From Alistipes sp. (lineage in GTDB: Bacteria > Bacteroidota > Bacteroidia > Bacteroidales > Rikenellaceae): DNA of 54,826 nucleotides. The stretch is from positions 1 to 54,826 of the forward strand of contig JAGCLL010000054.1 of assembly GCA_017647025.1 (NCBI GenBank), written 5' to 3'. A program made the translations under genes and the position numbers. Within the stretch, counting starts at the first letter, position 1; every line of letters starts with the position of its first letter. Positions 1 to 54,826 of this stretch are shown here, one piece after another. Under the pieces are notes generated by a model, which had not been told where the DNA came from, made no database searches, and was given only the letters and a program-made list of their open reading frames with translations.

Positions 1-1602
1 CCCTACTACTCACGAGGCGTTACACGCCTGTTAAATCAGCAATTCAAGGAGGCAATCGAGGATTTCGACAACTTTATCCGCTACGAGAAGAAGGTTGCCG
101 ATGCCTACATCAATCGTGGTGTTTGCCACCTCTACCTCAAAGATACCGTGCGTGCTTATGCCGACTTCGACCTTGGCATTCGCACCAACCGAGAGAGCCC
201 TACGGGCTACAATCGCCGAGGCGTGTTGCTCTTGCAACAAAATCGCTTCGAGGAGGCAGAAAAGGATTTCGATATGGCAGTGAAGTGCGACTCGACATTG
301 GCGATGTCATTCTTTAACCGTGCTTTGGTCTATAACGAAACCAATCGCCCTATGCAATCGTTATCCGACCTTGACCGAGTAATTCAATTAGACTCAACAA
401 GTTCGATTACATACTTCAATCGTGCGATAATTCGCTCACGAGTAGGCGATTACAATCGAGCCCTCGAAGATTACAACAAAGTTGCGGAGTACTCTCCCGA
501 CAATGTTTTAGTCTATTACAATCGTGCGTTACTATACCAGCAGTTGGGAGAAATCGAGCGTGCAAAAGCGGATTACACAAAGGCGATTGAACTCTACCCC
601 GACTTTGCAAACGCCTATCTCGGTCGCAGTTACTTGCGCCACCTTCTGCGTGATTACAAGGGTGCAAGAAGCGACAAGCAGATTGCCGAGCGAAAAATTG
701 CGGAGTATAAATCTCGCCTAAACGACACGACATATTCGATTTATGCCGACACAACTCGCCGATTTGACAAGTTGCTCTCTTTTGAGAGCAAGTTGGCTGG
801 CTCATCGTTTGAGCGTATAACCTCACGCCGCACCACTGACGAGAAGATGGCGTTGTTGCCAATGTTCAAGTTTACATTCACGCAGGACTCGACCGAGCAG
901 ACCGCTACGGCGCAGAAGTTCCATTCGCAACGAGCCGAGGATTTCATCGAGCGACTCAACAACCCATTATTGGCAATTTCGTGCCGAGAGAGCAATATCG
1001 CACCTGACTCGCTCGTAGCGATAAATCGTCGTTTGAAGGCAAAAACTCGCACCGCAACACCAACCTTTGAAGAGTTATTCTCGTTGGCTATTTCGGAGTC
1101 GTTGGTCAAGCAGTACACCAATGCTGTAAACACCTATACATCAGCGATACAAGCCTCGCCAACTAACCCATTCGTCTATCTCAACCGAGCAACCACCCAG
1201 GCGGAGATGATTGATTTTATCTCCTCGATTGAGAGTGCATATCAGCGTATTTCGATTGAGAGCGACCCTGCACGGCAGTTGCACAACCGCACTACTCGCA
1301 CCTACAACTACGACGAGGCGATTGCCGATTTGACCAAGGCGATAAAACTCCATCCAGGTTTTGCCTACGCCTACTATAACCGTGCAAACCTCTTGGCGTT
1401 GTCGGGCAAGTTACCAGAGGCATTCGAGGACTACTCGAAGGCTATCGAGTTGAATCCTCACTTTGCCGAGGCGTACTACAATCGTGGTTTGATACAAATC
1501 TATATGAAGGATACTCGCAAGGGCTGCCTTGACATATCGAAGGCGGGCGAGTTGGGTATCGAGGAGGCTTACGAGGTTTTGAAAACCTACGCAAATCAGT
1601 AA
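1..1602 (+). CDS. TPR-repeat protein, 5' end outside window
   Basis: The reading frame is open from the first base to the stop at 1600-1602 (533 codons visible), so the true start lies before the window. It carries many tetratricopeptide repeats with the usual spacing: about five in the first 200 residues (units of the form YYNRALLYQQLGEIERAKADY) and at least two at the C-terminus (AYYNRANLLALSGKLPEAFEDY). Between them is a non-TPR stretch of roughly 200 residues. TPR arrays are protein-protein interaction scaffolds; in Bacteroidota such proteins are often periplasmic or outer-membrane associated, but the N-terminus that would show a signal peptide is missing. The MFS gene follows after 33 bp on the same strand, so co-transcription is possible. 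No specific function is assigned. Confidence 0.9.
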   Translation, partial: PYYSRGVTRLLNQQFKEAIEDFDNFIRYEKKVADAYINRGVCHLYLKDTVRAYADFDLGIRTNRESPTGYNRRGVLLLQQNRFEEAEKDFDMAVKCDSTLAMSFFNRALVYNETNRPMQSLSDLDRVIQLDSTSSITYFNRAIIRSRVGDYNRALEDYNKVAEYSPDNVLVYYNRALLYQQLGEIERAKADYTKAIELYPDFANAYLGRSYLRHLLRDYKGARSDKQIAERKIAEYKSRLNDTTYSIYADTTRRFDKLLSFESKLAGSSFERITSRRTTDEKMALLPMFKFTFTQDSTEQTATAQKFHSQRAEDFIERLNNPLLAISCRESNIAPDSLVAINRRLKAKTRTATPTFEELFSLAISESLVKQYTNAVNTYTSAIQASPTNPFVYLNRATTQAEMIDFISSIESAYQRISIESDPARQLHNRTTRTYNYDEAIADLTKAIKLHPGFAYAYYNRANLLALSGKLPEAFEDYSKAIELNPHFAEAYYNRGLIQIYMKDTRKGCLDISKAGELGIEEAYEVLKTYANQ

Positions 1603-1635
1603 AACACAATATAAACTTAAATAAATTAAAGTATT

Positions 1636-3048
1636 ATGACTCAATCTATTCAAAAGAAATTGAACGACTCTGCGTTGGCTCGTTGGAGTGCGATGGTACT
1701 CATCGCCTTGATGATGCTCTTTGCGCATATGTTCGTTGATGTAATCTCTCCTATCAAGGAGTTGATTCAGATTCAGCGTGGCTGGACATCTGATGTATTC
1801 GGAACCTATGCAGGCTCGGAGTATCTGCTCAATGTATGGGGCTTCCTCATCGTTGCAGGTATTATTCTCGACAAGATGGGTATTCGCTTTACTGGTCTTA
1901 CCTCGGCTATCGTAATGGTTGTGGGTGCTTGCATCAAGTATTTCGCAGTTAGCGAGGCTTTCATTGGCACAGGCTTGGAGGCTTGGCTCAACTCGTGGTG
2001 GGTTGCTATGCCAGCAAGCGCAAAACTCGCATCGTTTGGCTTTATGATCTTCGGTTGCGGTTGCGAAATGGCAGGTATCACCGCATCGAAGGCTCTCGCA
2101 AAGTGGTTCGAGGGCAAGGAGATGGCTTTGGCTATGGGCTTGGAGATGGCTCTTGCTCGTGTAGGTGTATTTGTAATCTTTACTATCTCGCCTCGTTTGG
2201 CGGGTATTGGTGGCTTGGAGCCTTCGGTTGTTAAGCCGGTTGCATTCTGCACTGCATTGCTCTTTATCGGCCTGTTGTGCTACTCTATCTTCTGCGTTAT
2301 GGACAAGAAGTTCGATAAGCAGTTGGGCGCAGAGGCTGCGCAGGGCGAGAGCGAGGAGGAGTTCAAGTTCTCTGATGTAATCAACATCTTCAAGAGCAAG
2401 TTATTCTGGATTGTTGCAATGCTTTGCGTGTTGTACTACTCGGCAATCTTCCCATTCCAGAAGTTCGCTGCAAATATGTTGCAGAGCAACCTCGGACTCG
2501 ATGCTACCACCGCAGCCGACATCTTCCGTTGGTTCCCTATCGGTGCGGCTTGCATCACCCCACTCCTCGGTTGGTTCCTCGACAAAAAGGGTAAGGGCGC
2601 AACAATGCTTATTCTCGGCTCATTGCTGATGATTATCTGTCACCTCACCTTCGCGTTGGTATTGCCGGCATTCCCAAGCACAATTATCGCCTTTGCAGCG
2701 ATTATTTTGCTCGGAATATCGTTCTCGTTAGTTCCTGCATCGTTGTGGCCTTCGATTCCGAAGATTATGGACAAGCGCTTCTTGGGTAGTGCATATTCGC
2801 TCATCTTCTGGGTGCAGAACTTTGGTTTGAGTGGAACACCTATGATTATCGGTTGGGCGTTGGAGAAGAGCAATCCAGGCGTTGCCGAGCAGATTGCAGC
2901 CGGCGCAGAGGGCGTTGTCTACAACTATACCCTTCCAATGTTGATTTTCGCATCGTTGGGTGGTTTGGCGTTGTTGTTCAGCCTTTGGTTGAAGGCTATG
3001 GACAAACGCAACGGCTACGGCTTGGAGTTGCCAAATATCAAGGAGTAA
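1636..3048 (+). CDS. MFS transporter
   Basis: 470-residue polytopic inner-membrane protein with about 12 hydrophobic segments, typical of the major facilitator superfamily. The first helix starts near residue 18, a loop containing DKMGIRFTG follows helix 2 (the usual MFS loop 2-3 position), and a charged central loop of about 30 residues (rich in E and K, around residues 225-255) separates the two six-helix halves. The second half repeats the pattern with FLDKKGKGATM. It should move a small solute by uniport, symport or antiport; the substrate cannot be read from sequence. The ATG follows an AT-rich 33-bp spacer after the TPR gene. A bidirectional hairpin terminator follows directly. Confidence 0.88.
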   Translation: MTQSIQKKLNDSALARWSAMVLIALMMLFAHMFVDVISPIKELIQIQRGWTSDVFGTYAGSEYLLNVWGFLIVAGIILDKMGIRFTGLTSAIVMVVGACIKYFAVSEAFIGTGLEAWLNSWWVAMPASAKLASFGFMIFGCGCEMAGITASKALAKWFEGKEMALAMGLEMALARVGVFVIFTISPRLAGIGGLEPSVVKPVAFCTALLFIGLLCYSIFCVMDKKFDKQLGAEAAQGESEEEFKFSDVINIFKSKLFWIVAMLCVLYYSAIFPFQKFAANMLQSNLGLDATTAADIFRWFPIGAACITPLLGWFLDKKGKGATMLILGSLLMIICHLTFALVLPAFPSTIIAFAAIILLGISFSLVPASLWPSIPKIMDKRFLGSAYSLIFWVQNFGLSGTPMIIGWALEKSNPGVAEQIAAGAEGVVYNYTLPMLIFASLGGLALLFSLWLKAMDKRNGYGLELPNIKE

Positions 3049-3068
3049 TCCGACTGATATAGCATAAT

Positions 3069-3095
3069 ATAAGGTGGAGTTTTGCTCCACCTTAT
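3069..3095. terminator. Bidirectional intrinsic terminator
   Basis: An 11-bp perfect stem (ATAAGGTGGAG / CTCCACCTTAT) with a 5-nt loop lies between the convergent MFS and glycosyltransferase genes. T-rich sequence follows in the plus direction and A-rich sequence precedes it. The right arm overlaps the stop codon of the glycosyltransferase at 3092-3094. Confidence 0.75.
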
Positions 3096-4210
3096 TTCGT
3101 TTTATTATAGACCTCTACGAGTTTATCGCACATCGTTGCCCACGAAAACCGTTTGCGCTCGGCAGGGAAATTCTCGGCAAAATGGGCTAACGCATCATCT
3201 TTGTAGAGTCTTTCTATCGCATCGGCAATGCTCTCCGTAGTAGGCTCACAGACAAAGCCAACCTTGCCATCTGCAACAATTTCAGGCAGACCACCCACTC
3301 GCGTTACAACCATCGGCACCGAGAAGTTGTAGGCTATCTGCGTCACGCCACTCTGCGTAGCGGTGCGGTATGGCAAAATGAGCGCATCCGCCACCGAGAA
3401 GTAGTTGCAGACATCTTCATCTTTCACAAAACCCTCGTGTAGCACTACCCTCTCGCCCAAGCGGTCAAGCGCAGTGCGGTATTGCTCTTTATCGTTGTAA
3501 AACTCGCCTGCAACGAGCAGTCGCAACGCCTTATCCTCAATCTTCTCGAACGCCTCCAAAAGCAAATCCAAGCCCTTATAATCACGAATAAGACCGAAGA
3601 AGAGCAAATATCGCTTGTCGGCATCGAGTCCAAGTCGCTGGCACGCCTCGGTGCGCTCTACCCTCTCGCCAAAGTTCTCGAACATCGGGTGAGGCGAGAA
3701 AATCGCAGGGGCGGAGGTGTAGGCCTTTAACTCATTGCCCACCTGCTCCGACATATAGACAAAGCCATCTACCGCACCGAGGTAGTAGCGGTTGAATGGC
3801 TTATCAATCAGATGGTGTTCGTGTGGCTCGACATTATCGATTTGGCAGATGACCTTCGTCTTGCCGTTTCGGCGGGCGATGCGGCAGATTGTGCCGAAGC
3901 AGGGCGCCATAAACGGAGTCCAATACTTCATCAAAATCATATCGGGAGCCTCACGACGGAGTCGCTCGCCAAGCGCCACCCAATTCAGAGGGTTGCAGGT
4001 GTTCACTACGCGCTCGATATCCAAATCGTGCGGTGGTGGCGTATCGACCGTTTGACTTTTGCCGGGGAATAACAGCGAAGGGTATTGCAGCGAGAAGGTA
4101 TAGACCTTAACCTCATCTCCGCGACTCTGATACTCACGCGCCATAGTCTCCATAATCGCCGCCAAACCACCACGATATGGGTGCGCAGGACCAAGAATTA
4201 CAATCTTCAT
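3092..4210 (-). CDS. Glycosyltransferase family 4 (GT-B fold)
   Basis: 372-residue GT-B glycosyltransferase. The N-terminal Rossmann domain opens with MKIVILGPAHPYRGGLAAIM, the glycine-rich acceptor-side loop seen in GT4 enzymes. The C-terminal nucleotide-sugar domain begins near residue 205 (LLFFGLIRDYKGLDLLLEAF) and carries the donor-binding region SGVTQIAYNFSVPMVVTRVG followed by GLPEIV. The first acidic residue of the common EX7E motif is not obvious here, as in some GT4 subgroups. It probably adds a sugar to a surface polysaccharide or glycolipid at the cytoplasmic face of the membrane; donor and acceptor are unknown. It stands alone rather than in a polysaccharide cluster. A -7 box (TATCTTTG) lies about 28 bp upstream of the ATG. 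Confidence 0.88.
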   Translation of the reverse strand: MKIVILGPAHPYRGGLAAIMETMAREYQSRGDEVKVYTFSLQYPSLLFPGKSQTVDTPPPHDLDIERVVNTCNPLNWVALGERLRREAPDMILMKYWTPFMAPCFGTICRIARRNGKTKVICQIDNVEPHEHHLIDKPFNRYYLGAVDGFVYMSEQVGNELKAYTSAPAIFSPHPMFENFGERVERTEACQRLGLDADKRYLLFFGLIRDYKGLDLLLEAFEKIEDKALRLLVAGEFYNDKEQYRTALDRLGERVVLHEGFVKDEDVCNYFSVADALILPYRTATQSGVTQIAYNFSVPMVVTRVGGLPEIVADGKVGFVCEPTTESIADAIERLYKDDALAHFAENFPAERKRFSWATMCDKLVEVYNKTK

Positions 4211-4237
4211 ACCAATCTCTGTTTTGTATCCGTTTCA

Positions 4238-4245
4238 CAAAGATA
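4238..4245 (-). promoter_or_regulatory. -7 promoter box for the glycosyltransferase
   Basis: Read on the minus strand this is TATCTTTG, matching the Bacteroidota -7 consensus TAnnTTTG. The expected transcription start is near 4234, giving a leader of about 24 nt. No clear TTTG at -33 is seen. Confidence 0.55.
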
Positions 4246-4252
4246 CAAAAAA

Positions 4253-4402
4253 AGTTGAGAGTGGAGAGTTGAGAGTGGAGAATTATTATAAAAAAACGAT
4301 TTAGAGGATAGCATTGTCCCCTTAAATAGGGGGACGAGCATAGCAGAGGGGGTATGTAAAAAACAATGGCTAAAAGCCACTCTCAACTCTCCACTCTCAA
4401 CT
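4253..4402. repeat. Inverted-repeat element with internal hairpins
   Basis: Two arms of 26 bp, 4253-4278 and 4377-4402, are perfect reverse complements of each other, each built from a near-repeated unit of the type GAGAGTTGAGAGTGG. The 98-bp centre contains a second hairpin (GTCCCC at 4316-4321 with GGGGAC at 4330-4335) and a third (TGGCT/AGCCA at 4367-4379). The right arm touches the stop codon of the bacterioferritin gene and the left arm lies just behind the glycosyltransferase promoter. Similar GAGAGTGGAGA words recur at about 6159 and 48751. No transposase or target duplication is seen. Confidence 0.7.
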
Positions 4403-4913
4403 ACTCGCTTTTCTCCCCTTTCGATTTGTGTTTGCTGTTGGCAATGGATTGCAGGGCGAGATAGTGTGCGCCATAATCAAGGAGGTTTTGCCACTCGGTG
4501 CGGAAGATGTCGAGGTGTTCCTCCTCCTCGGCGGACATCTCCTGAAAAATCTTGTGCGTAACGGCATCGTCCTCGGCTGCGCAGAGGCGAGAGTACTCGT
4601 TATAACTATCAATCGTACTCTGCTCCAACTTCACTGCAAAATAGAACGCCTCGACAGGCTCGTCAATCTGCTGCACCTTGTGCGAAGGGTTCATATCGAC
4701 CTTGCCATTGAGGAACAAAATTCGCTCGGCAATATGCTCGATATGCTCCATCTCGGCAATCGAGATACGGCGCATCAGGCGTGCGAGGTGTTCGTACCCC
4801 GCATCCTCGAAGATAGTGTGAAAATAGATATACTGCAAGGTTGTCGAAATCTCCTTGCCAAGTGCATCGTTCAAGCGCTCGATGCTACGCTGATATTTAG
4901 AAGTCTGCTCCAT
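4401..4913 (-). CDS. bfr: Bacterioferritin (ferritin-like diiron protein)
   Basis: 170-residue four-helix ferritin-like protein. By alignment in my head with E. coli Bfr, all diiron ligands are present: Glu21, Glu54, His57, Glu97, Glu130 and His133. Met55, at the place of the axial haem ligand Met52 of E. coli Bfr, is also kept, in the segment AEMEHIEH. These proteins form 24-meric cytoplasmic shells that oxidise Fe(II) and store the iron, and protect against peroxide. The 20-residue C-terminal tail is Lys/Ser/Glu rich and probably disordered. A 69-residue HTH regulator gene lies 54 bp upstream on the same strand and may be co-transcribed with it. Function is quite certain; haem content is inferred from one residue. 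Confidence 0.9.
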   Translation of the reverse strand: MEQTSKYQRSIERLNDALGKEISTTLQYIYFHTIFEDAGYEHLARLMRRISIAEMEHIEHIAERILFLNGKVDMNPSHKVQQIDEPVEAFYFAVKLEQSTIDSYNEYSRLCAAEDDAVTHKIFQEMSAEEEEHLDIFRTEWQNLLDYGAHYLALQSIANSKHKSKGEKSE

Positions 4914-4967
4914 AAAAATAACCTTTTACGAAGCAGACTTACTTGCAAAACCGATACCAAACGAGGC

Positions 4968-5177
4968 TTATTCCTCCTCTTTGTACTCAAAGATGTCGCC
5001 GGGCTGACAATTCAACTCGTGGCAGATGGCTTCGAGCGTCGAAAAACGGACTGCTTTGCCCTTGCCGGTTTTAAGAATTGAGAGGTTTGCAGGCGTTACG
5101 CCTACCCTCTCCGAAAGTTCGGTAAGCGTTATTCCGCGCCGAGCCATCACCATATCAAGTTTTACTTTTATTCCCAT
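4968..5177 (-). CDS. Small Cro/CI-type HTH regulator
   Basis: 69-residue protein that is little more than one helix-turn-helix of the XRE/Cro family: LTELSERVGVTPANLSILKT is the helix-turn-helix, followed by KGKAVRFSTLEAICHELNCQPGDIFEY, the usual helices 4 and 5 of the YozG-like subgroup. It should bind DNA as a dimer in the cytoplasm. It precedes bfr on the same strand, which suggests either autoregulation or a role in iron or stress control; this is inference only. The ATG start at 5177 fits the family length. Confidence 0.88.
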   Translation of the reverse strand: MGIKVKLDMVMARRGITLTELSERVGVTPANLSILKTGKGKAVRFSTLEAICHELNCQPGDIFEYKEEE

Positions 5178-5246
5178 TTTTAGTTGCTCATTTTAAGTTC
5201 CTAACCTATAACCAAAAACGAAGATAAGAAAAAAATCGTTAATTTC

Positions 5247-5254
5247 CAAATTTA
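5247..5254 (-). promoter_or_regulatory. Possible -7 box for the HTH-bfr unit
   Basis: Minus-strand TAAATTTG fits TAnnTTTG and lies about 70 bp before the HTH start codon. No -33 TTTG is present at the right distance, and the region is AT-rich, so this is tentative. Confidence 0.3.
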
Positions 5255-5309
5255 TCTAATCACTCTATAACTAACTCGAAATGTCGCAAAAGTCGTATTA
5301 TAAGCCTTT

Positions 5310-5344
5310 TTTGTTGCGAATTATCGCCAAATTAACTAATTTTG
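5310..5344 (+). promoter_or_regulatory. Promoter of the acyl-ACP thioesterase gene
   Basis: TAATTTTG at 5337-5344 fits the -7 consensus TAnnTTTG. A TTTG at 5310-5313 could serve as the -33 element with a slightly long 23-bp spacer. Predicted transcription start is near 5348, about 19 nt before the ATG at 5367. Confidence 0.55.
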
Positions 5345-5366
5345 CCTAATAATCTCAATAAGGAAT

Positions 5367-6098
5367 ATGGCAGAGAAGACAAACTATAATTTTTCGGTTG
5401 CGCCCGAAAAAGTTGATTTTATGCTCCACGCAACCATCGAATCGCTCTGTTCGGACATCTTGAATGTCGCAGGTGTCGATGCAAAGCACAAGGGCATCAG
5501 CGCCGATGTATTGATGCAACAAAACCGCTCGTGGGTGCTTTCTCGCCTATCGGTTGAACTCGACCGCCAACCCAAGCAATACGAGGAGTATGGCATTCTC
5601 ACTTGGGTAAATCCGCACACATCACGCCTTATCTCGACTCGTAATTTCGAGTTGAGCGACAGCGAGGGCAAGCAGTTTGGCCGTGCGGTGTCGCAGTGGT
5701 GCGTAATTGACTTCGAGAAGCGTATGCCAGTATCGTTGGAGGAGGTTGAGCACCTCTTCACTGATAAGTTCTGCGATGCACCATCGCCTTGCGAAGCGCC
5801 ACGAAAGGTGCGAGGCATTGAGCCGAGCGTAACCCGTAAGCACGAGGTGCGTTATAGCGATATCGACTTCAACCGCCATGTGAACACAATGCGTTATATC
5901 CGTATGATGCTCAATACCCTACCGATTGAGTATCTGACCGAGCCACGCCCGCTCCGCCTCGACATTCACTTTGCGAAGGAGTGTCGCTTGGGCGAGGTTC
6001 TGACCATCGGCTATGAGCAACGAGAAAATCTCTCGCTATTTGAAATTCGCAATGGCGAAGACGCAGTCGCCTGCACCGCAGCAATTGAGTGGAAGTAA
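5367..6098 (+). CDS. Acyl-ACP thioesterase (FatA/FatB-like)
   Basis: 243-residue double-hotdog thioesterase of the acyl-[acyl-carrier-protein] thioesterase family. The first hotdog contains SWVLSRLSVELDRQPKQYEE, with the WxLxRLxVE pattern of plant and bacterial enzymes; the second begins with VRYSDIDFNRHVNTMRYI, holding the Asn-His catalytic region (DxNxHVNN-like). It hydrolyses fatty acyl-ACP to free fatty acid and ACP in the cytoplasm, ending fatty-acid synthesis or supplying free acids for re-use. Length matches bacterial members. It has its own promoter and a strong terminator, so it is monocistronic. Confidence 0.9.
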   Translation: MAEKTNYNFSVAPEKVDFMLHATIESLCSDILNVAGVDAKHKGISADVLMQQNRSWVLSRLSVELDRQPKQYEEYGILTWVNPHTSRLISTRNFELSDSEGKQFGRAVSQWCVIDFEKRMPVSLEEVEHLFTDKFCDAPSPCEAPRKVRGIEPSVTRKHEVRYSDIDFNRHVNTMRYIRMMLNTLPIEYLTEPRPLRLDIHFAKECRLGEVLTIGYEQRENLSLFEIRNGEDAVACTAAIEWK

Positions 6099-6128
6099 AA
6101 AAATCGAGGAAAATCCTCGATTTTTTTT
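6097..6128. terminator. Intrinsic terminator after the thioesterase gene
   Basis: A perfect hairpin (AAAATCGAGG at 6100-6109 pairing with CCTCGATTTT, loop about 5 nt) begins two bases after the stop codon and runs into eight T's. The A-run on the other side makes it potentially bidirectional. Confidence 0.85.
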
Positions 6129-6150
6129 GCTATTAACTATTCTTATTTTG

Positions 6151-6183
6151 CAAAAAAAGAGTGGAGAAAAATCTCTCCACTCT
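6151..6183 (-). terminator. Intrinsic terminator of the M16 protease gene
   Basis: AGAGTGGAGA (6158-6167) pairs perfectly with TCTCCACTCT (6174-6183). Read on the minus strand the hairpin is followed by a run of seven T's, 26 bp after the protease stop codon. Confidence 0.8.
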
Positions 6184-6208
6184 CAACTTTCAACTCTTAA
6201 CTTGAAAA

Positions 6209-9031
6209 CTATTTCTCTGGTCGCATTACGATATAAGCCATATTATTGTCGGCCAAAACCTTCGCTGCGAGAGCCTTCAAATCATCGTAGGTCAACTCCT
6301 CGACTGCCTTCTTGTACTCGGCAGCAAAATCAACGCCACGATAGTTGTACTCATCGAGCCAATCAACCCAGTTATGGTTAGACTGAATCTGATTCTCGTA
6401 CTCCTTCAAGAGGTACTTGCGAGTCTTCTCAACATCCTCCTTATTAGGACCCTCGGTTGCAATCTTCTTAATCTCGGCGATTACAATCTGGCTCAACTCG
6501 TCAGCCATCTGCTCGTTGGTGTCGAACATGACAATTAGTTGATACCAAGGCCTGTACTCTGCCATAGCACGACCACCTACACCTACGCTGTAAGTACCAC
6601 CCTTCTCCTCACGGATAGAGATAGTATAGCGGCTACGGAGCACGTGCGAAAGTACATTCATCGCAACACGATTCTTGATAGTGTAGTCCATATCGCCAGT
6701 GAAGATGCGTGTAACACCAACCTTTGGCTGCTGCATCTTAACCTTGAAGTCATTTACAACCTCTCCCTTAACTGCACGAACACCATCATCTGCCAACTTG
6801 TTGAGTTTCTTCGATACTGGCAACGAGCCGAGATACTTCTCAACGAGTGGCTTCAAAGTTGCCAAATCTACATTACCAACGATATAGGTAGTAAAGTTTG
6901 CAGCATTCGAGAACAGTGCCTTATAAGCAGGCTCAATCTGCTCGAACTTAACCATATCGAGGATTGCAGGTGTAAGTTGCTGACGACGGAAGTGGTTGCC
7001 ATAGAGAGTCTTCTGACGCTCCACGCCCGAAATGTAGTCAGGGTTTGTCTGCGCATTCTCGATGTAAGGGCGATACTGATTCATAATTACATCGTAATCG
7101 TCCTTCGAGAAGCGAGGAGCAGTGAACTGCAAGTAGATCAACTGCATAATAGTTTCAAGATCCTTTGGTGAGCCCTGTCCTACAACGCCAACCTCGTAGT
7201 CGTCAACACCAAGGCTAACATCTGCATCCTTGCCCGAAAGTTGCTTGCGCAAGTCGGTTGAAGAGAACTTCGATACACCCATATAGTTGGTCATAATTGG
7301 AAGGAATGCCGAAGTCCAGTACAACTCATCGCTCAATGACGACTGTCCGAAGTGCGCCTGCATCGACACCTTAACCTCGTCAGCCTTGAAAGTTGTAGGC
7401 TTAACAACAACCTTCAAACCATTCTTCAATACCCAAGTAGTTGTGCCGAGAGCCTCATTCTTCGACTCCTTCTTCACTGCCGAGCCCTTCAACTTTGCAT
7501 CAGCCGGAATGAGTGGCTCCTTAACGGTGTTATCAGCGTAAGGTGCGATGTCCGAAGCCTTAACCTTTGCCAAAACCTCTGCCAACTGCGCCTCGGTAGG
7601 ATTTACCAAACCTTCACGCTTTGGAGCATTAACAATCAACACCTGGTTGTGGTCGGTGATATACTTGGCAATGGTCTTATTGATTGCCTGCAATGGCAAC
7701 TGTGCGATAATTGTGCTATCCAACTTCCACTCTGTCTCTGCGTCAGGCATAGGAGTATTCTTGCGGAAAGCATTGATGTAGCGATGAACATACTGACCAT
7801 TCTTGCGGTCGTTGCGATTGTTGTATGCCAACTCCTGTGCCTTCATCACATTGTTCTTTGCACGCTCCAACTCTCCCTCGGTAAAGCCGTGGCGACGGAT
7901 ACGCTCCAACTCGGTGTATGCGGCCTCTAAACCTGCGAGAAGTTTACCGTCCTGTGTATTTACGCCAACAGCAACCGCAGCAAAAGTTGGGCAAATGCCT
8001 ACTCCACCTTCGTTGAAATATGCACCTGTAAATGGAGCATTAGGCTTCATCTTAATCTCCTGCAAACGAGCATTTGCCATATCCTCGGCGAGTTCAGTAA
8101 TAAGGCTCAACTGCTCGGCAATAATAGTATTGTTGTACTGCTTTGGCAACGCCTGACGCTTAACAAAGATTGTTGCGCTGGTCTCGTCCATCTCTGGGTC
8201 CTCGAAGATTGAGATAATAGGCTCCTTGTTGTCTGGCACCACAATAACCTCCTTCTGCGGAGCATCAGCCGGCGAAGCAGGAATATCTGCCATCAACTTC
8301 TGCAACTTTGTCTCCACCTCGTCTACATTGACATCACCAACGATAACTACTGCCTGATACTCAGGGCGATACCACTTCTTATAGAAGTTTTCGAGTGACG
8401 AGTGGCTGAACGACTTCAAGCCATCGAGATGACCGATAAGGTTACGGTGCTCGTAGCGAGTACCCTTACCGAGAGCCTTCAACATCTGAATAGTTCCACG
8501 CCACGATGCGCCATCACGCATACGCAACTCCTCCATAATCACACCACGCTCTGCGTCGATCTCCTTTGGCTGCAAAGCGATAAAGTGCGACCAATCGTGA
8601 AGGATAAGCATTGCTGTATCAACGATACCTGGGCGAATAGTCGGAACATCTTTGAGGAGATACTGAGTGTAATCCCACGAAGTACCTGCATTGAGGTTTG
8701 TACCAAACTTAACTCCTACGGTTTCGAGGTACTCGATAAGCATCTTGCCAGGCAAGTTCTTCGTACCATTGAAAGCCATATGCTCCAAGAAGTGAGCCAG
8801 ACCCTGCTGGTCATCCTCCTCCTGAATAGCGCCTACATCGTGCAAGATGTAGAAATCAGCCAAGTTCTTCTGCTTGTCGTTGTGGCGAAGGTAGTACTTC
8901 ATTCCGTTAGGAAGTGTACCCACACGAACAGCCTTGTCCGCAGGGATAACCGGAATCTGTTGCGCTCCCGGTTGCGCAGCCACCGCAAAAGCAACTAACA
9001 ATGCGATGACGGATGTAAATAATTTTCTCAT
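6209..9031 (-). CDS. M16 family zinc metallopeptidase (PqqL-like)
   Basis: 940-residue exported protease. Residues 1-19 are a signal peptide ending AVAAQ. The inverted zinc motif HxxEH is present as HFLEHMAFNGT (His80, Glu83, His84), with the distal ligand glutamate in the GVIMEELRMRD segment about 75 residues later. Two M16 half-domain pairs follow; the second copy (from about residue 540) lacks HxxEH, as is normal for these clamshell enzymes. It should cleave peptides or unfolded proteins in the periplasm. Length matches Bacteroidota PqqL-type proteins. It is monocistronic, with a near-perfect promoter, a leader of about 110 nt and its own terminator. The substrate is unknown. Confidence 0.92.
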   Translation of the reverse strand: MRKLFTSVIALLVAFAVAAQPGAQQIPVIPADKAVRVGTLPNGMKYYLRHNDKQKNLADFYILHDVGAIQEEDDQQGLAHFLEHMAFNGTKNLPGKMLIEYLETVGVKFGTNLNAGTSWDYTQYLLKDVPTIRPGIVDTAMLILHDWSHFIALQPKEIDAERGVIMEELRMRDGASWRGTIQMLKALGKGTRYEHRNLIGHLDGLKSFSHSSLENFYKKWYRPEYQAVVIVGDVNVDEVETKLQKLMADIPASPADAPQKEVIVVPDNKEPIISIFEDPEMDETSATIFVKRQALPKQYNNTIIAEQLSLITELAEDMANARLQEIKMKPNAPFTGAYFNEGGVGICPTFAAVAVGVNTQDGKLLAGLEAAYTELERIRRHGFTEGELERAKNNVMKAQELAYNNRNDRKNGQYVHRYINAFRKNTPMPDAETEWKLDSTIIAQLPLQAINKTIAKYITDHNQVLIVNAPKREGLVNPTEAQLAEVLAKVKASDIAPYADNTVKEPLIPADAKLKGSAVKKESKNEALGTTTWVLKNGLKVVVKPTTFKADEVKVSMQAHFGQSSLSDELYWTSAFLPIMTNYMGVSKFSSTDLRKQLSGKDADVSLGVDDYEVGVVGQGSPKDLETIMQLIYLQFTAPRFSKDDYDVIMNQYRPYIENAQTNPDYISGVERQKTLYGNHFRRQQLTPAILDMVKFEQIEPAYKALFSNAANFTTYIVGNVDLATLKPLVEKYLGSLPVSKKLNKLADDGVRAVKGEVVNDFKVKMQQPKVGVTRIFTGDMDYTIKNRVAMNVLSHVLRSRYTISIREEKGGTYSVGVGGRAMAEYRPWYQLIVMFDTNEQMADELSQIVIAEIKKIATEGPNKEDVEKTRKYLLKEYENQIQSNHNWVDWLDEYNYRGVDFAAEYKKAVEELTYDDLKALAAKVLADNNMAYIVMRPEK

Positions 9032-9147
9032 TTTAATAGATATTTTGAGTTATAATTTCGTATTCATACTCTGCCTATTACTGTGTAGTAACGCCTTCAA
9101 AAGCGCATTTATTGCCTTTGCACACTACATAATAATGCAATTTCGGA

Positions 9148-9179
9148 CAAATATACGAATTTATTCTAAAAAACACAAA
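9148..9179 (-). promoter_or_regulatory. Near-consensus promoter of the M16 protease gene
   Basis: On the minus strand TTTG (9176-9179) and TATATTTG (9148-9155) are separated by exactly 20 bp, a full match to the Bacteroidota -33/-7 promoter. Expected start of transcription is near 9144, leaving a leader of about 110 nt. The -33 element sits inside the T-run of the upstream operon's terminator. Confidence 0.8.
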
Positions 9180-9212
9180 AACACCCCCTGCAAATAAAAA
9201 TGCAAGGGGGTG
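9178..9212 (-). terminator. Terminator of the nuclease/TonB operon
   Basis: CACCCCCTGCA (9182-9192) pairs with TGCAAGGGGGTG (9201-9212) with one bulged base; on the minus strand the hairpin is followed by TTTTTG. It lies about 25 bp after the stop codon of the DUF5689 gene, the last gene of the five-gene operon. Confidence 0.85.
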
Positions 9213-9237
9213 CTTTCTTCAATCTATCGTTATAGAG

Positions 9238-10755
9238 TTACTCGATTGTCTCGGTATCCTCCACAACCTGCTGTGGCAAGAGATATGACTCCTCTGGCGT
9301 CTTCTCCAAAACCCATACTACCCAATCAGCCCACTCGTTCCAAGCAGCCCAAGTAGGTGTATTATCATTTTCTGGCTTGTTTGCAAGATAGGTACTCTTC
9401 CACGCCTCCACTGCTGCTGCACGAGCCTCAGGGTCCGGAGTTACAGGATAGACATAGTGAGGGAAGTTATCTTCCGCCCACTTGATAAGTTTGCTCCACG
9501 CAGGCGAAGGCTCGGTTGGCTCTGTCTTAATCTGCATATCCTCGATGCGGTTGATAGCAATCTGATATGTTGACCAATCGTTTGAACTTCCCGTATAATC
9601 AGACTTCTGTGCATAGATTTGGAAGATAGCCAATACATCGCCACTCATTCCGTGCTTTGGTGCATATTTACCTGCAAAACGAGAGTAACCACTCGTACGA
9701 AGCATATAGACACCGTGCTCAGAGGTGTATTTTGGCTGCGATTTGTATGTAAGGCAAATGCTACCATACAACGCAACATTGTTCATACTATACGCCATAT
9801 GATACCAAGGCTTATTGAGCGACACCTCCACTGTTCCACCAGGAGTTGTAGGAAGTGATGCCTGTATTCCACTTGTGCAGAGCCACGATGGGTACAACTG
9901 CGCATATTGTCCGTTTGCAATAGTCGGATTTTGTGTAATGTTACCATTTGCATCTGGATAGTCAACACCCGCATAGTAGACCGTCAAATTCTTGAATCGA
10001 ATCAAACGACCAAGGAATCGCTCGGTATTCGAGCCGTGAATTTTCGAGTATGAGTTTTCGTCTACTACAAAGATGTCTGCACTTTCGTCGGTAGAACTCT
10101 CGGTGAGAGTGGTCTTCTCGCCGACAAATACATGCTGACGCACTCTATTTTGGCTTACAAGGTTCGAGTTTGCGTAGTACTTGTAATTTCCATACGAGTT
10201 GTAACTCGAAGTTGGAATATCGCCCAACGAGAGCATCATACGGAAGTTACCAAGGTACAAACCGCGCAACTTAACATATACCCAAACCGATTCGCCAGTA
10301 TCGAGGTTGCAAGGATAGTCCATATACAAGCCATTGACCAACTTCAACTCGATAGCCTCCGTACCATCGAAAATATAGAGCGACTTGTAGATATTACCCT
10401 GCTCATCGTTCGAGATAACCTTACCCTTAATATAGTAGTTACCTGTATCGAAACACTTTGTATCAATCTCATACTGGGTACACTCCTTCTCTTTTGCAAC
10501 AAAACGAAGATACTTTGTATCGGACTCACCCTTATTGATACCAGTCGAACTTAACGATCCAAATTTATTGATAAACTTATCCTTCAACTCGGCAATAGAG
10601 ATATGCTGTATACCCGGATTAACCGCCTCGAAAACCTCATCATTGTAGATTGTCGGAGCCTCAGGCATCTCAAAATCATTGTAGCAAGCGGTCAATACCA
10701 AACCGAGCAATGCTACCAAAATCATCTTATACTGTTTCATAAATTTTTCTCTCAT
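9238..10755 (-). CDS. DUF5689 domain surface lipoprotein
   Basis: 505-residue lipoprotein. The signal peptide ends in the lipobox LTAC, with Cys24 followed by YNDFE; an internal ATG at 10740 gives a more compact signal peptide and may be the real start. Residues about 50-270 show the DUF5689 pattern: ISIAELK, then IKGKVISNDEQGNIYKSLYI and a GESVWVYVKLRGLYLG strand, an OB-fold-like layout. The last 90 residues carry eight tryptophans and an acidic end. The gene lies 15 bp after the TonB-dependent receptor, the position occupied by SusD-type ligand-binding partners, but no SusD fold is recognisable. I infer that it is the surface partner of the receptor, possibly presenting nucleic-acid fragments. 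Last gene of the operon. Confidence 0.82.
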   Translation of the reverse strand: MREKFMKQYKMILVALLGLVLTACYNDFEMPEAPTIYNDEVFEAVNPGIQHISIAELKDKFINKFGSLSSTGINKGESDTKYLRFVAKEKECTQYEIDTKCFDTGNYYIKGKVISNDEQGNIYKSLYIFDGTEAIELKLVNGLYMDYPCNLDTGESVWVYVKLRGLYLGNFRMMLSLGDIPTSSYNSYGNYKYYANSNLVSQNRVRQHVFVGEKTTLTESSTDESADIFVVDENSYSKIHGSNTERFLGRLIRFKNLTVYYAGVDYPDANGNITQNPTIANGQYAQLYPSWLCTSGIQASLPTTPGGTVEVSLNKPWYHMAYSMNNVALYGSICLTYKSQPKYTSEHGVYMLRTSGYSRFAGKYAPKHGMSGDVLAIFQIYAQKSDYTGSSNDWSTYQIAINRIEDMQIKTEPTEPSPAWSKLIKWAEDNFPHYVYPVTPDPEARAAAVEAWKSTYLANKPENDNTPTWAAWNEWADWVVWVLEKTPEESYLLPQQVVEDTETIE

Positions 10756-10770
10756 TTTTCGGTTTGACTT

Positions 10771-13761
10771 TTAGAATCGGAAGTAGACATTTACGAAGCA
10801 AGTTGTGCCAAGCATATAGAAGTACTTCGAGTCGAAACGAGTGTAATATGTTGTAGATGGATTAGACGAGTAAACCAACTTACCACCATCACCCTGCTTG
10901 TATCCATATCCACGCACCTTACGCATACGCATCTGCTCGTAACCACCTGTGCGGAAGCCCTTATTATTGAGGAGGTTCTTAACCTCAGCACTGAAACCGA
11001 TAGTGTACTTACGCTTAATATACCAGTTCTTACCAACACTCGCAGCCAAAGTATAAGCGTGTCCCAAATCCTCCTGCGCACGAATTGCATTCATCGAGTT
11101 CAAAGCCCAATTCTTCTGCTCTTGTGAACTGCTATCTGCCAAGAATACTCTCTTATATGGCGCAATAGCATTCTCGGTACGATATGCAGGGTTCATCGAG
11201 AGGTACAACTTGTCGTAGTAGTTGAAGTTAATCGATGCAAACCAACTCTTTGGACCACGGAAGTCAAGACCTACATTCACTGCAAACTGTGGAGTGCTCT
11301 CAACATAGAAACCTTTCCAATCTACTGTATCGGTCAATTTTACCTCGTTGCTATTATCAACGGTCTGTACGAAGTTAGGGTTCGAAGTGTAGCGATAGTC
11401 GCCATAGTTCAATGCTCCCTGCAATGCCAAACCATTCCATATTGGAACACGCACTGCAACCTCGACACCCATATAGCGTTTATCGATATTACTCATTGCA
11501 AAGTTTGTAAACGAAGCCTGCGTATCATCGTAGAACGAAATAACCTTCGATGCGTTGGTCATCTCGGTAAAGTAACCCGCTACACGAGCCTGGATATATG
11601 GCAAGTTGAGGTTATAAACCAACTCTGCGCTATATGCCTGCTCAGGAGTCAAACCAGGAGTAATAGTATTACGGGTACGAGGCGACACGAATGCCGAGTT
11701 AAATGTTGGAGCATCCTGAACTGCGCCCAAATTCAACGCCAAGTGGTGAGCCTGCGAGAAACGATACGAGAAGGCAGCCTTTGCCTTATAGGTCAAGAAG
11801 TTCAAATGTTCAGAATCGCCCTTTGAGTTATCGGCAAACAAGCCCTTGCGCCACAAACCCTGACGCCACAAACCAGCATAACCTACCTCTGCGCCTACAT
11901 TCATCTCGAAACCGCCAGTACGATACTCGTACATAGCCCACAACTGTGTCTGACGCACGTGAGCAAAGTAGTCATACGAGAATTTGTCGCCCTCTTTAAC
12001 AATGCGTGCGTGACCGTGCTCGTTGTAGTAGTCGAGGTCGTTCTGATACTTTACAGGGTCACTACCCATATCACGCTCTGCGAACTTATCAACATCTACC
12101 CAGAAATCACCACCTAACAAATCCTTAATTTTGTCGTAGTACTCAGTGCGGTTAACACGAGCCTTAATACCCGCCAAAAGGTGGTGGTTAGCGTTGAAAT
12201 CGTGCGAGATATTTGCCGCAAAGTTGTAGTCAATCTGGTCGGTATGACGCTCCTCAATCATATAGTTAGAACGGTGTCCTTGCGCATCGCCATACGCAGA
12301 GCCGTTCTTATTCGAGTTAATCATATTGTCGAAGTCAATACGACCATTCCATACCGAGCGAGCATCTGCAGCAGCCTGCAAATATGAATATATTTGGCTA
12401 TCGCTCGATGCTGTAAAGATGTCCGAAATAGCAATGTTCGGAGTTCCTGCACGATGAGCCATTATTGCCTCATTCAACAATCCAAGATTATGCAACTCTT
12501 TGAAATTCTTTGTGTAGAACTTCGTAAAGCCATCACTATCAGTAAGAATCTGTGTAGTATAGTTCGACGGCAAGAAACGATAGTAATCAGGACGAGGATC
12601 CGATCCATCTTTCCAAGTCAAAGCCGAATAACCATTAAAACCGAAGCGCACCGAAGTTGCCGCAGTCAGACGAGTCTTCTCGCTGATGTCGTAGTAGTAG
12701 TTCAACATCACAATAGGCTCGTGCGAACGACGCACACGGGTGTTTCGCAACTTACCATCCTGGAAACCTACATTCGGATTGTAGTAGTTGCTGCCAAACA
12801 TATCGTAAGCCTCCTGTGTTGATGCCTGCTGTGCACCACGCTGCTGCGGAGTACCGAGAATCATCAACGACAAACGATGCTGTGGGTTAAACTGCTTCTC
12901 TGCTGCTGCGAAGTAGCCATACGAGTTGTAGTAAACTCCATCTACATAGCCATTTCCGCCCTGACGAGTCGATGCCGAGAATGCAAACGACCAACCATTG
13001 TCGAGTTGACCTGTTGCATACGAAACAATCGCACGGAAAGCATACATCTGATTACCACCCGACACACTTGCACGGAAGCCCTTGCGCATCTGCGAAGCAC
13101 GGGCGTTGATGTTTGTAGCACCACCAAAGCCTCCTACTCCGTAGTCGGTAGAGGTCAAACCTGCGGCACTCTCCTGATTGCGAGTAGCATCGTTCATACC
13201 ACTCCACAACGACCAAGGACCATAGCCAGTCAAAGCATCGTTGAAACGAATACCATTGAGATAGACATCGGTATACTTCGAGTCGTAGCCACGCACATTG
13301 AAGCGCATCTCGCTAAAACGGTACGATGCAATGTTGTTGTACAAATCTTTCGAGGCTGCAAGCGACGACGGCAACGCCTGAGTATCCGAAGCAGAAGAGT
13401 CGTTGTCGAACTCTGCAAAAATCGAATCATCGAGCATCTCGCCAGTAACTGCCTTTGGTACGATAATCACGGTATTGATATCCTTCACATTATTCTCCAC
13501 CTTGACAACAATATCGAGGTTTTCGAACTCAGGTGCCGCAAACGAAAGTTTGTAGTCACCCGCAGGCACACCCTGCAATACAAAGTAGCCATCATCGTTG
13601 GTTGTAGCCTTGAAGGTGGTACCTTCAATCGTTACCGCAACATTTCCAACAGCCGCACGGCCGTTGCGTGACAACACCCTACCCTTCAAGCCACTCTCCT
13701 GTGCGAAAGCAGAAGAAACGAGCAGTGTCATTGCCGCAATAAGCAAAAATTTAAGTTTCAT
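10771..13761 (-). CDS. TonB-dependent outer-membrane receptor
   Basis: 996-residue receptor. Signal peptide 1-20 (ends SSAFA), carboxypeptidase-regulatory-like beta-sandwich at about 24-100 (LKGRVLSRNGRAAVGNVAV), plug domain at about 125-230 (RFNVRGYDSKYTDVYLNGI, typical of plugs), then a 22-strand barrel ending in FVNVYFRF with the C-terminal phenylalanine required for outer-membrane insertion. It imports a ligand across the outer membrane using TonB-ExbBD energy. It sits between the EEP nuclease gene (27 bp) and the DUF5689 lipoprotein gene (15 bp), so all are co-transcribed; the two nuclease genes suggest nucleotides or oligonucleotides as ligand. Its barrel is clearly homologous to the protein at 30173-32626. 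Confidence 0.93.
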   Translation of the reverse strand: MKLKFLLIAAMTLLVSSAFAQESGLKGRVLSRNGRAAVGNVAVTIEGTTFKATTNDDGYFVLQGVPAGDYKLSFAAPEFENLDIVVKVENNVKDINTVIIVPKAVTGEMLDDSIFAEFDNDSSASDTQALPSSLAASKDLYNNIASYRFSEMRFNVRGYDSKYTDVYLNGIRFNDALTGYGPWSLWSGMNDATRNQESAAGLTSTDYGVGGFGGATNINARASQMRKGFRASVSGGNQMYAFRAIVSYATGQLDNGWSFAFSASTRQGGNGYVDGVYYNSYGYFAAAEKQFNPQHRLSLMILGTPQQRGAQQASTQEAYDMFGSNYYNPNVGFQDGKLRNTRVRRSHEPIVMLNYYYDISEKTRLTAATSVRFGFNGYSALTWKDGSDPRPDYYRFLPSNYTTQILTDSDGFTKFYTKNFKELHNLGLLNEAIMAHRAGTPNIAISDIFTASSDSQIYSYLQAAADARSVWNGRIDFDNMINSNKNGSAYGDAQGHRSNYMIEERHTDQIDYNFAANISHDFNANHHLLAGIKARVNRTEYYDKIKDLLGGDFWVDVDKFAERDMGSDPVKYQNDLDYYNEHGHARIVKEGDKFSYDYFAHVRQTQLWAMYEYRTGGFEMNVGAEVGYAGLWRQGLWRKGLFADNSKGDSEHLNFLTYKAKAAFSYRFSQAHHLALNLGAVQDAPTFNSAFVSPRTRNTITPGLTPEQAYSAELVYNLNLPYIQARVAGYFTEMTNASKVISFYDDTQASFTNFAMSNIDKRYMGVEVAVRVPIWNGLALQGALNYGDYRYTSNPNFVQTVDNSNEVKLTDTVDWKGFYVESTPQFAVNVGLDFRGPKSWFASINFNYYDKLYLSMNPAYRTENAIAPYKRVFLADSSSQEQKNWALNSMNAIRAQEDLGHAYTLAASVGKNWYIKRKYTIGFSAEVKNLLNNKGFRTGGYEQMRMRKVRGYGYKQGDGGKLVYSSNPSTTYYTRFDSKYFYMLGTTCFVNVYFRF

Positions 13762-13788
13762 ACTATTTATTTATATATGTTTAGTCTA

Positions 13789-14820
13789 TTATTTCGAAAT
13801 ATAGATATATACCGGGAAGTGGTCGCTATATCCGTTCTGGAAGTTCGAGCCCACGAACGAACGCAATGGATAGTTCTTATACTGTCCCTCTTTCTGCACC
13901 ATATACGGAGCAATAAAGATATTTCCGTAGAACTTCGCACCCTCCGCCTTCTGAACTTTCAATGCTCCGGTCGAGCCAGTTGCCAAGTTCTCCGACACCA
14001 CGATATTGTCGAACAAGTTCCACGCATCACGATATGCCAAAGTGCCATATCCAGCCTTCAACATAGCATAGAATGGGTTGTACATATCGTTTGGTTCCAA
14101 CTTTTTGAGGTTGCCCTTTGCTCCAAGCACATCCACTACACTAGCATCGGTAGCGTCATCGTTGAAGTCGCCCATAATCACCACCTTGGTTGCAGGGTTT
14201 ACTGTACGCACCGAGTCGCAGATATGTTTACACTTTGCCGCAACAAAATCACGAGAGTGTTGCGAGCGCTCCTTACCACCGAGGCGTGAAGGCCAGTGCG
14301 ATACGATAAAGTAGAATGGCTCGCCCTCGATTTTGCCCCACATAGCCACCAAATCACGAGTGAGGAAGTTCGGACGACCAGGGAATGAGATGCGATGCGC
14401 CTCCGAGCCCTCCAAATGGAATTGGTCGGGACGATAGAAGAATGCGCAATCTACACCACGACGGTCAGGCGAGTCGTAGTGTACAATGCGATAGTTTGTG
14501 CGTGCAAACTTTGGGGTTGCAAGCAAATCCTCCAACACGAGGCGATTTTCAATCTCCGACACACCAATTACGGTTGGGAAATTCTTATCCTTGGCTGCGA
14601 TATCGAACAAAACTCTCGACATATTAGCCTGCTTTTGGTTGTAGCGGTAGGTTGTCCACTTGCGAGCACCCTCAGGGAGATACTCCTCGTCGTTCTTGTT
14701 CGGGTCATTGATAGTATCGAACAAGTTTTCGAGGTTGTAGAATACCACCTTGTAGGGTTTCTGCGCAATAGCCACCAACATTGCGCCAACCAAACATACT
14801 GATAAAAGTAGTTTTTTCAT
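13789..14820 (-). CDS. Secreted endonuclease/exonuclease/phosphatase family protein
   Basis: 343-residue protein of the EEP (DNase I-like) superfamily with a signal peptide at 1-19 (MLVAIAQ). Family motifs are all visible: FYNLENLFD near the start (catalytic Asn), GVSEIENR (metal-binding Glu), SHWPSRLGG (catalytic His region), MGDFNDDATD (Asp/Asn), and the terminal YSDHFPVYIYI (Asp-His pair). Members cleave DNA, RNA or phosphoester groups using Mg2+. Export places it in the periplasm or on the surface. It starts 3 bp after the endonuclease stop codon and 27 bp before the TonB receptor start, so it belongs to the operon. Whether it acts as exonuclease, nucleotidase or phosphodiesterase cannot be told from sequence. 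Confidence 0.9.
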   Translation of the reverse strand: MKKLLLSVCLVGAMLVAIAQKPYKVVFYNLENLFDTINDPNKNDEEYLPEGARKWTTYRYNQKQANMSRVLFDIAAKDKNFPTVIGVSEIENRLVLEDLLATPKFARTNYRIVHYDSPDRRGVDCAFFYRPDQFHLEGSEAHRISFPGRPNFLTRDLVAMWGKIEGEPFYFIVSHWPSRLGGKERSQHSRDFVAAKCKHICDSVRTVNPATKVVIMGDFNDDATDASVVDVLGAKGNLKKLEPNDMYNPFYAMLKAGYGTLAYRDAWNLFDNIVVSENLATGSTGALKVQKAEGAKFYGNIFIAPYMVQKEGQYKNYPLRSFVGSNFQNGYSDHFPVYIYISK

Positions 14821-14823
14821 AGG

Positions 14824-16122
14824 TTAATTATTGTTTATGTCTGAAAATTTCCAACTGTAAAAATCACACTGTCGCTTCACCTCGCCAGCAATCGTCGGGT
14901 GAAGATTTCTGAAAAATTCTAAACCGCCGGTGCGACGCTCAATCTCCGCTACCGACACCGCAGCATCTTTCAACGAAGTATCCTTGGCAGCCGAGTTATT
15001 CTCAAAGATAAAACCGATGCACATCAACTCGTCGGCCGAGGTAATCTCGCTAATATGCTTGCCAGTTGAGCCTTTCTTGGTGCGCAGCAACAACTTGTAG
15101 CAGTGCGATGGCACCGATATGGTGCGACCATTCTTACTTACGGTCTTATTCTTCTCGAAGAGCGTTCCAACAACAACAAATAGCGTATCAGAGCAAATTT
15201 TTGTACGCACATTATTCTCTAAAACCGCCCAGGAGCCACTATTAAAGTCGTAGTCCTGCGCCATAATGTTTGTCGAGTAGCAAGTCTGCGCATTTGTGTT
15301 CCAAGTGTTGTAACGGTCTGCCGATGGGAGCATATGTCCACGAGCATAACCGCCACCTATGCCACTATTGAAGCGAATATCCGCCTGCTTCGACTGCGGA
15401 ATAATCGGCTCGGTGTAGGTGTCATAAGCATCTTTTCCTGCGAGATAGGTACTCACAATCTCGTATGCTGTGCTCCAATTTGAACTATATTTATACTGCG
15501 TTACCGCATCATCAAAAGCCCACGCATTTGTACGACCTGCGGTAGTACCACCAACTTTATAACTTCGTCCCGAAGTGTAGACCGGGTGTGCTGGATATGC
15601 CACCCAACGGGAGCATATTTTGTCCGTATCGTAACATACCGAGAAGTTGCGCACTCGCCTACCATCCGAAAGAGTGGTATAGTAGGTCTTATGAACGAGC
15701 GACACTCCCTCTTGATAGTCGGGTTGCTCGCCCCACGCCTTGTCGTAGTCGGGATTTTTGGTTTTGGCAAGTTGGCGAATAGTAAAAATTTTGGTGTAGC
15801 CGTCGCTAAAAGTTATACACACCTGAGCCATACGCTCCGTCTCGCCACTATTCTTGTCGAATTTCAGAGCGAAAGGATTTCCAACTGTACCAAATCGATT
15901 TACCACCGAGCAGAACTCCCCACCCTGCAACACTTCCAAAGTCCACTTATACGAAGGCTCGCCAGTTGTTGCGCCCGATAAAGTAGTCTCACGATAATCC
16001 AATATCTTGGCAGATATAGTAGCAATAGATTCGTATGGCGACCAATCATCGACCACCGCACACCCCATAAAAGAGAGTGTAAGCACCAACATAGCAACTA
16101 CGCTACGGTTGATGCTCCTCAT
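14824..16122 (-). CDS. DNA/RNA non-specific endonuclease lipoprotein (NUC family)
   Basis: With the ATG at 16122 the protein has 432 residues and a compact lipoprotein signal peptide ending in MGC; the frame could extend 16 codons further to a TTG at 16170, which I consider less likely. After the signal comes a beta-rich domain (about residues 30-135) with BACON-like features ending ITFSDGYTKIFTIRQL, then the bba-metal nuclease domain with YARGHMLPSADR, the Bacteroidota form of the DRGH active-site motif holding the general-base His, followed by the Mg2+-binding Asn region (STNIMAQ, LENNVR). It cuts DNA and RNA without sequence preference. As a lipoprotein it is probably surface or periplasm exposed. 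It is second in the operon. Confidence 0.9.
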   Translation of the reverse strand: MRSINRSVVAMLVLTLSFMGCAVVDDWSPYESIATISAKILDYRETTLSGATTGEPSYKWTLEVLQGGEFCSVVNRFGTVGNPFALKFDKNSGETERMAQVCITFSDGYTKIFTIRQLAKTKNPDYDKAWGEQPDYQEGVSLVHKTYYTTLSDGRRVRNFSVCYDTDKICSRWVAYPAHPVYTSGRSYKVGGTTAGRTNAWAFDDAVTQYKYSSNWSTAYEIVSTYLAGKDAYDTYTEPIIPQSKQADIRFNSGIGGGYARGHMLPSADRYNTWNTNAQTCYSTNIMAQDYDFNSGSWAVLENNVRTKICSDTLFVVVGTLFEKNKTVSKNGRTISVPSHCYKLLLRTKKGSTGKHISEITSADELMCIGFIFENNSAAKDTSLKDAAVSVAEIERRTGGLEFFRNLHPTIAGEVKRQCDFYSWKFSDINNN

Positions 16123-16240
16123 TGCAGAGAATATGTTTTTCAATGTATTCAAAAGTGTGTCAATTGTCAATTTTTAATTGCAATTAATTTAGTACCCAAG
16201 GCAGGTAATCAGCCTGCCTTGGATTAAAATTATATCAAAA

Positions 16241-18931
16241 TTATTTGATATGAGCACCTACAATAAGTGCACGACCAGACGAGTTGTTGCTAGCTGTTCC
16301 ATATTCTGGATCTGTCGAGAATTGCAACTTCGATGTTGCAGTTAGACCTGTCAAAGGAACAGTATGATACTCACTCTCCACGAATGTAATAGCATATGGC
16401 TCAGAATTTGCTGCACCAGAGTTGCCACTCAAATCAATAACAGCCAAATTCTCGGTTGCACCTTCAAGACGGATATAGAGTTTTGCGCTCTTACCATTCC
16501 AAGCACAAGCATAGAACTCCAAGGTTGCATCTCCCTCTTTGTTCAACTCGCCAGATGTAAAAGTGCCAGCGTAAGAACCTGTACCCAACTTGAATCCATT
16601 ACCATTAGGTTCTGCTGCGCCATTTACCTTTGTACTGCAAGTATATCCACGAGTAGTGTTGTTAGAAGTCAAAGTCAAAGCCGCATCCGATGTAAAATTA
16701 TAATCTGTAGCCTCACCCTGCTCTGGTTGCTCTGGCTCAGGAGTAGTTGGAGTCGATGGAGTACCACCTACAATGTGAGCACCTACAACGATTGCACGAC
16801 CACTTGAGCTATTATTTACCTTAGAGAATGAAGCGTCAGTTGCAAATTCAAATACCGTATTAGCAGTAACACCTGAAACCTCTACCGAATAGTAATCCTC
16901 ATCAGTAACCGTCATTGTATACGGAGAGGAGCTTGTTGCGCCATCATTTGCCTTCAAAGTGAACTGGCCGAGAAGGTCAGTCGAGCCCTGCTTACGAACA
17001 TACAAAGTTGCACTCTTACCCTTCCAAGCAACAGCATAGAACTCCAAAGTTACATCACCCTCTACGGCAACAGGCTGCGATGCGAAGTAACCGGATAGGC
17101 TACCTGTACCAATCTTGAAGCCACTCATTTTAGAGCCATTTGCTGTTCCGTCAGCAGTATAGTTTTGAGTCGAATCTACAAACGGAGCATCAGAGATAAA
17201 GTCATAGTCCCCTGGCACAACTGGAACATCAGTAGAACCCTTCTCGGCAACCTTCACATTCTTAACCTCCCAAGTACCAGCAGCCTCGGCTGTCGAAGTG
17301 TACTTGAAGCCAATCTGAATAGTCTTGCCTACATAAGCAGAGAGGTCAATATCACCCGACTCTACCCAATTCCAACCATCGTTCTTACCGTGCTGAGGAA
17401 TTTCGAGTACAGTCCATTCAGTTGCAGTAGACTCCTTAACATTAACTGTGAAGCACTCAGCAGGAGTACCTGCATCCAACTTATTAACGAGGTGTGTAAA
17501 TGTAAGTACAGGAGTAGTTGCACCGGTCATATTGATTTTTGGAGATACCAACCAACTCTCTGCTGCATAAGCAGCATTATTGTAGGCACTACCCTTCATA
17601 TACTTATTTGATGCGTCGTACGACCATACATAAGATATACCCTCTGCGAGAGATACATTCTCAATAGTAAACTTACCCTGGCTTGTCGCAAAACTCTCTG
17701 CGTATGGATAAGTCTCAGGCTTTGAGCCCAACTGCGAAACCTTAACGGTCTTCTCTACACCATCAGCCGACAACTTAATCCAACCATCACGACCTTCCTC
17801 TCCGCTATTAGCGTTAACAGTGTAGGTCAAAGTGTTACCATCAACCGAAGCCTCTGCCACAACCTCACCATCGCAAGATACGCTTACCGCACCGGTTACA
17901 TTCAAAGTTCTGAAAGTAGCAGTAGCAGCAGTTACACCAGCAGCAGAAACTGAGGTAATATCCGCACAACTAATAATAGTCTCTGTTGTCTCAACTGAGT
18001 ATGGAAGAACATTCAAATAGTTGTATGTACCAGTAACATATCCCTTTACAACAACCTTTACGCCGTCGTAAACCTTATAATCTGCCACATTAACATAGTA
18101 CAATGAAGCCTGCTTGCTTGCACCCTCAATCGATACATTAGCATACGTACCAATAACGACAGTACCCTCAAACTGCACCTCCGAGCAAACTACATTATTG
18201 CCTACAAGTTTATCAACCGCCTCACCAGTAAGAACCTGAGGATTGTAAGCAACAGTATTACCTGTCGAAAGCACCTCGATTTGTGCAGGACCATCTGATG
18301 CCTTAGGATCAAACTGCAAAGCATTTGTCTCGTAACCCTGATAATGGAAAGGCTTACCGGTAACCATCAATCGTGTACCTACTTCGTGGTTGGTTACACC
18401 ATAGAGAACTACAGAACCAGTAGCATCAGTCAAGATAGAAGCCTTTGAGCCTTTTGCGCCAATCAATCCGCTAATTGTTACGCTCTCACCTGCTACCAAG
18501 TTTGCAATTTGAGTAGTTGCTACGCCCGCTGCATTCTGGCTAATAGTAAATGTAAGGTTCTCCTCTTCATTTTGTACACCTATACCAGGATAGGTGGTTT
18601 TCTTCAAGAAGTTGAAGAGCAAAGTAACGATACGATCACCCTCGTATGCAGGGACAGTAACGGTAACTGTTGCATTACCCTTACCACTCAATGGAGTAAC
18701 AACGATGTCGCTGTGCTCCTCCGGAACTACAACACTCCACGAACCATTCGATGTAAGTTCAACAGTTGCTGTCTTCTCCTCCGAAGAGAGCAGGGCCATA
18801 GCATTCTGCGACAATTCGTACACAAGAGGCTCGGAAGTTGCACCTTCACCCTCTTCATTTGGAGTACATCCCCATCCCGCAAACAGCATTGCTGCTCCGG
18901 CTACAAACGCAAAAAATTTTCTTGCCTTCAT
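16241..18931 (-). CDS. Large multidomain lipoprotein with C-terminal tandem repeat
   Basis: 896-residue lipoprotein: signal peptide with lipobox-like FAGWGC, Cys22 followed by TPNEEGEG. Domain order as seen: a BACON-type beta-sandwich (about 35-135, ending LTFTISQNAAG), an OB-fold-like region (about 140-320) starting IANLVAGESVTISG that resembles the YhcR/DUF5689-type OB folds, a second BACON-like unit (about 325-400, ending VEKTVKVSQLG), a choice-of-anchor-J-like jelly roll (about 405-565), and two copies of a domain of about 150 residues (575-723 and 743-896) joined by a Thr/Pro/Glu linker. No catalytic motif is visible; it looks like a surface binding and scaffold protein. It is first in the operon, 70 bp or more ahead of the endonuclease gene. 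Confidence 0.85.
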   Translation of the reverse strand: MKARKFFAFVAGAAMLFAGWGCTPNEEGEGATSEPLVYELSQNAMALLSSEEKTATVELTSNGSWSVVVPEEHSDIVVTPLSGKGNATVTVTVPAYEGDRIVTLLFNFLKKTTYPGIGVQNEEENLTFTISQNAAGVATTQIANLVAGESVTISGLIGAKGSKASILTDATGSVVLYGVTNHEVGTRLMVTGKPFHYQGYETNALQFDPKASDGPAQIEVLSTGNTVAYNPQVLTGEAVDKLVGNNVVCSEVQFEGTVVIGTYANVSIEGASKQASLYYVNVADYKVYDGVKVVVKGYVTGTYNYLNVLPYSVETTETIISCADITSVSAAGVTAATATFRTLNVTGAVSVSCDGEVVAEASVDGNTLTYTVNANSGEEGRDGWIKLSADGVEKTVKVSQLGSKPETYPYAESFATSQGKFTIENVSLAEGISYVWSYDASNKYMKGSAYNNAAYAAESWLVSPKINMTGATTPVLTFTHLVNKLDAGTPAECFTVNVKESTATEWTVLEIPQHGKNDGWNWVESGDIDLSAYVGKTIQIGFKYTSTAEAAGTWEVKNVKVAEKGSTDVPVVPGDYDFISDAPFVDSTQNYTADGTANGSKMSGFKIGTGSLSGYFASQPVAVEGDVTLEFYAVAWKGKSATLYVRKQGSTDLLGQFTLKANDGATSSSPYTMTVTDEDYYSVEVSGVTANTVFEFATDASFSKVNNSSSGRAIVVGAHIVGGTPSTPTTPEPEQPEQGEATDYNFTSDAALTLTSNNTTRGYTCSTKVNGAAEPNGNGFKLGTGSYAGTFTSGELNKEGDATLEFYACAWNGKSAKLYIRLEGATENLAVIDLSGNSGAANSEPYAITFVESEYHTVPLTGLTATSKLQFSTDPEYGTASNNSSGRALIVGAHIK

Positions 18932-19108
18932 AATTGTAATGTTTTGTTAGTTAAAAAGTTGGTTAATAATTGAATAAAAAAAGTTAAAAATTGTAGAAAT
19001 TAGTTTGTTAATGTTTTGTTAGGGTTAAAATTTATAACAAAAAGTTTCATAATGCAATTATAGTAATTTTTTCAATACAAAATTCAGTTTTCGCCTATTA
19101 TTTTTTAA

Positions 19109-19116
19109 CAAAAATA
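19109..19116 (-). promoter_or_regulatory. Possible -7 box of the nuclease/TonB operon
   Basis: Minus-strand TATTTTTG fits TAnnTTTG and would give a leader of about 175 nt before the lipoprotein gene. No matching -33 TTTG is present at 19-21 bp. The whole 18932-19222 interval is AT-rich and holds nothing else apart from the dnaA terminator. Confidence 0.3.
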
Positions 19117-19159
19117 AATCACATCGACAAAGCCTTCTCATCTACGCCGTACAACAGCA

Positions 19160-19196
19160 TAAAAAAAAAAGAGTAATCCGAATACTCGAATTACTC
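19160..19196 (-). terminator. Intrinsic terminator of dnaA
   Basis: On the minus strand GAGTAAT pairs with ATTACTC around an inner CGA/TCG stem (19171-19196), followed by ten T's (19161-19170). It lies 27 bp after the dnaA stop codon and separates dnaA from the lipoprotein operon on the same strand. Confidence 0.88.
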
Positions 19197-19222
19197 CTCT
19201 GTGCCCACTAAATAGGGACCTA

Positions 19223-20635
19223 TTACGAAAGTATCATCTTTTCGATATGCTCAACCTGCTGACGGAACATCTTCTCGGTATCCATCAAGTTCGAGATTGT
19301 CTTACACGAGTGCAGCACCGTTGCGTGATTTCGACCACCAATTGCAGCACCTATATTAGTAAGCGGTTGCTTGGTATGCTTCTTCGCAAGGAACATTGCC
19401 AACTGGCGAGCAATAGCCACCTCACGAGTTCGCTCCGACGAGTTCAAACGCTCACGATCGACATTCATCTCGGCGCATACGGTATCGATAATATGCTCGA
19501 TTGTTATCTCCTTCTGATACATCGAAACATAGACCTTCAAGACCTCCTTTGCAAGGGCGATAGTGATGCGCTTGTTCATAAATGTAGCGTTAGCCACGAG
19601 CGAAGAAATTGCACCCTCTATCTCTCTGATATTTGCCGAGATATGCTCTGCAAGGTAAGAAACTACTTCATCAGGGATATTGGCATTGAGTTGATTAGCC
19701 TTTGTGCGAATAATCTTGATTTTTGTTTCGTAGTCCGGGATGCGAATTTCAGCCGACAAACCCCACTTAAAACGGGTGAGGAGTCGCTCCTCAATATCCT
19801 TCAACTCCACTGGTGGCTTATCTGAAATAAGCACCAACTGCTTACCCGACATCTGCAAGTGGTTAAAGATATTAAAGAAGGCATTTTGCGTACCCGGCTT
19901 ACCCGACAACTCCTGAATATCATCCAAAATCAAGACATCAACCGCCTGATAGTAGTGAATAAAGTTCGGAACATCGTGATTTAAGGTCGCAGCCTGGAAT
20001 TGAGCCTGAAATTTGCTCATCGCAACATACAAAACCTGCAACTCTGGGAAGCGCTGACACACCTCATTACCAATGGCGTGAGCCACGTGGGTTTTGCCCA
20101 ATCCCGAATCTCCATAGATGTAGAGCGGGTTGAATGGTGTATGGCTACCCGGATTTACCGACACAGACATCGCCGCCGAGCGCACCAAACGATTACACTC
20201 ACCCTCGATAAAATTGTCGAAAGTGTAATTTTTATTGAGTTGCGGCTCAATTCGCAGACGATTTATGCCTGGAATTACAAAAGGATTGCGTATATTTGAG
20301 GTGTCGGTCTGCTGACTGAAAGTTTGCTCCGTAATCGTAGCAGTACTTTCACTCGACACAGCAATCGGGTGATTGTTCTTTGGAATAGCATAGAAAAGGC
20401 GAGTATCACGGCCAAAAAGTTGCGCAATAATCGGCTTCAACACCTGGCTGTAATTATTCTCAATCATTCTTGCAAAGTCGCGATCTGGCACCTTAACACG
20501 AAGTCGCCCCTCTACGAAATCGAGCGGCTCAATAGGCAAAAACCACTTGGCAAACTCCTCTGCCGAGGTTTTCGCTTTTATTTCGGTAAGGCAATTTTGC
20601 CAAGCATCATTATATGTCGCAGCAGTTGCAAGCAT
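19223..20635 (-). CDS. dnaA: Chromosomal replication initiator DnaA
   Basis: 470 residues, full length. Domain I is at 1-85 (YNDAWQNCLTEIK, WFLPIEPLDF), a short linker follows to about 130, the AAA+ domain begins at YTFDNFIEGECNRLVRSAA with Walker A GDSGLGKT (175-182) and Walker B VLILDDIQ, and the C-terminal DNA-binding domain IV ends with the DnaA signature IGGRNHATVLHSCKTI. It binds DnaA boxes and melts the origin. It is divergent from the phosphohexomutase gene; neither dnaN nor recF is adjacent, and I found no cluster of DnaA boxes in the flanking gaps, so the origin is probably elsewhere. The 276-bp gap upstream is AT-rich. Confidence 0.97.
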   Translation of the reverse strand: MLATAATYNDAWQNCLTEIKAKTSAEEFAKWFLPIEPLDFVEGRLRVKVPDRDFARMIENNYSQVLKPIIAQLFGRDTRLFYAIPKNNHPIAVSSESTATITEQTFSQQTDTSNIRNPFVIPGINRLRIEPQLNKNYTFDNFIEGECNRLVRSAAMSVSVNPGSHTPFNPLYIYGDSGLGKTHVAHAIGNEVCQRFPELQVLYVAMSKFQAQFQAATLNHDVPNFIHYYQAVDVLILDDIQELSGKPGTQNAFFNIFNHLQMSGKQLVLISDKPPVELKDIEERLLTRFKWGLSAEIRIPDYETKIKIIRTKANQLNANIPDEVVSYLAEHISANIREIEGAISSLVANATFMNKRITIALAKEVLKVYVSMYQKEITIEHIIDTVCAEMNVDRERLNSSERTREVAIARQLAMFLAKKHTKQPLTNIGAAIGGRNHATVLHSCKTISNLMDTEKMFRQQVEHIEKMILS

Positions 20636-20842
20636 AAATCGTTGAGTATAAGCAATTTGGGTTGAATATATACATCAAACAACACAAGTCGTATTGTTTC
20701 ACATCGCAAAGGTGGAAATAAAATTGTGGAAAAAAAAATGGCGCAACTATTGTTTTTTAATTATTATTTCTTATGGAGAAAAAAGATTTTTCTAAGTTGT
20801 ATTTTTTAGCCCAAGATTTACTTATATTAAAAAATAAAACAC

Positions 20843-20850
20843 TATATTTG
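20843..20850 (+). promoter_or_regulatory. -7 promoter box of the phosphohexomutase unit
   Basis: TATATTTG fits TAnnTTTG, 61 bp before the start codon. The region 22 bp upstream reads TTTA rather than TTTG, so the -33 match is weak. Confidence 0.5.
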
Positions 20851-20911
20851 CAGAGATAAAAAAACAAAGCATTCACAAAAAAATACAAATAAATTTTACA
20901 ATTCTAAAATT

Positions 20912-22657
20912 ATGAACGACTTACAGCAATTGGTTGCATCAAAGGCCGAAAAATGGCTTGGCGCAGAGTTTGACGAGGCCACACGCCGAGAGGTGCAAAA
21001 TCTGATTGACAACAATCCAAAGGAACTTATCGAGAGTTTCTACAAGGACTTGGAGTTTGGTACTGGCGGTTTGCGTGGTATTATGGGCGCAGGTACCAAC
21101 CGAATGAACAACTATACGGTAGGTTTTGCTACACAAGGTTTAGCAAACTACCTCAAAATCAACTTCCCCGGCGAGGAGATTCGTGTTGCCATTGCTCACG
21201 ACTCTCGCAACAACTCTCGCACCTTTGCCGAGCATGTTGCCGACATCTTCGCTTCGAACGGATTTAAGGTATTCCTTTTCGACGAGTTGCGCCCTACCCC
21301 TGAACTTTCATTCGCAATCCGTGAGTTGAACTGCCAATCGGGCGTTATGATTACCGCTTCACACAATCCAAAGGAGTACAACGGTTACAAGGCTTATTGG
21401 AGCGATGGCTCACAGGTTACATCTCCACACGATGTAAACATCATTAAAGAGGTCGAGAAGATTACCGAGGTATCGCAGGTTTTGACAGGTAAGAATGCCG
21501 AGAACATCACCATCCTCGACGAGAAGTTCGACGAGAAGTACCTCGCAAAAATCAAGGAGTTGCAACTCTCGCCAGAGAGTGTGGCTCGTTTCCACGATAT
21601 GAAGATTGTCTACACCCCACTCCACGGTGCAGGTGTGCGTCTTACCCCTATGTCGTTGAAGAATTTTGGCTTCACAAATGTTATCTCCGTACCAGAGCAG
21701 ACCGTACTCGATGGTAATTTCCCAACCGTAGAGTCGCCAAACCCAGAGAACCGTCCAACTATGAAGATGGCTATCGACTTGGCAGAGAAGGAGCAGGCTG
21801 ACCTCGCAATGGCAACCGACCCTGACTCTGACCGTATTGGTTTGGCACTCCGCAACTCCAAGGGCGAATATATTCTCTTGAATGGAAATCAGACTTTGGT
21901 GCTTTTGATGTGCTATCAACTCACCCGTTGGGCAGAGAGTGGTCGCATCAAGAATGGCGACTATGTTGTAAAGACCATCGTATCTTCGATGATGCCTGAT
22001 GCTGTGGCAGAGGCTTACGGCGTGAAGTGCTACAACTGCTTGACCGGCTTTAAGTATATCGCAAAAATTATCCGCGAGAACGAGGGTAAAGCAAATTACA
22101 TCGGTGGTGGTGAGGAGTCTTTCGGCTACCTCGCAGGCGACTATGTGCGCGATAAGGATGGCGTTTCGGCTTGTTCATTGGCTGCCGAGGCTGCGGCTTG
22201 GTGCCGTGATACCAAGGGTGTAACATTGTACGAGTGGTTGCAAGACCTATATGTTAAGTTTGGTTTCTACCGTGAGAGTTTGGTAAATGTTGTTCGTGAG
22301 GGCAAAGATGGCGCAGAACTTATCCAGAATATGATGGTTGAATTCCGTGCAAATCCTCCGCAGGCACTTCTCGGTTCAAAGGTGGTTGAGATCTACGACT
22401 ACAAAACATTGGAGGTTAAGAACACTGTAACTGGCGAGGTTTCGCCAATTCCTGGTATTGAGGATAAGAGCAATGTTTTGCAGTGGATTACCGAAGATGG
22501 CACAAAGGTATCGGTACGCCCTTCGGGAACAGAGCCAAAAATCAAATTCTACTTTGGCGTGAAGGCGGAGTTGCCATCAGTCGAAGAGTTTGACCGAGTT
22601 GAGGCTGAACTCGATGCAAAAATAGAGGCTATTAAGGCAGAATTAAAATTGATTTAA
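20912..22657 (+). CDS. Phospho-sugar mutase (phosphoglucomutase/phosphomannomutase)
   Basis: 581-residue alpha-D-phosphohexomutase of the PGM2/PgcA-like length class. The catalytic phosphoserine is Ser150 in ITASHNPKEYNGYKAYW, the metal-binding loop is DPDSDRIG, the sugar-specificity loop is GGGEESFGY, and the phosphate-binding site is RPSGTEPKIKFY near the C-terminus. It interconverts hexose 1- and 6-phosphates in the cytoplasm, linking glycolysis to nucleotide-sugar formation. Sugar preference (glucose or mannose) cannot be fixed. The sn-glycerol-1-phosphate dehydrogenase gene begins 17 bp later, implying co-transcription. Confidence 0.92.
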   Translation: MNDLQQLVASKAEKWLGAEFDEATRREVQNLIDNNPKELIESFYKDLEFGTGGLRGIMGAGTNRMNNYTVGFATQGLANYLKINFPGEEIRVAIAHDSRNNSRTFAEHVADIFASNGFKVFLFDELRPTPELSFAIRELNCQSGVMITASHNPKEYNGYKAYWSDGSQVTSPHDVNIIKEVEKITEVSQVLTGKNAENITILDEKFDEKYLAKIKELQLSPESVARFHDMKIVYTPLHGAGVRLTPMSLKNFGFTNVISVPEQTVLDGNFPTVESPNPENRPTMKMAIDLAEKEQADLAMATDPDSDRIGLALRNSKGEYILLNGNQTLVLLMCYQLTRWAESGRIKNGDYVVKTIVSSMMPDAVAEAYGVKCYNCLTGFKYIAKIIRENEGKANYIGGGEESFGYLAGDYVRDKDGVSACSLAAEAAAWCRDTKGVTLYEWLQDLYVKFGFYRESLVNVVREGKDGAELIQNMMVEFRANPPQALLGSKVVEIYDYKTLEVKNTVTGEVSPIPGIEDKSNVLQWITEDGTKVSVRPSGTEPKIKFYFGVKAELPSVEEFDRVEAELDAKIEAIKAELKLI

Positions 22658-22674
22658 TACATTATTATCCTGTT

Positions 22675-24018
22675 ATGACTACGAAGGAACGCATTGCGAA
22701 GGCTTTGGCACTCGCCACCGACACTAAGGTCTTTGAGATGGAGAGCAACATTTTGCACCTCACTCCATCAATTTTCAAAAAGCAGTTTAACGACGCAAAG
22801 GCGATTGTCATTGCCGATAAGAACACTTGGCGTGTAGCAGGCGAGGCTGTTTACAACCACCTCGTTGAAGCAGGCATCAACACTACCTCGCACATCATTC
22901 AGAAAGATGAGTTTCACGCTGAGTGGTGCTATGTAATAGAGGTTGAGGAGGCTGCCAAGGAGGCTGGGGCTATCATCGTATCGGTTGGTTCGGGTGTAAT
23001 CAACGACTTGTGTAAACTCGCTTCGCACCACCTTGGACAGCAGTATATCTCGGTTGCTACCGCAGCCTCGGTTGATGGTTACTCTTCGTTTGGTGCATCA
23101 ATCAGTTACGAAGGCTTGAAGCAGACATTCGAGTGCCCTGCTCCTGTTGCAATTTTGGCAGATATTGATGTTATCGCCGCAGCACCAAAGGAGATGACCG
23201 CCGCAGGTTATGCCGACCTCGCAGCGAAAATTCCTTGCGGTGCCGAGTGGATGATTGCCGACATTATGGGCACAGAGCCACTCATTCCTGAGGCTTGGCA
23301 TGTATTGCAAGATGTTCTCGATGAGCAGTTGGCAAACCCTGACGGTGTAGCAAATGGCGACAAGGAGGCTATTGCTGCTCTGTTCGAGGGCTTAACTTTA
23401 AGTGGTTTCGCTATGCAGGCTGCTCGTTCAAGCCGCCCTGCATCGTGTACCGACCACTTATTTAGCCACTACCTCGATATGACAGGTCACACCTTCAACG
23501 GCAAATTGCAGTCGCACGGTTTCCAAGTTGCTATCGGTACGCTCACTATGTGCGCCTTCTTCGACGCTTTCCTCGAAATGGATTTGCGCAACCTCGATGT
23601 AGACAAGTTGGTAGAGGCTTGGCCTTCACTCGAAGAGGAGCAGCAGCGCGCGCTCGACATCTTCAAGGATTTCGTATCGCCACAGTTAGGTTACAGAGAG
23701 ATTACAACCAAGTACAACGACAAAGATACAGTGCGTGAGCAGTTGCTTATGTTCAAGAAGCACTGGCCATTGTTGAAGGCTCAATACCGCAAGCAGGTCT
23801 ACTCTTTCGAGAAGATGCAGGAGAATTTCCGCAAGGTTGGAGCGCCAACAGACCCATCAGACATTGGCGTAACTCGCCAGCAGTTGAAGGATATGATGCC
23901 TTTCGTACAGTTGATGCGCTGGCGTATGAACTTGCTCGATTTGGCTCGTAGAGGTGGTTTCTACGACGAGTTGGTCGAGAAGGTCTTCGGCAAGGGAGGC
24001 GCTTGGGAAGTTAAATAA
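22675..24018 (+). CDS. egsA: sn-glycerol-1-phosphate dehydrogenase (EgsA/AraM family)
   Basis: 447-residue member of the iron-containing alcohol dehydrogenase/dehydroquinate synthase fold, glycerol-1-phosphate dehydrogenase branch. Visible features: the NAD-binding loop VGSGVINDL (104-112), the following KLASHHLGQQYISVATAAS with the DGYSSFGAS segment diagnostic of the family, the metal ligand Asp181 in AAGYADLAAK, and His motifs TDHLFSHYLD (261-265) and QSHGFQVA (281). It reduces dihydroxyacetone phosphate to sn-glycerol 1-phosphate, the archaeal-type stereoisomer, also made by AraM of Bacillus subtilis. It lies between a phosphohexomutase (17 bp) and two glycerophosphodiesterase genes (16 bp). 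No prenyltransferase of the GGGP synthase type is in the window. Confidence 0.88.
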   Translation: MTTKERIAKALALATDTKVFEMESNILHLTPSIFKKQFNDAKAIVIADKNTWRVAGEAVYNHLVEAGINTTSHIIQKDEFHAEWCYVIEVEEAAKEAGAIIVSVGSGVINDLCKLASHHLGQQYISVATAASVDGYSSFGASISYEGLKQTFECPAPVAILADIDVIAAAPKEMTAAGYADLAAKIPCGAEWMIADIMGTEPLIPEAWHVLQDVLDEQLANPDGVANGDKEAIAALFEGLTLSGFAMQAARSSRPASCTDHLFSHYLDMTGHTFNGKLQSHGFQVAIGTLTMCAFFDAFLEMDLRNLDVDKLVEAWPSLEEEQQRALDIFKDFVSPQLGYREITTKYNDKDTVREQLLMFKKHWPLLKAQYRKQVYSFEKMQENFRKVGAPTDPSDIGVTRQQLKDMMPFVQLMRWRMNLLDLARRGGFYDELVEKVFGKGGAWEVK

Positions 24019-24034
24019 CCTAAAATAAGATACT

Positions 24035-24865
24035 ATGAGGAAACTTATTAAAACATTGATGTGCGCTGTGGCTATACTCTCTACCGTAGCAACTTATGCT
24101 CAGGAGCAGGAGATCAGAGTATTCTCGCACCGAGGAGGTCGCAAGGAGTTCGACGAGAACACAATGGCCGCTTTTCAGGCGAGTTACGATGCTGGCTACC
24201 GAGGTTTCGAGGTTGACATTCGCTACACCAAGGATGGTGAGATGGTTATCACACACGACCACACTTTGGAGCGTACAACAAATGGCGTAGGTATTGTCGA
24301 GGAGAAGACCGCAGAGGAGTTGCGTGCATTGGTAACTAAAAAGGGTGGCAAACTTGCATTTCTGCCTGAATTGCTCGATTGGTTGAAAGATAAGGAGGGT
24401 TTGTATGTTGAGTTTGAGATGAAGACCAAGCCTGAAAAGTTGTATCCAGAGGAGCGACTCTACGCATATTGCGACCAGTTGTACACTATGGTTATGAAGG
24501 ATAAGCCTGCTGATGCGGAGTATGTATTCACATCGAGCGATTATCGAGGTTTGCGCTATTTGCAGCAGAAATATCCGGGCGTAGACTTGCTGATGATTAC
24601 CAGCAAACCGCTCAATGAGTGGACAATCCGTATGGCAAAGGGGTTGGGTATAACCCGTATTGGAGCAACAATGTCAGGAACCACTCGTGACGCAGTAAAA
24701 AAGGCTCACAAAGAGGGCTTGACAGTAAGTTTGTGGCCTGGACACACAACCAAGGATTTCGTTCTTGGAGCGTACCTCGGAGCAGATTTTATGTGCACCG
24801 ACATTCCTATCGAGGTGAAAAAATTCGCCGAAGAGAAGACGCCTTGGTTAAAAGTTAGATATTAG
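24035..24865 (+). CDS. Secreted glycerophosphodiester phosphodiesterase (copy 1)
   Basis: 276 residues with a signal peptide (cleavage after TVATYAQ, about residue 23). GDPD TIM-barrel motifs are present: FSHRGGRKEFDENT (catalytic His, Arg and Glu), GFEVDIRYTKDGEMVITHDHTLERTTNG (metal-binding Glu-x-Asp and the second catalytic His), and FEMKTK. It hydrolyses glycerophosphodiesters such as glycerophosphoethanolamine to glycerol phosphate plus alcohol, in the periplasm. It follows egsA by 16 bp and precedes a paralogue by 37 bp. Confidence 0.9.
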   Translation: MRKLIKTLMCAVAILSTVATYAQEQEIRVFSHRGGRKEFDENTMAAFQASYDAGYRGFEVDIRYTKDGEMVITHDHTLERTTNGVGIVEEKTAEELRALVTKKGGKLAFLPELLDWLKDKEGLYVEFEMKTKPEKLYPEERLYAYCDQLYTMVMKDKPADAEYVFTSSDYRGLRYLQQKYPGVDLLMITSKPLNEWTIRMAKGLGITRIGATMSGTTRDAVKKAHKEGLTVSLWPGHTTKDFVLGAYLGADFMCTDIPIEVKKFAEEKTPWLKVRY

Positions 24866-24902
24866 CACCAAATTATATTAACTTATTCTAATCACAAATC
24901 AA

Positions 24903-25724
24903 ATGAAAACTTTAAGATTTTTTGCAGTAGCACTTCTTGCACTCTGCTCAATGGAGGCTGTTGCACAGAAAACAGAAATCACACTCTTGGCTCACCGTGG
25001 AGGTTGTGGCGAGGGAATGGAGAATGTAGAGAGCACATTCAAAAAGAGCCTTGCTGCTGGTATCAGAGCATTCGAGATTGATGTTCGCATCACAAAGGAT
25101 GGCAAAATTGTTTTGCAGCACGACAACACACTCAAACGCACTGCTGGTCTTGACAAACATGTCGAGGATATGACCGAGAAGGAGTTGCGTGAGGTAACAC
25201 TCAACGATGGTTCAAAACTCTTCTTCTTTGATGAGTTTTTGAAGTTAATGAAGGATCATCCAGGTTTGTTCATCGAGATCGAGATGAAGAGTTCGAAGTA
25301 TAGCGATGAGTTCCTCTATGGTTCAGGTTATGCTGAGAAGGTTGCAAAGATGGCATTAAAGGCAAAGCCAGCAGAGTCTACCTATGTATTCACATCGTTC
25401 GACACACGCCCATTGCGTTATATCAAGGAGCATTTCCCAGAGTCAGAGACTGGTTTTATCACTGGCGCAGGTGTTAATCACGAGACTATTGCTATCGCTT
25501 TGGCTATCGGTGCAAAGCGTATGGCTGCTCACATCGACAAAACCACTCGCCACGATATGAACCGTGCTCACCGCAAGGGCCTTCTTATCAACTTGTGGCC
25601 AGGCAAGAGCGACGACTCACTCCTCCGTGCTTGGGCTTTGGGCGCAGATATTCACTGCACCGACTACCCTTCGCATATGCTCGACTATGCAAAGAAGACT
25701 TGCCCTTGGTTGACCGTTAAATAG
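24903..25724 (+). CDS. Secreted glycerophosphodiester phosphodiesterase (copy 2)
   Basis: 273 residues with a signal peptide (ends MEAVAQ, about residue 22). Same catalytic pattern as the preceding gene: LAHRGGCGEGMENVEST, AFEIDVRITKDGKIVLQHDN and EIEMKSS. The two proteins align over their whole length, including the C-terminal NLWPGKS / SLWPGHT segment and the closing PWL motif, so they arose by tandem duplication. The sequences have diverged well beyond recent copying, which suggests different substrates or stereochemistry. Last gene of the unit, followed by a 15-bp perfect hairpin terminator. Confidence 0.9.
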   Translation: MKTLRFFAVALLALCSMEAVAQKTEITLLAHRGGCGEGMENVESTFKKSLAAGIRAFEIDVRITKDGKIVLQHDNTLKRTAGLDKHVEDMTEKELREVTLNDGSKLFFFDEFLKLMKDHPGLFIEIEMKSSKYSDEFLYGSGYAEKVAKMALKAKPAESTYVFTSFDTRPLRYIKEHFPESETGFITGAGVNHETIAIALAIGAKRMAAHIDKTTRHDMNRAHRKGLLINLWPGKSDDSLLRAWALGADIHCTDYPSHMLDYAKKTCPWLTVK

Positions 25725-25740
25725 TCGTCAAACCTAATAC

Positions 25741-25777
25741 AATAAAGGCTGTTGCACAATCTGCAACAGCCTTTATT
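25741..25777. terminator. Bidirectional intrinsic terminator
   Basis: AATAAAGGCTGTTGC (25741-25755) pairs perfectly over 15 bp with 25763-25777 around a 7-nt loop. It lies between convergent genes, the phosphodiesterase (+) and the DUF486 protein (-), and can serve both. Confidence 0.88.
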
Positions 25778-25797
25778 TGTTAGATATAAATTGAATA

Positions 25798-26166
25798 CTA
25801 CTTCTTGAATATAAAGAATACTGCCAACACAAGACAGACAAAGCCTGCGAGGTGATTCCATCGGAGTGCCTCATTCTTCATCACCATCTGCACCACGATG
25901 GCAAAAACAGTGAGAGATACAACCTCCTGAATAACCTTCAACTCCCAAATCGAAAATGGGCCACCATACTCCATACTACCCAAGCGATTTGCCGGCACCA
26001 TAAAGCAGTACTCGAAAAATGCCACCAACCAACTTATAAATATAACAGCGATCAAGCCGATACGCTCAAATTTGGTTTTGAACATCACCTGACCATACCA
26101 CGCCAAGGTCATAAACAAGTTTGAGCAGATTAAAAGTCCAACTGCGGATAATCCTCGTCCAATCAT
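25798..26166 (-). CDS. DMT-family small membrane protein (DUF486)
   Basis: 122-residue protein with four hydrophobic helices and short loops, matching the DUF486/DMT-like family: AWYGQVMFKT in the first loop, SWLVAFFEYCFMVPANRLGS in the centre (family hallmark), and WNHLAGFVCLVLAVFFIFK at the end. Half-size members of the drug/metabolite transporter superfamily are thought to dimerise, but no substrate is known for this group. It sits between the convergent phosphodiesterase and the divergent SDR gene. Confidence 0.88.
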   Translation of the reverse strand: MIGRGLSAVGLLICSNLFMTLAWYGQVMFKTKFERIGLIAVIFISWLVAFFEYCFMVPANRLGSMEYGGPFSIWELKVIQEVVSLTVFAIVVQMVMKNEALRWNHLAGFVCLVLAVFFIFKK

Positions 26167-26270
26167 AATTTTATTGCTTTTAGCCGTTGGCAGTTAGCCG
26201 TTGGTTGTTTTTCGGATGCGAAAGTATGAAAAATTTGGAGAATTGCTACCATTTTTACCAAAAAAATAGA

Positions 26271-26278
26271 TACTTTTG
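26271..26278 (+). promoter_or_regulatory. -7 promoter box directly before the SDR start codon
   Basis: TACTTTTG fits TAnnTTTG and ends only 4 nt before the ATG at 26283, so the predicted transcription start coincides with the start codon (leaderless mRNA). No clear -33 TTTG at the right distance. Confidence 0.5.
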
Positions 26279-26282
26279 CACT

Positions 26283-27074
26283 ATGAAATATACATTAATC
26301 ACAGGCGCATCGTCAGGAATAGGGCTTTGCTACGCCGAGCAATTTGCCGCCAAAGGCAACAATATCATTGTTGTGAGCAACCAGCGTGAACGCAACGAGG
26401 AGGTTGCAGCCGACATAAAGCAACGCTTTGGAGTAGAAGCAGTTGCACTATACTCCGACCTCTCGCAAGCGAACGCTGCCGAGCAGATTTTCGAGTGGTG
26501 CAAGGAGTACAACTACGAGGTTGATACCCTCGTTAGCAATGCGGGAATTTTGCAATTTGGAATGTTCTTGCACACGAAACCTTCGATGGCGGAGTTTATC
26601 ACTAATCTCCACTGCATCACCCCATCTAAATTGTGCAGACTCTTTGGTGAGGAGATGCGCAAGATGGGTGGCGGTCGCATACTGATCATCTCTTCGATGA
26701 CCGCTTGGACACCCTACATTACGGTGTCGTACTACGCCGCAACAAAGGCCTATTTGAAGAGTTTTGCGCAGTCGCTTTGGTATGAGTTCCGACCTCATAA
26801 CATCACCGTTACAACGGTCTATCCGGGCGCTGTCGACACACCTCTCTATTCACTTGATGTGAAGCAACGCAAGTGGTTGAGAGCCTTTGGAGTTATGATG
26901 ACACCCGAAAAGTTGGCAAAGGCGGGTATTCGAGCATTGGAACGAGGTCGCAGAAGCGCAATACCAGGACTCTTTACCAAAATTGCAGTTGGCGCTTGTT
27001 GGTTACTTCCTGCTCACGCAATCTTGCCAATTTTGAAAATTCCAGCAGTCAAACGACTACTCGCAAAATTATAA
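26283..27074 (+). CDS. Short-chain dehydrogenase/reductase
   Basis: 263-residue classical SDR. NAD(P) motif TGASSGIG at residues 7-14, NNAG-like SNAGIL near residue 86, catalytic serine in ISSMTAW and YYAATKAY as the YxxxK pair. Downstream PGAVDTPL matches the substrate-loop entry. It catalyses an NAD(P)(H)-dependent oxidation or reduction of an alcohol or ketone; the hydrophobic C-terminal third (ALERG to the end) suggests membrane association as in 3-ketoacyl or steroid-type SDRs. An earlier in-frame ATG at 26187 would add 32 residues unlike any SDR and would cover the promoter, so I start at 26283. Confidence 0.88.
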   Translation: MKYTLITGASSGIGLCYAEQFAAKGNNIIVVSNQRERNEEVAADIKQRFGVEAVALYSDLSQANAAEQIFEWCKEYNYEVDTLVSNAGILQFGMFLHTKPSMAEFITNLHCITPSKLCRLFGEEMRKMGGGRILIISSMTAWTPYITVSYYAATKAYLKSFAQSLWYEFRPHNITVTTVYPGAVDTPLYSLDVKQRKWLRAFGVMMTPEKLAKAGIRALERGRRSAIPGLFTKIAVGACWLLPAHAILPILKIPAVKRLLAKL

Positions 27075-27105
27075 ATTTTGGGCGGCTCATAGAGTCGCCC
27101 AAAAT
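27075..27105 (+). terminator. Hairpin terminator after the SDR gene
   Basis: ATTTTGGGCG (27075-27084) pairs with CGCCCAAAAT (27096-27105), starting right at the stop codon. The T-run downstream is poor, so efficiency is uncertain. Confidence 0.55.
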
Positions 27106-27145
27106 AATTCTACACTTTTGCTTTCTAAATTCTGTTTTTTATTTG

Positions 27146-27153
27146 TATCTTTG
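27146..27153 (+). promoter_or_regulatory. -7 promoter box of argS
   Basis: TATCTTTG matches TAnnTTTG, 27 bp before the argS ATG at 27181. A TTTG at 27117-27120 is 25 bp upstream, longer than the usual 19-21 bp. Confidence 0.55.
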
Positions 27154-27180
27154 CGCCTAATAATAGAAAATTTAAGCAAA

Positions 27181-28962
27181 ATGAATATCGAACAACACAT
27201 TACAAGCGTAGTTAAGGCTGCCGTAGAGGCTCTCTATGGCGAGGTTGCCGACTCGCAGATACAGATTCAGAAGACTCGCAAGGAGTTCGAGGGCGACTAC
27301 ACTCTCGTCGTTTTTCCACTCGTTAAGATGGCTCGCAAAGCACCAGAGGCAGTGGCTACCGAGATTGGAGAGAAGGTCGTGGCCTCGGCTTCGGAGTTCA
27401 GTGCGTTCAATGTTATCAAAGGTTTCTTGAACCTCTCACTCAACCCATCATTCTGGGCAGAGCGCTTTGGAGAGATTTCGGCAGACGAGAACTATGGTGT
27501 AGCACCTTCGACTGGTCGCACCATTATGATTGAGTACTCGTCGCCTAACACCAACAAGCCACTCCACCTCGGACATATCCGCAATAACCTCCTCGGTTAC
27601 TCGGTAGCGCAGATTTTGGCGGCAAACGGACACAATGTCATCAAGGCAAACCTTGTGAATGACCGTGGTATCCACATCTGCAAGTCGATGGTTGCGTGGT
27701 TGCGCTACGGAAATGGTGCAACACCAGAGTCTACTGGCAAGAAGGGCGACCACCTCGTAGGCGACTACTATGTGGAGTTCGACAAGCACTACAAGGCTGA
27801 GATTAAAGAACTTATCGCAGGCGGAATGAGTGAGGAGGATGCCAAGAAGCAGGCTCCAATTCTTCTCGAAGCGCAGGAGATGCTCCGCAAGTGGGAGGCA
27901 AAAGATGCAGAGGTGCGTGCGCTTTGGGAGAAGATGAACGGCTGGGTTTACGACGGTTTCGATGTAACCTACAAGACTCTCGGCGTTGATTTCGACAAAG
28001 TTTACTACGAGTCGCAGACCTACATTCTCGGCAAAGGACTTGTCGAGGAGGGTTTGTCGAAGGGCATCTTCTTCCGCAAGGAGGACGGCTCGGTTTGGAT
28101 TGACCTCGAAGCCGATGGACTCGACCAGAAGTTGTTGCTCCGTGGCGACGGCACATCGGTATATATGACTCAGGACCTCGGAACTGCTTTGCAGCGTTTC
28201 GAGCAGAACTCGTTGAACGGCATTATCTATGTTGTAGGTAACGAGCAGAACTACCACTTCCAGGTTTTGAAGTTGATACTCAAAAAGTTGGGTTACGAGT
28301 GGAGCGATGATATTTTCCACCTCTCGTATGGTATGGTGGAGTTGCCTGAGGGCAAGATGAAGTCTCGTGAGGGTACAGTTGTCGATGCTGACGACTTGTG
28401 CGAGGCGATGATTGCAACTGCACGAGAGATGTCGCAGGAGTTGGGCAAACTCGACGGCTGCACCGAGGAGGAGGCTTCGGCAATCTCGTCGATGGTAGGC
28501 TTGGGCGCACTCAAATACTTCATCTTGAAGGTTGACCCAAAGAAGACAATGTTGTTCGACCCTCGTGAGTCAATCGACTTCAATGGCAATACTGGCCCAT
28601 TCATCCAATACACCCACGCTCGTATTTGTTCGGTACTCCGCAAGGCTGCCGAGCAGAACATTTCGTTCGAGGGCGAGAAGATTGCTTGCGAGTTGTTACC
28701 TGAAGAGATTTCGTTGATTAAGATGCTCTGCGACTACCCTGCTACCGTAGCGGCTGCAGGCGAGGCGTTTGCACCTTCAATGATTGCAGCATACACCTAC
28801 GAGTTGTGTAAGACTTTCAACGGTTACTACCACGACCACTCAATCCTCCGTGAGGAGAACGAGGCTGTAAAGAAGATGCGTCTTGCACTTGCACAGCAGG
28901 TGGCACGAGTAATTAACCGATCGATGCGTTTGTTGGGCATCGATGTACCGGAGCGAATGTAA
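27181..28962 (+). CDS. argS: Arginyl-tRNA synthetase
   Basis: 593 residues, class I aminoacyl-tRNA synthetase that charges tRNA-Arg. The N-terminal Add-1 domain covers about 1-110. The HIGH motif appears as HLGH in SPNTNKPLHLGHIRNN and the KMSKS-like segment as GKMKSREGTVVDADDL; the C-terminal DALR anticodon-binding domain ends RSMRLLGIDVPERM. Start chosen at ATG 27181, downstream of the promoter box; an in-frame ATG at 27118 would add a non-homologous hydrophobic extension. Essential and chromosomal. Confidence 0.97.
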   Translation: MNIEQHITSVVKAAVEALYGEVADSQIQIQKTRKEFEGDYTLVVFPLVKMARKAPEAVATEIGEKVVASASEFSAFNVIKGFLNLSLNPSFWAERFGEISADENYGVAPSTGRTIMIEYSSPNTNKPLHLGHIRNNLLGYSVAQILAANGHNVIKANLVNDRGIHICKSMVAWLRYGNGATPESTGKKGDHLVGDYYVEFDKHYKAEIKELIAGGMSEEDAKKQAPILLEAQEMLRKWEAKDAEVRALWEKMNGWVYDGFDVTYKTLGVDFDKVYYESQTYILGKGLVEEGLSKGIFFRKEDGSVWIDLEADGLDQKLLLRGDGTSVYMTQDLGTALQRFEQNSLNGIIYVVGNEQNYHFQVLKLILKKLGYEWSDDIFHLSYGMVELPEGKMKSREGTVVDADDLCEAMIATAREMSQELGKLDGCTEEEASAISSMVGLGALKYFILKVDPKKTMLFDPRESIDFNGNTGPFIQYTHARICSVLRKAAEQNISFEGEKIACELLPEEISLIKMLCDYPATVAAAGEAFAPSMIAAYTYELCKTFNGYYHDHSILREENEAVKKMRLALAQQVARVINRSMRLLGIDVPERM

Positions 28963-29010
28963 TTCGCAAATTGAGAATTAAGGATTGAGAATTAAAAATT
29001 CCATTTATTC

Positions 29011-29133
29011 AAAATCGGAGGTGATTGAGGAAATTTTGCACATTACGCAGTGGCGGAAAGCGCAGCATAGTAAGCCTATGTGAGAATTTACGACGCAAGT
29101 AAAGTGTAAAATTTACCAATCAGAACGATTTTT
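29011..29133. repeat. Structured inverted-repeat element, copy 1
   Basis: A long imperfect hairpin between argS and obgE. Paired arms from outside inwards: AAAATCG (29011-29017)/CGATTTT (29126-29132), GATT (29023-29026)/AATC (29118-29121), AAATTT (29031-29036)/AAATTT (29109-29114), CAC/GTG, TTAC/GTAA, and a tip stem CATAG/CTATG at 29066-29080. It shares the loop words CGCAGCAT and TATGTGAG, in the same order and spacing, with the element at 46416-46536. It may act as a terminator (it runs into five T's) or as a leader structure for obgE, whose ATG is 24 bp further on. Confidence 0.7.
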
Positions 29134-29156
29134 CTGCTAAAAGCACAGAGATTTAT

Positions 29157-30173
29157 ATGGCAGGTTCGAATTTCGTAGATTATGTAAAGATATTCGCTCG
29201 TTCGGGACACGGAGGAGCAGGCTCGGCACACTTCCGCAGAGAGAAGTTTGTCGCTTTTGGTGGCCCCGATGGCGGCGATGGCGGTAAGGGTGGCTCAATT
29301 ATTTTGCAGGGCGACCAGCAGTATTGGACTCTTATCCACTTGAAATATCAGCGTCACCAATTCGCAGAGGATGGCGAATGTGGTTCGGGCGCTCGTTCAC
29401 ACGGAAAGGACGCAAAGGATATCATTATTCCTGTACCTCTCGGCACGGTTGCCAAGCAGATTTTCACCGACGAGGAGACTGGCGAGACCTACACCGAGGT
29501 TGTAGGCGAGGTTACCGAGCACGGCGAGCAGTTGGTATTGCTGAAAGGTGGTCGTGGAGGTTTGGGCAACTGGCATTTCCGCACAGCTACAAACCAGGCT
29601 CCACGCTACTCACAACCAGGCGAGGAGGGCGCAGAGGGCGCATTTATCCTCGAATTGAAGGTGTTGGCAGATGTAGGTTTGGTAGGCTTCCCTAATGCGG
29701 GCAAGAGCACCCTACTTTCGGTTGTTTCGGCTGCGAAGCCAAAGATTGCGAACTACGCATTTACCACTTTGGAGCCAAATCTCGGCATCGTCGAGGTGCG
29801 TGATGGCCACTCGTTTGTAATGGCAGATATTCCAGGTATCATCGAGGGAGCGCACGAGGGCAAGGGCTTGGGAACTCGCTTCTTGCGCCATATCGAGCGA
29901 AATTCGAGTTTGCTATTTATGATTCCTGCCGATAGCGACGACATCAAGAAGGATTACGAGATTTTGCTCGGCGAGCTTACACAGTACAACCCTGAGCTTC
30001 TCGACAAGAATCGCATATTGGCAATCACAAAGTGCGATATGCTTGACGATGAGTTGATTGAGGAGATGAAGGCTCACTTGCCTGAGGGGGTAAAATCGGT
30101 ATTTATCTCTTCGGTTGCGGGCTTAAACATTGCAAAGTTAAAGGATATGTTGTGGGAGGCACTCCACGAATAA
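29157..30173 (+). CDS. obgE: Obg family GTPase
   Basis: 338-residue Obg/CgtA GTPase. The glycine-rich Obg fold is at 1-158 ([27 protein letters not shown]). The G domain follows with G1 GFPNAGKST (177-185), the switch region [12 protein letters not shown]3 [16 protein letters not shown] and G4 TKCDM. There is no C-terminal OCT domain, as usual in Bacteroidota. It binds the 50S ribosomal subunit and helps its assembly. The stop codon TAA overlaps the ATG of the next gene (TAATG), implying translational coupling to an outer-membrane protein, an unusual partner. Confidence 0.96.
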
Positions 30174-32626
30174 TGCGAGGCTTGCGCTACATACTTATCG
30201 TACTATTTCTTATAGGTTATAGAGGTCTCTCCGCACAGGAGTTCGACCTCTATGATTTTAGGTACTATAAACGATTTGAAACAGCCGAGGAGTTGCTTAC
30301 TCCCGAAGCAGACACTACTACGGTTGCAAAGTCTATTTTTGACCGCCATTTCTCCACCCTGACGCTCGACTACAACCTATTGATGATACGCTCATCAAGG
30401 CGTGGCGTAGCCCGATATAGAAGAGTAACAACGCTCAATGGAGTCGCCATTCCGTTTATAAGCGGAAGTTCGATTAGAGCCCTGCAACTATCACGAACTC
30501 AAAGCATTGACAGCCTTACTCTGCGTATTGACACATTGCGTAAAGTTCGTACCTCGACTGGAATATCGTTCTCATCACGCAACACGCCCTATTCTCTTTC
30601 ATTTGCAACTTCGCAGCGACTCGGCAAGCGATGGTCGCTCTCTGCAAATATGGTAGCCAGCACGGGCAACGACCTCCATATTAACGGACTCTTTGGCAAC
30701 GCTCTCGAAGCAAATGTCGTAGCATCAAAACTATTCGACAATAGCAGTACTCTATCGATGGCTCTATTCGCCAAACCATCAATGCGTAGCACTCGCCTGG
30801 CATCAACAGCAGAGGCATTTCGCTTAACAGGCAATAACCTCTATAACCCTGCGTGGGGCTATCAGAATGGCAAAGTGCGCAATGCCCGCATAAGGCGTGA
30901 GTTTCTACCAACGGTATTTGTTGGCTATGAGGGCAAAATTTCGGAGCATACAAAATTCAACATTGCCACCGCAACTACTATCGGTGTAGAAAAGTATAGT
31001 TCGCTTGACTGGTTTGATGCGCAAACGCCTGCGCCCGACAACTACCGTTATATGCCGAGTTATTTCGATGACGAGGAGGATATATTTCACGCTGTCGAGA
31101 GCGCTTGGTTGACAGATAACCCTCACTACACGCAGATTGATTTCGACCGACTTATTGCCACCAATCTACTACATAATGGAGAGGCTGTTTACGCAGTCAG
31201 CGACCGAGTAAGGCGCACTATTCGCACTACCTTGCGTGGTGAGGCAACCACAACGCTCAAAAAAGGCTCAATCTCATACGGCATAGATATATCTACGGCT
31301 AATTATCGCAATTACAAGCAGATGCGTGATTTACTCGGAGCAAAATACATTATCGACTTGGACTACTTTTTGCTCGACGATGATACTTTCGGCAACTCCC
31401 TGCAAAACAATCTTGCAACGCCAAATCGCCGTATCGCTGAGGGAGAGCGCTTCGGTTACGACTACGCAATAAGGGAGTATCGAGGCTCGGCATTTGGCAC
31501 ATACCGCTACTCGACCGAGAGATTAAACCTGACCGTAGCGGCAAAAATTGGTTACGCCGATATTTCGAGGCGTGGATTTTATCGCAAGGAGTTATTTCCG
31601 GACAGTTCATTCGGCGCATCTCGGCATCTGAAATTCTCGCCCTATGCGCTACGCATTAAAGCAGGCTATATTATTGCTAATAAACATTTTATAGGCGGAA
31701 CAATCGCCACCGAAGCCACACCTGTCGAAAGTGAGGAACTCTTTTTGCAGAGCCAATACAACAATCGCACAATCGCAAATCCTACAATGCGCACAACATA
31801 CAATGCCGAGGTGCAGTATATGTTCCAACTACCCAACTTCAAACTCTCGACTACCCTCTTTGCTGGTGTGGAACTGAATGATACACAAGTGCGCCAACTC
31901 TACGACGACTTGTCCGCCGAGTATGCCGACATCGTAACAAGTAATATCAATACTCTGCGCTTTGGAGTAGATGTCGAGGCAGAATATCATTTTGCAGAGC
32001 ATTTTCGTGCCACCGCAGCCCTTACAGCAGGAAGATATAGTTATGCAACCAATTCAGCCATAACCATTTACACCGACACATCAAATATCCTTCTTGCTGA
32101 CCATATCGAGAGTCGCACCAAAGGGCTTTCGCTCGGCAACACTCCGCAGATTGTCGCAACTGTGGGACTATCGTATTACAATAAAGGTTGGTGGGCAACT
32201 CTAAATGCAAACTACGCAGGTCTGCGCTACATTGAGCCATCGGCAGTGATGCGTACCGAGCGAGTGTTGGCAATGGCTGTTTCGCCCGAACAGCGCTCTG
32301 CCCTCATAGAACAAGAGCGACTAAAAAATGCCTTTACCATCGATTTATCACTCTCCAAAACTCTTTACATAAGCCGTTTGAGCAAGAGAATTTACTCCAC
32401 CTCTGCCGCACCTCGTTTCGAGGATAGGCACCCGAAGAGTCGCCTGATTTTCCGTGTTGGAGTGCGCAATCTTCTCGGCTCAACCAACATTGTATATAAC
32501 GCCTACGAATCATCTCGCCTTCAACGATATAAACTCGCTGACGAGTACATATACAACCGCCAAGCATCGCGCTATCTCTACACATACCCTCGCACCTTCT
32601 ACGCCTCGGCAACATTTGCATTTTAG
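30173..32626 (+). CDS. TonB-receptor-like outer-membrane barrel with reduced plug
   Basis: 817 residues from the ATG overlapping the obgE stop. Signal peptide 1-22 (ends GLSAQ). There is no carboxypeptidase-regulatory domain, and the plug is reduced to about 40 residues (RSSRRGVARYRRVTTLNGVA), where the receptor at 10771-13761 has a full plug. From about residue 200 it aligns along its whole length with that receptor: NLYNPAWGYQNGKVRNARIRR, the DLLGAKYIIDLDYF segment, EGERFGYDYAIREYRG and GFYRKELFPDSSFGASRHL all have counterparts. It ends in YASATFAF with C-terminal Phe. It is probably an outer-membrane channel or adhesin derived from a TonB receptor; whether it still works with TonB is doubtful. 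Confidence 0.82.
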   Translation: MRGLRYILIVLFLIGYRGLSAQEFDLYDFRYYKRFETAEELLTPEADTTTVAKSIFDRHFSTLTLDYNLLMIRSSRRGVARYRRVTTLNGVAIPFISGSSIRALQLSRTQSIDSLTLRIDTLRKVRTSTGISFSSRNTPYSLSFATSQRLGKRWSLSANMVASTGNDLHINGLFGNALEANVVASKLFDNSSTLSMALFAKPSMRSTRLASTAEAFRLTGNNLYNPAWGYQNGKVRNARIRREFLPTVFVGYEGKISEHTKFNIATATTIGVEKYSSLDWFDAQTPAPDNYRYMPSYFDDEEDIFHAVESAWLTDNPHYTQIDFDRLIATNLLHNGEAVYAVSDRVRRTIRTTLRGEATTTLKKGSISYGIDISTANYRNYKQMRDLLGAKYIIDLDYFLLDDDTFGNSLQNNLATPNRRIAEGERFGYDYAIREYRGSAFGTYRYSTERLNLTVAAKIGYADISRRGFYRKELFPDSSFGASRHLKFSPYALRIKAGYIIANKHFIGGTIATEATPVESEELFLQSQYNNRTIANPTMRTTYNAEVQYMFQLPNFKLSTTLFAGVELNDTQVRQLYDDLSAEYADIVTSNINTLRFGVDVEAEYHFAEHFRATAALTAGRYSYATNSAITIYTDTSNILLADHIESRTKGLSLGNTPQIVATVGLSYYNKGWWATLNANYAGLRYIEPSAVMRTERVLAMAVSPEQRSALIEQERLKNAFTIDLSLSKTLYISRLSKRIYSTSAAPRFEDRHPKSRLIFRVGVRNLLGSTNIVYNAYESSRLQRYKLADEYIYNRQASRYLYTYPRTFYASATFAF

Positions 32627-32635
32627 AACAAAAAA

Positions 32636-32653
32636 GGCAACCCGAAGGTTGCC
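32636..32653 (-). terminator. Terminator of the response-regulator gene
   Basis: GGCAACC (32636-32642) pairs with GGTTGCC (32647-32653) across a 4-nt loop. On the minus strand it is followed by six T's; in the plus direction the T-run is missing, so it mainly serves the minus-strand gene. Confidence 0.8.
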
Positions 32654-32675
32654 TAAAATCGTTCATCACAGAGTC

Positions 32676-33335
32676 CTAATCCTTATATAGGAAGCCTACA
32701 CCTTTGTGGGTAGAGATATGTTCATCACCTATCTTACTACGCAGATGACGGATATGCACATCAAGAGTACGAGCACCCACAATAACGCCATCACCCCAAA
32801 CTGCACTATAAATCTCCTCTCTGGTAAAAATTCGAGGTTCAGAGAGCAACAATCGCAAAATCTCGAACTCTTTAACTGCCAAACGCACCTCTCCATCATT
32901 CGACACATAGGAGTGGCGTTCCTCGACAAGTCGCTCGGAAATTGACATTGGCGCAGACTCCTCATCACGCTTAATACGATTTTTAATAGCAGCCACTCTC
33001 GAACAGAGCACCTTCATACTCACTGGCTTCGTGATATAATCATCGGCACCCGCCTTGTAGCACTCCACAAGGCTCTCCTCCTCGCAGACTGCCGAAAGAA
33101 ATACTATCATCGATTTCGCTGTTGCAGGATTGGCTCGCAGAGCACAACACGCCGCACGACCATCCATTACGGGCATCATCATATCCATAAGAATAAGATG
33201 CGGACGGAACTCGACTGCCCTCTCCACAGCCTCACGGCCATTGGTAGCACAAGCAACCTCGTACCCCTCTTTTACAAGGTTGTACTGCACAAACTCTCGG
33301 ATATCCAACTCGTCGTCGACAATAAGTACTCGCAT
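32676..33335 (-). CDS. OmpR-family response regulator
   Basis: 219 residues: receiver domain 1-120 with the acidic pair Asp7/Asp8, phosphoacceptor Asp51 in LILMDMMMPVMDG, Ser81 in FLSA and Lys103 in ITKPVS; then an OmpR/PhoB winged-helix domain (about 125-219) with VRLAVKEFEILRLLLSEP and RTLDVHIRHLRSKIGD. It is a DNA-binding transcription regulator switched by phosphorylation. No histidine kinase gene is adjacent, so it is an orphan in this window. A divergent or separate kinase must exist elsewhere, or it accepts phosphate from another kinase. Confidence 0.94.
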   Translation of the reverse strand: MRVLIVDDELDIREFVQYNLVKEGYEVACATNGREAVERAVEFRPHLILMDMMMPVMDGRAACCALRANPATAKSMIVFLSAVCEEESLVECYKAGADDYITKPVSMKVLCSRVAAIKNRIKRDEESAPMSISERLVEERHSYVSNDGEVRLAVKEFEILRLLLSEPRIFTREEIYSAVWGDGVIVGARTLDVHIRHLRSKIGDEHISTHKGVGFLYKD

Positions 33336-33362
33336 AACAGGTGGCGTTGTAATTAAAAAGAA

Positions 33363-33384
33363 GGCGCAATGTCGCCATTGCGCC
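33363..33384 (-). terminator. Terminator of the 93-residue protein gene
   Basis: GGCGCAATG (33363-33371) pairs perfectly with CATTGCGCC (33376-33384), loop 4 nt; on the minus strand TTCTTTTTAATT follows. It lies 24 bp after the stop codon at 33408. Confidence 0.85.
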
Positions 33385-33407
33385 CCAAAGCGGTTCAGAG
33401 ATGAGTA

Positions 33408-33689
33408 TTAGTCGTGCAATGCGCTCAACTTCTCGAAAAGTTTTCCATAACCCTCTACCATCTCGTTGCGGAAAGCAGCATAGTACTTACGAACGAGTGA
33501 TGAGTTCTTTGGCTCGGTTGGATTGTTAGCCTTGTGGTAAAGTTCGTTGCGAAGTTCTACACCCTCCTGCATAATTGCGAAAATCTCCTGCTCTTTGTCT
33601 GGACGGAAGTAGATTGTCATATCACAATCAAACACCAACTCTTCGAGACGATAATCAATCTCTTTCTTCAAAAATCGTAAATTTGCCAT
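33408..33689 (-). CDS. Small conserved protein of unknown function
   Basis: 93-residue, soluble, mostly helical and acidic protein (MANLRFLKKEIDYRLEEL at the start, then DMTIYFRPDKEQEIFAIM). No signal peptide, membrane segment or known enzymatic motif. I recall similar short proteins as widespread in Bacteroidales, without a function. It is a well-formed single-gene unit: a full promoter with 19-bp spacing upstream and a 9-bp perfect terminator downstream, which supports that it is a real, actively transcribed gene. I cannot assign a role. Confidence 0.85.
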   Translation of the reverse strand: MANLRFLKKEIDYRLEELVFDCDMTIYFRPDKEQEIFAIMQEGVELRNELYHKANNPTEPKNSSLVRKYYAAFRNEMVEGYGKLFEKLSALHD

Positions 33690-33735
33690 AACCTTATCTA
33701 TGTTTTTAGTTTAATTTTATTGCTCTTTCGATGCA

Positions 33736-33766
33736 CAAAGATAAGAAAAAATGAATATCACGCAAA
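33736..33766 (-). promoter_or_regulatory. Consensus promoter of the 93-residue protein gene
   Basis: On the minus strand TTTG (33763-33766), a 19-bp spacer and TATCTTTG (33736-33743) give a complete Bacteroidota promoter. Expected start near 33732, about 43 nt before the ATG. Confidence 0.78.
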
Positions 33767-33825
33767 GATTTTTACACTTTTTTCGCTATTTAACACACTT
33801 TTATTGGCAAATTCAGTCTGTTTTG

Positions 33826-34695
33826 CTACCAGTAGACAACCTCCACGACTTCCTTTCCTTGTTTTTTATTCTCTTTTCGAGATTTGCGTTCCTCTCGTTT
33901 CTCCTCCGCACTCTCGTGGCGTGGCGTAGCGATTATAATACCCATCTCCTCATCAACTACCACCATATTATTATTGTTGTTGGTAGGCTGCGAGGTCTGC
34001 ACAGGCTTAGCAGGCTCGGTTGCGGCAACAGTCGTTGTGCGAGTTACAAACTCATCCACACCATAATCAAACTCAATATCAGCATAGCGCATCTGCGGTA
34101 GGATATTTGCAGTCATATATCTCCACGCCTCTGGCAATTTTCGCAATGCCATCTCCTTTTGAGCCTCGCTATGAGAGGTAGACTTCAAAATAGTCAAAAC
34201 CTGCTCCTTCTGCGGAATTGCCGACTGCTCTACCGCAGCAACGCAATCGCTCCACTTGAATGTCTTGTGTGTCGTATCAATCTTCTGCTTTGGATGATAG
34301 GTATTTACAGCGTAGTGATAGAGTGATTGTGCACGATGTGCAGCGAGTGTATCATTTTGTGTAGCATTACCATCAGGCGAGGCATAGCCCACGATATGAA
34401 TAGCCGAGATGTGCATTGTAGTATCTTTGGTCTGCGCCATAAAATCCTTCAAATCGGCAATTTGCTGCGGATTACCCGAATATGCGGGCGTTATGTTCGC
34501 CTTATTGATGGCATAATGCACATCGAACTCGGCGTGACGACCAGAGTTGTGAGGGATTTTGTAGCGAGAAGTTACAACATTGCCATCACGAGTCTGCGAT
34601 ACAAGAATAGCATTTGCGGCAGGAGCCTGATTGCTCTGAGCAGTAACCGCTGCGGTTATACCCAAAGCCAAAATCGAAAGTAGAATTTTTTTCAT
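33826..34695 (-). CDS. Exported OmpA-like domain protein
   Basis: 289 residues with a signal peptide (1-19, ends AVTAQ). The central part carries an OmpA-type peptidoglycan-associating pattern as found in Bacteroidota: HIVGYASPDGNATQNDTLAAHRAQSLYHY, preceded by FDVHYAINKANI. The last 60 residues are low-complexity: a run of Asn (NNNNN), then a highly charged E/R/K stretch ending KEVVEVVYW. The domain resembles the OmpA-like part of DUF3868-type envelope proteins, but no beta-barrel is present. It probably binds peptidoglycan in the periplasm. It lies 54 bp after nhaC on the same strand and may be co-transcribed; no promoter box was seen in that gap. Confidence 0.8.
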   Translation of the reverse strand: MKKILLSILALGITAAVTAQSNQAPAANAILVSQTRDGNVVTSRYKIPHNSGRHAEFDVHYAINKANITPAYSGNPQQIADLKDFMAQTKDTTMHISAIHIVGYASPDGNATQNDTLAAHRAQSLYHYAVNTYHPKQKIDTTHKTFKWSDCVAAVEQSAIPQKEQVLTILKSTSHSEAQKEMALRKLPEAWRYMTANILPQMRYADIEFDYGVDEFVTRTTTVAATEPAKPVQTSQPTNNNNNMVVVDEEMGIIIATPRHESAEEKREERKSRKENKKQGKEVVEVVYW

Positions 34696-34749
34696 CGTTT
34701 TGTTGTATTAGTTTCAACCTAAACTAAACAACAATCAGACCAAAAAAGA

Positions 34750-36201
34750 TTACTCCTGCGGCTCCTTGCGATAAATCTTATAATCCACAATCGCCACTAT
34801 AAGCGACATCAGCGGACTAATAAGATTGAATAAGCAATATGGAAGATAGGTCAAAGTTGCTACACCAAGCACCGTCGATTGAGCCATACCGCACGAATTC
34901 CACGGCACAAGTACAGAGGTTACCGTCGCAGTATCCTCCACCGAGCGACTCAATAGACGAGCCTCCAAACCTCGCTTTGCATATAGTTCTCGAAAGGCGT
35001 TACCCGTGATAATAATAGATATATATTGATCTGCCGTAACAAGGTTTGCCACCACTCCCGTAGCGAGGGTTGAAGCCACCACACTTGCAGTGCGATATAC
35101 AAACTTTGCAAAGAGTTGGGTAAGCGCCGAAAGCATACCGCTACCAACCATTACACCACCAAAGCACATAGCGCATAAAACAAGCCAAATGGTGTTCAAC
35201 ATACCCTTCATTCCCGATGTTGCAACCAACTCATTTATAACAGAATTACCCGTATCAATTGAAGTTGAGGTTGAGCACACAGACATAAGCGCACGGAAGG
35301 TCGAAAACTCGCCATTTCCGCCCACTATTTTCACAATTTCGGGTTGCATCACAACCATCGCAACACACGCCATCACTACCGACAAAAAGAGAGTTACAAG
35401 CGCAGGTAATTTCTTTGCAATAAGCACCATTGTAACGGCTGGCACAAGCAGAAGCCACGCTGATATGTTAAAGTTATTTTTTAGCACTTCGGACAACTCC
35501 GCCATCTGCACCGATGCGTCAAACTTATGGGTAAGACTCACCACCAAGAAGACAATCAGCGCCAAAATAAACGATGGAATGGTTGTAATTGACATATACT
35601 TGATATGTTCAAAGAGCGGAACACGAGCAGTTGAAGATGCCAACACAGTCGTATCGGACAAAGCGGACACCTTATCTCCAAAGTATGCGCCAGAGATGAT
35701 CGCACCAGCAACCCATCCTTCGGAGTATCCCTGTGCCTCACCGACTCCTATAAGAGCAACACCAATCGTTGCGATAGTAGTCCAGGAACTACCCGTAACG
35801 ATAGCCACAACAGCACAAATTAAGCACGCCACCGCCAGAAACACGCTCGGATGGATAATTTGCAAGCCGTAGTACATAAGAGTTGGCACCACCCCACTAA
35901 ACATCCAAGTTCCAGCAATTGCACCAATCAGCAGTAGGATAATAATTGCCGAAGCCGAGGTGTGGATGTTATCTACAATAGCATTCTCGATACTACTCCA
36001 TTTGCAGCGACACACCGTAACCGCCAACAGCGCAGCAACCGAAGATGCAACCAAAAGAGCAATCTGACTACCTCCCTCAATAGCATCAGAGCCAAATACC
36101 TTTATAACGAGCGCAAGCATTGCCACAAGCACCGCAATAGGCACAAGTGCAAGCCACATAAGCAATTTTTCTCCTCCAAAAAGTCCATTTTGTCGTTTCA
36201 T
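34750..36201 (-). CDS. nhaC: Na+/H+ antiporter NhaC family protein
   Basis: 483-residue inner-membrane protein with about 12 helices. The NhaC/ArsB-type family is indicated by SGVVPTLMYYGLQ, TGSSWTTIATIGVALIGVG, EGWVAGAIISGAYFGDKVSALSDTTVLAS (the most conserved stretch of NhaC proteins) and, near the end, VPWNSCGMAQSTVLGVATLTYLPY. It should exchange Na+ for H+ (in some members with malate or lactate), keeping ion and pH balance. Its -7 box is only 4 nt from the ATG. The order nhaC then OmpA-like gene suggests a two-gene transcript. Confidence 0.92.
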   Translation of the reverse strand: MKRQNGLFGGEKLLMWLALVPIAVLVAMLALVIKVFGSDAIEGGSQIALLVASSVAALLAVTVCRCKWSSIENAIVDNIHTSASAIIILLLIGAIAGTWMFSGVVPTLMYYGLQIIHPSVFLAVACLICAVVAIVTGSSWTTIATIGVALIGVGEAQGYSEGWVAGAIISGAYFGDKVSALSDTTVLASSTARVPLFEHIKYMSITTIPSFILALIVFLVVSLTHKFDASVQMAELSEVLKNNFNISAWLLLVPAVTMVLIAKKLPALVTLFLSVVMACVAMVVMQPEIVKIVGGNGEFSTFRALMSVCSTSTSIDTGNSVINELVATSGMKGMLNTIWLVLCAMCFGGVMVGSGMLSALTQLFAKFVYRTASVVASTLATGVVANLVTADQYISIIITGNAFRELYAKRGLEARLLSRSVEDTATVTSVLVPWNSCGMAQSTVLGVATLTYLPYCLFNLISPLMSLIVAIVDYKIYRKEPQE

Positions 36202-36205
36202 AGCG

Positions 36206-36213
36206 CAAATATA
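36206..36213 (-). promoter_or_regulatory. -7 promoter box directly before the nhaC start codon
   Basis: Minus-strand TATATTTG fits TAnnTTTG, with 4 nt (CGCT) before the ATG at 36201. Transcription would begin at or inside the start codon. No -33 TTTG is seen. Confidence 0.5.
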
Positions 36214-36269
36214 GAGATTTTATGTTAAAAGTTTTCAGTTTTAGGCTTTCAGTTTTCCGTTTTAATTTG

Positions 36270-36277
36270 TATCTTTG
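36270..36277 (+). promoter_or_regulatory. -7 promoter box of the DUF349-yidC unit
   Basis: TATCTTTG matches TAnnTTTG; TTTC (36247-36250) lies 19 bp upstream at the -33 place. The predicted leader of about 48 nt contains a small hairpin, TTATACC (36283-36289) with GGTATAA (36296-36302). Confidence 0.58.
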
Positions 36278-36328
36278 TCGGGTTATACCATTTAAGGTAT
36301 AAAGTGTAAAACTAAACAGAAGCATATT

Positions 36329-38116
36329 ATGGCTACCAAGACTACTATCGAAGTTCCCGTAGAGGAGCAGAATGTTACGACAGAATTTGAGCAAACAAAT
36401 CACGAGGATGCACTCTCTGCAACCGAGTCTACACCAACCGACAAGGAGGCTATTCTCGCACAACTTGCCGAGAAGGTTGAAGATGAACCTTCTGCGGAGT
36501 GGCGCAATGAGATCGAGGCGTTGAAGGTGGCATTCTATAAAATACATCGTGCCGATATGGAGGCTCGTCGCAAGGCATTCTTCGAGGAGAATGGCGCAGA
36601 TGCAGAGTATAAGTCACAGACAGACGAGGCAGAAGTTCGCTTCAAAGAGTTATATAACATCTACCGCACCAAGCGTGATGAGGCTACTGCCCTATCCGAC
36701 AAGGAAAAGGAGGCAAACTATAATGCGAAGTTAGCCGTTATCGAGGAGTTGAAGGCGTTGATTGACTCGGAGGAGGCTCTCAACACCACCTTTGCCAAGT
36801 TCCACGACTTGCAGGCTCGCTGGCGCAGTATAGGTCAAGTTCCACAAGCAAAGGTTAGCGACTTGTACGAAACTTACAACCTCCACATCGAGAATTTCTA
36901 CGACTATGTGAAGATTAACAAGGAGTTGCGTGATCTCGACTGGAAGCGTAACTTGGAGGCAAAAACTACACTCTGCGAGCAAGCCGAGGCTTTGAGCGAG
37001 GCTACATCTATCGTCGAGGCATTCCATAAATTACAAAAGTTGCACGAGGAGTGGCGCGAGATTGGCCCGGTAGCATTGGAACACAAAGAGTCTTTGTGGG
37101 AGCGTTTCAAGAGCGCTTCGACCGTAATTAACCGCCGTCATCAGGAGCACTTCGAGGCTATCAAAGCCGAGCAGGTAAAGAATTTCGAACTCAAATCGGC
37201 ACTTTGCGAGGAGGTTGAAAAGATGGTGAGCGATGCCCCTACCTCGCACAAGGCTTGGAACAAAGCAAGCGAGCGCATTCAGGCTATTCAGGCAGAGTGG
37301 CGCACCATTGGTTTTGCTCCAAAGAGGGATAACAACAAGGTTTACGACCGTTTCCGTGCTGCTTGTAACAAGTTCTTCGAGGTAAAGCACACCTTCTACA
37401 CCGAGGCAAAGGATGATATGAGCAAGAACTTGGAGGTGAAGAATGCTCTTTGTGAGCGTGCCGAGGCTATTGCCGAGCGTGAGGATTGGGCAAAGGCAAC
37501 CGAGGAGTTGTTGGCATTGCAGGCCGAGTGGAAGCAGTCAGGCACAGTAGCACGCAAATATGCAGATGCTGTTTGGAAGCGTTTCCGTGCCGCTTGCGAC
37601 AAGTTCTTCGAGCGCAAGTCGCAACACTTCTCTACCGTAGATAACGAGCACGCCGCAAACCTCACAGCGAAACAAGCCCTCTTGGAAGAGATGGCAAAGG
37701 CTGAAATCAAGTCATTTGACGAGATTAAGGAGTTCCAGCGTCGTTGGAGCGAGATCGGATTTGTACCTATTCGTCATAAGGAGTCATTGCAAAAGCAGTA
37801 CAAGGAGGCTCTTGACAAGATGTTTGCCGTAGTTCGTGGCGCTGATAGAGCGCAACAGATGAATAAGTTCAAGAACAAGGTTTCGTCTATGCGTGATGCA
37901 GGCGGTAAGGGACTCCGCAACGAGCGAGAGAAGTTGTACAACCGTGTAAAGCAACTCGAACAAGAGATTTTAACTTTGGAGAACAACATCGGCTTCTTCG
38001 CCAAATCGAAGGGTGCAGAGGCGATGATTGCAACCGTTAAAGAGAAGATTGAACGAGCAAAGCGTGATATGGCAGATGCCATTGAGCGAGTAAAATTGAT
38101 TGATGCACAAGAGTAA
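36329..38116 (+). CDS. DUF349 repeat coiled-coil protein
   Basis: 595 residues, soluble, highly charged and helical. It contains at least five DUF349 units of about 70-75 residues, each with a Trp-x-x-(I/S)-G-x-(V/A) core followed by a phased helix: WRSIGQVP, WREIGPVA, WRTIGFAP, WKQSGTVA and WSEIGFVP. The acidic N-terminal 60 residues look disordered and the C-terminus forms a coiled coil (VKQLEQEILTLENN). DUF349 proteins are common in Bacteroidota and Actinobacteria, with no settled molecular function. It leads a plus-strand group and is followed 39 bp later by yidC, suggesting a link with envelope or translation-associated processes, but that is only context. Confidence 0.9.
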   Translation: MATKTTIEVPVEEQNVTTEFEQTNHEDALSATESTPTDKEAILAQLAEKVEDEPSAEWRNEIEALKVAFYKIHRADMEARRKAFFEENGADAEYKSQTDEAEVRFKELYNIYRTKRDEATALSDKEKEANYNAKLAVIEELKALIDSEEALNTTFAKFHDLQARWRSIGQVPQAKVSDLYETYNLHIENFYDYVKINKELRDLDWKRNLEAKTTLCEQAEALSEATSIVEAFHKLQKLHEEWREIGPVALEHKESLWERFKSASTVINRRHQEHFEAIKAEQVKNFELKSALCEEVEKMVSDAPTSHKAWNKASERIQAIQAEWRTIGFAPKRDNNKVYDRFRAACNKFFEVKHTFYTEAKDDMSKNLEVKNALCERAEAIAEREDWAKATEELLALQAEWKQSGTVARKYADAVWKRFRAACDKFFERKSQHFSTVDNEHAANLTAKQALLEEMAKAEIKSFDEIKEFQRRWSEIGFVPIRHKESLQKQYKEALDKMFAVVRGADRAQQMNKFKNKVSSMRDAGGKGLRNEREKLYNRVKQLEQEILTLENNIGFFAKSKGAEAMIATVKEKIERAKRDMADAIERVKLIDAQE

Positions 38117-38155
38117 AAACAAATAATTTAATTTCTACATTTTACATTTTTAACG

Positions 38156-40048
38156 ATGAAAGAGAACAAGAGTACGATTATAGGCTTTGTCCTTATGACT
38201 TTGGTGTTCGTGGGTTATATGTTCTATGCGAACCACCAAGCACAAAAACAGCAGGAGGCACAAACTGCGGCTCAAATTGAGCAACTTGCCGAGCAAGCAT
38301 CAAAGGCTCTCGACACTCCTGCCGAGCAGCAGGCCGTAGCAACGACGCCAAAGAGCAAGCAGACTACTACCACAACCAAATTGGTGAGCGATGCCGAGAA
38401 GGTTGAGGAGGTTGTTATTGAGAACGATGTTATGCAGGTGCGTTTCTCGACACTCGGAGCGCAGATTATCGATGTTACATTGAAGGATTACACCAAGTAT
38501 GCACCAAAAGAGGAGCGCAACGAGTTGGTACACCTCTTTGCACCAGAGTCGGCATATTTTAATATGTCGTACTACTTGAAAGAGGATATGCGCAATGTAG
38601 AACTTTCGACCGCATACCGCAACTTCGAGTTGTTGCCAATACAGAACCTCGGCGACAAGCAGGTTGTAACAATGCGCTTGCCAATTGGCAAGGGCTCTAT
38701 TGAGCATATCTACACAATCTACAATGAGCAAAAGCCAGAGCGTGATTACTTGGTAGACTTTGAGGTGCAGTTGAATGACATTGCACCACTTATGGCAAAC
38801 CAAAAGAGCATCTCGGTAGAGTGGCGTAATCGTACCTATCAGAACGAGCGTAGTTTCAAAAATGAGAATATGTACACTACCCTCGTATATCACTTCCCTG
38901 GTGAAGGCGATGTAGAGGATTTGGGTATCTCGGAGGCGAGCAAGTCTGACGACATTGGCGCTTCGGTAGATTGGGTATCATTCAAGCAGCAGTTCTTCTC
39001 GACTGCACTCATTGGTCGCTCGGTAAATCTTCGTCAGCCACAGGTTGCATACAGCACCGCAGAGCCGAAGTCGGGATATGTAAAGGATTTCGAGATGGAG
39101 TCATCAGTTGATTACAATCCACAGACTACCGCTTACGACTTCTCGTTCTACCTCGGCCCTAACAGATTCTCGACCTTGAAGAAATTGACCGACAAGAGTG
39201 GCAAATCGCTCGAAATGGAGCGTATCATTCCTCTCGGTTGGATATTCTCTACATTTGTAAGCCGTTGGGTTGTTATCCCGGTATTCGACTTCTTGCAGAA
39301 GTATATTGCATCGTTCGGTTTGATAATTTTCATCCTCACTTTGCTTGTAAAGTTGGTAATCTTCCCTCTTACCTACAAGAGTTACCTCTCGACTGCAAAG
39401 ATGCGAGTAATTAAACCTGAGATTGATGCTTTGAATGCAAAATATCCTCGTCAGGAGGATGCAATGAAGAAGCAGCAGGAGATGATGGCTCTCTACAACA
39501 AGGCAGGAATCAGCCCTATGGGTGGTTGTTTGCCTATGTTGATCCAGATGCCTATCTTGATTGCGATGTTCCGCTTCTTCCCTGCAAGTATCGAGTTGCG
39601 TGGTAAGTCGTTCTTGTGGAGCGATGACCTCTCGTCATACGATAGCATTCTCGACTTGCCGTTCAACATTCCATTCTATGGCGACCATGTTTCGTTGTTC
39701 TGCTTGTTGATGACCATAGTGATGTTCATCTACTCGTACATCAACTACAAGCAGCAGGGCTCGGCTCAACCGCAGATGGCTGGAATGAAGTTTATGACTG
39801 TCTATATGATGCCTGCGATGATGTTGTTCTGGTTCAATGACTATGCGAGTGGTCTTTGCTACTATTACCTCCTCTCGAACCTTATCACTATCATTCAGAC
39901 CACTATTATTCGCTTCACCCTAAATGATGATGTTATTCGTGCGAAGATGAATGCTCGTACAAAGAACACCAAGGGCAAGAAATCCCGTTTCCAGCAGCGT
40001 TACGAGGAGTTGATGAAGCAGGCTGAGGCACAGCAGAACAGAAGATAA
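38156..40048 (+). CDS. yidC: Membrane protein insertase YidC
   Basis: 630 residues. The first transmembrane helix is at about 8-26 (STIIGFVLMTLVFVGYMFYA), then a low-complexity Gln/Ala/Thr linker and a large periplasmic beta-supersandwich domain (about 80-360), then the conserved five-helix insertase core from about 365: LIIFILTLLVKLVIFPLTYKS, IKPEIDALNAKYP, GGCLPMLIQMPILIAMFRFF and a basic C-terminal tail (KNTKGKKSRFQQRY). It inserts and folds inner-membrane proteins with or without SecYEG. Length fits Bacteroidota YidC. It lies 8 bp before the exonuclease gene. Confidence 0.97.
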   Translation: MKENKSTIIGFVLMTLVFVGYMFYANHQAQKQQEAQTAAQIEQLAEQASKALDTPAEQQAVATTPKSKQTTTTTKLVSDAEKVEEVVIENDVMQVRFSTLGAQIIDVTLKDYTKYAPKEERNELVHLFAPESAYFNMSYYLKEDMRNVELSTAYRNFELLPIQNLGDKQVVTMRLPIGKGSIEHIYTIYNEQKPERDYLVDFEVQLNDIAPLMANQKSISVEWRNRTYQNERSFKNENMYTTLVYHFPGEGDVEDLGISEASKSDDIGASVDWVSFKQQFFSTALIGRSVNLRQPQVAYSTAEPKSGYVKDFEMESSVDYNPQTTAYDFSFYLGPNRFSTLKKLTDKSGKSLEMERIIPLGWIFSTFVSRWVVIPVFDFLQKYIASFGLIIFILTLLVKLVIFPLTYKSYLSTAKMRVIKPEIDALNAKYPRQEDAMKKQQEMMALYNKAGISPMGGCLPMLIQMPILIAMFRFFPASIELRGKSFLWSDDLSSYDSILDLPFNIPFYGDHVSLFCLLMTIVMFIYSYINYKQQGSAQPQMAGMKFMTVYMMPAMMLFWFNDYASGLCYYYLLSNLITIIQTTIIRFTLNDDVIRAKMNARTKNTKGKKSRFQQRYEELMKQAEAQQNRR

Positions 40049-40056
40049 TAAGAGAG

Positions 40057-40629
40057 ATGGCGTTTGTTGCAAGCATATCAAACGATGATGTTGCTGCATT
40101 GGAAGCAGTACACTTTGACGGGCGCATCGAGGTCGTTGAAACCCCCGATGCGCTTGCCAAGGCGTGCCAAACGCTCTCGAAGGAGGCAATTATCGGCTTT
40201 GACACCGAAACACGCCCTTCGTTTCAGGCTGGCGTGAGTCACAAGGTTTCGCTGTTGCAATTGTCGACCGAAATGGTTTGCTTTCTTATCCGCCTAAACA
40301 AGTTGCCCCTCACTCGTGAGATTATAGCGATTTTAGCGAGCAACGACATCAAGAAGGTTGGAGCCGATGTCCGCAACGATATTGCTGCTCTGAACAAACT
40401 CCGACACTTTACCGCCAATGGTTTTATAGATTTGCAGAGCGAGGTCGGCAAGTATGGTATCGAGGATAAGAGCCTGCGTAAAATTTCGGGTATTGTACTC
40501 GGCAAGAAGGTGTCGAAGGCTCAACGATTGAGCAACTGGGCTGCAAACAAACTTACACCACAACAGCAGATGTATGCTGCGACAGATGCGTGGGTTTGCA
40601 TCGAAATATACAACAAATTGACCAAATAG
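40057..40629 (+). CDS. 3'-5' exonuclease (DEDDy, RNase D-like)
   Basis: 190-residue single-domain exonuclease of the DEDDy type. The metal-binding set is complete: Asp49 and Glu51 in GFDTETRPSF, Asp108 in KKVGADVRNDIAALNKL, and Tyr173/Asp177 in MYAATDAW. It lacks HRDC domains, so it is smaller than RNase D and resembles the WRN-like exonuclease of Bacteroidota. It removes nucleotides from 3' ends of RNA or DNA in the cytoplasm. It is packed between yidC (8 bp) and the MATE gene (23 bp). Confidence 0.92.
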   Translation: MAFVASISNDDVAALEAVHFDGRIEVVETPDALAKACQTLSKEAIIGFDTETRPSFQAGVSHKVSLLQLSTEMVCFLIRLNKLPLTREIIAILASNDIKKVGADVRNDIAALNKLRHFTANGFIDLQSEVGKYGIEDKSLRKISGIVLGKKVSKAQRLSNWAANKLTPQQQMYAATDAWVCIEIYNKLTK

Positions 40630-40652
40630 TCCACTCTCCTACATTGTACAAG

Positions 40653-41972
40653 ATGAACAAAGAGATATTCCGAATAGCGATACCGAATATCATATCGAAC
40701 ATAACCGTACCCCTTATGGGGTTGGTTTCGACAGGTATTGTCGGCACTTGGAGTGGCTCGGCAGAGATTATCGGAGCATTGGCACTCGGTGTTTCAATCT
40801 TCAACTTCATCTATTGGAACTGCTCGTTTATCCGTATGGGTACAAGCGGTTTGACCGCACAGGCATACGGCGCAGGCGACTTCCACGAAACCACTGCAAT
40901 GTTGGCTCGTGCAGTGGTCATTTCGTTGGCAATGAGCGCATTGGTACTTATATTCCAACGCCCTCTCGGCGAGTTGTCGTTATGGCTTATGGGTGGCGAT
41001 GAGGTGGTTGCTGAATACTTCTTTGCACGCATCTGGGCTGTTCCTGCGGGTATTCTCCTATTCGGTCTCTACGGTTGGTTTGTAGGTATGCAGAACGGAG
41101 TTATTCCGATGGCAGTATCTATCACTGTAAACTCTCTCCACATTCTCTTTGGTTGGTGGTTTGTCTATTCGTTCGATATGGGCATTGTGGGCATTGCCTA
41201 CGCCTCGGTCGTATCGCAATGGATAGGTCTTGCCTTGGCAACTATTCTGATTGTGATTTTCTTCCGTAAGACGATGCGTAAGATTGTGCTGCGTAAGGTG
41301 TTGGACTTTGGCTCGATGAAGCGATTTTTCAAGGTCAATGGCGACATTATCGTACGAACATTCTGCAATGTGGGTGTTTACACCTTCTTCACCGCCGCTT
41401 CGGCACGAATGGGCGACGCTGCAATTTTGGCGGTAAATACCACACTGATGCAGTTACTGATGCTCTTCTCCTATATGAATGATGGCTTTGCATACGCTGC
41501 CGAGGCTATGACTGGCAGATTTATCGGAGCAAAAGATTTGTCTTCACTCAAAAAGTGTCTGCGCTACTGCGTAGTATGGACTTTTGCCACAGCGGCCATT
41601 GCTATTACCGCCTATCTCGCAGGTTGGGAGTGGCTCTTTTCGTTCTTCCTCGGCAATAGTTCCGAGCAGGAGTTGGCAACCGTATTAGCAACAGCGAGAG
41701 AGTATATCGGCTGGATTGTTGTTATTCCGTTGTTCGCTGCTATGCCGTTTATGCTCGATGGCGTATATGCGGGAGCAACACTCACCAGAGCGATGCGCAA
41801 CTCGATGGTGTGGGCAACAATCATATTTTTTGCCGTCTACTATGCCCTACTACCTCTAATTGGCAATGATGCGTTGTGGTTGGCATTCCTACTCTACATC
41901 ATCTTCCGCCTTGTATTACAGTACTTTATGGCGGATAGATTGAGAGATATTTATCGTCAGATAGAAAAATAA
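40653..41972 (+). CDS. MATE family efflux transporter
   Basis: 439 residues from ATG 40653; 12 transmembrane segments in two six-helix bundles. The MATE hallmarks are near the N-terminus: FRIAIPNIISNITVPLMGLVSTGIVG with the PxxxxxxxxP pattern, then EIIGALALGVSIFNFIYW. The second half opens with TFCNVGVYTFFTAASARMGD and contains AYAAEAMTGRFIGAKD. It exports cationic drugs or metabolites using Na+ or H+ gradients; DinF-like members are common. An earlier in-frame ATG at 40590 overlaps the exonuclease gene and adds unrelated residues, so it is not used. Confidence 0.92.
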   Translation: MNKEIFRIAIPNIISNITVPLMGLVSTGIVGTWSGSAEIIGALALGVSIFNFIYWNCSFIRMGTSGLTAQAYGAGDFHETTAMLARAVVISLAMSALVLIFQRPLGELSLWLMGGDEVVAEYFFARIWAVPAGILLFGLYGWFVGMQNGVIPMAVSITVNSLHILFGWWFVYSFDMGIVGIAYASVVSQWIGLALATILIVIFFRKTMRKIVLRKVLDFGSMKRFFKVNGDIIVRTFCNVGVYTFFTAASARMGDAAILAVNTTLMQLLMLFSYMNDGFAYAAEAMTGRFIGAKDLSSLKKCLRYCVVWTFATAAIAITAYLAGWEWLFSFFLGNSSEQELATVLATAREYIGWIVVIPLFAAMPFMLDGVYAGATLTRAMRNSMVWATIIFFAVYYALLPLIGNDALWLAFLLYIIFRLVLQYFMADRLRDIYRQIEK

Positions 41973-42007
41973 GCACAATCGTATACCTATATATTGATTA
42001 GAATCGT

Positions 42008-42015
42008 TATCTTTG
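42008..42015 (+). promoter_or_regulatory. -7 promoter box of the hpt-queE unit
   Basis: TATCTTTG matches TAnnTTTG, 24 bp before the hpt ATG. No -33 TTTG at the usual distance. Confidence 0.55.
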
Positions 42016-42039
42016 CAATAATAAAAAACTCAAAATAAG

Positions 42040-42588
42040 ATGAAACAAAGAGTAACCCTTAATGACAAGACCTTCGAGGTAATGATACCTGCCGAGGAGA
42101 TTGACAAGGCTGTGGCAAAGGTTGCCGAGCAGTTGAATAAAGATTACGCATCAACCGATAAAGCACCAATCTTTGTAGGTGTTTTGAATGGCTCGTATAT
42201 GTTCCTTGCAGACCTTGTGCGCAAGACAACATTTAACAACGAAGTTACTTTCGTGCAGATTTCATCGTACGAGGGCACTCAATCAACAGGTACTATCAAG
42301 CAGAAGATGGGTATCGACTTCGATATTGAGGGGCGTGATATTATTATTGTGGAGGATATTGTCGAGACAGGACACAGCATAAACCATATGATAAACTACA
42401 TTAAATCGCTCAATCCTAAATCGATAGAGATTTGTACGCTCTTCTTCAAACCAGAGAAGTACCTCTACGAATTGCCAATCAAGTATTGTGCAATGGAGAT
42501 TGGCAACGAGTTTATCGTTGGTTACGGACTCGATTACGACCAGTTAGGTCGCAACCTCAAAGATATATATGTTTTAGCAAATGACTAA
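42040..42588 (+). CDS. hpt: Hypoxanthine phosphoribosyltransferase
   Basis: 182 residues, type I phosphoribosyltransferase of the Hpt/Hprt group. FVGVLNGSYMFLADLVRK carries the pyrophosphate loop region, and IIIVEDIVETGHSI (101-114) is the PRPP-binding motif. It joins hypoxanthine or guanine to PRPP, giving IMP or GMP: purine salvage in the cytoplasm. The last 8 bp overlap the next gene, queE (ATGACTAA), so the two are translationally coupled. Purine salvage also fits the nucleic-acid-scavenging reading of the operon at 9238-18931, although the genes are far apart. Confidence 0.94.
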   Translation: MKQRVTLNDKTFEVMIPAEEIDKAVAKVAEQLNKDYASTDKAPIFVGVLNGSYMFLADLVRKTTFNNEVTFVQISSYEGTQSTGTIKQKMGIDFDIEGRDIIIVEDIVETGHSINHMINYIKSLNPKSIEICTLFFKPEKYLYELPIKYCAMEIGNEFIVGYGLDYDQLGRNLKDIYVLAND

Positions 42589-43207
42589 TAACGAGGTATT
42601 GGAGGGTGGCCGCAAGTTGCCACTCGTAGAGGATTTCTACACCATTCAAGGCGAGGGCTTTCACACAGGAAAGCCTGCCTACTTCATACGCTTAGGTGGT
42701 TGCGATGTAGGTTGTGCGTGGTGCGATGCCAAGTACACCTGGAATCCTCGTATGTACCCTCCAACCGCCATCGAAGAGATTGTTGAGCGTGCCGTAGAGT
42801 GTGCTGCGCAATCTATCGTCATTACGGGAGGTGAGCCTCTACTCTACCCTCTCGGCCATCTAACCCAAGCACTCAAAGAGCAAGGCTTGGCGATATTTCT
42901 CGAAACTTCGGGCTCACACCCATTCTCAGGTGAGTTCGACTGGGTATGCCTATCTCCAAAGCGCAAATCTGCACCTCTGGCAGAGGCTTATGGGCGTGCC
43001 GATGAGTTGAAAGTTATTATCCAGAGCGAAGAGGATTTGCAATGGGCGGAGGAGTGCGCCGCAAAGGTTAGCGAGAAGTGTCTGCTCTTTTTACAGCCAG
43101 AGTGGAGTGTAGCAGAGAAGATTATGCCGACACTTGTAGAGTATGCCAAGCGCAATCCGCAATGGAGCATCTCCATACAGAGTCATAAATATATGCGAAT
43201 ACCTTAA
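42581..43207 (+). CDS. queE: 7-carboxy-7-deazaguanine synthase (radical SAM)
   Basis: 208 residues. The QueE-type cluster motif is GGCDVGCAWCDAKYTW with Cys41, Cys45 and Cys48 (CxxxCxxC) binding the [4Fe-4S] cluster, preceded by the family start DFYTIQGEGFHTGKPAYFIRLGG. A glycine-rich GGEP segment (ITGGEPLLYPL) binds S-adenosylmethionine. It converts 6-carboxy-5,6,7,8-tetrahydropterin to 7-carboxy-7-deazaguanine, a step of queuosine and preQ0 formation. Genes queC, queD and queF are not in the window. It overlaps hpt by 8 bp and precedes the FtsB-like gene. Confidence 0.94.
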   Translation: MTNNEVLEGGRKLPLVEDFYTIQGEGFHTGKPAYFIRLGGCDVGCAWCDAKYTWNPRMYPPTAIEEIVERAVECAAQSIVITGGEPLLYPLGHLTQALKEQGLAIFLETSGSHPFSGEFDWVCLSPKRKSAPLAEAYGRADELKVIIQSEEDLQWAEECAAKVSEKCLLFLQPEWSVAEKIMPTLVEYAKRNPQWSISIQSHKYMRIP

Positions 43208-43218
43208 TGCAATAGGTG

Positions 43219-43530
43219 ATGAAGTTCGGTAAAAAAATTGGCAAGCAGGTAGAGAAGGGCATTAGCAAGGGTAAGGAGTATGCGTGGCGCATATCCTTTC
43301 TTGTTATAATCTGTTTTGGTCTATTTATTATCGGCCGACCACTTATCTCTTTGATAATAACCTCCATCGAAATCAGAGAACTCAACAAGGAGAAGGCTCT
43401 CTATCAAGAGAGTATCCGCCGAGATAGTCTGCTTATCGAGAATCTGAAAAACGATGAATTCTTGGAGCGATATGCCCGAGAAAAGTTTCTAATGAAGCGT
43501 AAAGGCGAAGATATATTTATCGTTGAATAG
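43219..43530 (+). CDS. FtsB/DivIC-like septum formation initiator
   Basis: 103 residues from ATG 43219 (a GTG codon directly before it, 43216, is also possible). Basic N-terminus, one transmembrane helix (about 23-48, RISFLVIICFGLFIIGRPLI), then a periplasmic coiled coil (IEIRELNKEKALYQESIRRD) and the closing LERYAREKFLMKRKGEDIFIVE, typical of the DivIC/FtsB family. It joins the FtsQ-FtsL-FtsB complex that controls cell-wall synthesis at the division site. It ends only 4 bp from the convergent thiL gene, leaving no room for a separate terminator. Confidence 0.9.
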   Translation: MKFGKKIGKQVEKGISKGKEYAWRISFLVIICFGLFIIGRPLISLIITSIEIRELNKEKALYQESIRRDSLLIENLKNDEFLERYAREKFLMKRKGEDIFIVE

Positions 43531-43534
43531 TCGC

Positions 43535-44494
43535 CTAAAAATGGGTATATCCTCCCCAACCAGCCGAACTGTACACAACTTTGCCATTCTCCTGCTCAAT
43601 GCCAATATGGTAAACATCGTAGTTTGGCTTTACCACCCTACCTATTATATATATAGGTTTGCCGAACTCTGCCTCAAAGCGTCGAGCCAAATCATCGGCG
43701 TATCGCTTATCTACCGTCAGAAGTAGTTTATAATCCTCGCCACCACCAAAGGCATCATCCCAAGTTGTACCTTTTGCTCCCGGCAATGATGATATAACGG
43801 CACTTTTCTTCGACTCGTCGAGTATATGTTGTAAATCTGACGCTACGCCATCCGATACATCACACATTGCGTGAACGCACTCCTGCCTACCAAGCCACTC
43901 GCCTTCAAGCACATGCGCTTGGGGTTGAAGATGAATTTTTGCATTGCGAGTAGTTAGTTTTCCTTCCAGTACATCTCGTAGACCGACAGCCGATGCGCCC
44001 AACTCGCCCGTAACCATAATCACATCACCCGACTTTGCACCACTGCGGCGTTTAATGTTAGCCATAGGCGCACGACCAATAGCCGTAACACTCACATAAA
44101 CACCCGACTCGGACTTTGTTGTATCACCACCGACCAATTTAACGCCATACTTTTTTGATGCGGCGTGGTAGCCCTTCATAAAGTCGGCAGACCACTCACC
44201 AAAGCGCTCCTGCGGCAATGCCAACGAGAGCAATGTCGCCACAGGCTTTGCTCCCATAGCCGCCACATCGCTTATATTTACCATCAACGACTTATAGCCA
44301 ATTTGATAGGCTGTACTCTTATCGGTCAAGAAGTGTACGCCCTCGTTGAGCATATCCGAAGTAAAAACCAACGCCTCGTCGCCAATCGGCAACACTGCGC
44401 AATCATCGCCTATACCCTCAAAGCCATTCTTAGGCATACGAGCAAACATATCTCGTATTGACTCTATAAAGTCGAACTCCCCGTACATTCTCAT
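43535..44494 (-). CDS. thiL: Thiamine-monophosphate kinase
   Basis: 319 residues of the PurM/SelD-like ATP-binding fold. GIGDDCAVLPIGDEALVFTSDML is the N-terminal metal/ATP motif, VNISDVAAMGAKPVATLLSLA is the second conserved block, and VGGDTTKSES and VMVTGELGASA follow; the C-terminal half has CDVSDGVASDLQHI and GGEDYKLLLTV. It phosphorylates thiamine monophosphate to the active cofactor thiamine diphosphate. The start codon overlaps the stop of the flippase gene by 4 bp (ATGA). Confidence 0.95.
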   Translation of the reverse strand: MRMYGEFDFIESIRDMFARMPKNGFEGIGDDCAVLPIGDEALVFTSDMLNEGVHFLTDKSTAYQIGYKSLMVNISDVAAMGAKPVATLLSLALPQERFGEWSADFMKGYHAASKKYGVKLVGGDTTKSESGVYVSVTAIGRAPMANIKRRSGAKSGDVIMVTGELGASAVGLRDVLEGKLTTRNAKIHLQPQAHVLEGEWLGRQECVHAMCDVSDGVASDLQHILDESKKSAVISSLPGAKGTTWDDAFGGGEDYKLLLTVDKRYADDLARRFEAEFGKPIYIIGRVVKPNYDVYHIGIEQENGKVVYSSAGWGGYTHF

Positions 44495-45939
44495 CGCTTC
44501 AAAACGCTTTTAATCAGATTTACAAACTCCCTAAATGCCTCCATACGAAATATATATGCCCATAACGCATAGGTTAAGACTCCCACCACTATCTGCATAA
44601 GTAGCAACAATATAGGGGCAACTCCCGTGGCATAATACCCTACCGCCCACACTGTGCCATACATCACAACAGCGAGCAGTAACGACGGAAGAAGCGTGCG
44701 CATCATCTGCCACCACGAAAGAGTTGTATATCGTCTTGTAGCAGCAAAGTTAACAATAAATTCAACTAATGTCATTACAACCAAACCCCACGCTATCGCC
44801 ATTGTCGAATGAGGAATTGTAAGTGCCAAGACAGCAGTCATAATGCCCTTTTTGATTAGTTCCAAACGGAAAATTATAGCACCATTACTATGCACTTTCA
44901 GCACATTGTAAGCCACCATAGCCAACGGATAAAATAGTCCCGACAACGCTATAACCTCGAAATATGGCACTGTTGCAAGCCATTTATCGCCGAGGAGTAC
45001 CCGAAACAGAGGCTCTGCCACAGCCGACAACCCAACCGACACTGGCGCCATAACAAAGATATTTATCAAGAGCACCTTGCGGAAACTCTCTGCAAATTTA
45101 TCGGTATCATCCTTAATTTTTGCCAAAGCAGGATATGTAACAGTCTGCACCGACAAGACTGCCGACTGCACGGTTAAATCCTTAACCTTCTGCGCCTGAT
45201 TGAAGAAACCGAGCGTATTTGTAGAGTATACCTTTCCGATAAATAGTTGCGACACATTGTTATAGAGAGCCGAAACAATATCGGTGGACATCAGTCGAAA
45301 CGAGAATGGCGCCATCTCACGCCAGGCAACACTATCAAATCTACCCTCACCTCGCCAATCGCCACGCCACCACAACAAGAGAGTCTTTGTAGCCATCATC
45401 GTCAGGCGTTGCGCTACCAACGCCCACACTCCTCCACCGCACACAGCCACCACAATAGCAACTGCACCAGCAATAAACGATGCTGCGAAGTTTATGCGAG
45501 ATAAAACTCCAAAGCGGAATTCTCGTGATAGTTTGGTATTTTGGATTATACCGAGTGCATTTATCGGCAGAAGGAGGAATAAGACAGGTGCTATTTTTTT
45601 GATTATCTGCAAATTGTAATAATCAGCCAACAGCGGAGATATAGCCACAAATAGCAGATAGAGCGCCAATGACACCGCCAGATTAAAGGCGAAAACCGAC
45701 TTGTAGTCGTCGTTTGTAGGCATCTCCTTGCGAAGTAAAGTTTGCGAGAAACCACTATCGACAACCACCAATGCCACCGCAGTAAAGAATGTCAATATAG
45801 CCATTACACCGAAGTCCTCCGGCACAAGCAATCGAGCAACAACAATGCTTACAACCATCTGCAAAAGCATAGAGCACACCTTCTCGGCTGTGCTCCACGC
45901 AACACCTGTTGCCACTCTATTTATGAGTTTATCACCCAT
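44491..45939 (-). CDS. Oligosaccharide flippase family protein (WzxC-like)
   Basis: 482 residues, 14 transmembrane segments, MOP superfamily (polysaccharide exporter branch). The N-terminus VATGVAWSTAEKVCSMLLQM and ARLLVPEDFGVMAILTFFTAVALV are the usual opening of WzxC/Wzx-type flippases (the LxPxDFG motif). Later VKDLTVQSAVLSVQTVTYPAL matches the centre of the family. It moves lipid-linked saccharide units across the inner membrane, for LPS O-antigen, capsule or exopolysaccharide. It sits between aroQ and thiL rather than in a glycan cluster. Confidence 0.92.
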   Translation of the reverse strand: MGDKLINRVATGVAWSTAEKVCSMLLQMVVSIVVARLLVPEDFGVMAILTFFTAVALVVVDSGFSQTLLRKEMPTNDDYKSVFAFNLAVSLALYLLFVAISPLLADYYNLQIIKKIAPVLFLLLPINALGIIQNTKLSREFRFGVLSRINFAASFIAGAVAIVVAVCGGGVWALVAQRLTMMATKTLLLWWRGDWRGEGRFDSVAWREMAPFSFRLMSTDIVSALYNNVSQLFIGKVYSTNTLGFFNQAQKVKDLTVQSAVLSVQTVTYPALAKIKDDTDKFAESFRKVLLINIFVMAPVSVGLSAVAEPLFRVLLGDKWLATVPYFEVIALSGLFYPLAMVAYNVLKVHSNGAIIFRLELIKKGIMTAVLALTIPHSTMAIAWGLVVMTLVEFIVNFAATRRYTTLSWWQMMRTLLPSLLLAVVMYGTVWAVGYYATGVAPILLLLMQIVVGVLTYALWAYIFRMEAFREFVNLIKSVLKR

Positions 45940-45959
45940 ATAATTGACAATTAGGGGTA

Positions 45960-46382
45960 CTATTTTCTATTTATCATCGCCTCGACACCCAAACGATAGG
46001 AGTCTAAACCAAAGCCGGCGATAGTACCGATGCAGGTCGCACCGATAAGAGATGTATGACGAAACTCCTCACGAGCCGCCACATTCGAGATATGAATCTC
46101 AATAACAGGCACCGATACCGCAGCAATAGCATCACGCAACGCCACCGAGGTATGAGTATAACCGCCTGCATTGAAGAGAACGCCATCGTAAACACCCTCT
46201 GACTTATGAAGTGCATCTATCAACTCGCCCTCTATATTCGATTGAGCGTAGTCGATAGTATGCGAAGGATACAAGGTGCGGAGTCGAGGAATAAACTCCT
46301 CGAATGACTCCGCTCCATATACCGACTTATCACGCCTACCCTGCAAATTGAGGTTAGGACCATTTAGGATTAAAAGTTTCAC
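45960..46382 (-). CDS. aroQ: Type II 3-dehydroquinate dehydratase
   Basis: 140 residues, GTG start at 46382 supported by the canonical opening KLLILNGPNLNLQGRRD. Other family segments: DYAQSNIEGELIDALHKS, FNAGGYTHTSVALRDAI and VIEIHISNVAAREEFRHTS, with the catalytic Tyr/His and the arginine at the expected places. It dehydrates 3-dehydroquinate to 3-dehydroshikimate in the shikimate pathway, forming a dodecamer. It is first of a minus-strand group with the flippase (20-bp gap) and thiL. Confidence 0.95.
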   Translation of the reverse strand: MKLLILNGPNLNLQGRRDKSVYGAESFEEFIPRLRTLYPSHTIDYAQSNIEGELIDALHKSEGVYDGVLFNAGGYTHTSVALRDAIAAVSVPVIEIHISNVAAREEFRHTSLIGATCIGTIAGFGLDSYRLGVEAMINRK

Positions 46383-46415
46383 TTTATTAAGCGATTAGCT
46401 TTTCCATTCAACTTC

Positions 46416-46536
46416 ATATTGACTAAATTTGAGAAATTTCAAGGCTTGCGCAGCACGAGAAAACGCAGCATTCTTGGGAGTATGTGAGTTTTTCGAGTGC
46501 AAGCGTAACGCAGAAATTACCAAATTTTGTCGATAT
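46416..46536. repeat. Structured inverted-repeat element, copy 2
   Basis: A long hairpin between the phosphotransacylase stop codon (46541) and aroQ. Arms: ATAT (46416-46419)/ATAT (46533-46536), GAC (46421-46423)/GTC (46529-46531), AAATTT (46425-46430)/AAATTT (46522-46527), AATTTC/GAAATT (46435-46440 with 46513-46518), then GCTTGC/GCAAGC and GCAC/GTGC inside. It contains CGCAGCAT at 46464 and TATGTGAG at 46481, as in the element at 29011-29133. The arms differ in sequence between copies but still pair. Confidence 0.7.
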
Positions 46537-46540
46537 TGGA

Positions 46541-47443
46541 CTATTTTGCTGCCAAGCAAGCCAACGCAATCGAGTACTTCTTCGACAATGCCGAATCGCC
46601 ACGAGAGGTCAATACACAAGGCTTGTTTGTACCAACAACCATTGCAGCCAACTCGCCATTACCAATGTGCGATACGCTCTTGAAGAATACATTTCCCGAC
46701 TCCAAGTTAGGGAACAACAACGCATCAGCATCGCCTGCAACTGCCGAGCCCTTAACCTTCTTGTGCTCTGCAACCTCCTTGTAGAGAGCAACATCCAACG
46801 ACAATGGGCCATCAACAATTACATTGCCCAACTGACCACGATCAGCCATCTTCGAGATGATTGCACCCTCTGCCATAGCCGGCATATTCGCATTAACCAA
46901 CTCCATAGCGGCAATGCAAGCAATCTTCGGGCAATCTACGCCTATGAGTTTTGCGATCTGCGACAAGTACTTCACCAAAGCCAACTTCTGCTTAAAGTCA
47001 GGCTGTGGCAACACTGCGATATCCGATGCAAGGAGCAACTTGTGATAACCTGCCCACTCGAACACCGACACATGGCTCAAAATACCCTTTGGAGGGAACA
47101 AACCAGCCTCTTTGTTCAAGATGCCACGCATATACTTGTCGGTCGAAACCATACCCTTCATCAAGACCTGACAATCACCCGAAACAACAGCCTTAACTGC
47201 CAACTCCACGCACTTCACATCGCTCTTCTCGTCAACAATAGTGAAGATTGATGGGTCGATACCCAACTCAGCACAAGTCGCCTCGATAACCTCCTTGTCG
47301 CCAAAGAGTGTTGCATCAACCAAACCATCTTTATATGCATCATAGACCGCCTCAATAGTGTGCGAATCCTGACCGTATGCTACTGCAAGGCGCTTTCTAC
47401 CCTTCGCCAACGCAGCATCAACAATTTCCGATAAGTGTTTCAT
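46541..47443 (-). CDS. Phosphate acetyl/butyryltransferase family protein
   Basis: 300 residues, PTA_PTB family in the short, single-domain form typical of phosphate butyryltransferase. Family segments: KRLAVAYGQDSHTIEAVYDAY, VLMKGMVSTDKYMRGILNKEAGL, SVFEWAGYHKLLLASDIAV and the C-terminal VSHIGNGELAAMVVGTNKPCVLTSRGDS. It transfers an acyl group from acyl-CoA to phosphate. The upstream neighbour on the same strand is acetate kinase (44-bp gap); together they convert acyl-CoA to the free acid and ATP, the usual end of fermentation. Whether the physiological substrate is acetyl-, propionyl- or butyryl-CoA is open. Confidence 0.88.
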   Translation of the reverse strand: MKHLSEIVDAALAKGRKRLAVAYGQDSHTIEAVYDAYKDGLVDATLFGDKEVIEATCAELGIDPSIFTIVDEKSDVKCVELAVKAVVSGDCQVLMKGMVSTDKYMRGILNKEAGLFPPKGILSHVSVFEWAGYHKLLLASDIAVLPQPDFKQKLALVKYLSQIAKLIGVDCPKIACIAAMELVNANMPAMAEGAIISKMADRGQLGNVIVDGPLSLDVALYKEVAEHKKVKGSAVAGDADALLFPNLESGNVFFKSVSHIGNGELAAMVVGTNKPCVLTSRGDSALSKKYSIALACLAAK

Positions 47444-47487
47444 AATTTTATTTAATTATGCATTTTGAATTTTGCATTCTGCATTAA

Positions 47488-48693
47488 CTAAGCGTTGATT
47501 AGTCTATAAGTATCCTGTGCGATCACCAACTCCTCGTTAGTAGCGATTACAGCAACCTTAACCTTTGAATTCTCAGTCGAAAGGATAGTATCAACGCCAC
47601 GAGTCTTGTCGTTAATCTCGTCATTGATCTCGATACCCAAGAACTCCATATTGTGCGACACCCAACGGCGCAAGTCAGCCGAGTTCTCGCCTACACCACC
47701 AGTGAAGATGAGCATATCGATACCTCCCATCAAAGCCGCATACTTGCCTACATACTGCTTTACACGGTCGTAGTACATATCACGAGCGAGGATTGCACGC
47801 TCGTTGCCAGCATCGTAAGCATCGTCAATATCACGCATATCGCTCGATACGCCCGACACAGCCTCAACACCCGACTTCTTGTTGATCATTGTGTTGATCT
47901 CGGCAAAGTTCATACCCTCGTGCTCTGCGATATAGAGTACTGCGCTTGGATCAACATCTCCGCAACGAGTTCCCATCATCAAGCCATCTACTGGTGAGAA
48001 GCCCATCGAAGTGCAGTACGACTTACCATTCAAAACCGCAGTTACCGAACCACCGTTACCAACATGGCAAGTTACAATCTTCGAGTTTTCGAGGTCGAGT
48101 CCGCAGAACTCAGCACCACGCTTTGCTACGAACTTGTGGCTTGTGCCGTGGAAGCCATAACGACGAACACGATACTTCTCGTAGTACTCGTAAGGGAGTG
48201 CATACAAGTAGTTGCGTGCAGGAATTGACTGGTGGAACGAGGTATCGAATACCGCAACCTGTGGCACCGATGGCAACACCTTCTCAATTGAGAGAATACC
48301 CTCCAAGTTTGCAGGGTTGTGCAATGGAGCGATTGCGAACAACGAACGAATCTTCTCCTTCACCTCCTCGGTAACAACTGCACTGTCAGCAAAGTACTCA
48401 CCACCGTGCGCTACACGATGACCAACAGCCTTAACCTCATCGAGCGAAGCGATAACGCCGTGCTCCTTGTCGGTCAACGCCTCCAACACGAGGCTGATAC
48501 CTGTGGTGTGGTCAGCAATTGGCTGGTGGAGGTGGAAATTCTCCTTACCAACAGGCTTGTGAACGAGGTCACCCTCTGCCAAACCGATACGATCTACAAT
48601 ACCCTTTGCGAGCAACTTGTGCGAAGCAGCCTCTACATCAAGCACCTGATACTTGATAGACGAACTACCGCAATTCAATACTAAAATTACCAT
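47488..48693 (-). CDS. ackA: Acetate kinase
   Basis: 401 residues from ATG 48693. Acetokinase motifs: VLNCGSSSIKYQV at the start, VAVFDTSFHQSIP, YGFHGTSHKFVA, VTCHVGNGGSVTAVLNGK, PVDGLMMGTRCGDVDP and FTGGVGENSADLR near the end, all at the usual distances. It transfers phosphate from acetyl phosphate to ADP in the cytoplasm. The length and GFHGTSH motif mark acetate rather than butyrate kinase. An earlier in-frame start would lie in AT-rich sequence near the promoter and is not used. First gene of a two-gene unit with the phosphotransacylase. Confidence 0.95.
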   Translation of the reverse strand: MVILVLNCGSSSIKYQVLDVEAASHKLLAKGIVDRIGLAEGDLVHKPVGKENFHLHQPIADHTTGISLVLEALTDKEHGVIASLDEVKAVGHRVAHGGEYFADSAVVTEEVKEKIRSLFAIAPLHNPANLEGILSIEKVLPSVPQVAVFDTSFHQSIPARNYLYALPYEYYEKYRVRRYGFHGTSHKFVAKRGAEFCGLDLENSKIVTCHVGNGGSVTAVLNGKSYCTSMGFSPVDGLMMGTRCGDVDPSAVLYIAEHEGMNFAEINTMINKKSGVEAVSGVSSDMRDIDDAYDAGNERAILARDMYYDRVKQYVGKYAALMGGIDMLIFTGGVGENSADLRRWVSHNMEFLGIEINDEINDKTRGVDTILSTENSKVKVAVIATNEELVIAQDTYRLINA

Positions 48694-48732
48694 AATGTTA
48701 TCTTTTAATTGTGATTTATTACTTAATTGCAA

Positions 48733-48740
48733 CAAAGATA
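48733..48740 (-). promoter_or_regulatory. -7 promoter box of ackA
   Basis: Minus-strand TATCTTTG matches TAnnTTTG, about 40 bp before the ackA ATG. No -33 TTTG at 19-21 bp. Confidence 0.55.
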
Positions 48741-48822
48741 CAAAAAAAAGTTGATAGTGGAGAGTGAAGAGTGGAGAATTTTTAATTAAAAATTAAAAGC
48801 AGACTTTTGAAAGCACAAAAAA

Positions 48823-48844
48823 AGAGCGAGATTTCTCTCGCTCT
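48823..48844 (-). terminator. Terminator of the pseudouridine synthase gene
   Basis: AGAGCGAGA (48823-48831) pairs perfectly with TCTCGCTCT (48836-48844), loop 4 nt; on the minus strand it is followed by seven T's. It lies 37 bp after the gene's stop codon. Confidence 0.85.
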
Positions 48845-48880
48845 AAACAGTTTTCCGTTTTCCGTTCTCCGTTTTCCGTT

Positions 48881-50053
48881 TTATTCGTAGCGTCCTGCTT
48901 TGAGGCGTGCCACCTCGTCGGCTGTAAGGAATCGCCAAGCGCCACGCTTCAAGTTCTTCTTGGTCAAGCCTGCGTAGTATACACGGTCGAGTTTTGTGAC
49001 CTTATAACCAAGGTGCTCGAACATACGGCGCACAATACGGTTGCGACCAGAGTGAATCTCTACGCCCACCGACTTCTTGTCATCTTTGATATAGGAGATC
49101 TCATCGAAGAATATATCGCCATCTTCGAGAGTGATACCCTCGGCAAGTTGCTCAAAATCAGCGCGAGTGAGTGCCTTATCGAGAGTAACCTCATATATCT
49201 TCTTCTTGCGCAACGAAGGGTGAGTCAATTGACGGGTAATATCGCCATCATTTGTGAAGAGCAACAATCCCAACGAGTTCTTATCGAGGCGACCAACTGG
49301 GTAGATGCGCTCCTTGCAAGCGTTCTGTACCAACTCCATAACGGTCTTCTCGGCGTGGTCATCTTCGAGGGTTGTAACATAGCCCTTTGGCTTATTAAGC
49401 ACGAGATATACATTCTTCTCGCCCTGCAAACGCTCATCGTTAAACTTCACGACATCGGTAGGCCAAACCTTCGTTCCGAGTTCGGTTACGATAACGCCAT
49501 TTACGCTTACCAAACCTGCTGTAATGAAATCATCTGCCTCACGGCGTGAGCAGAGTCCAGACTGTGCAACAAAACGATTTAAGCGGATTTCGCCTGTAAC
49601 CTTATTAGGGTTATATTTCGGATAACTACGCTCGGCAGTTGGCTTACCCTTGCCTTTGTAACCCTCGCTCTTACCGAATGGCTTGCGACCACCCTTATTA
49701 AAGCCTTCGCTCTTCTTGAAGCCGTCATTCTTCTTGAAGCCCTCGCTCTTGCCTTTGAAAGTGCGCTCGGTACGCTCATTACGCTCTGGGCGACCTGCTC
49801 CGAAAGGCTTACGAGCAGCAGGCTTTGCACCAAACTGCTTGCGCTCTCCACGCTCGCCACCCTCTACGCCACGCTTAGGGCGATTATCCTCAGTAAAATT
49901 AGGGTTGAACGATGCACGCTTTGGTCGCTCTGAACGAGTCGAAGATGTGCGAGTCGAAGCACCTCTCTCCTCTCTTGTATTTGCAGTACGCAAACGCTTA
50001 TCCTTCGCAAAGCGTGAAAGTGCCGACGATGAGTCGCTATTAAAATTTTTCAT
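48881..50053 (-). CDS. rRNA pseudouridine synthase (RluB/RsuA family) with long basic N-terminus
   Basis: 390 residues. Residues 155-215 form an S4 RNA-binding domain (IRLNRFVAQSGLCSRREADDFI), and the catalytic domain has the RluB/E/F motif VGRLDKNSLGLLLFTNDGD with catalytic Asp257, followed by SGRNRIVRRMFEHLGYKV. The enzyme isomerises a uridine of rRNA to pseudouridine. The first 150 residues are disordered, rich in Lys, Arg, Gly, Ser and Phe, with repeated units such as KSEGFKK and GRKPFG, and probably bind RNA. A long basic extension is common in Bacteroidota members. Monocistronic, with promoter box and terminator. Confidence 0.93.
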   Translation of the reverse strand: MKNFNSDSSSALSRFAKDKRLRTANTREERGASTRTSSTRSERPKRASFNPNFTEDNRPKRGVEGGERGERKQFGAKPAARKPFGAGRPERNERTERTFKGKSEGFKKNDGFKKSEGFNKGGRKPFGKSEGYKGKGKPTAERSYPKYNPNKVTGEIRLNRFVAQSGLCSRREADDFITAGLVSVNGVIVTELGTKVWPTDVVKFNDERLQGEKNVYLVLNKPKGYVTTLEDDHAEKTVMELVQNACKERIYPVGRLDKNSLGLLLFTNDGDITRQLTHPSLRKKKIYEVTLDKALTRADFEQLAEGITLEDGDIFFDEISYIKDDKKSVGVEIHSGRNRIVRRMFEHLGYKVTKLDRVYYAGLTKKNLKRGAWRFLTADEVARLKAGRYE

Positions 50054-50085
50054 ACTTGTATATTGTTATTCGTTATTTCTGCGTG

Positions 50086-50093
50086 CAAAGGTA
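50086..50093 (-). promoter_or_regulatory. -7 promoter box of the pseudouridine synthase gene
   Basis: Minus-strand TACCTTTG matches TAnnTTTG, about 32 bp before the ATG at 50053. -33 element not clear. Confidence 0.52.
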
Positions 50094-50163
50094 ATCTATT
50101 TTTCGCAATTTAAGGTGTTATGCACCAAAACTACAATAAAAAAGAGCAAAAATAGGAGTTTTT

Positions 50164-51228
50164 CTACATCAACACCTTGTGATATGCCTCACGAAGGGCT
50201 CCCGAAGCGAGAGTTATACGACCACAACGGGTGTAGCCAAGTTTTTTAAGTAGTGAACGCATCGCCACATTATCACGATGAGTATCAATGCGAATATCTT
50301 TGATTTCTCGCTCAGCACACAACTCCTCCACAAAGTGCAAAATCTCCAACGCTACACCTTTTCGGCGACATTCGTCAGCCACCGCAATTCGATGTACCAC
50401 AGCATAAGGTTTTTCGTTTAGCCACCCACGACCTTTTATCACAGAATAGGTTGGCTCGCCCGCAAAAGATAACACAAAAGTAGCCACAATAACTCCATTG
50501 TACTCAACGATATAATTGCTACCACTTAAAATATCACTTGATATTATTTCCTGCGTCGGATAGCCATCCTGCCACTGGTCTACTCCCTGCACTCGAAACC
50601 AATTTTGAGCATCGGCAACCAACTCCATAATTCGTTCCAAGTCTGCACCTTCTCCTTTGCGAAAACGAAGATTTTTGCGAATGCCTTTGAGTTGGCGATT
50701 TAACTCCTTTTCACGACCACCCGTAACTTTATCGAGCAGGGCGTGAAACTCTGCAGAGTGGTTGTGATGCACCGTGTGGCACAACTCGTGCAGCACCACA
50801 AACTCCTGCAAATGGGTTGGCAAGGTCATCAAAAAGAGCGAAAGCGAAAGATTATTCTGCGAGGTGCAACACCCCCATTTCGAACGAGTTGCACGAATTG
50901 TTACTCGCCCATATCGAAAGCCGTGTTGCTGTGCCAATCTCTCCACCATTGCAGGCAACACCCGCTTTGCCTCTCGGCGCAAAGCCTCAATCTGCGCAGA
51001 GGTGTAATCTCCACCCTGCATCGCCCTCTCGGCAACCTTCTCTCGCATCTGCAACACCCACTCCGCCTTCTCCTCCAAAAAGCGCAAAGCCCTTGCCGTA
51101 GACACAATACGAGGATAGGACAATCGCACCTCGCCACTCGGCTTTACCGAGAGCGAAATGCGACTTGTAGTCCAGCGCTGGCGCAACAAAATATCGCCAA
51201 GACGAGGGTGTTTGTAGACCTTATCCAA
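50164..51228 (-). CDS. YgjP-type metallopeptidase fused to GNAT acetyltransferase
   Basis: 354 residues, TTG start at 51228. Residues 1-190 are a complete YgjP/DUF45 (M48-like) metallopeptidase: RISLSVKPSGEVRLSYP opening, RATRSKWGCCTSQNNLSLS (family hallmark), and the zinc motif HELCH (147-151) with His157 in HNHSAEF as third ligand. Residues about 195-354 are a GNAT N-acetyltransferase: LVADAQNWFRVQGVDQWQDG at its start and the acetyl-CoA loop HRIAVADECRRKGVALEIL (motif RRKGVA, 288-293). Both parts look functional. No stop or frameshift separates them. It is last in the rpe-ABC-F-rlmB group, 14 bp after rlmB. Confidence 0.88.
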   Translation of the reverse strand: MDKVYKHPRLGDILLRQRWTTSRISLSVKPSGEVRLSYPRIVSTARALRFLEEKAEWVLQMREKVAERAMQGGDYTSAQIEALRREAKRVLPAMVERLAQQHGFRYGRVTIRATRSKWGCCTSQNNLSLSLFLMTLPTHLQEFVVLHELCHTVHHNHSAEFHALLDKVTGGREKELNRQLKGIRKNLRFRKGEGADLERIMELVADAQNWFRVQGVDQWQDGYPTQEIISSDILSGSNYIVEYNGVIVATFVLSFAGEPTYSVIKGRGWLNEKPYAVVHRIAVADECRRKGVALEILHFVEELCAEREIKDIRIDTHRDNVAMRSLLKKLGYTRCGRITLASGALREAYHKVLM

Positions 51229-51242
51229 TAGTTTATATGATT

Positions 51243-51971
51243 TTATCCAATGCGCTGACGCACAACCTCATAAATCATAATCGCCGCAGCAGCCGACACA
51301 TTCAACGACTCGATTGCACCAATCATCGGAATTGCCAACTGCTCGTCGCACAACTTCAAAACCTCCTTCGAAATACCATTCTCCTCCGAGCCCATAACAA
51401 TCACGGTCGGCTTGGTCAAGTCGGCATCATACATCAACTTACGGCTATGCTCCGTAGCGGCAACAATCTGGAAGCCATCGGCCTGCAACGACTTCAAGGT
51501 ATTGCGGATTGAGCCTACGCGAGCCACCGGAATACGAGTCAAAGCACCCGCCGACGAGCGAATAGACTCCGCATTTACCGGCGCAGAGTTCTTCAACGAT
51601 GAGATAATGCCGTGAGCACCCGCACACTCTGCCGAACGGGCAATACCGCCGAAATTGCGCACATCGGTAACATTATCGAACACGATAATAAGCGGTGTTT
51701 CGTCCTCTGGAACACGGTCCAAAATATCCTGCACCTCGACATACTCTATTGCAGCAATTACAGCCACCACGCCCTGATGGTTGCCACGAGTCATACGATT
51801 TAACTTCTCGACTGGCACCTCCTGATAGTGGCGGCGATGACGATAGCATAAATCTTTCAAATCCATCATCAACTGACCTTCAGCACCCTTGCGAATATAA
51901 ATTTTCTCAATTTGCTTGCCCGACTCGATAGCCTCGGCTACGGGGCGAATACCAAAAACAATGTTCTCCAT
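51243..51971 (-). CDS. rlmB: 23S rRNA 2'-O-methyltransferase RlmB (TrmH family)
   Basis: 242 residues, SPOUT-fold methyltransferase. The N-terminal substrate-binding domain opens with VFGIRPVAEAIESGKQIEKIYI; the knotted SAM domain carries motif 1 (IVFDNVTDVRNFGGIARSAE), motif 2 (VIVMGSEENGIS) and motif 3 (AIPMIGAIESLNVSAAAAIM). It methylates the ribose of a guanosine in 23S rRNA (Gm2251 in E. coli). It starts 1 bp after the ABC-F stop codon. Confidence 0.94.
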   Translation of the reverse strand: MENIVFGIRPVAEAIESGKQIEKIYIRKGAEGQLMMDLKDLCYRHRRHYQEVPVEKLNRMTRGNHQGVVAVIAAIEYVEVQDILDRVPEDETPLIIVFDNVTDVRNFGGIARSAECAGAHGIISSLKNSAPVNAESIRSSAGALTRIPVARVGSIRNTLKSLQADGFQIVAATEHSRKLMYDADLTKPTVIVMGSEENGISKEVLKLCDEQLAIPMIGAIESLNVSAAAAIMIYEVVRQRIG

Positions 51972-51972
51972 A

Positions 51973-53904
51973 TTATTGTTGCTCTGTTATTTCTACTTCG
52001 TAAGAGGCTTTTTCCCACTCGTGCATAAGGTGGTCGTAACGCCCCTTCAATTCATCATACGCCTTGTAATCGTCGGCATTATAGTCAGTTGCCGAAGCAA
52101 AGCGAGCATCATACTCGGCAATTTTCGACTCCACATCGGCCAACTCAGCCTCTATCATCTCCACATTTTTGCGAAGTTTGCGCAGCAACTTCTCCTGCTC
52201 CTTCTTCTGCTCATAGGAGAGTTTACCCGACGACGCAGGCTCACTCTTTGAGGTGGCTGCGACGGGAGCCTTGCGCTCAATCTCTCGCAAATTCTCCACC
52301 TTGCGCTTCTCGAGGAAGTAGTAGATACCGCCCAGATACTCTCGCACGCCCCCATCTCGAAACTCGTAGACCTTATCAACTATGCCATCGAGGAACTCAC
52401 GGTCGTGCGACACTACAACCACCGTTCCGTCGAACTTCTGCAATGCCGTTTTGAGAATATCCTTCGAGCGCATATCCATATGGTTTGTAGGCTCATCGAG
52501 AATAAGGAGGTTGTGTGGTTCGAGCATCATTCTCGCCATAGCGAGGCGGGAGCGCTCGCCACCAGAGAGGACTTTCACCTTCTTATCCACATCCTCACCT
52601 CGGAACAAGAATGCACCCAAAATATCACGCAGGCGAGTACGAATATCGCCCACCGCCACCCTATCGAGCGTGTCGTAGACGGTAAACTCGCCATTCATCA
52701 AGTCGTCCTGATTCTGGGCATAGTAGCCAACGCTGACATTTGCTCCAATTTTAATCTCGCCCTCCGACTGTTCCAACTCGCCAATCAACATACGGGCAAA
52801 GGTGGTCTTACCTTCGCCATTACGACCTACAAGCGCAATTTTATCGCCCTTATGAATAGTAAACTCCGCACCCGAGAACACTCTGTGGTCGCCAAATGCT
52901 TTTCCTACGCCCTTAATATCCGCCACAATCTGTCCCGAACGAGGTGCAGGGGGAAATTTAATGTTGAGAGTTGCCAAATCCTCCTCCTCGACCTCGATGC
53001 GTTCCAACTTATCGAGTTGCTTGATGCGAGATTGCACCTGATTGGACTTGGTCGGCTTATAGCGGAACTTCTCGATAAACTCCTCGCTCTTTTCGATTAG
53101 TCGCTGCTGATTTTGGTATGCCGCCAACTGCTGGGCTCTACGCTCGGCACGAAGCGTTACAAAGTGCGAGTAAGGCACTTTGTAGTCGTAAATTTTACCC
53201 AGCGAGAGTTCGATTGTGCGAGTGGTTACATTATCCAGAAATGCACGGTCGTGCGAAATCAACAACACCGCACCGTTGTAGTTTTTCAGATAATCCTCCA
53301 ACCACTGAATAGACTCGATGTCGAGGTGGTTAGTCGGCTCATCGAGCAGGAAAATCGAAGGTCGTCGCAGGAGCAACTTCGCCAACTCGATACGCATACG
53401 CCAACCGCCCGAGAACTCTCGTGTAGGTTTCTCGAACTCCTCACGACGGAAGCCGAGACCAAGCAGCGTCTTTTCGATGTCGGCATCACGGGTATCACCT
53501 CCGAGAATGTGATAACGGTCGTTTGCATCGTTCAGACGGTGCAATAACTTCTCGTACTCCTCGCTCTCGTAGTCGGTACGCACAGCAATCTCGGCAGTCA
53601 ATCGCTCAATCTCCGCCTCGATTGCCAGCACCTCCTCGAAAGCCTTTGCAGTTTCAGCAATGAGCGTCGTAGTATCTGCCACCTGCATCTGCTGTGGCAA
53701 ATAACCGATTGTGCACTCCGCAGTCTTGGTTACAGCACCCGAGGTGGGCTGCTGCAACCCTGCAATAAGTTTGAGTATTGTTGTTTTTCCCGCTCCGTTT
53801 TTGCCGACCAGACCGATGCGCTCCTTCGGGTTTACGAGGAACGAAATACCATCGAACAAGGTCCAACCGCCAAAACTTACGGTGAGATTATCTACTGAAA
53901 TCAT
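51973..53904 (-). CDS. ABC-F family ATPase
   Basis: 643 residues, two ATP-binding cassettes without membrane segments. Walker A motifs are GLVGKNGAGKTT (31-42) and LVGRNGEGKTT; signatures are FSGGWRMRIELAKLL and LSGGERSRLAMARMML; each is followed by a Walker B with LLDEPTNHLD or ILDEPTNHMD. The linker between cassettes (about 235-315) is basic and helical (the P-site tRNA-interaction motif of ABC-F factors), and the C-terminal 90 residues form a charged coiled coil, as in Uup/YdiF. Such proteins act on the ribosome. The ATG overlaps the rpe stop codon (TAATG). Confidence 0.94.
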   Translation of the reverse strand: MISVDNLTVSFGGWTLFDGISFLVNPKERIGLVGKNGAGKTTILKLIAGLQQPTSGAVTKTAECTIGYLPQQMQVADTTTLIAETAKAFEEVLAIEAEIERLTAEIAVRTDYESEEYEKLLHRLNDANDRYHILGGDTRDADIEKTLLGLGFRREEFEKPTREFSGGWRMRIELAKLLLRRPSIFLLDEPTNHLDIESIQWLEDYLKNYNGAVLLISHDRAFLDNVTTRTIELSLGKIYDYKVPYSHFVTLRAERRAQQLAAYQNQQRLIEKSEEFIEKFRYKPTKSNQVQSRIKQLDKLERIEVEEEDLATLNIKFPPAPRSGQIVADIKGVGKAFGDHRVFSGAEFTIHKGDKIALVGRNGEGKTTFARMLIGELEQSEGEIKIGANVSVGYYAQNQDDLMNGEFTVYDTLDRVAVGDIRTRLRDILGAFLFRGEDVDKKVKVLSGGERSRLAMARMMLEPHNLLILDEPTNHMDMRSKDILKTALQKFDGTVVVVSHDREFLDGIVDKVYEFRDGGVREYLGGIYYFLEKRKVENLREIERKAPVAATSKSEPASSGKLSYEQKKEQEKLLRKLRKNVEMIEAELADVESKIAEYDARFASATDYNADDYKAYDELKGRYDHLMHEWEKASYEVEITEQQ

Positions 53905-54554
53905 TATGCGTTCAAAATGTCAATTATTGCTTGCTGTGGACTCTCGGCATTGAAGACCGACGAGCCTGCCACAGCCACATTCACACCCGCATCGTAAACC
54001 TCACGGGCATTTTTTGCCGAGATGCCGCCATCAATCTCTATGAGGCAGTTGTAGCCCTTTTCATCAATCACCTTGCGCAATGCACGCACCTTATCGAGAG
54101 AGTGTGGCATAAACGACTGACCACCGAAACCGGGCTCGACGCTCATAACCAACACCAAATCCAACTCCGAGAGGTAGTCAAGAACAGCCTCTACGGGTGT
54201 TCCGGGCTTGATGCTCACTCCCGCTTTTGCACCCGCAGCCTTTATCTCGGCTATCGCAGCACGAGGATCGGCACACGCCTCGTGGTGGAATACCACATAA
54301 TCTGCGCCCTCCTCCACAAAGCGCTTCGCATACCTCTCTGGCTCGACAATCATCAAATGCACATCTAAAACCTTTGATGTCGCCTTGCGCACCGCCTTCA
54401 TCACTGGGAAGCCCAACGAAATGTTTGGCACAAATACGCCATCCATAATATCGATATGCACCCACTCGGCTACCGAGCGATCGAGCATTTTAATATCCCT
54501 TTCGAGGTTACCAAAGTCGGCAGAAAGAATCGAAGGAGCAACTATTCTCGTCAT
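53904..54554 (-). CDS. rpe: Ribulose-phosphate 3-epimerase
   Basis: 216 residues from ATG 54554. TIM-barrel motifs: IVAPSILSADFGNLERDI, HIDIMDGVFVPNISLG (metal-binding His/Asp), LDVHLMIVEP, SVEPGFGGQSFMP and EIDGGISAKNAREV. It interconverts ribulose 5-phosphate and xylulose 5-phosphate in the pentose phosphate pathway. An in-frame start at 54584 would place the protein start inside the predicted promoter boxes, so I use 54554. First gene of the four-gene minus-strand group. Confidence 0.96.
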   Translation of the reverse strand: MTRIVAPSILSADFGNLERDIKMLDRSVAEWVHIDIMDGVFVPNISLGFPVMKAVRKATSKVLDVHLMIVEPERYAKRFVEEGADYVVFHHEACADPRAAIAEIKAAGAKAGVSIKPGTPVEAVLDYLSELDLVLVMSVEPGFGGQSFMPHSLDKVRALRKVIDEKGYNCLIEIDGGISAKNAREVYDAGVNVAVAGSSVFNAESPQQAIIDILNA

Positions 54555-54572
54555 AGCATCTCTATTTTTTTG

Positions 54573-54589
54573 CAAAAATAGCAAAAATA
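54573..54589 (-). promoter_or_regulatory. Twin -7 promoter boxes of the rpe group
   Basis: Two minus-strand TATTTTTG boxes, at 54573-54580 and 54582-54589, each fit TAnnTTTG and lie 18-35 bp before the rpe ATG. They may provide two nearby transcription starts. AT-richness makes a chance match possible. Confidence 0.42.
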
Positions 54590-54617
54590 AACTAAAAACG
54601 AATAACTTTTTACCAGA

Positions 54618-54826
54618 TAGTTGAGAGTAGAGAGTTTAAGGGGAGTAAGGAGTCTAAGGAGTTTAAGGAATATAAGGAATATAAGGAAAGAGCATTAAAC
54701 TCATTAAACTCATTAAATACCCTACCCCCCACACCTCCCTCTCAAAAAAATTGCACTTTTTGAATAAAAAATCAACATTGTTCATATTTTATTAAAAATA
54801 ATAATAATTTATTAAAAAACTTGATA
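54618..54826. repeat. Low-complexity intergenic repeat region
   Basis: No gene is visible. The segment holds a GAGAGTAGAGAG word, then about five degenerate 9-10 bp units of the type TAAGGAGT / TATAAGGAA (54640-54690), then three CTCATTAAA-like units (54694-54717), a C-rich patch (54721-54743) and finally AT-rich sequence to the window end. Confidence 0.6.

What the first reader, a model, noticed from the sequence alone, without database searches (positions are those of the whole stretch)
9238..18931. Five-gene candidate nucleic-acid capture, cleavage and uptake operon
Seen: one minus-strand unit encodes a large OB-fold-containing lipoprotein, a NUC-family DNA/RNA endonuclease lipoprotein, an exported EEP-family nuclease or phosphatase, a TonB-dependent receptor and a DUF5689 lipoprotein; gaps between the last four are 3-27 bp and a strong terminator closes the unit. 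Known: SusC/SusD-type loci pair a TonB receptor with a surface lipoprotein and secreted depolymerases acting on the imported polymer. Inference: here the polymer is extracellular DNA or RNA, cut by the endonuclease, trimmed by the EEP enzyme, and imported as oligonucleotides or nucleosides. DUF5689 in place of SusD would make it a distinct receptor type.
Basis: partly seen in the sequence, partly recalled or inferred. Interest (0 to 1): 0.75.

Follow-up and report, generated by a model that had tools for sequence, protein, structure and literature searches.

The report
Nuclease-armed outer-membrane DNA importer
A set of five neighbouring genes in a gut bacterium probably builds a surface machine that grips, cuts and pulls in DNA or RNA; its core matches genes that a duck bacterium needs to take up foreign DNA, which suggests a little-known way for this large group of bacteria to import genetic material or feed on it.

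Summary
The five minus-strand genes are real: lipoprotein (LP), Endonuclease_NS lipoprotein (NUC), exported DNase-I-like enzyme (EEP), TonB-type receptor, DUF5689 lipoprotein; gaps 70/3/27/15 bp, terminator. The order is conserved: NUC-EEP-receptor-DUF5689 in 69 of 69 assessable loci among the 80 nearest named relatives. Receptor-DUF5689 with EEP beside it, mostly divergent, is the core across the class, including Riemerella anatipestifer, where deleting the receptor or DUF5689 gene abolishes natural transformation (PMC8459023). NUC marks one Bacteroidales clade; the nearest relative also has two S1/P1 nuclease genes behind DUF5689, favouring digestion there. Against a general competence role: the genome assigned to competent Porphyromonas gingivalis lacks receptor and DUF5689, R. 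anatipestifer has no NUC, and ComEC does not track the receptor. Most likely: a TonB-driven nucleic-acid importer armed with nucleases; scavenging or transformation undecided. New variant of a known kind.

The parts
16241..18931 (-). Large lipoprotein-like protein (896 aa): BACON-like region, choice-of-anchor J domain (412-561), and a C-terminal domain present twice (45% identical copies)
   Evidence: relatives in other loci carry DUF5689, BACON and OB-type domains
16196..16222 (-). 10-bp perfect hairpin in the LP-NUC gap, not followed by a T run
   Evidence: RNA fold of the 70-base gap, -22.7 kcal/mol; no shuffle control
14824..16170 (-). NUC: DNA/RNA non-specific endonuclease lipoprotein (listed from TTG; likely start ATG at 16122); R277-G278-H279, N301, E318 conserved (numbers from the TTG)
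13789..14820 (-). EEP: exported Exo_endo_phos_3 (DNase-I-like) enzyme without lipobox; active-site-like residues conserved across 99 rows including the R. anatipestifer neighbour gene
10771..13761 (-). TonB-dependent-transporter-fold outer-membrane receptor (996 aa) with N-terminal CarbopepD_reg domain; same family as the R. anatipestifer transformation receptor
9238..10755 (-). DUF5689 lipoprotein (505 aa) with a predicted OB-fold domain (residues 34-229)
9184..9209 (-). Intrinsic-terminator-like hairpin closing the unit
30152..32626 (+). Related but separate: divergent second receptor of the same family (824 aa, no Pfam hit at 0.01) beside an Obg-family GTPase gene

Best explanation
The operon encodes a nucleic-acid importer of the outer membrane. 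Two lipoproteins (the choice-of-anchor J protein and the DUF5689 OB-fold protein) hold DNA or RNA at the surface; the lipoprotein nuclease NUC nicks and shortens it; the TonB-dependent receptor draws the pieces, still polymeric, through the outer membrane; the exported EEP enzyme trims or dephosphorylates them in the periplasm. Receptor, DUF5689 and EEP are a conserved core; in R. anatipestifer the first two are needed for natural transformation. NUC marks one Bacteroidales clade. What the imported material is for in this organism (food and phosphate, recombination through ComEC/DprA, or both) is undecided: I lean to scavenging (about 0.45) over transformation as the chief use (about 0.3). Shown here: gene order, families, conserved catalytic residues, predicted receptor fold, shared family with the R. 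anatipestifer gene. From the literature: need for receptor and DUF5689 in transformation. Inferred: cell-surface location, direction of transport, TonB energy, division of labour between the nucleases.
Confidence: 0.66

Rival explanations
1. Chiefly nutritional: a nucleic-acid utilisation locus. The nucleases digest environmental DNA/RNA, and fragments or nucleotides are imported as carbon, nitrogen, purine/pyrimidine or phosphate source; the shared family with the R. anatipestifer gene reflects common transport chemistry, not common purpose.
For: Two nuclease-family genes in the operon, a clade-specific NUC, two S1/P1 nuclease genes in the closest relative, no NUC in competent R. anatipestifer, and absence of receptor and DUF5689 from the genome assigned to competent P. 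gingivalis.
Against: No nucleoside transporter, nucleotidase or nucleoside phosphorylase is among the 25 commonest Pfam families of 68 downstream proteins scanned (weak, since 69 families matched and only 25 are shown). The core pair has a shown role in transformation elsewhere (PMC8459023).
Confidence: 0.45
2. Chiefly genetic: a competence apparatus. NUC acts like an entry nuclease (as EndA of pneumococcus or NucA of Bacillus, recalled), making fragments or single strands for import and then ComEC, DprA and RecA.
For: Essential role of the receptor and DUF5689 homologues in R. anatipestifer; ComEC and DprA families present in the window's genome; in R. anatipestifer the locus lies close to comEC and recA.
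Against: No ComEC was found in the fetched flanks of the other loci compared (R. anatipestifer ComEC as query, flanks of about 9 kb or less); ComEC does not track the receptor; P. gingivalis and NUC results as above.
Confidence: 0.3
3. A receptor-lipoprotein system for another ligand (for example a cofactor, in the manner of the BtuB-BtuG pair of Bacteroides), with the nuclease genes beside it for unrelated reasons such as biofilm DNA degradation or defence.
Against: EEP neighbours the receptor on either strand across many families, and NUC is linked in two different gene orders; transformation phenotype in R. anatipestifer.
Confidence: 0.13

Closest known systems
R. anatipestifer natural-transformation pair RA0C_RS04915 (receptor) and RA0C_RS04920 (DUF5689/choice-of-anchor J), PMC8459023
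   Same: Same receptor family by tree and best match, DUF5689 lipoprotein directly downstream, EEP gene next door
   Different: Window has EEP in the same operon instead of divergent, an extra NUC and a separate large lipoprotein upstream; 26% receptor identity; no known transformation in the host; no comEC found in the window
SusC/SusD polysaccharide utilisation loci
   Same: Receptor plus lipoproteins plus exported depolymerases in one operon
   Different: No SusC/RagA or SusD model match; no glycoside hydrolase among the five proteins; enzymes are of nuclease families
BtuB-BtuG vitamin B12 receptor-lipoprotein pairs of Bacteroides thetaiotaomicron
   Different: The partners were not compared; the ligand here is inferred to be nucleic acid
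NUC-superfamily nucleases: 2o3b/1zm8 (Anabaena NucA, recalled), EXOG, 1g8t (Serratia nuclease, recalled)
   Same: Catalytic region and RGH motif
   Different: Here a lipoprotein with an additional N-terminal region, in a receptor operon
ExeM/NucH extracellular DNases
   Same: The R. anatipestifer EEP neighbour gives a weak, sub-threshold match (5e-5, 22 bits against a cut-off of 300)
   Different: Window EEP gave no such match and is a stand-alone Exo_endo_phos_3 protein

Membership tests
R. anatipestifer-type transformation locus (RS04915/RS04920) | Receptor of the same family, not the wider paralogue | tested here: met
   Best match in the R. anatipestifer genome and back among five own-genome receptors; one clade 98/99 excluding the R. 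anatipestifer paralogue. In the quick tree the R. anatipestifer receptor and its paralogue are again far apart, but the paralogue clade attaches inside other Bacteroidales rows
R. anatipestifer-type transformation locus (RS04915/RS04920) | DUF5689 lipoprotein directly downstream on the same strand | tested here: met
R. anatipestifer-type transformation locus (RS04915/RS04920) | Required for natural transformation in this organism | not testable with these tools
   Phenotype known only for R. anatipestifer; the window comes from an incomplete genome (87%, 219 contigs)
SusC/SusD polysaccharide utilisation locus | SusC/RagA-family receptor and SusD-family lipoprotein | tested here: not met
   No such family at the thresholds used
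TonB-dependent transporter | Plug-and-barrel fold of the family | tested here: met
TonB-dependent transporter | TonB box and dependence on TonB | not tested
   TonB mutants reduce transformation in R. anatipestifer, but an iron effect is offered there for tonBB
DNA/RNA non-specific endonuclease (PF01223) | Profile match over cut-off and conserved catalytic residues | tested here: met
   108 bits against a cut-off of 23; R277 G278 H279 N301 E318 in all 67 rows; their catalytic roles are recalled
Competence entry nuclease (EndA/NucA kind) | Nuclease needed for DNA uptake | tested here: inconclusive
   Not tested functionally; fold superfamily only; R. anatipestifer transforms without any PF01223 gene

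The most novel reading that the evidence does not exclude
Bacteroidota have a widespread, pilus-independent DNA importer built on a TonB-dependent receptor and OB-fold lipoproteins with a DNase-I-like partner; gut and oral Bacteroidales armed it with further nucleases, so that one machine serves both feeding on DNA and acquiring genes.
Probability: 0.42. Interest if true: 0.88.

Novelty: new variant of a known kind. Interest (0 to 1): 0.68.

Why it matters
How Bacteroidota move DNA across their outer membrane is largely unknown (my general knowledge). R. anatipestifer genetics named two proteins of unknown function there. This work links that pair to a third conserved neighbour (EEP, RA0C_RS04910 by position, not among the deletions in that paper's Table 2) and to nuclease-bearing operons in gut Bacteroidales, which that paper does not describe in the parts I read. 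It gives concrete, testable proteins for DNA import by TonB-dependent receptors and for use of extracellular DNA in the gut.

Tried and rejected
Rejected: a ComEC gene as the ~670-aa ORF downstream in many rumen loci; no ComEC match, and those scanned are Peptidase_M3. Rejected: ComEC co-occurrence as a discriminating test, because the family is near-universal (282 of 295). Dropped: linkage to comEC as a general feature; seen only in R. anatipestifer. Led nowhere: no solved structure related by sequence at useful E-values to EEP, the receptor, DUF5689 or LP (for the receptor and DUF5689 only chance-level rows); three literature searches for nucleic-acid nutrition or the gene combination brought only PMC8459023 as relevant; profile comparison of DUF5689 with the window's LP found nothing. 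SusC/SusD membership rejected. The window's second receptor is a long branch, so its place in the trees is unsure. L100 is counted as lacking EEP, but one search shows a divergent EEP there: a joining artefact of my script.

Papers: PMC8459023: outline with abstract, passages, two sections; PMC8383284 and PMC7965970: passages; PMC10434189: passages, not relevant; PMC11532111: listing only; Tribble 2012: only as a cited reference. 'DUF5689' occurs in one paper of the library. The library lacks most subscription papers, so none of this shows that nothing else is in print. Lipoprotein export signal, EndA/NucA roles, organism names of some solved nucleases and catalytic roles of residues are recalled.
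Full report
Observation. The five minus-strand genes at 9238-18931 are present as described. In reading order: a large lipoprotein-like protein (LP, 896 aa), NUC (448 aa as listed, 432 aa from the in-frame ATG at 16122), EEP (343 aa), the receptor (996 aa) and DUF5689 (505 aa). Gaps are 70, 3, 27 and 15 bp, and a terminator-like hairpin follows. The upstream neighbour is dnaA and the downstream one an M16 peptidase gene. The 70-bp gap contains a perfect 10-bp inverted repeat without a T run, so LP may be regulated apart from the other four.

Families and active sites. Pfam gives Endonuclease_NS, Exo_endo_phos_3, CarbopepD_reg with a sub-threshold Plug, and DUF5689; NCBIfam gives choice-of-anchor J in LP. 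No SusC/RagA or SusD family was matched. NUC aligns with solved nucleases 2o3b and 1zm8, EXOG and 1g8t; R277, G278, H279, N301 and E318 are present in all 67 aligned rows. EEP keeps N29, E31, E89, E91, H175, D218, N220, D333 and H334 in all of 99 rows to two decimals; the R. anatipestifer gene is among them, entered twice, and a genome may occur in both the unnamed and the named set. A lipobox-like cysteine was found by a simple pattern in 33 of 36 LP, 56 of 68 NUC and 57 of 67 DUF5689 proteins, but in 9 of 65 EEP and 6 of 75 receptors; the window's own LP missed the pattern. Acidic residues follow the cysteine in most (31 of 33, 43 of 56, 53 of 57), which fits surface display (the export signal is recalled knowledge).

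Gene order elsewhere. A phylum draw gave a receptor match in 90 of 296 genomes at E 1e-20, which includes a wider paralogue family; an order draw gave 143 of 295 at 1e-40. By tblastn with several references: of the 80 named loci, 74 of 74 with upstream room have EEP and NUC on the same strand upstream, 74 of 74 with downstream room have DUF5689- or LP-like genes, and 69 of 69 with both have the full NUC-EEP-receptor-DUF5689 order. Of 19 order loci with room, 5 have this order, 11 have a divergent EEP and 3 no EEP; of 19 class loci, none has NUC, 16 have a divergent EEP (17 with L100). DUF5689- or LP-like genes follow the receptor in 20 of 20 order and 19 of 20 class loci. Porphyromonas relatives G966 and G979 carry receptor, DUF5689, LP and NUC in that order, and G381 and G482 have NUC downstream: NUC is linked in a second arrangement.

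The link to natural transformation. PMC8459023 reports that markerless deletion of RA0C_RS04915 (CarboxypepD_reg outer-membrane protein) or RA0C_RS04920 (DUF5689, choice-of-anchor J) abolishes transformation of R. anatipestifer. [quoted passage not shown] I recognised an R. anatipestifer genome, G636, by exact match of the dprA primer printed in PMC8383284 (1 of 296 genomes of its family; the primer lies 49 bases from the DprA domain hit). Its receptor locus has RecA, four genes, ComEC, two genes, EEP, receptor, DUF5689, which fits the spacing of the published tags, and the paper names RS04910 as the upstream gene. Thus EEP is RS04910 by position; it is not among the deletions listed in Table 2. 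The window and R. anatipestifer receptors are each other's best match in the sets compared and share a clade with support 98/99, apart from the R. anatipestifer paralogue. The second, quick tree places the window receptor in a 21-row clade that holds all the NUC-bearing rows and a second receptor type, with the R. anatipestifer receptor among the other rows; there the paralogue clade attaches by a long branch inside those other rows, so the outer border of the family is not firm.

Results against a simple competence reading. A genome assigned to P. gingivalis by a recalled 16S primer lacks the main receptor (only the wider paralogue, E 1e-15) and any DUF5689, although the species is naturally competent in print (PMC11532111, listing). 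R. anatipestifer has no Endonuclease_NS. ComEC is near-universal in the order and was not found in 8 receptor-positive genomes. F. johnsoniae was not transformable under the conditions tried.

Hints for nutrition. The nearest relative, L110 (Alistipes sp., receptor 76% identical in the best segment), has two tandem open S1/P1 nuclease genes, the first 60 bp behind DUF5689 (Pfam 1e-22 and 4e-29). Similar DNA was found in no other of the 241 loci held then, nor in the window, so in 1 of 80 named loci. Among 68 downstream proteins scanned, no nucleoside-transport family is in the 25 commonest.

A second system. The window also holds a divergent receptor of the same family at 30152-32626 beside an Obg-type GTPase gene. 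Two genomes of the same family without a receptor match at 1e-40 have such a receptor with DUF5689 genes behind it and an Obg-like gene nearby; in the window's genome a DUF5689 pair lies on another contig (L232).

Conclusion. The unit is best read as an outer-membrane nucleic-acid importer whose core is shared with the R. anatipestifer transformation system, with added nucleases in one Bacteroidales clade. Import of nucleic acid is supported by gene content and by the genetics of the homologues, not by any assay here; its purpose in this organism is not settled.

Noticed in passing
window 30152-32626 (+), with 29157-30173 (+): A divergent second receptor of the same family next to an Obg-family GTPase gene; relatives G407 and G506 have it with two DUF5689 domain hits behind it (L233, L234), and the window's genome has a DUF5689 pair on another contig (L232:4804-6295).
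   Followed up: partly
L110:13492-14340 and 14351-15166: Two tandem S1/P1 nuclease genes directly behind DUF5689 in the nearest relative, 46% identical to each other.
   Followed up: yes
window 16196-16222: Strong 10-bp hairpin without T run between LP and NUC, possibly a processing or attenuation site.
   Followed up: no
L107:3945-18205: In R. anatipestifer recA and comEC lie a few genes from the EEP-receptor-DUF5689 locus; not seen in the fetched flanks of the other loci compared.
   Followed up: partly
L143:13153-15165 and similar loci: A Peptidase_M3 gene often follows DUF5689 in rumen Bacteroidales (11 of 68 scanned proteins match the family; further ORFs of like length were mostly not scanned).
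   Followed up: partly
window 16241-18931, residues about 575-896 of LP: C-terminal domain of LP occurs twice in tandem (45% identical over 153 residues), function unknown.
   Followed up: no
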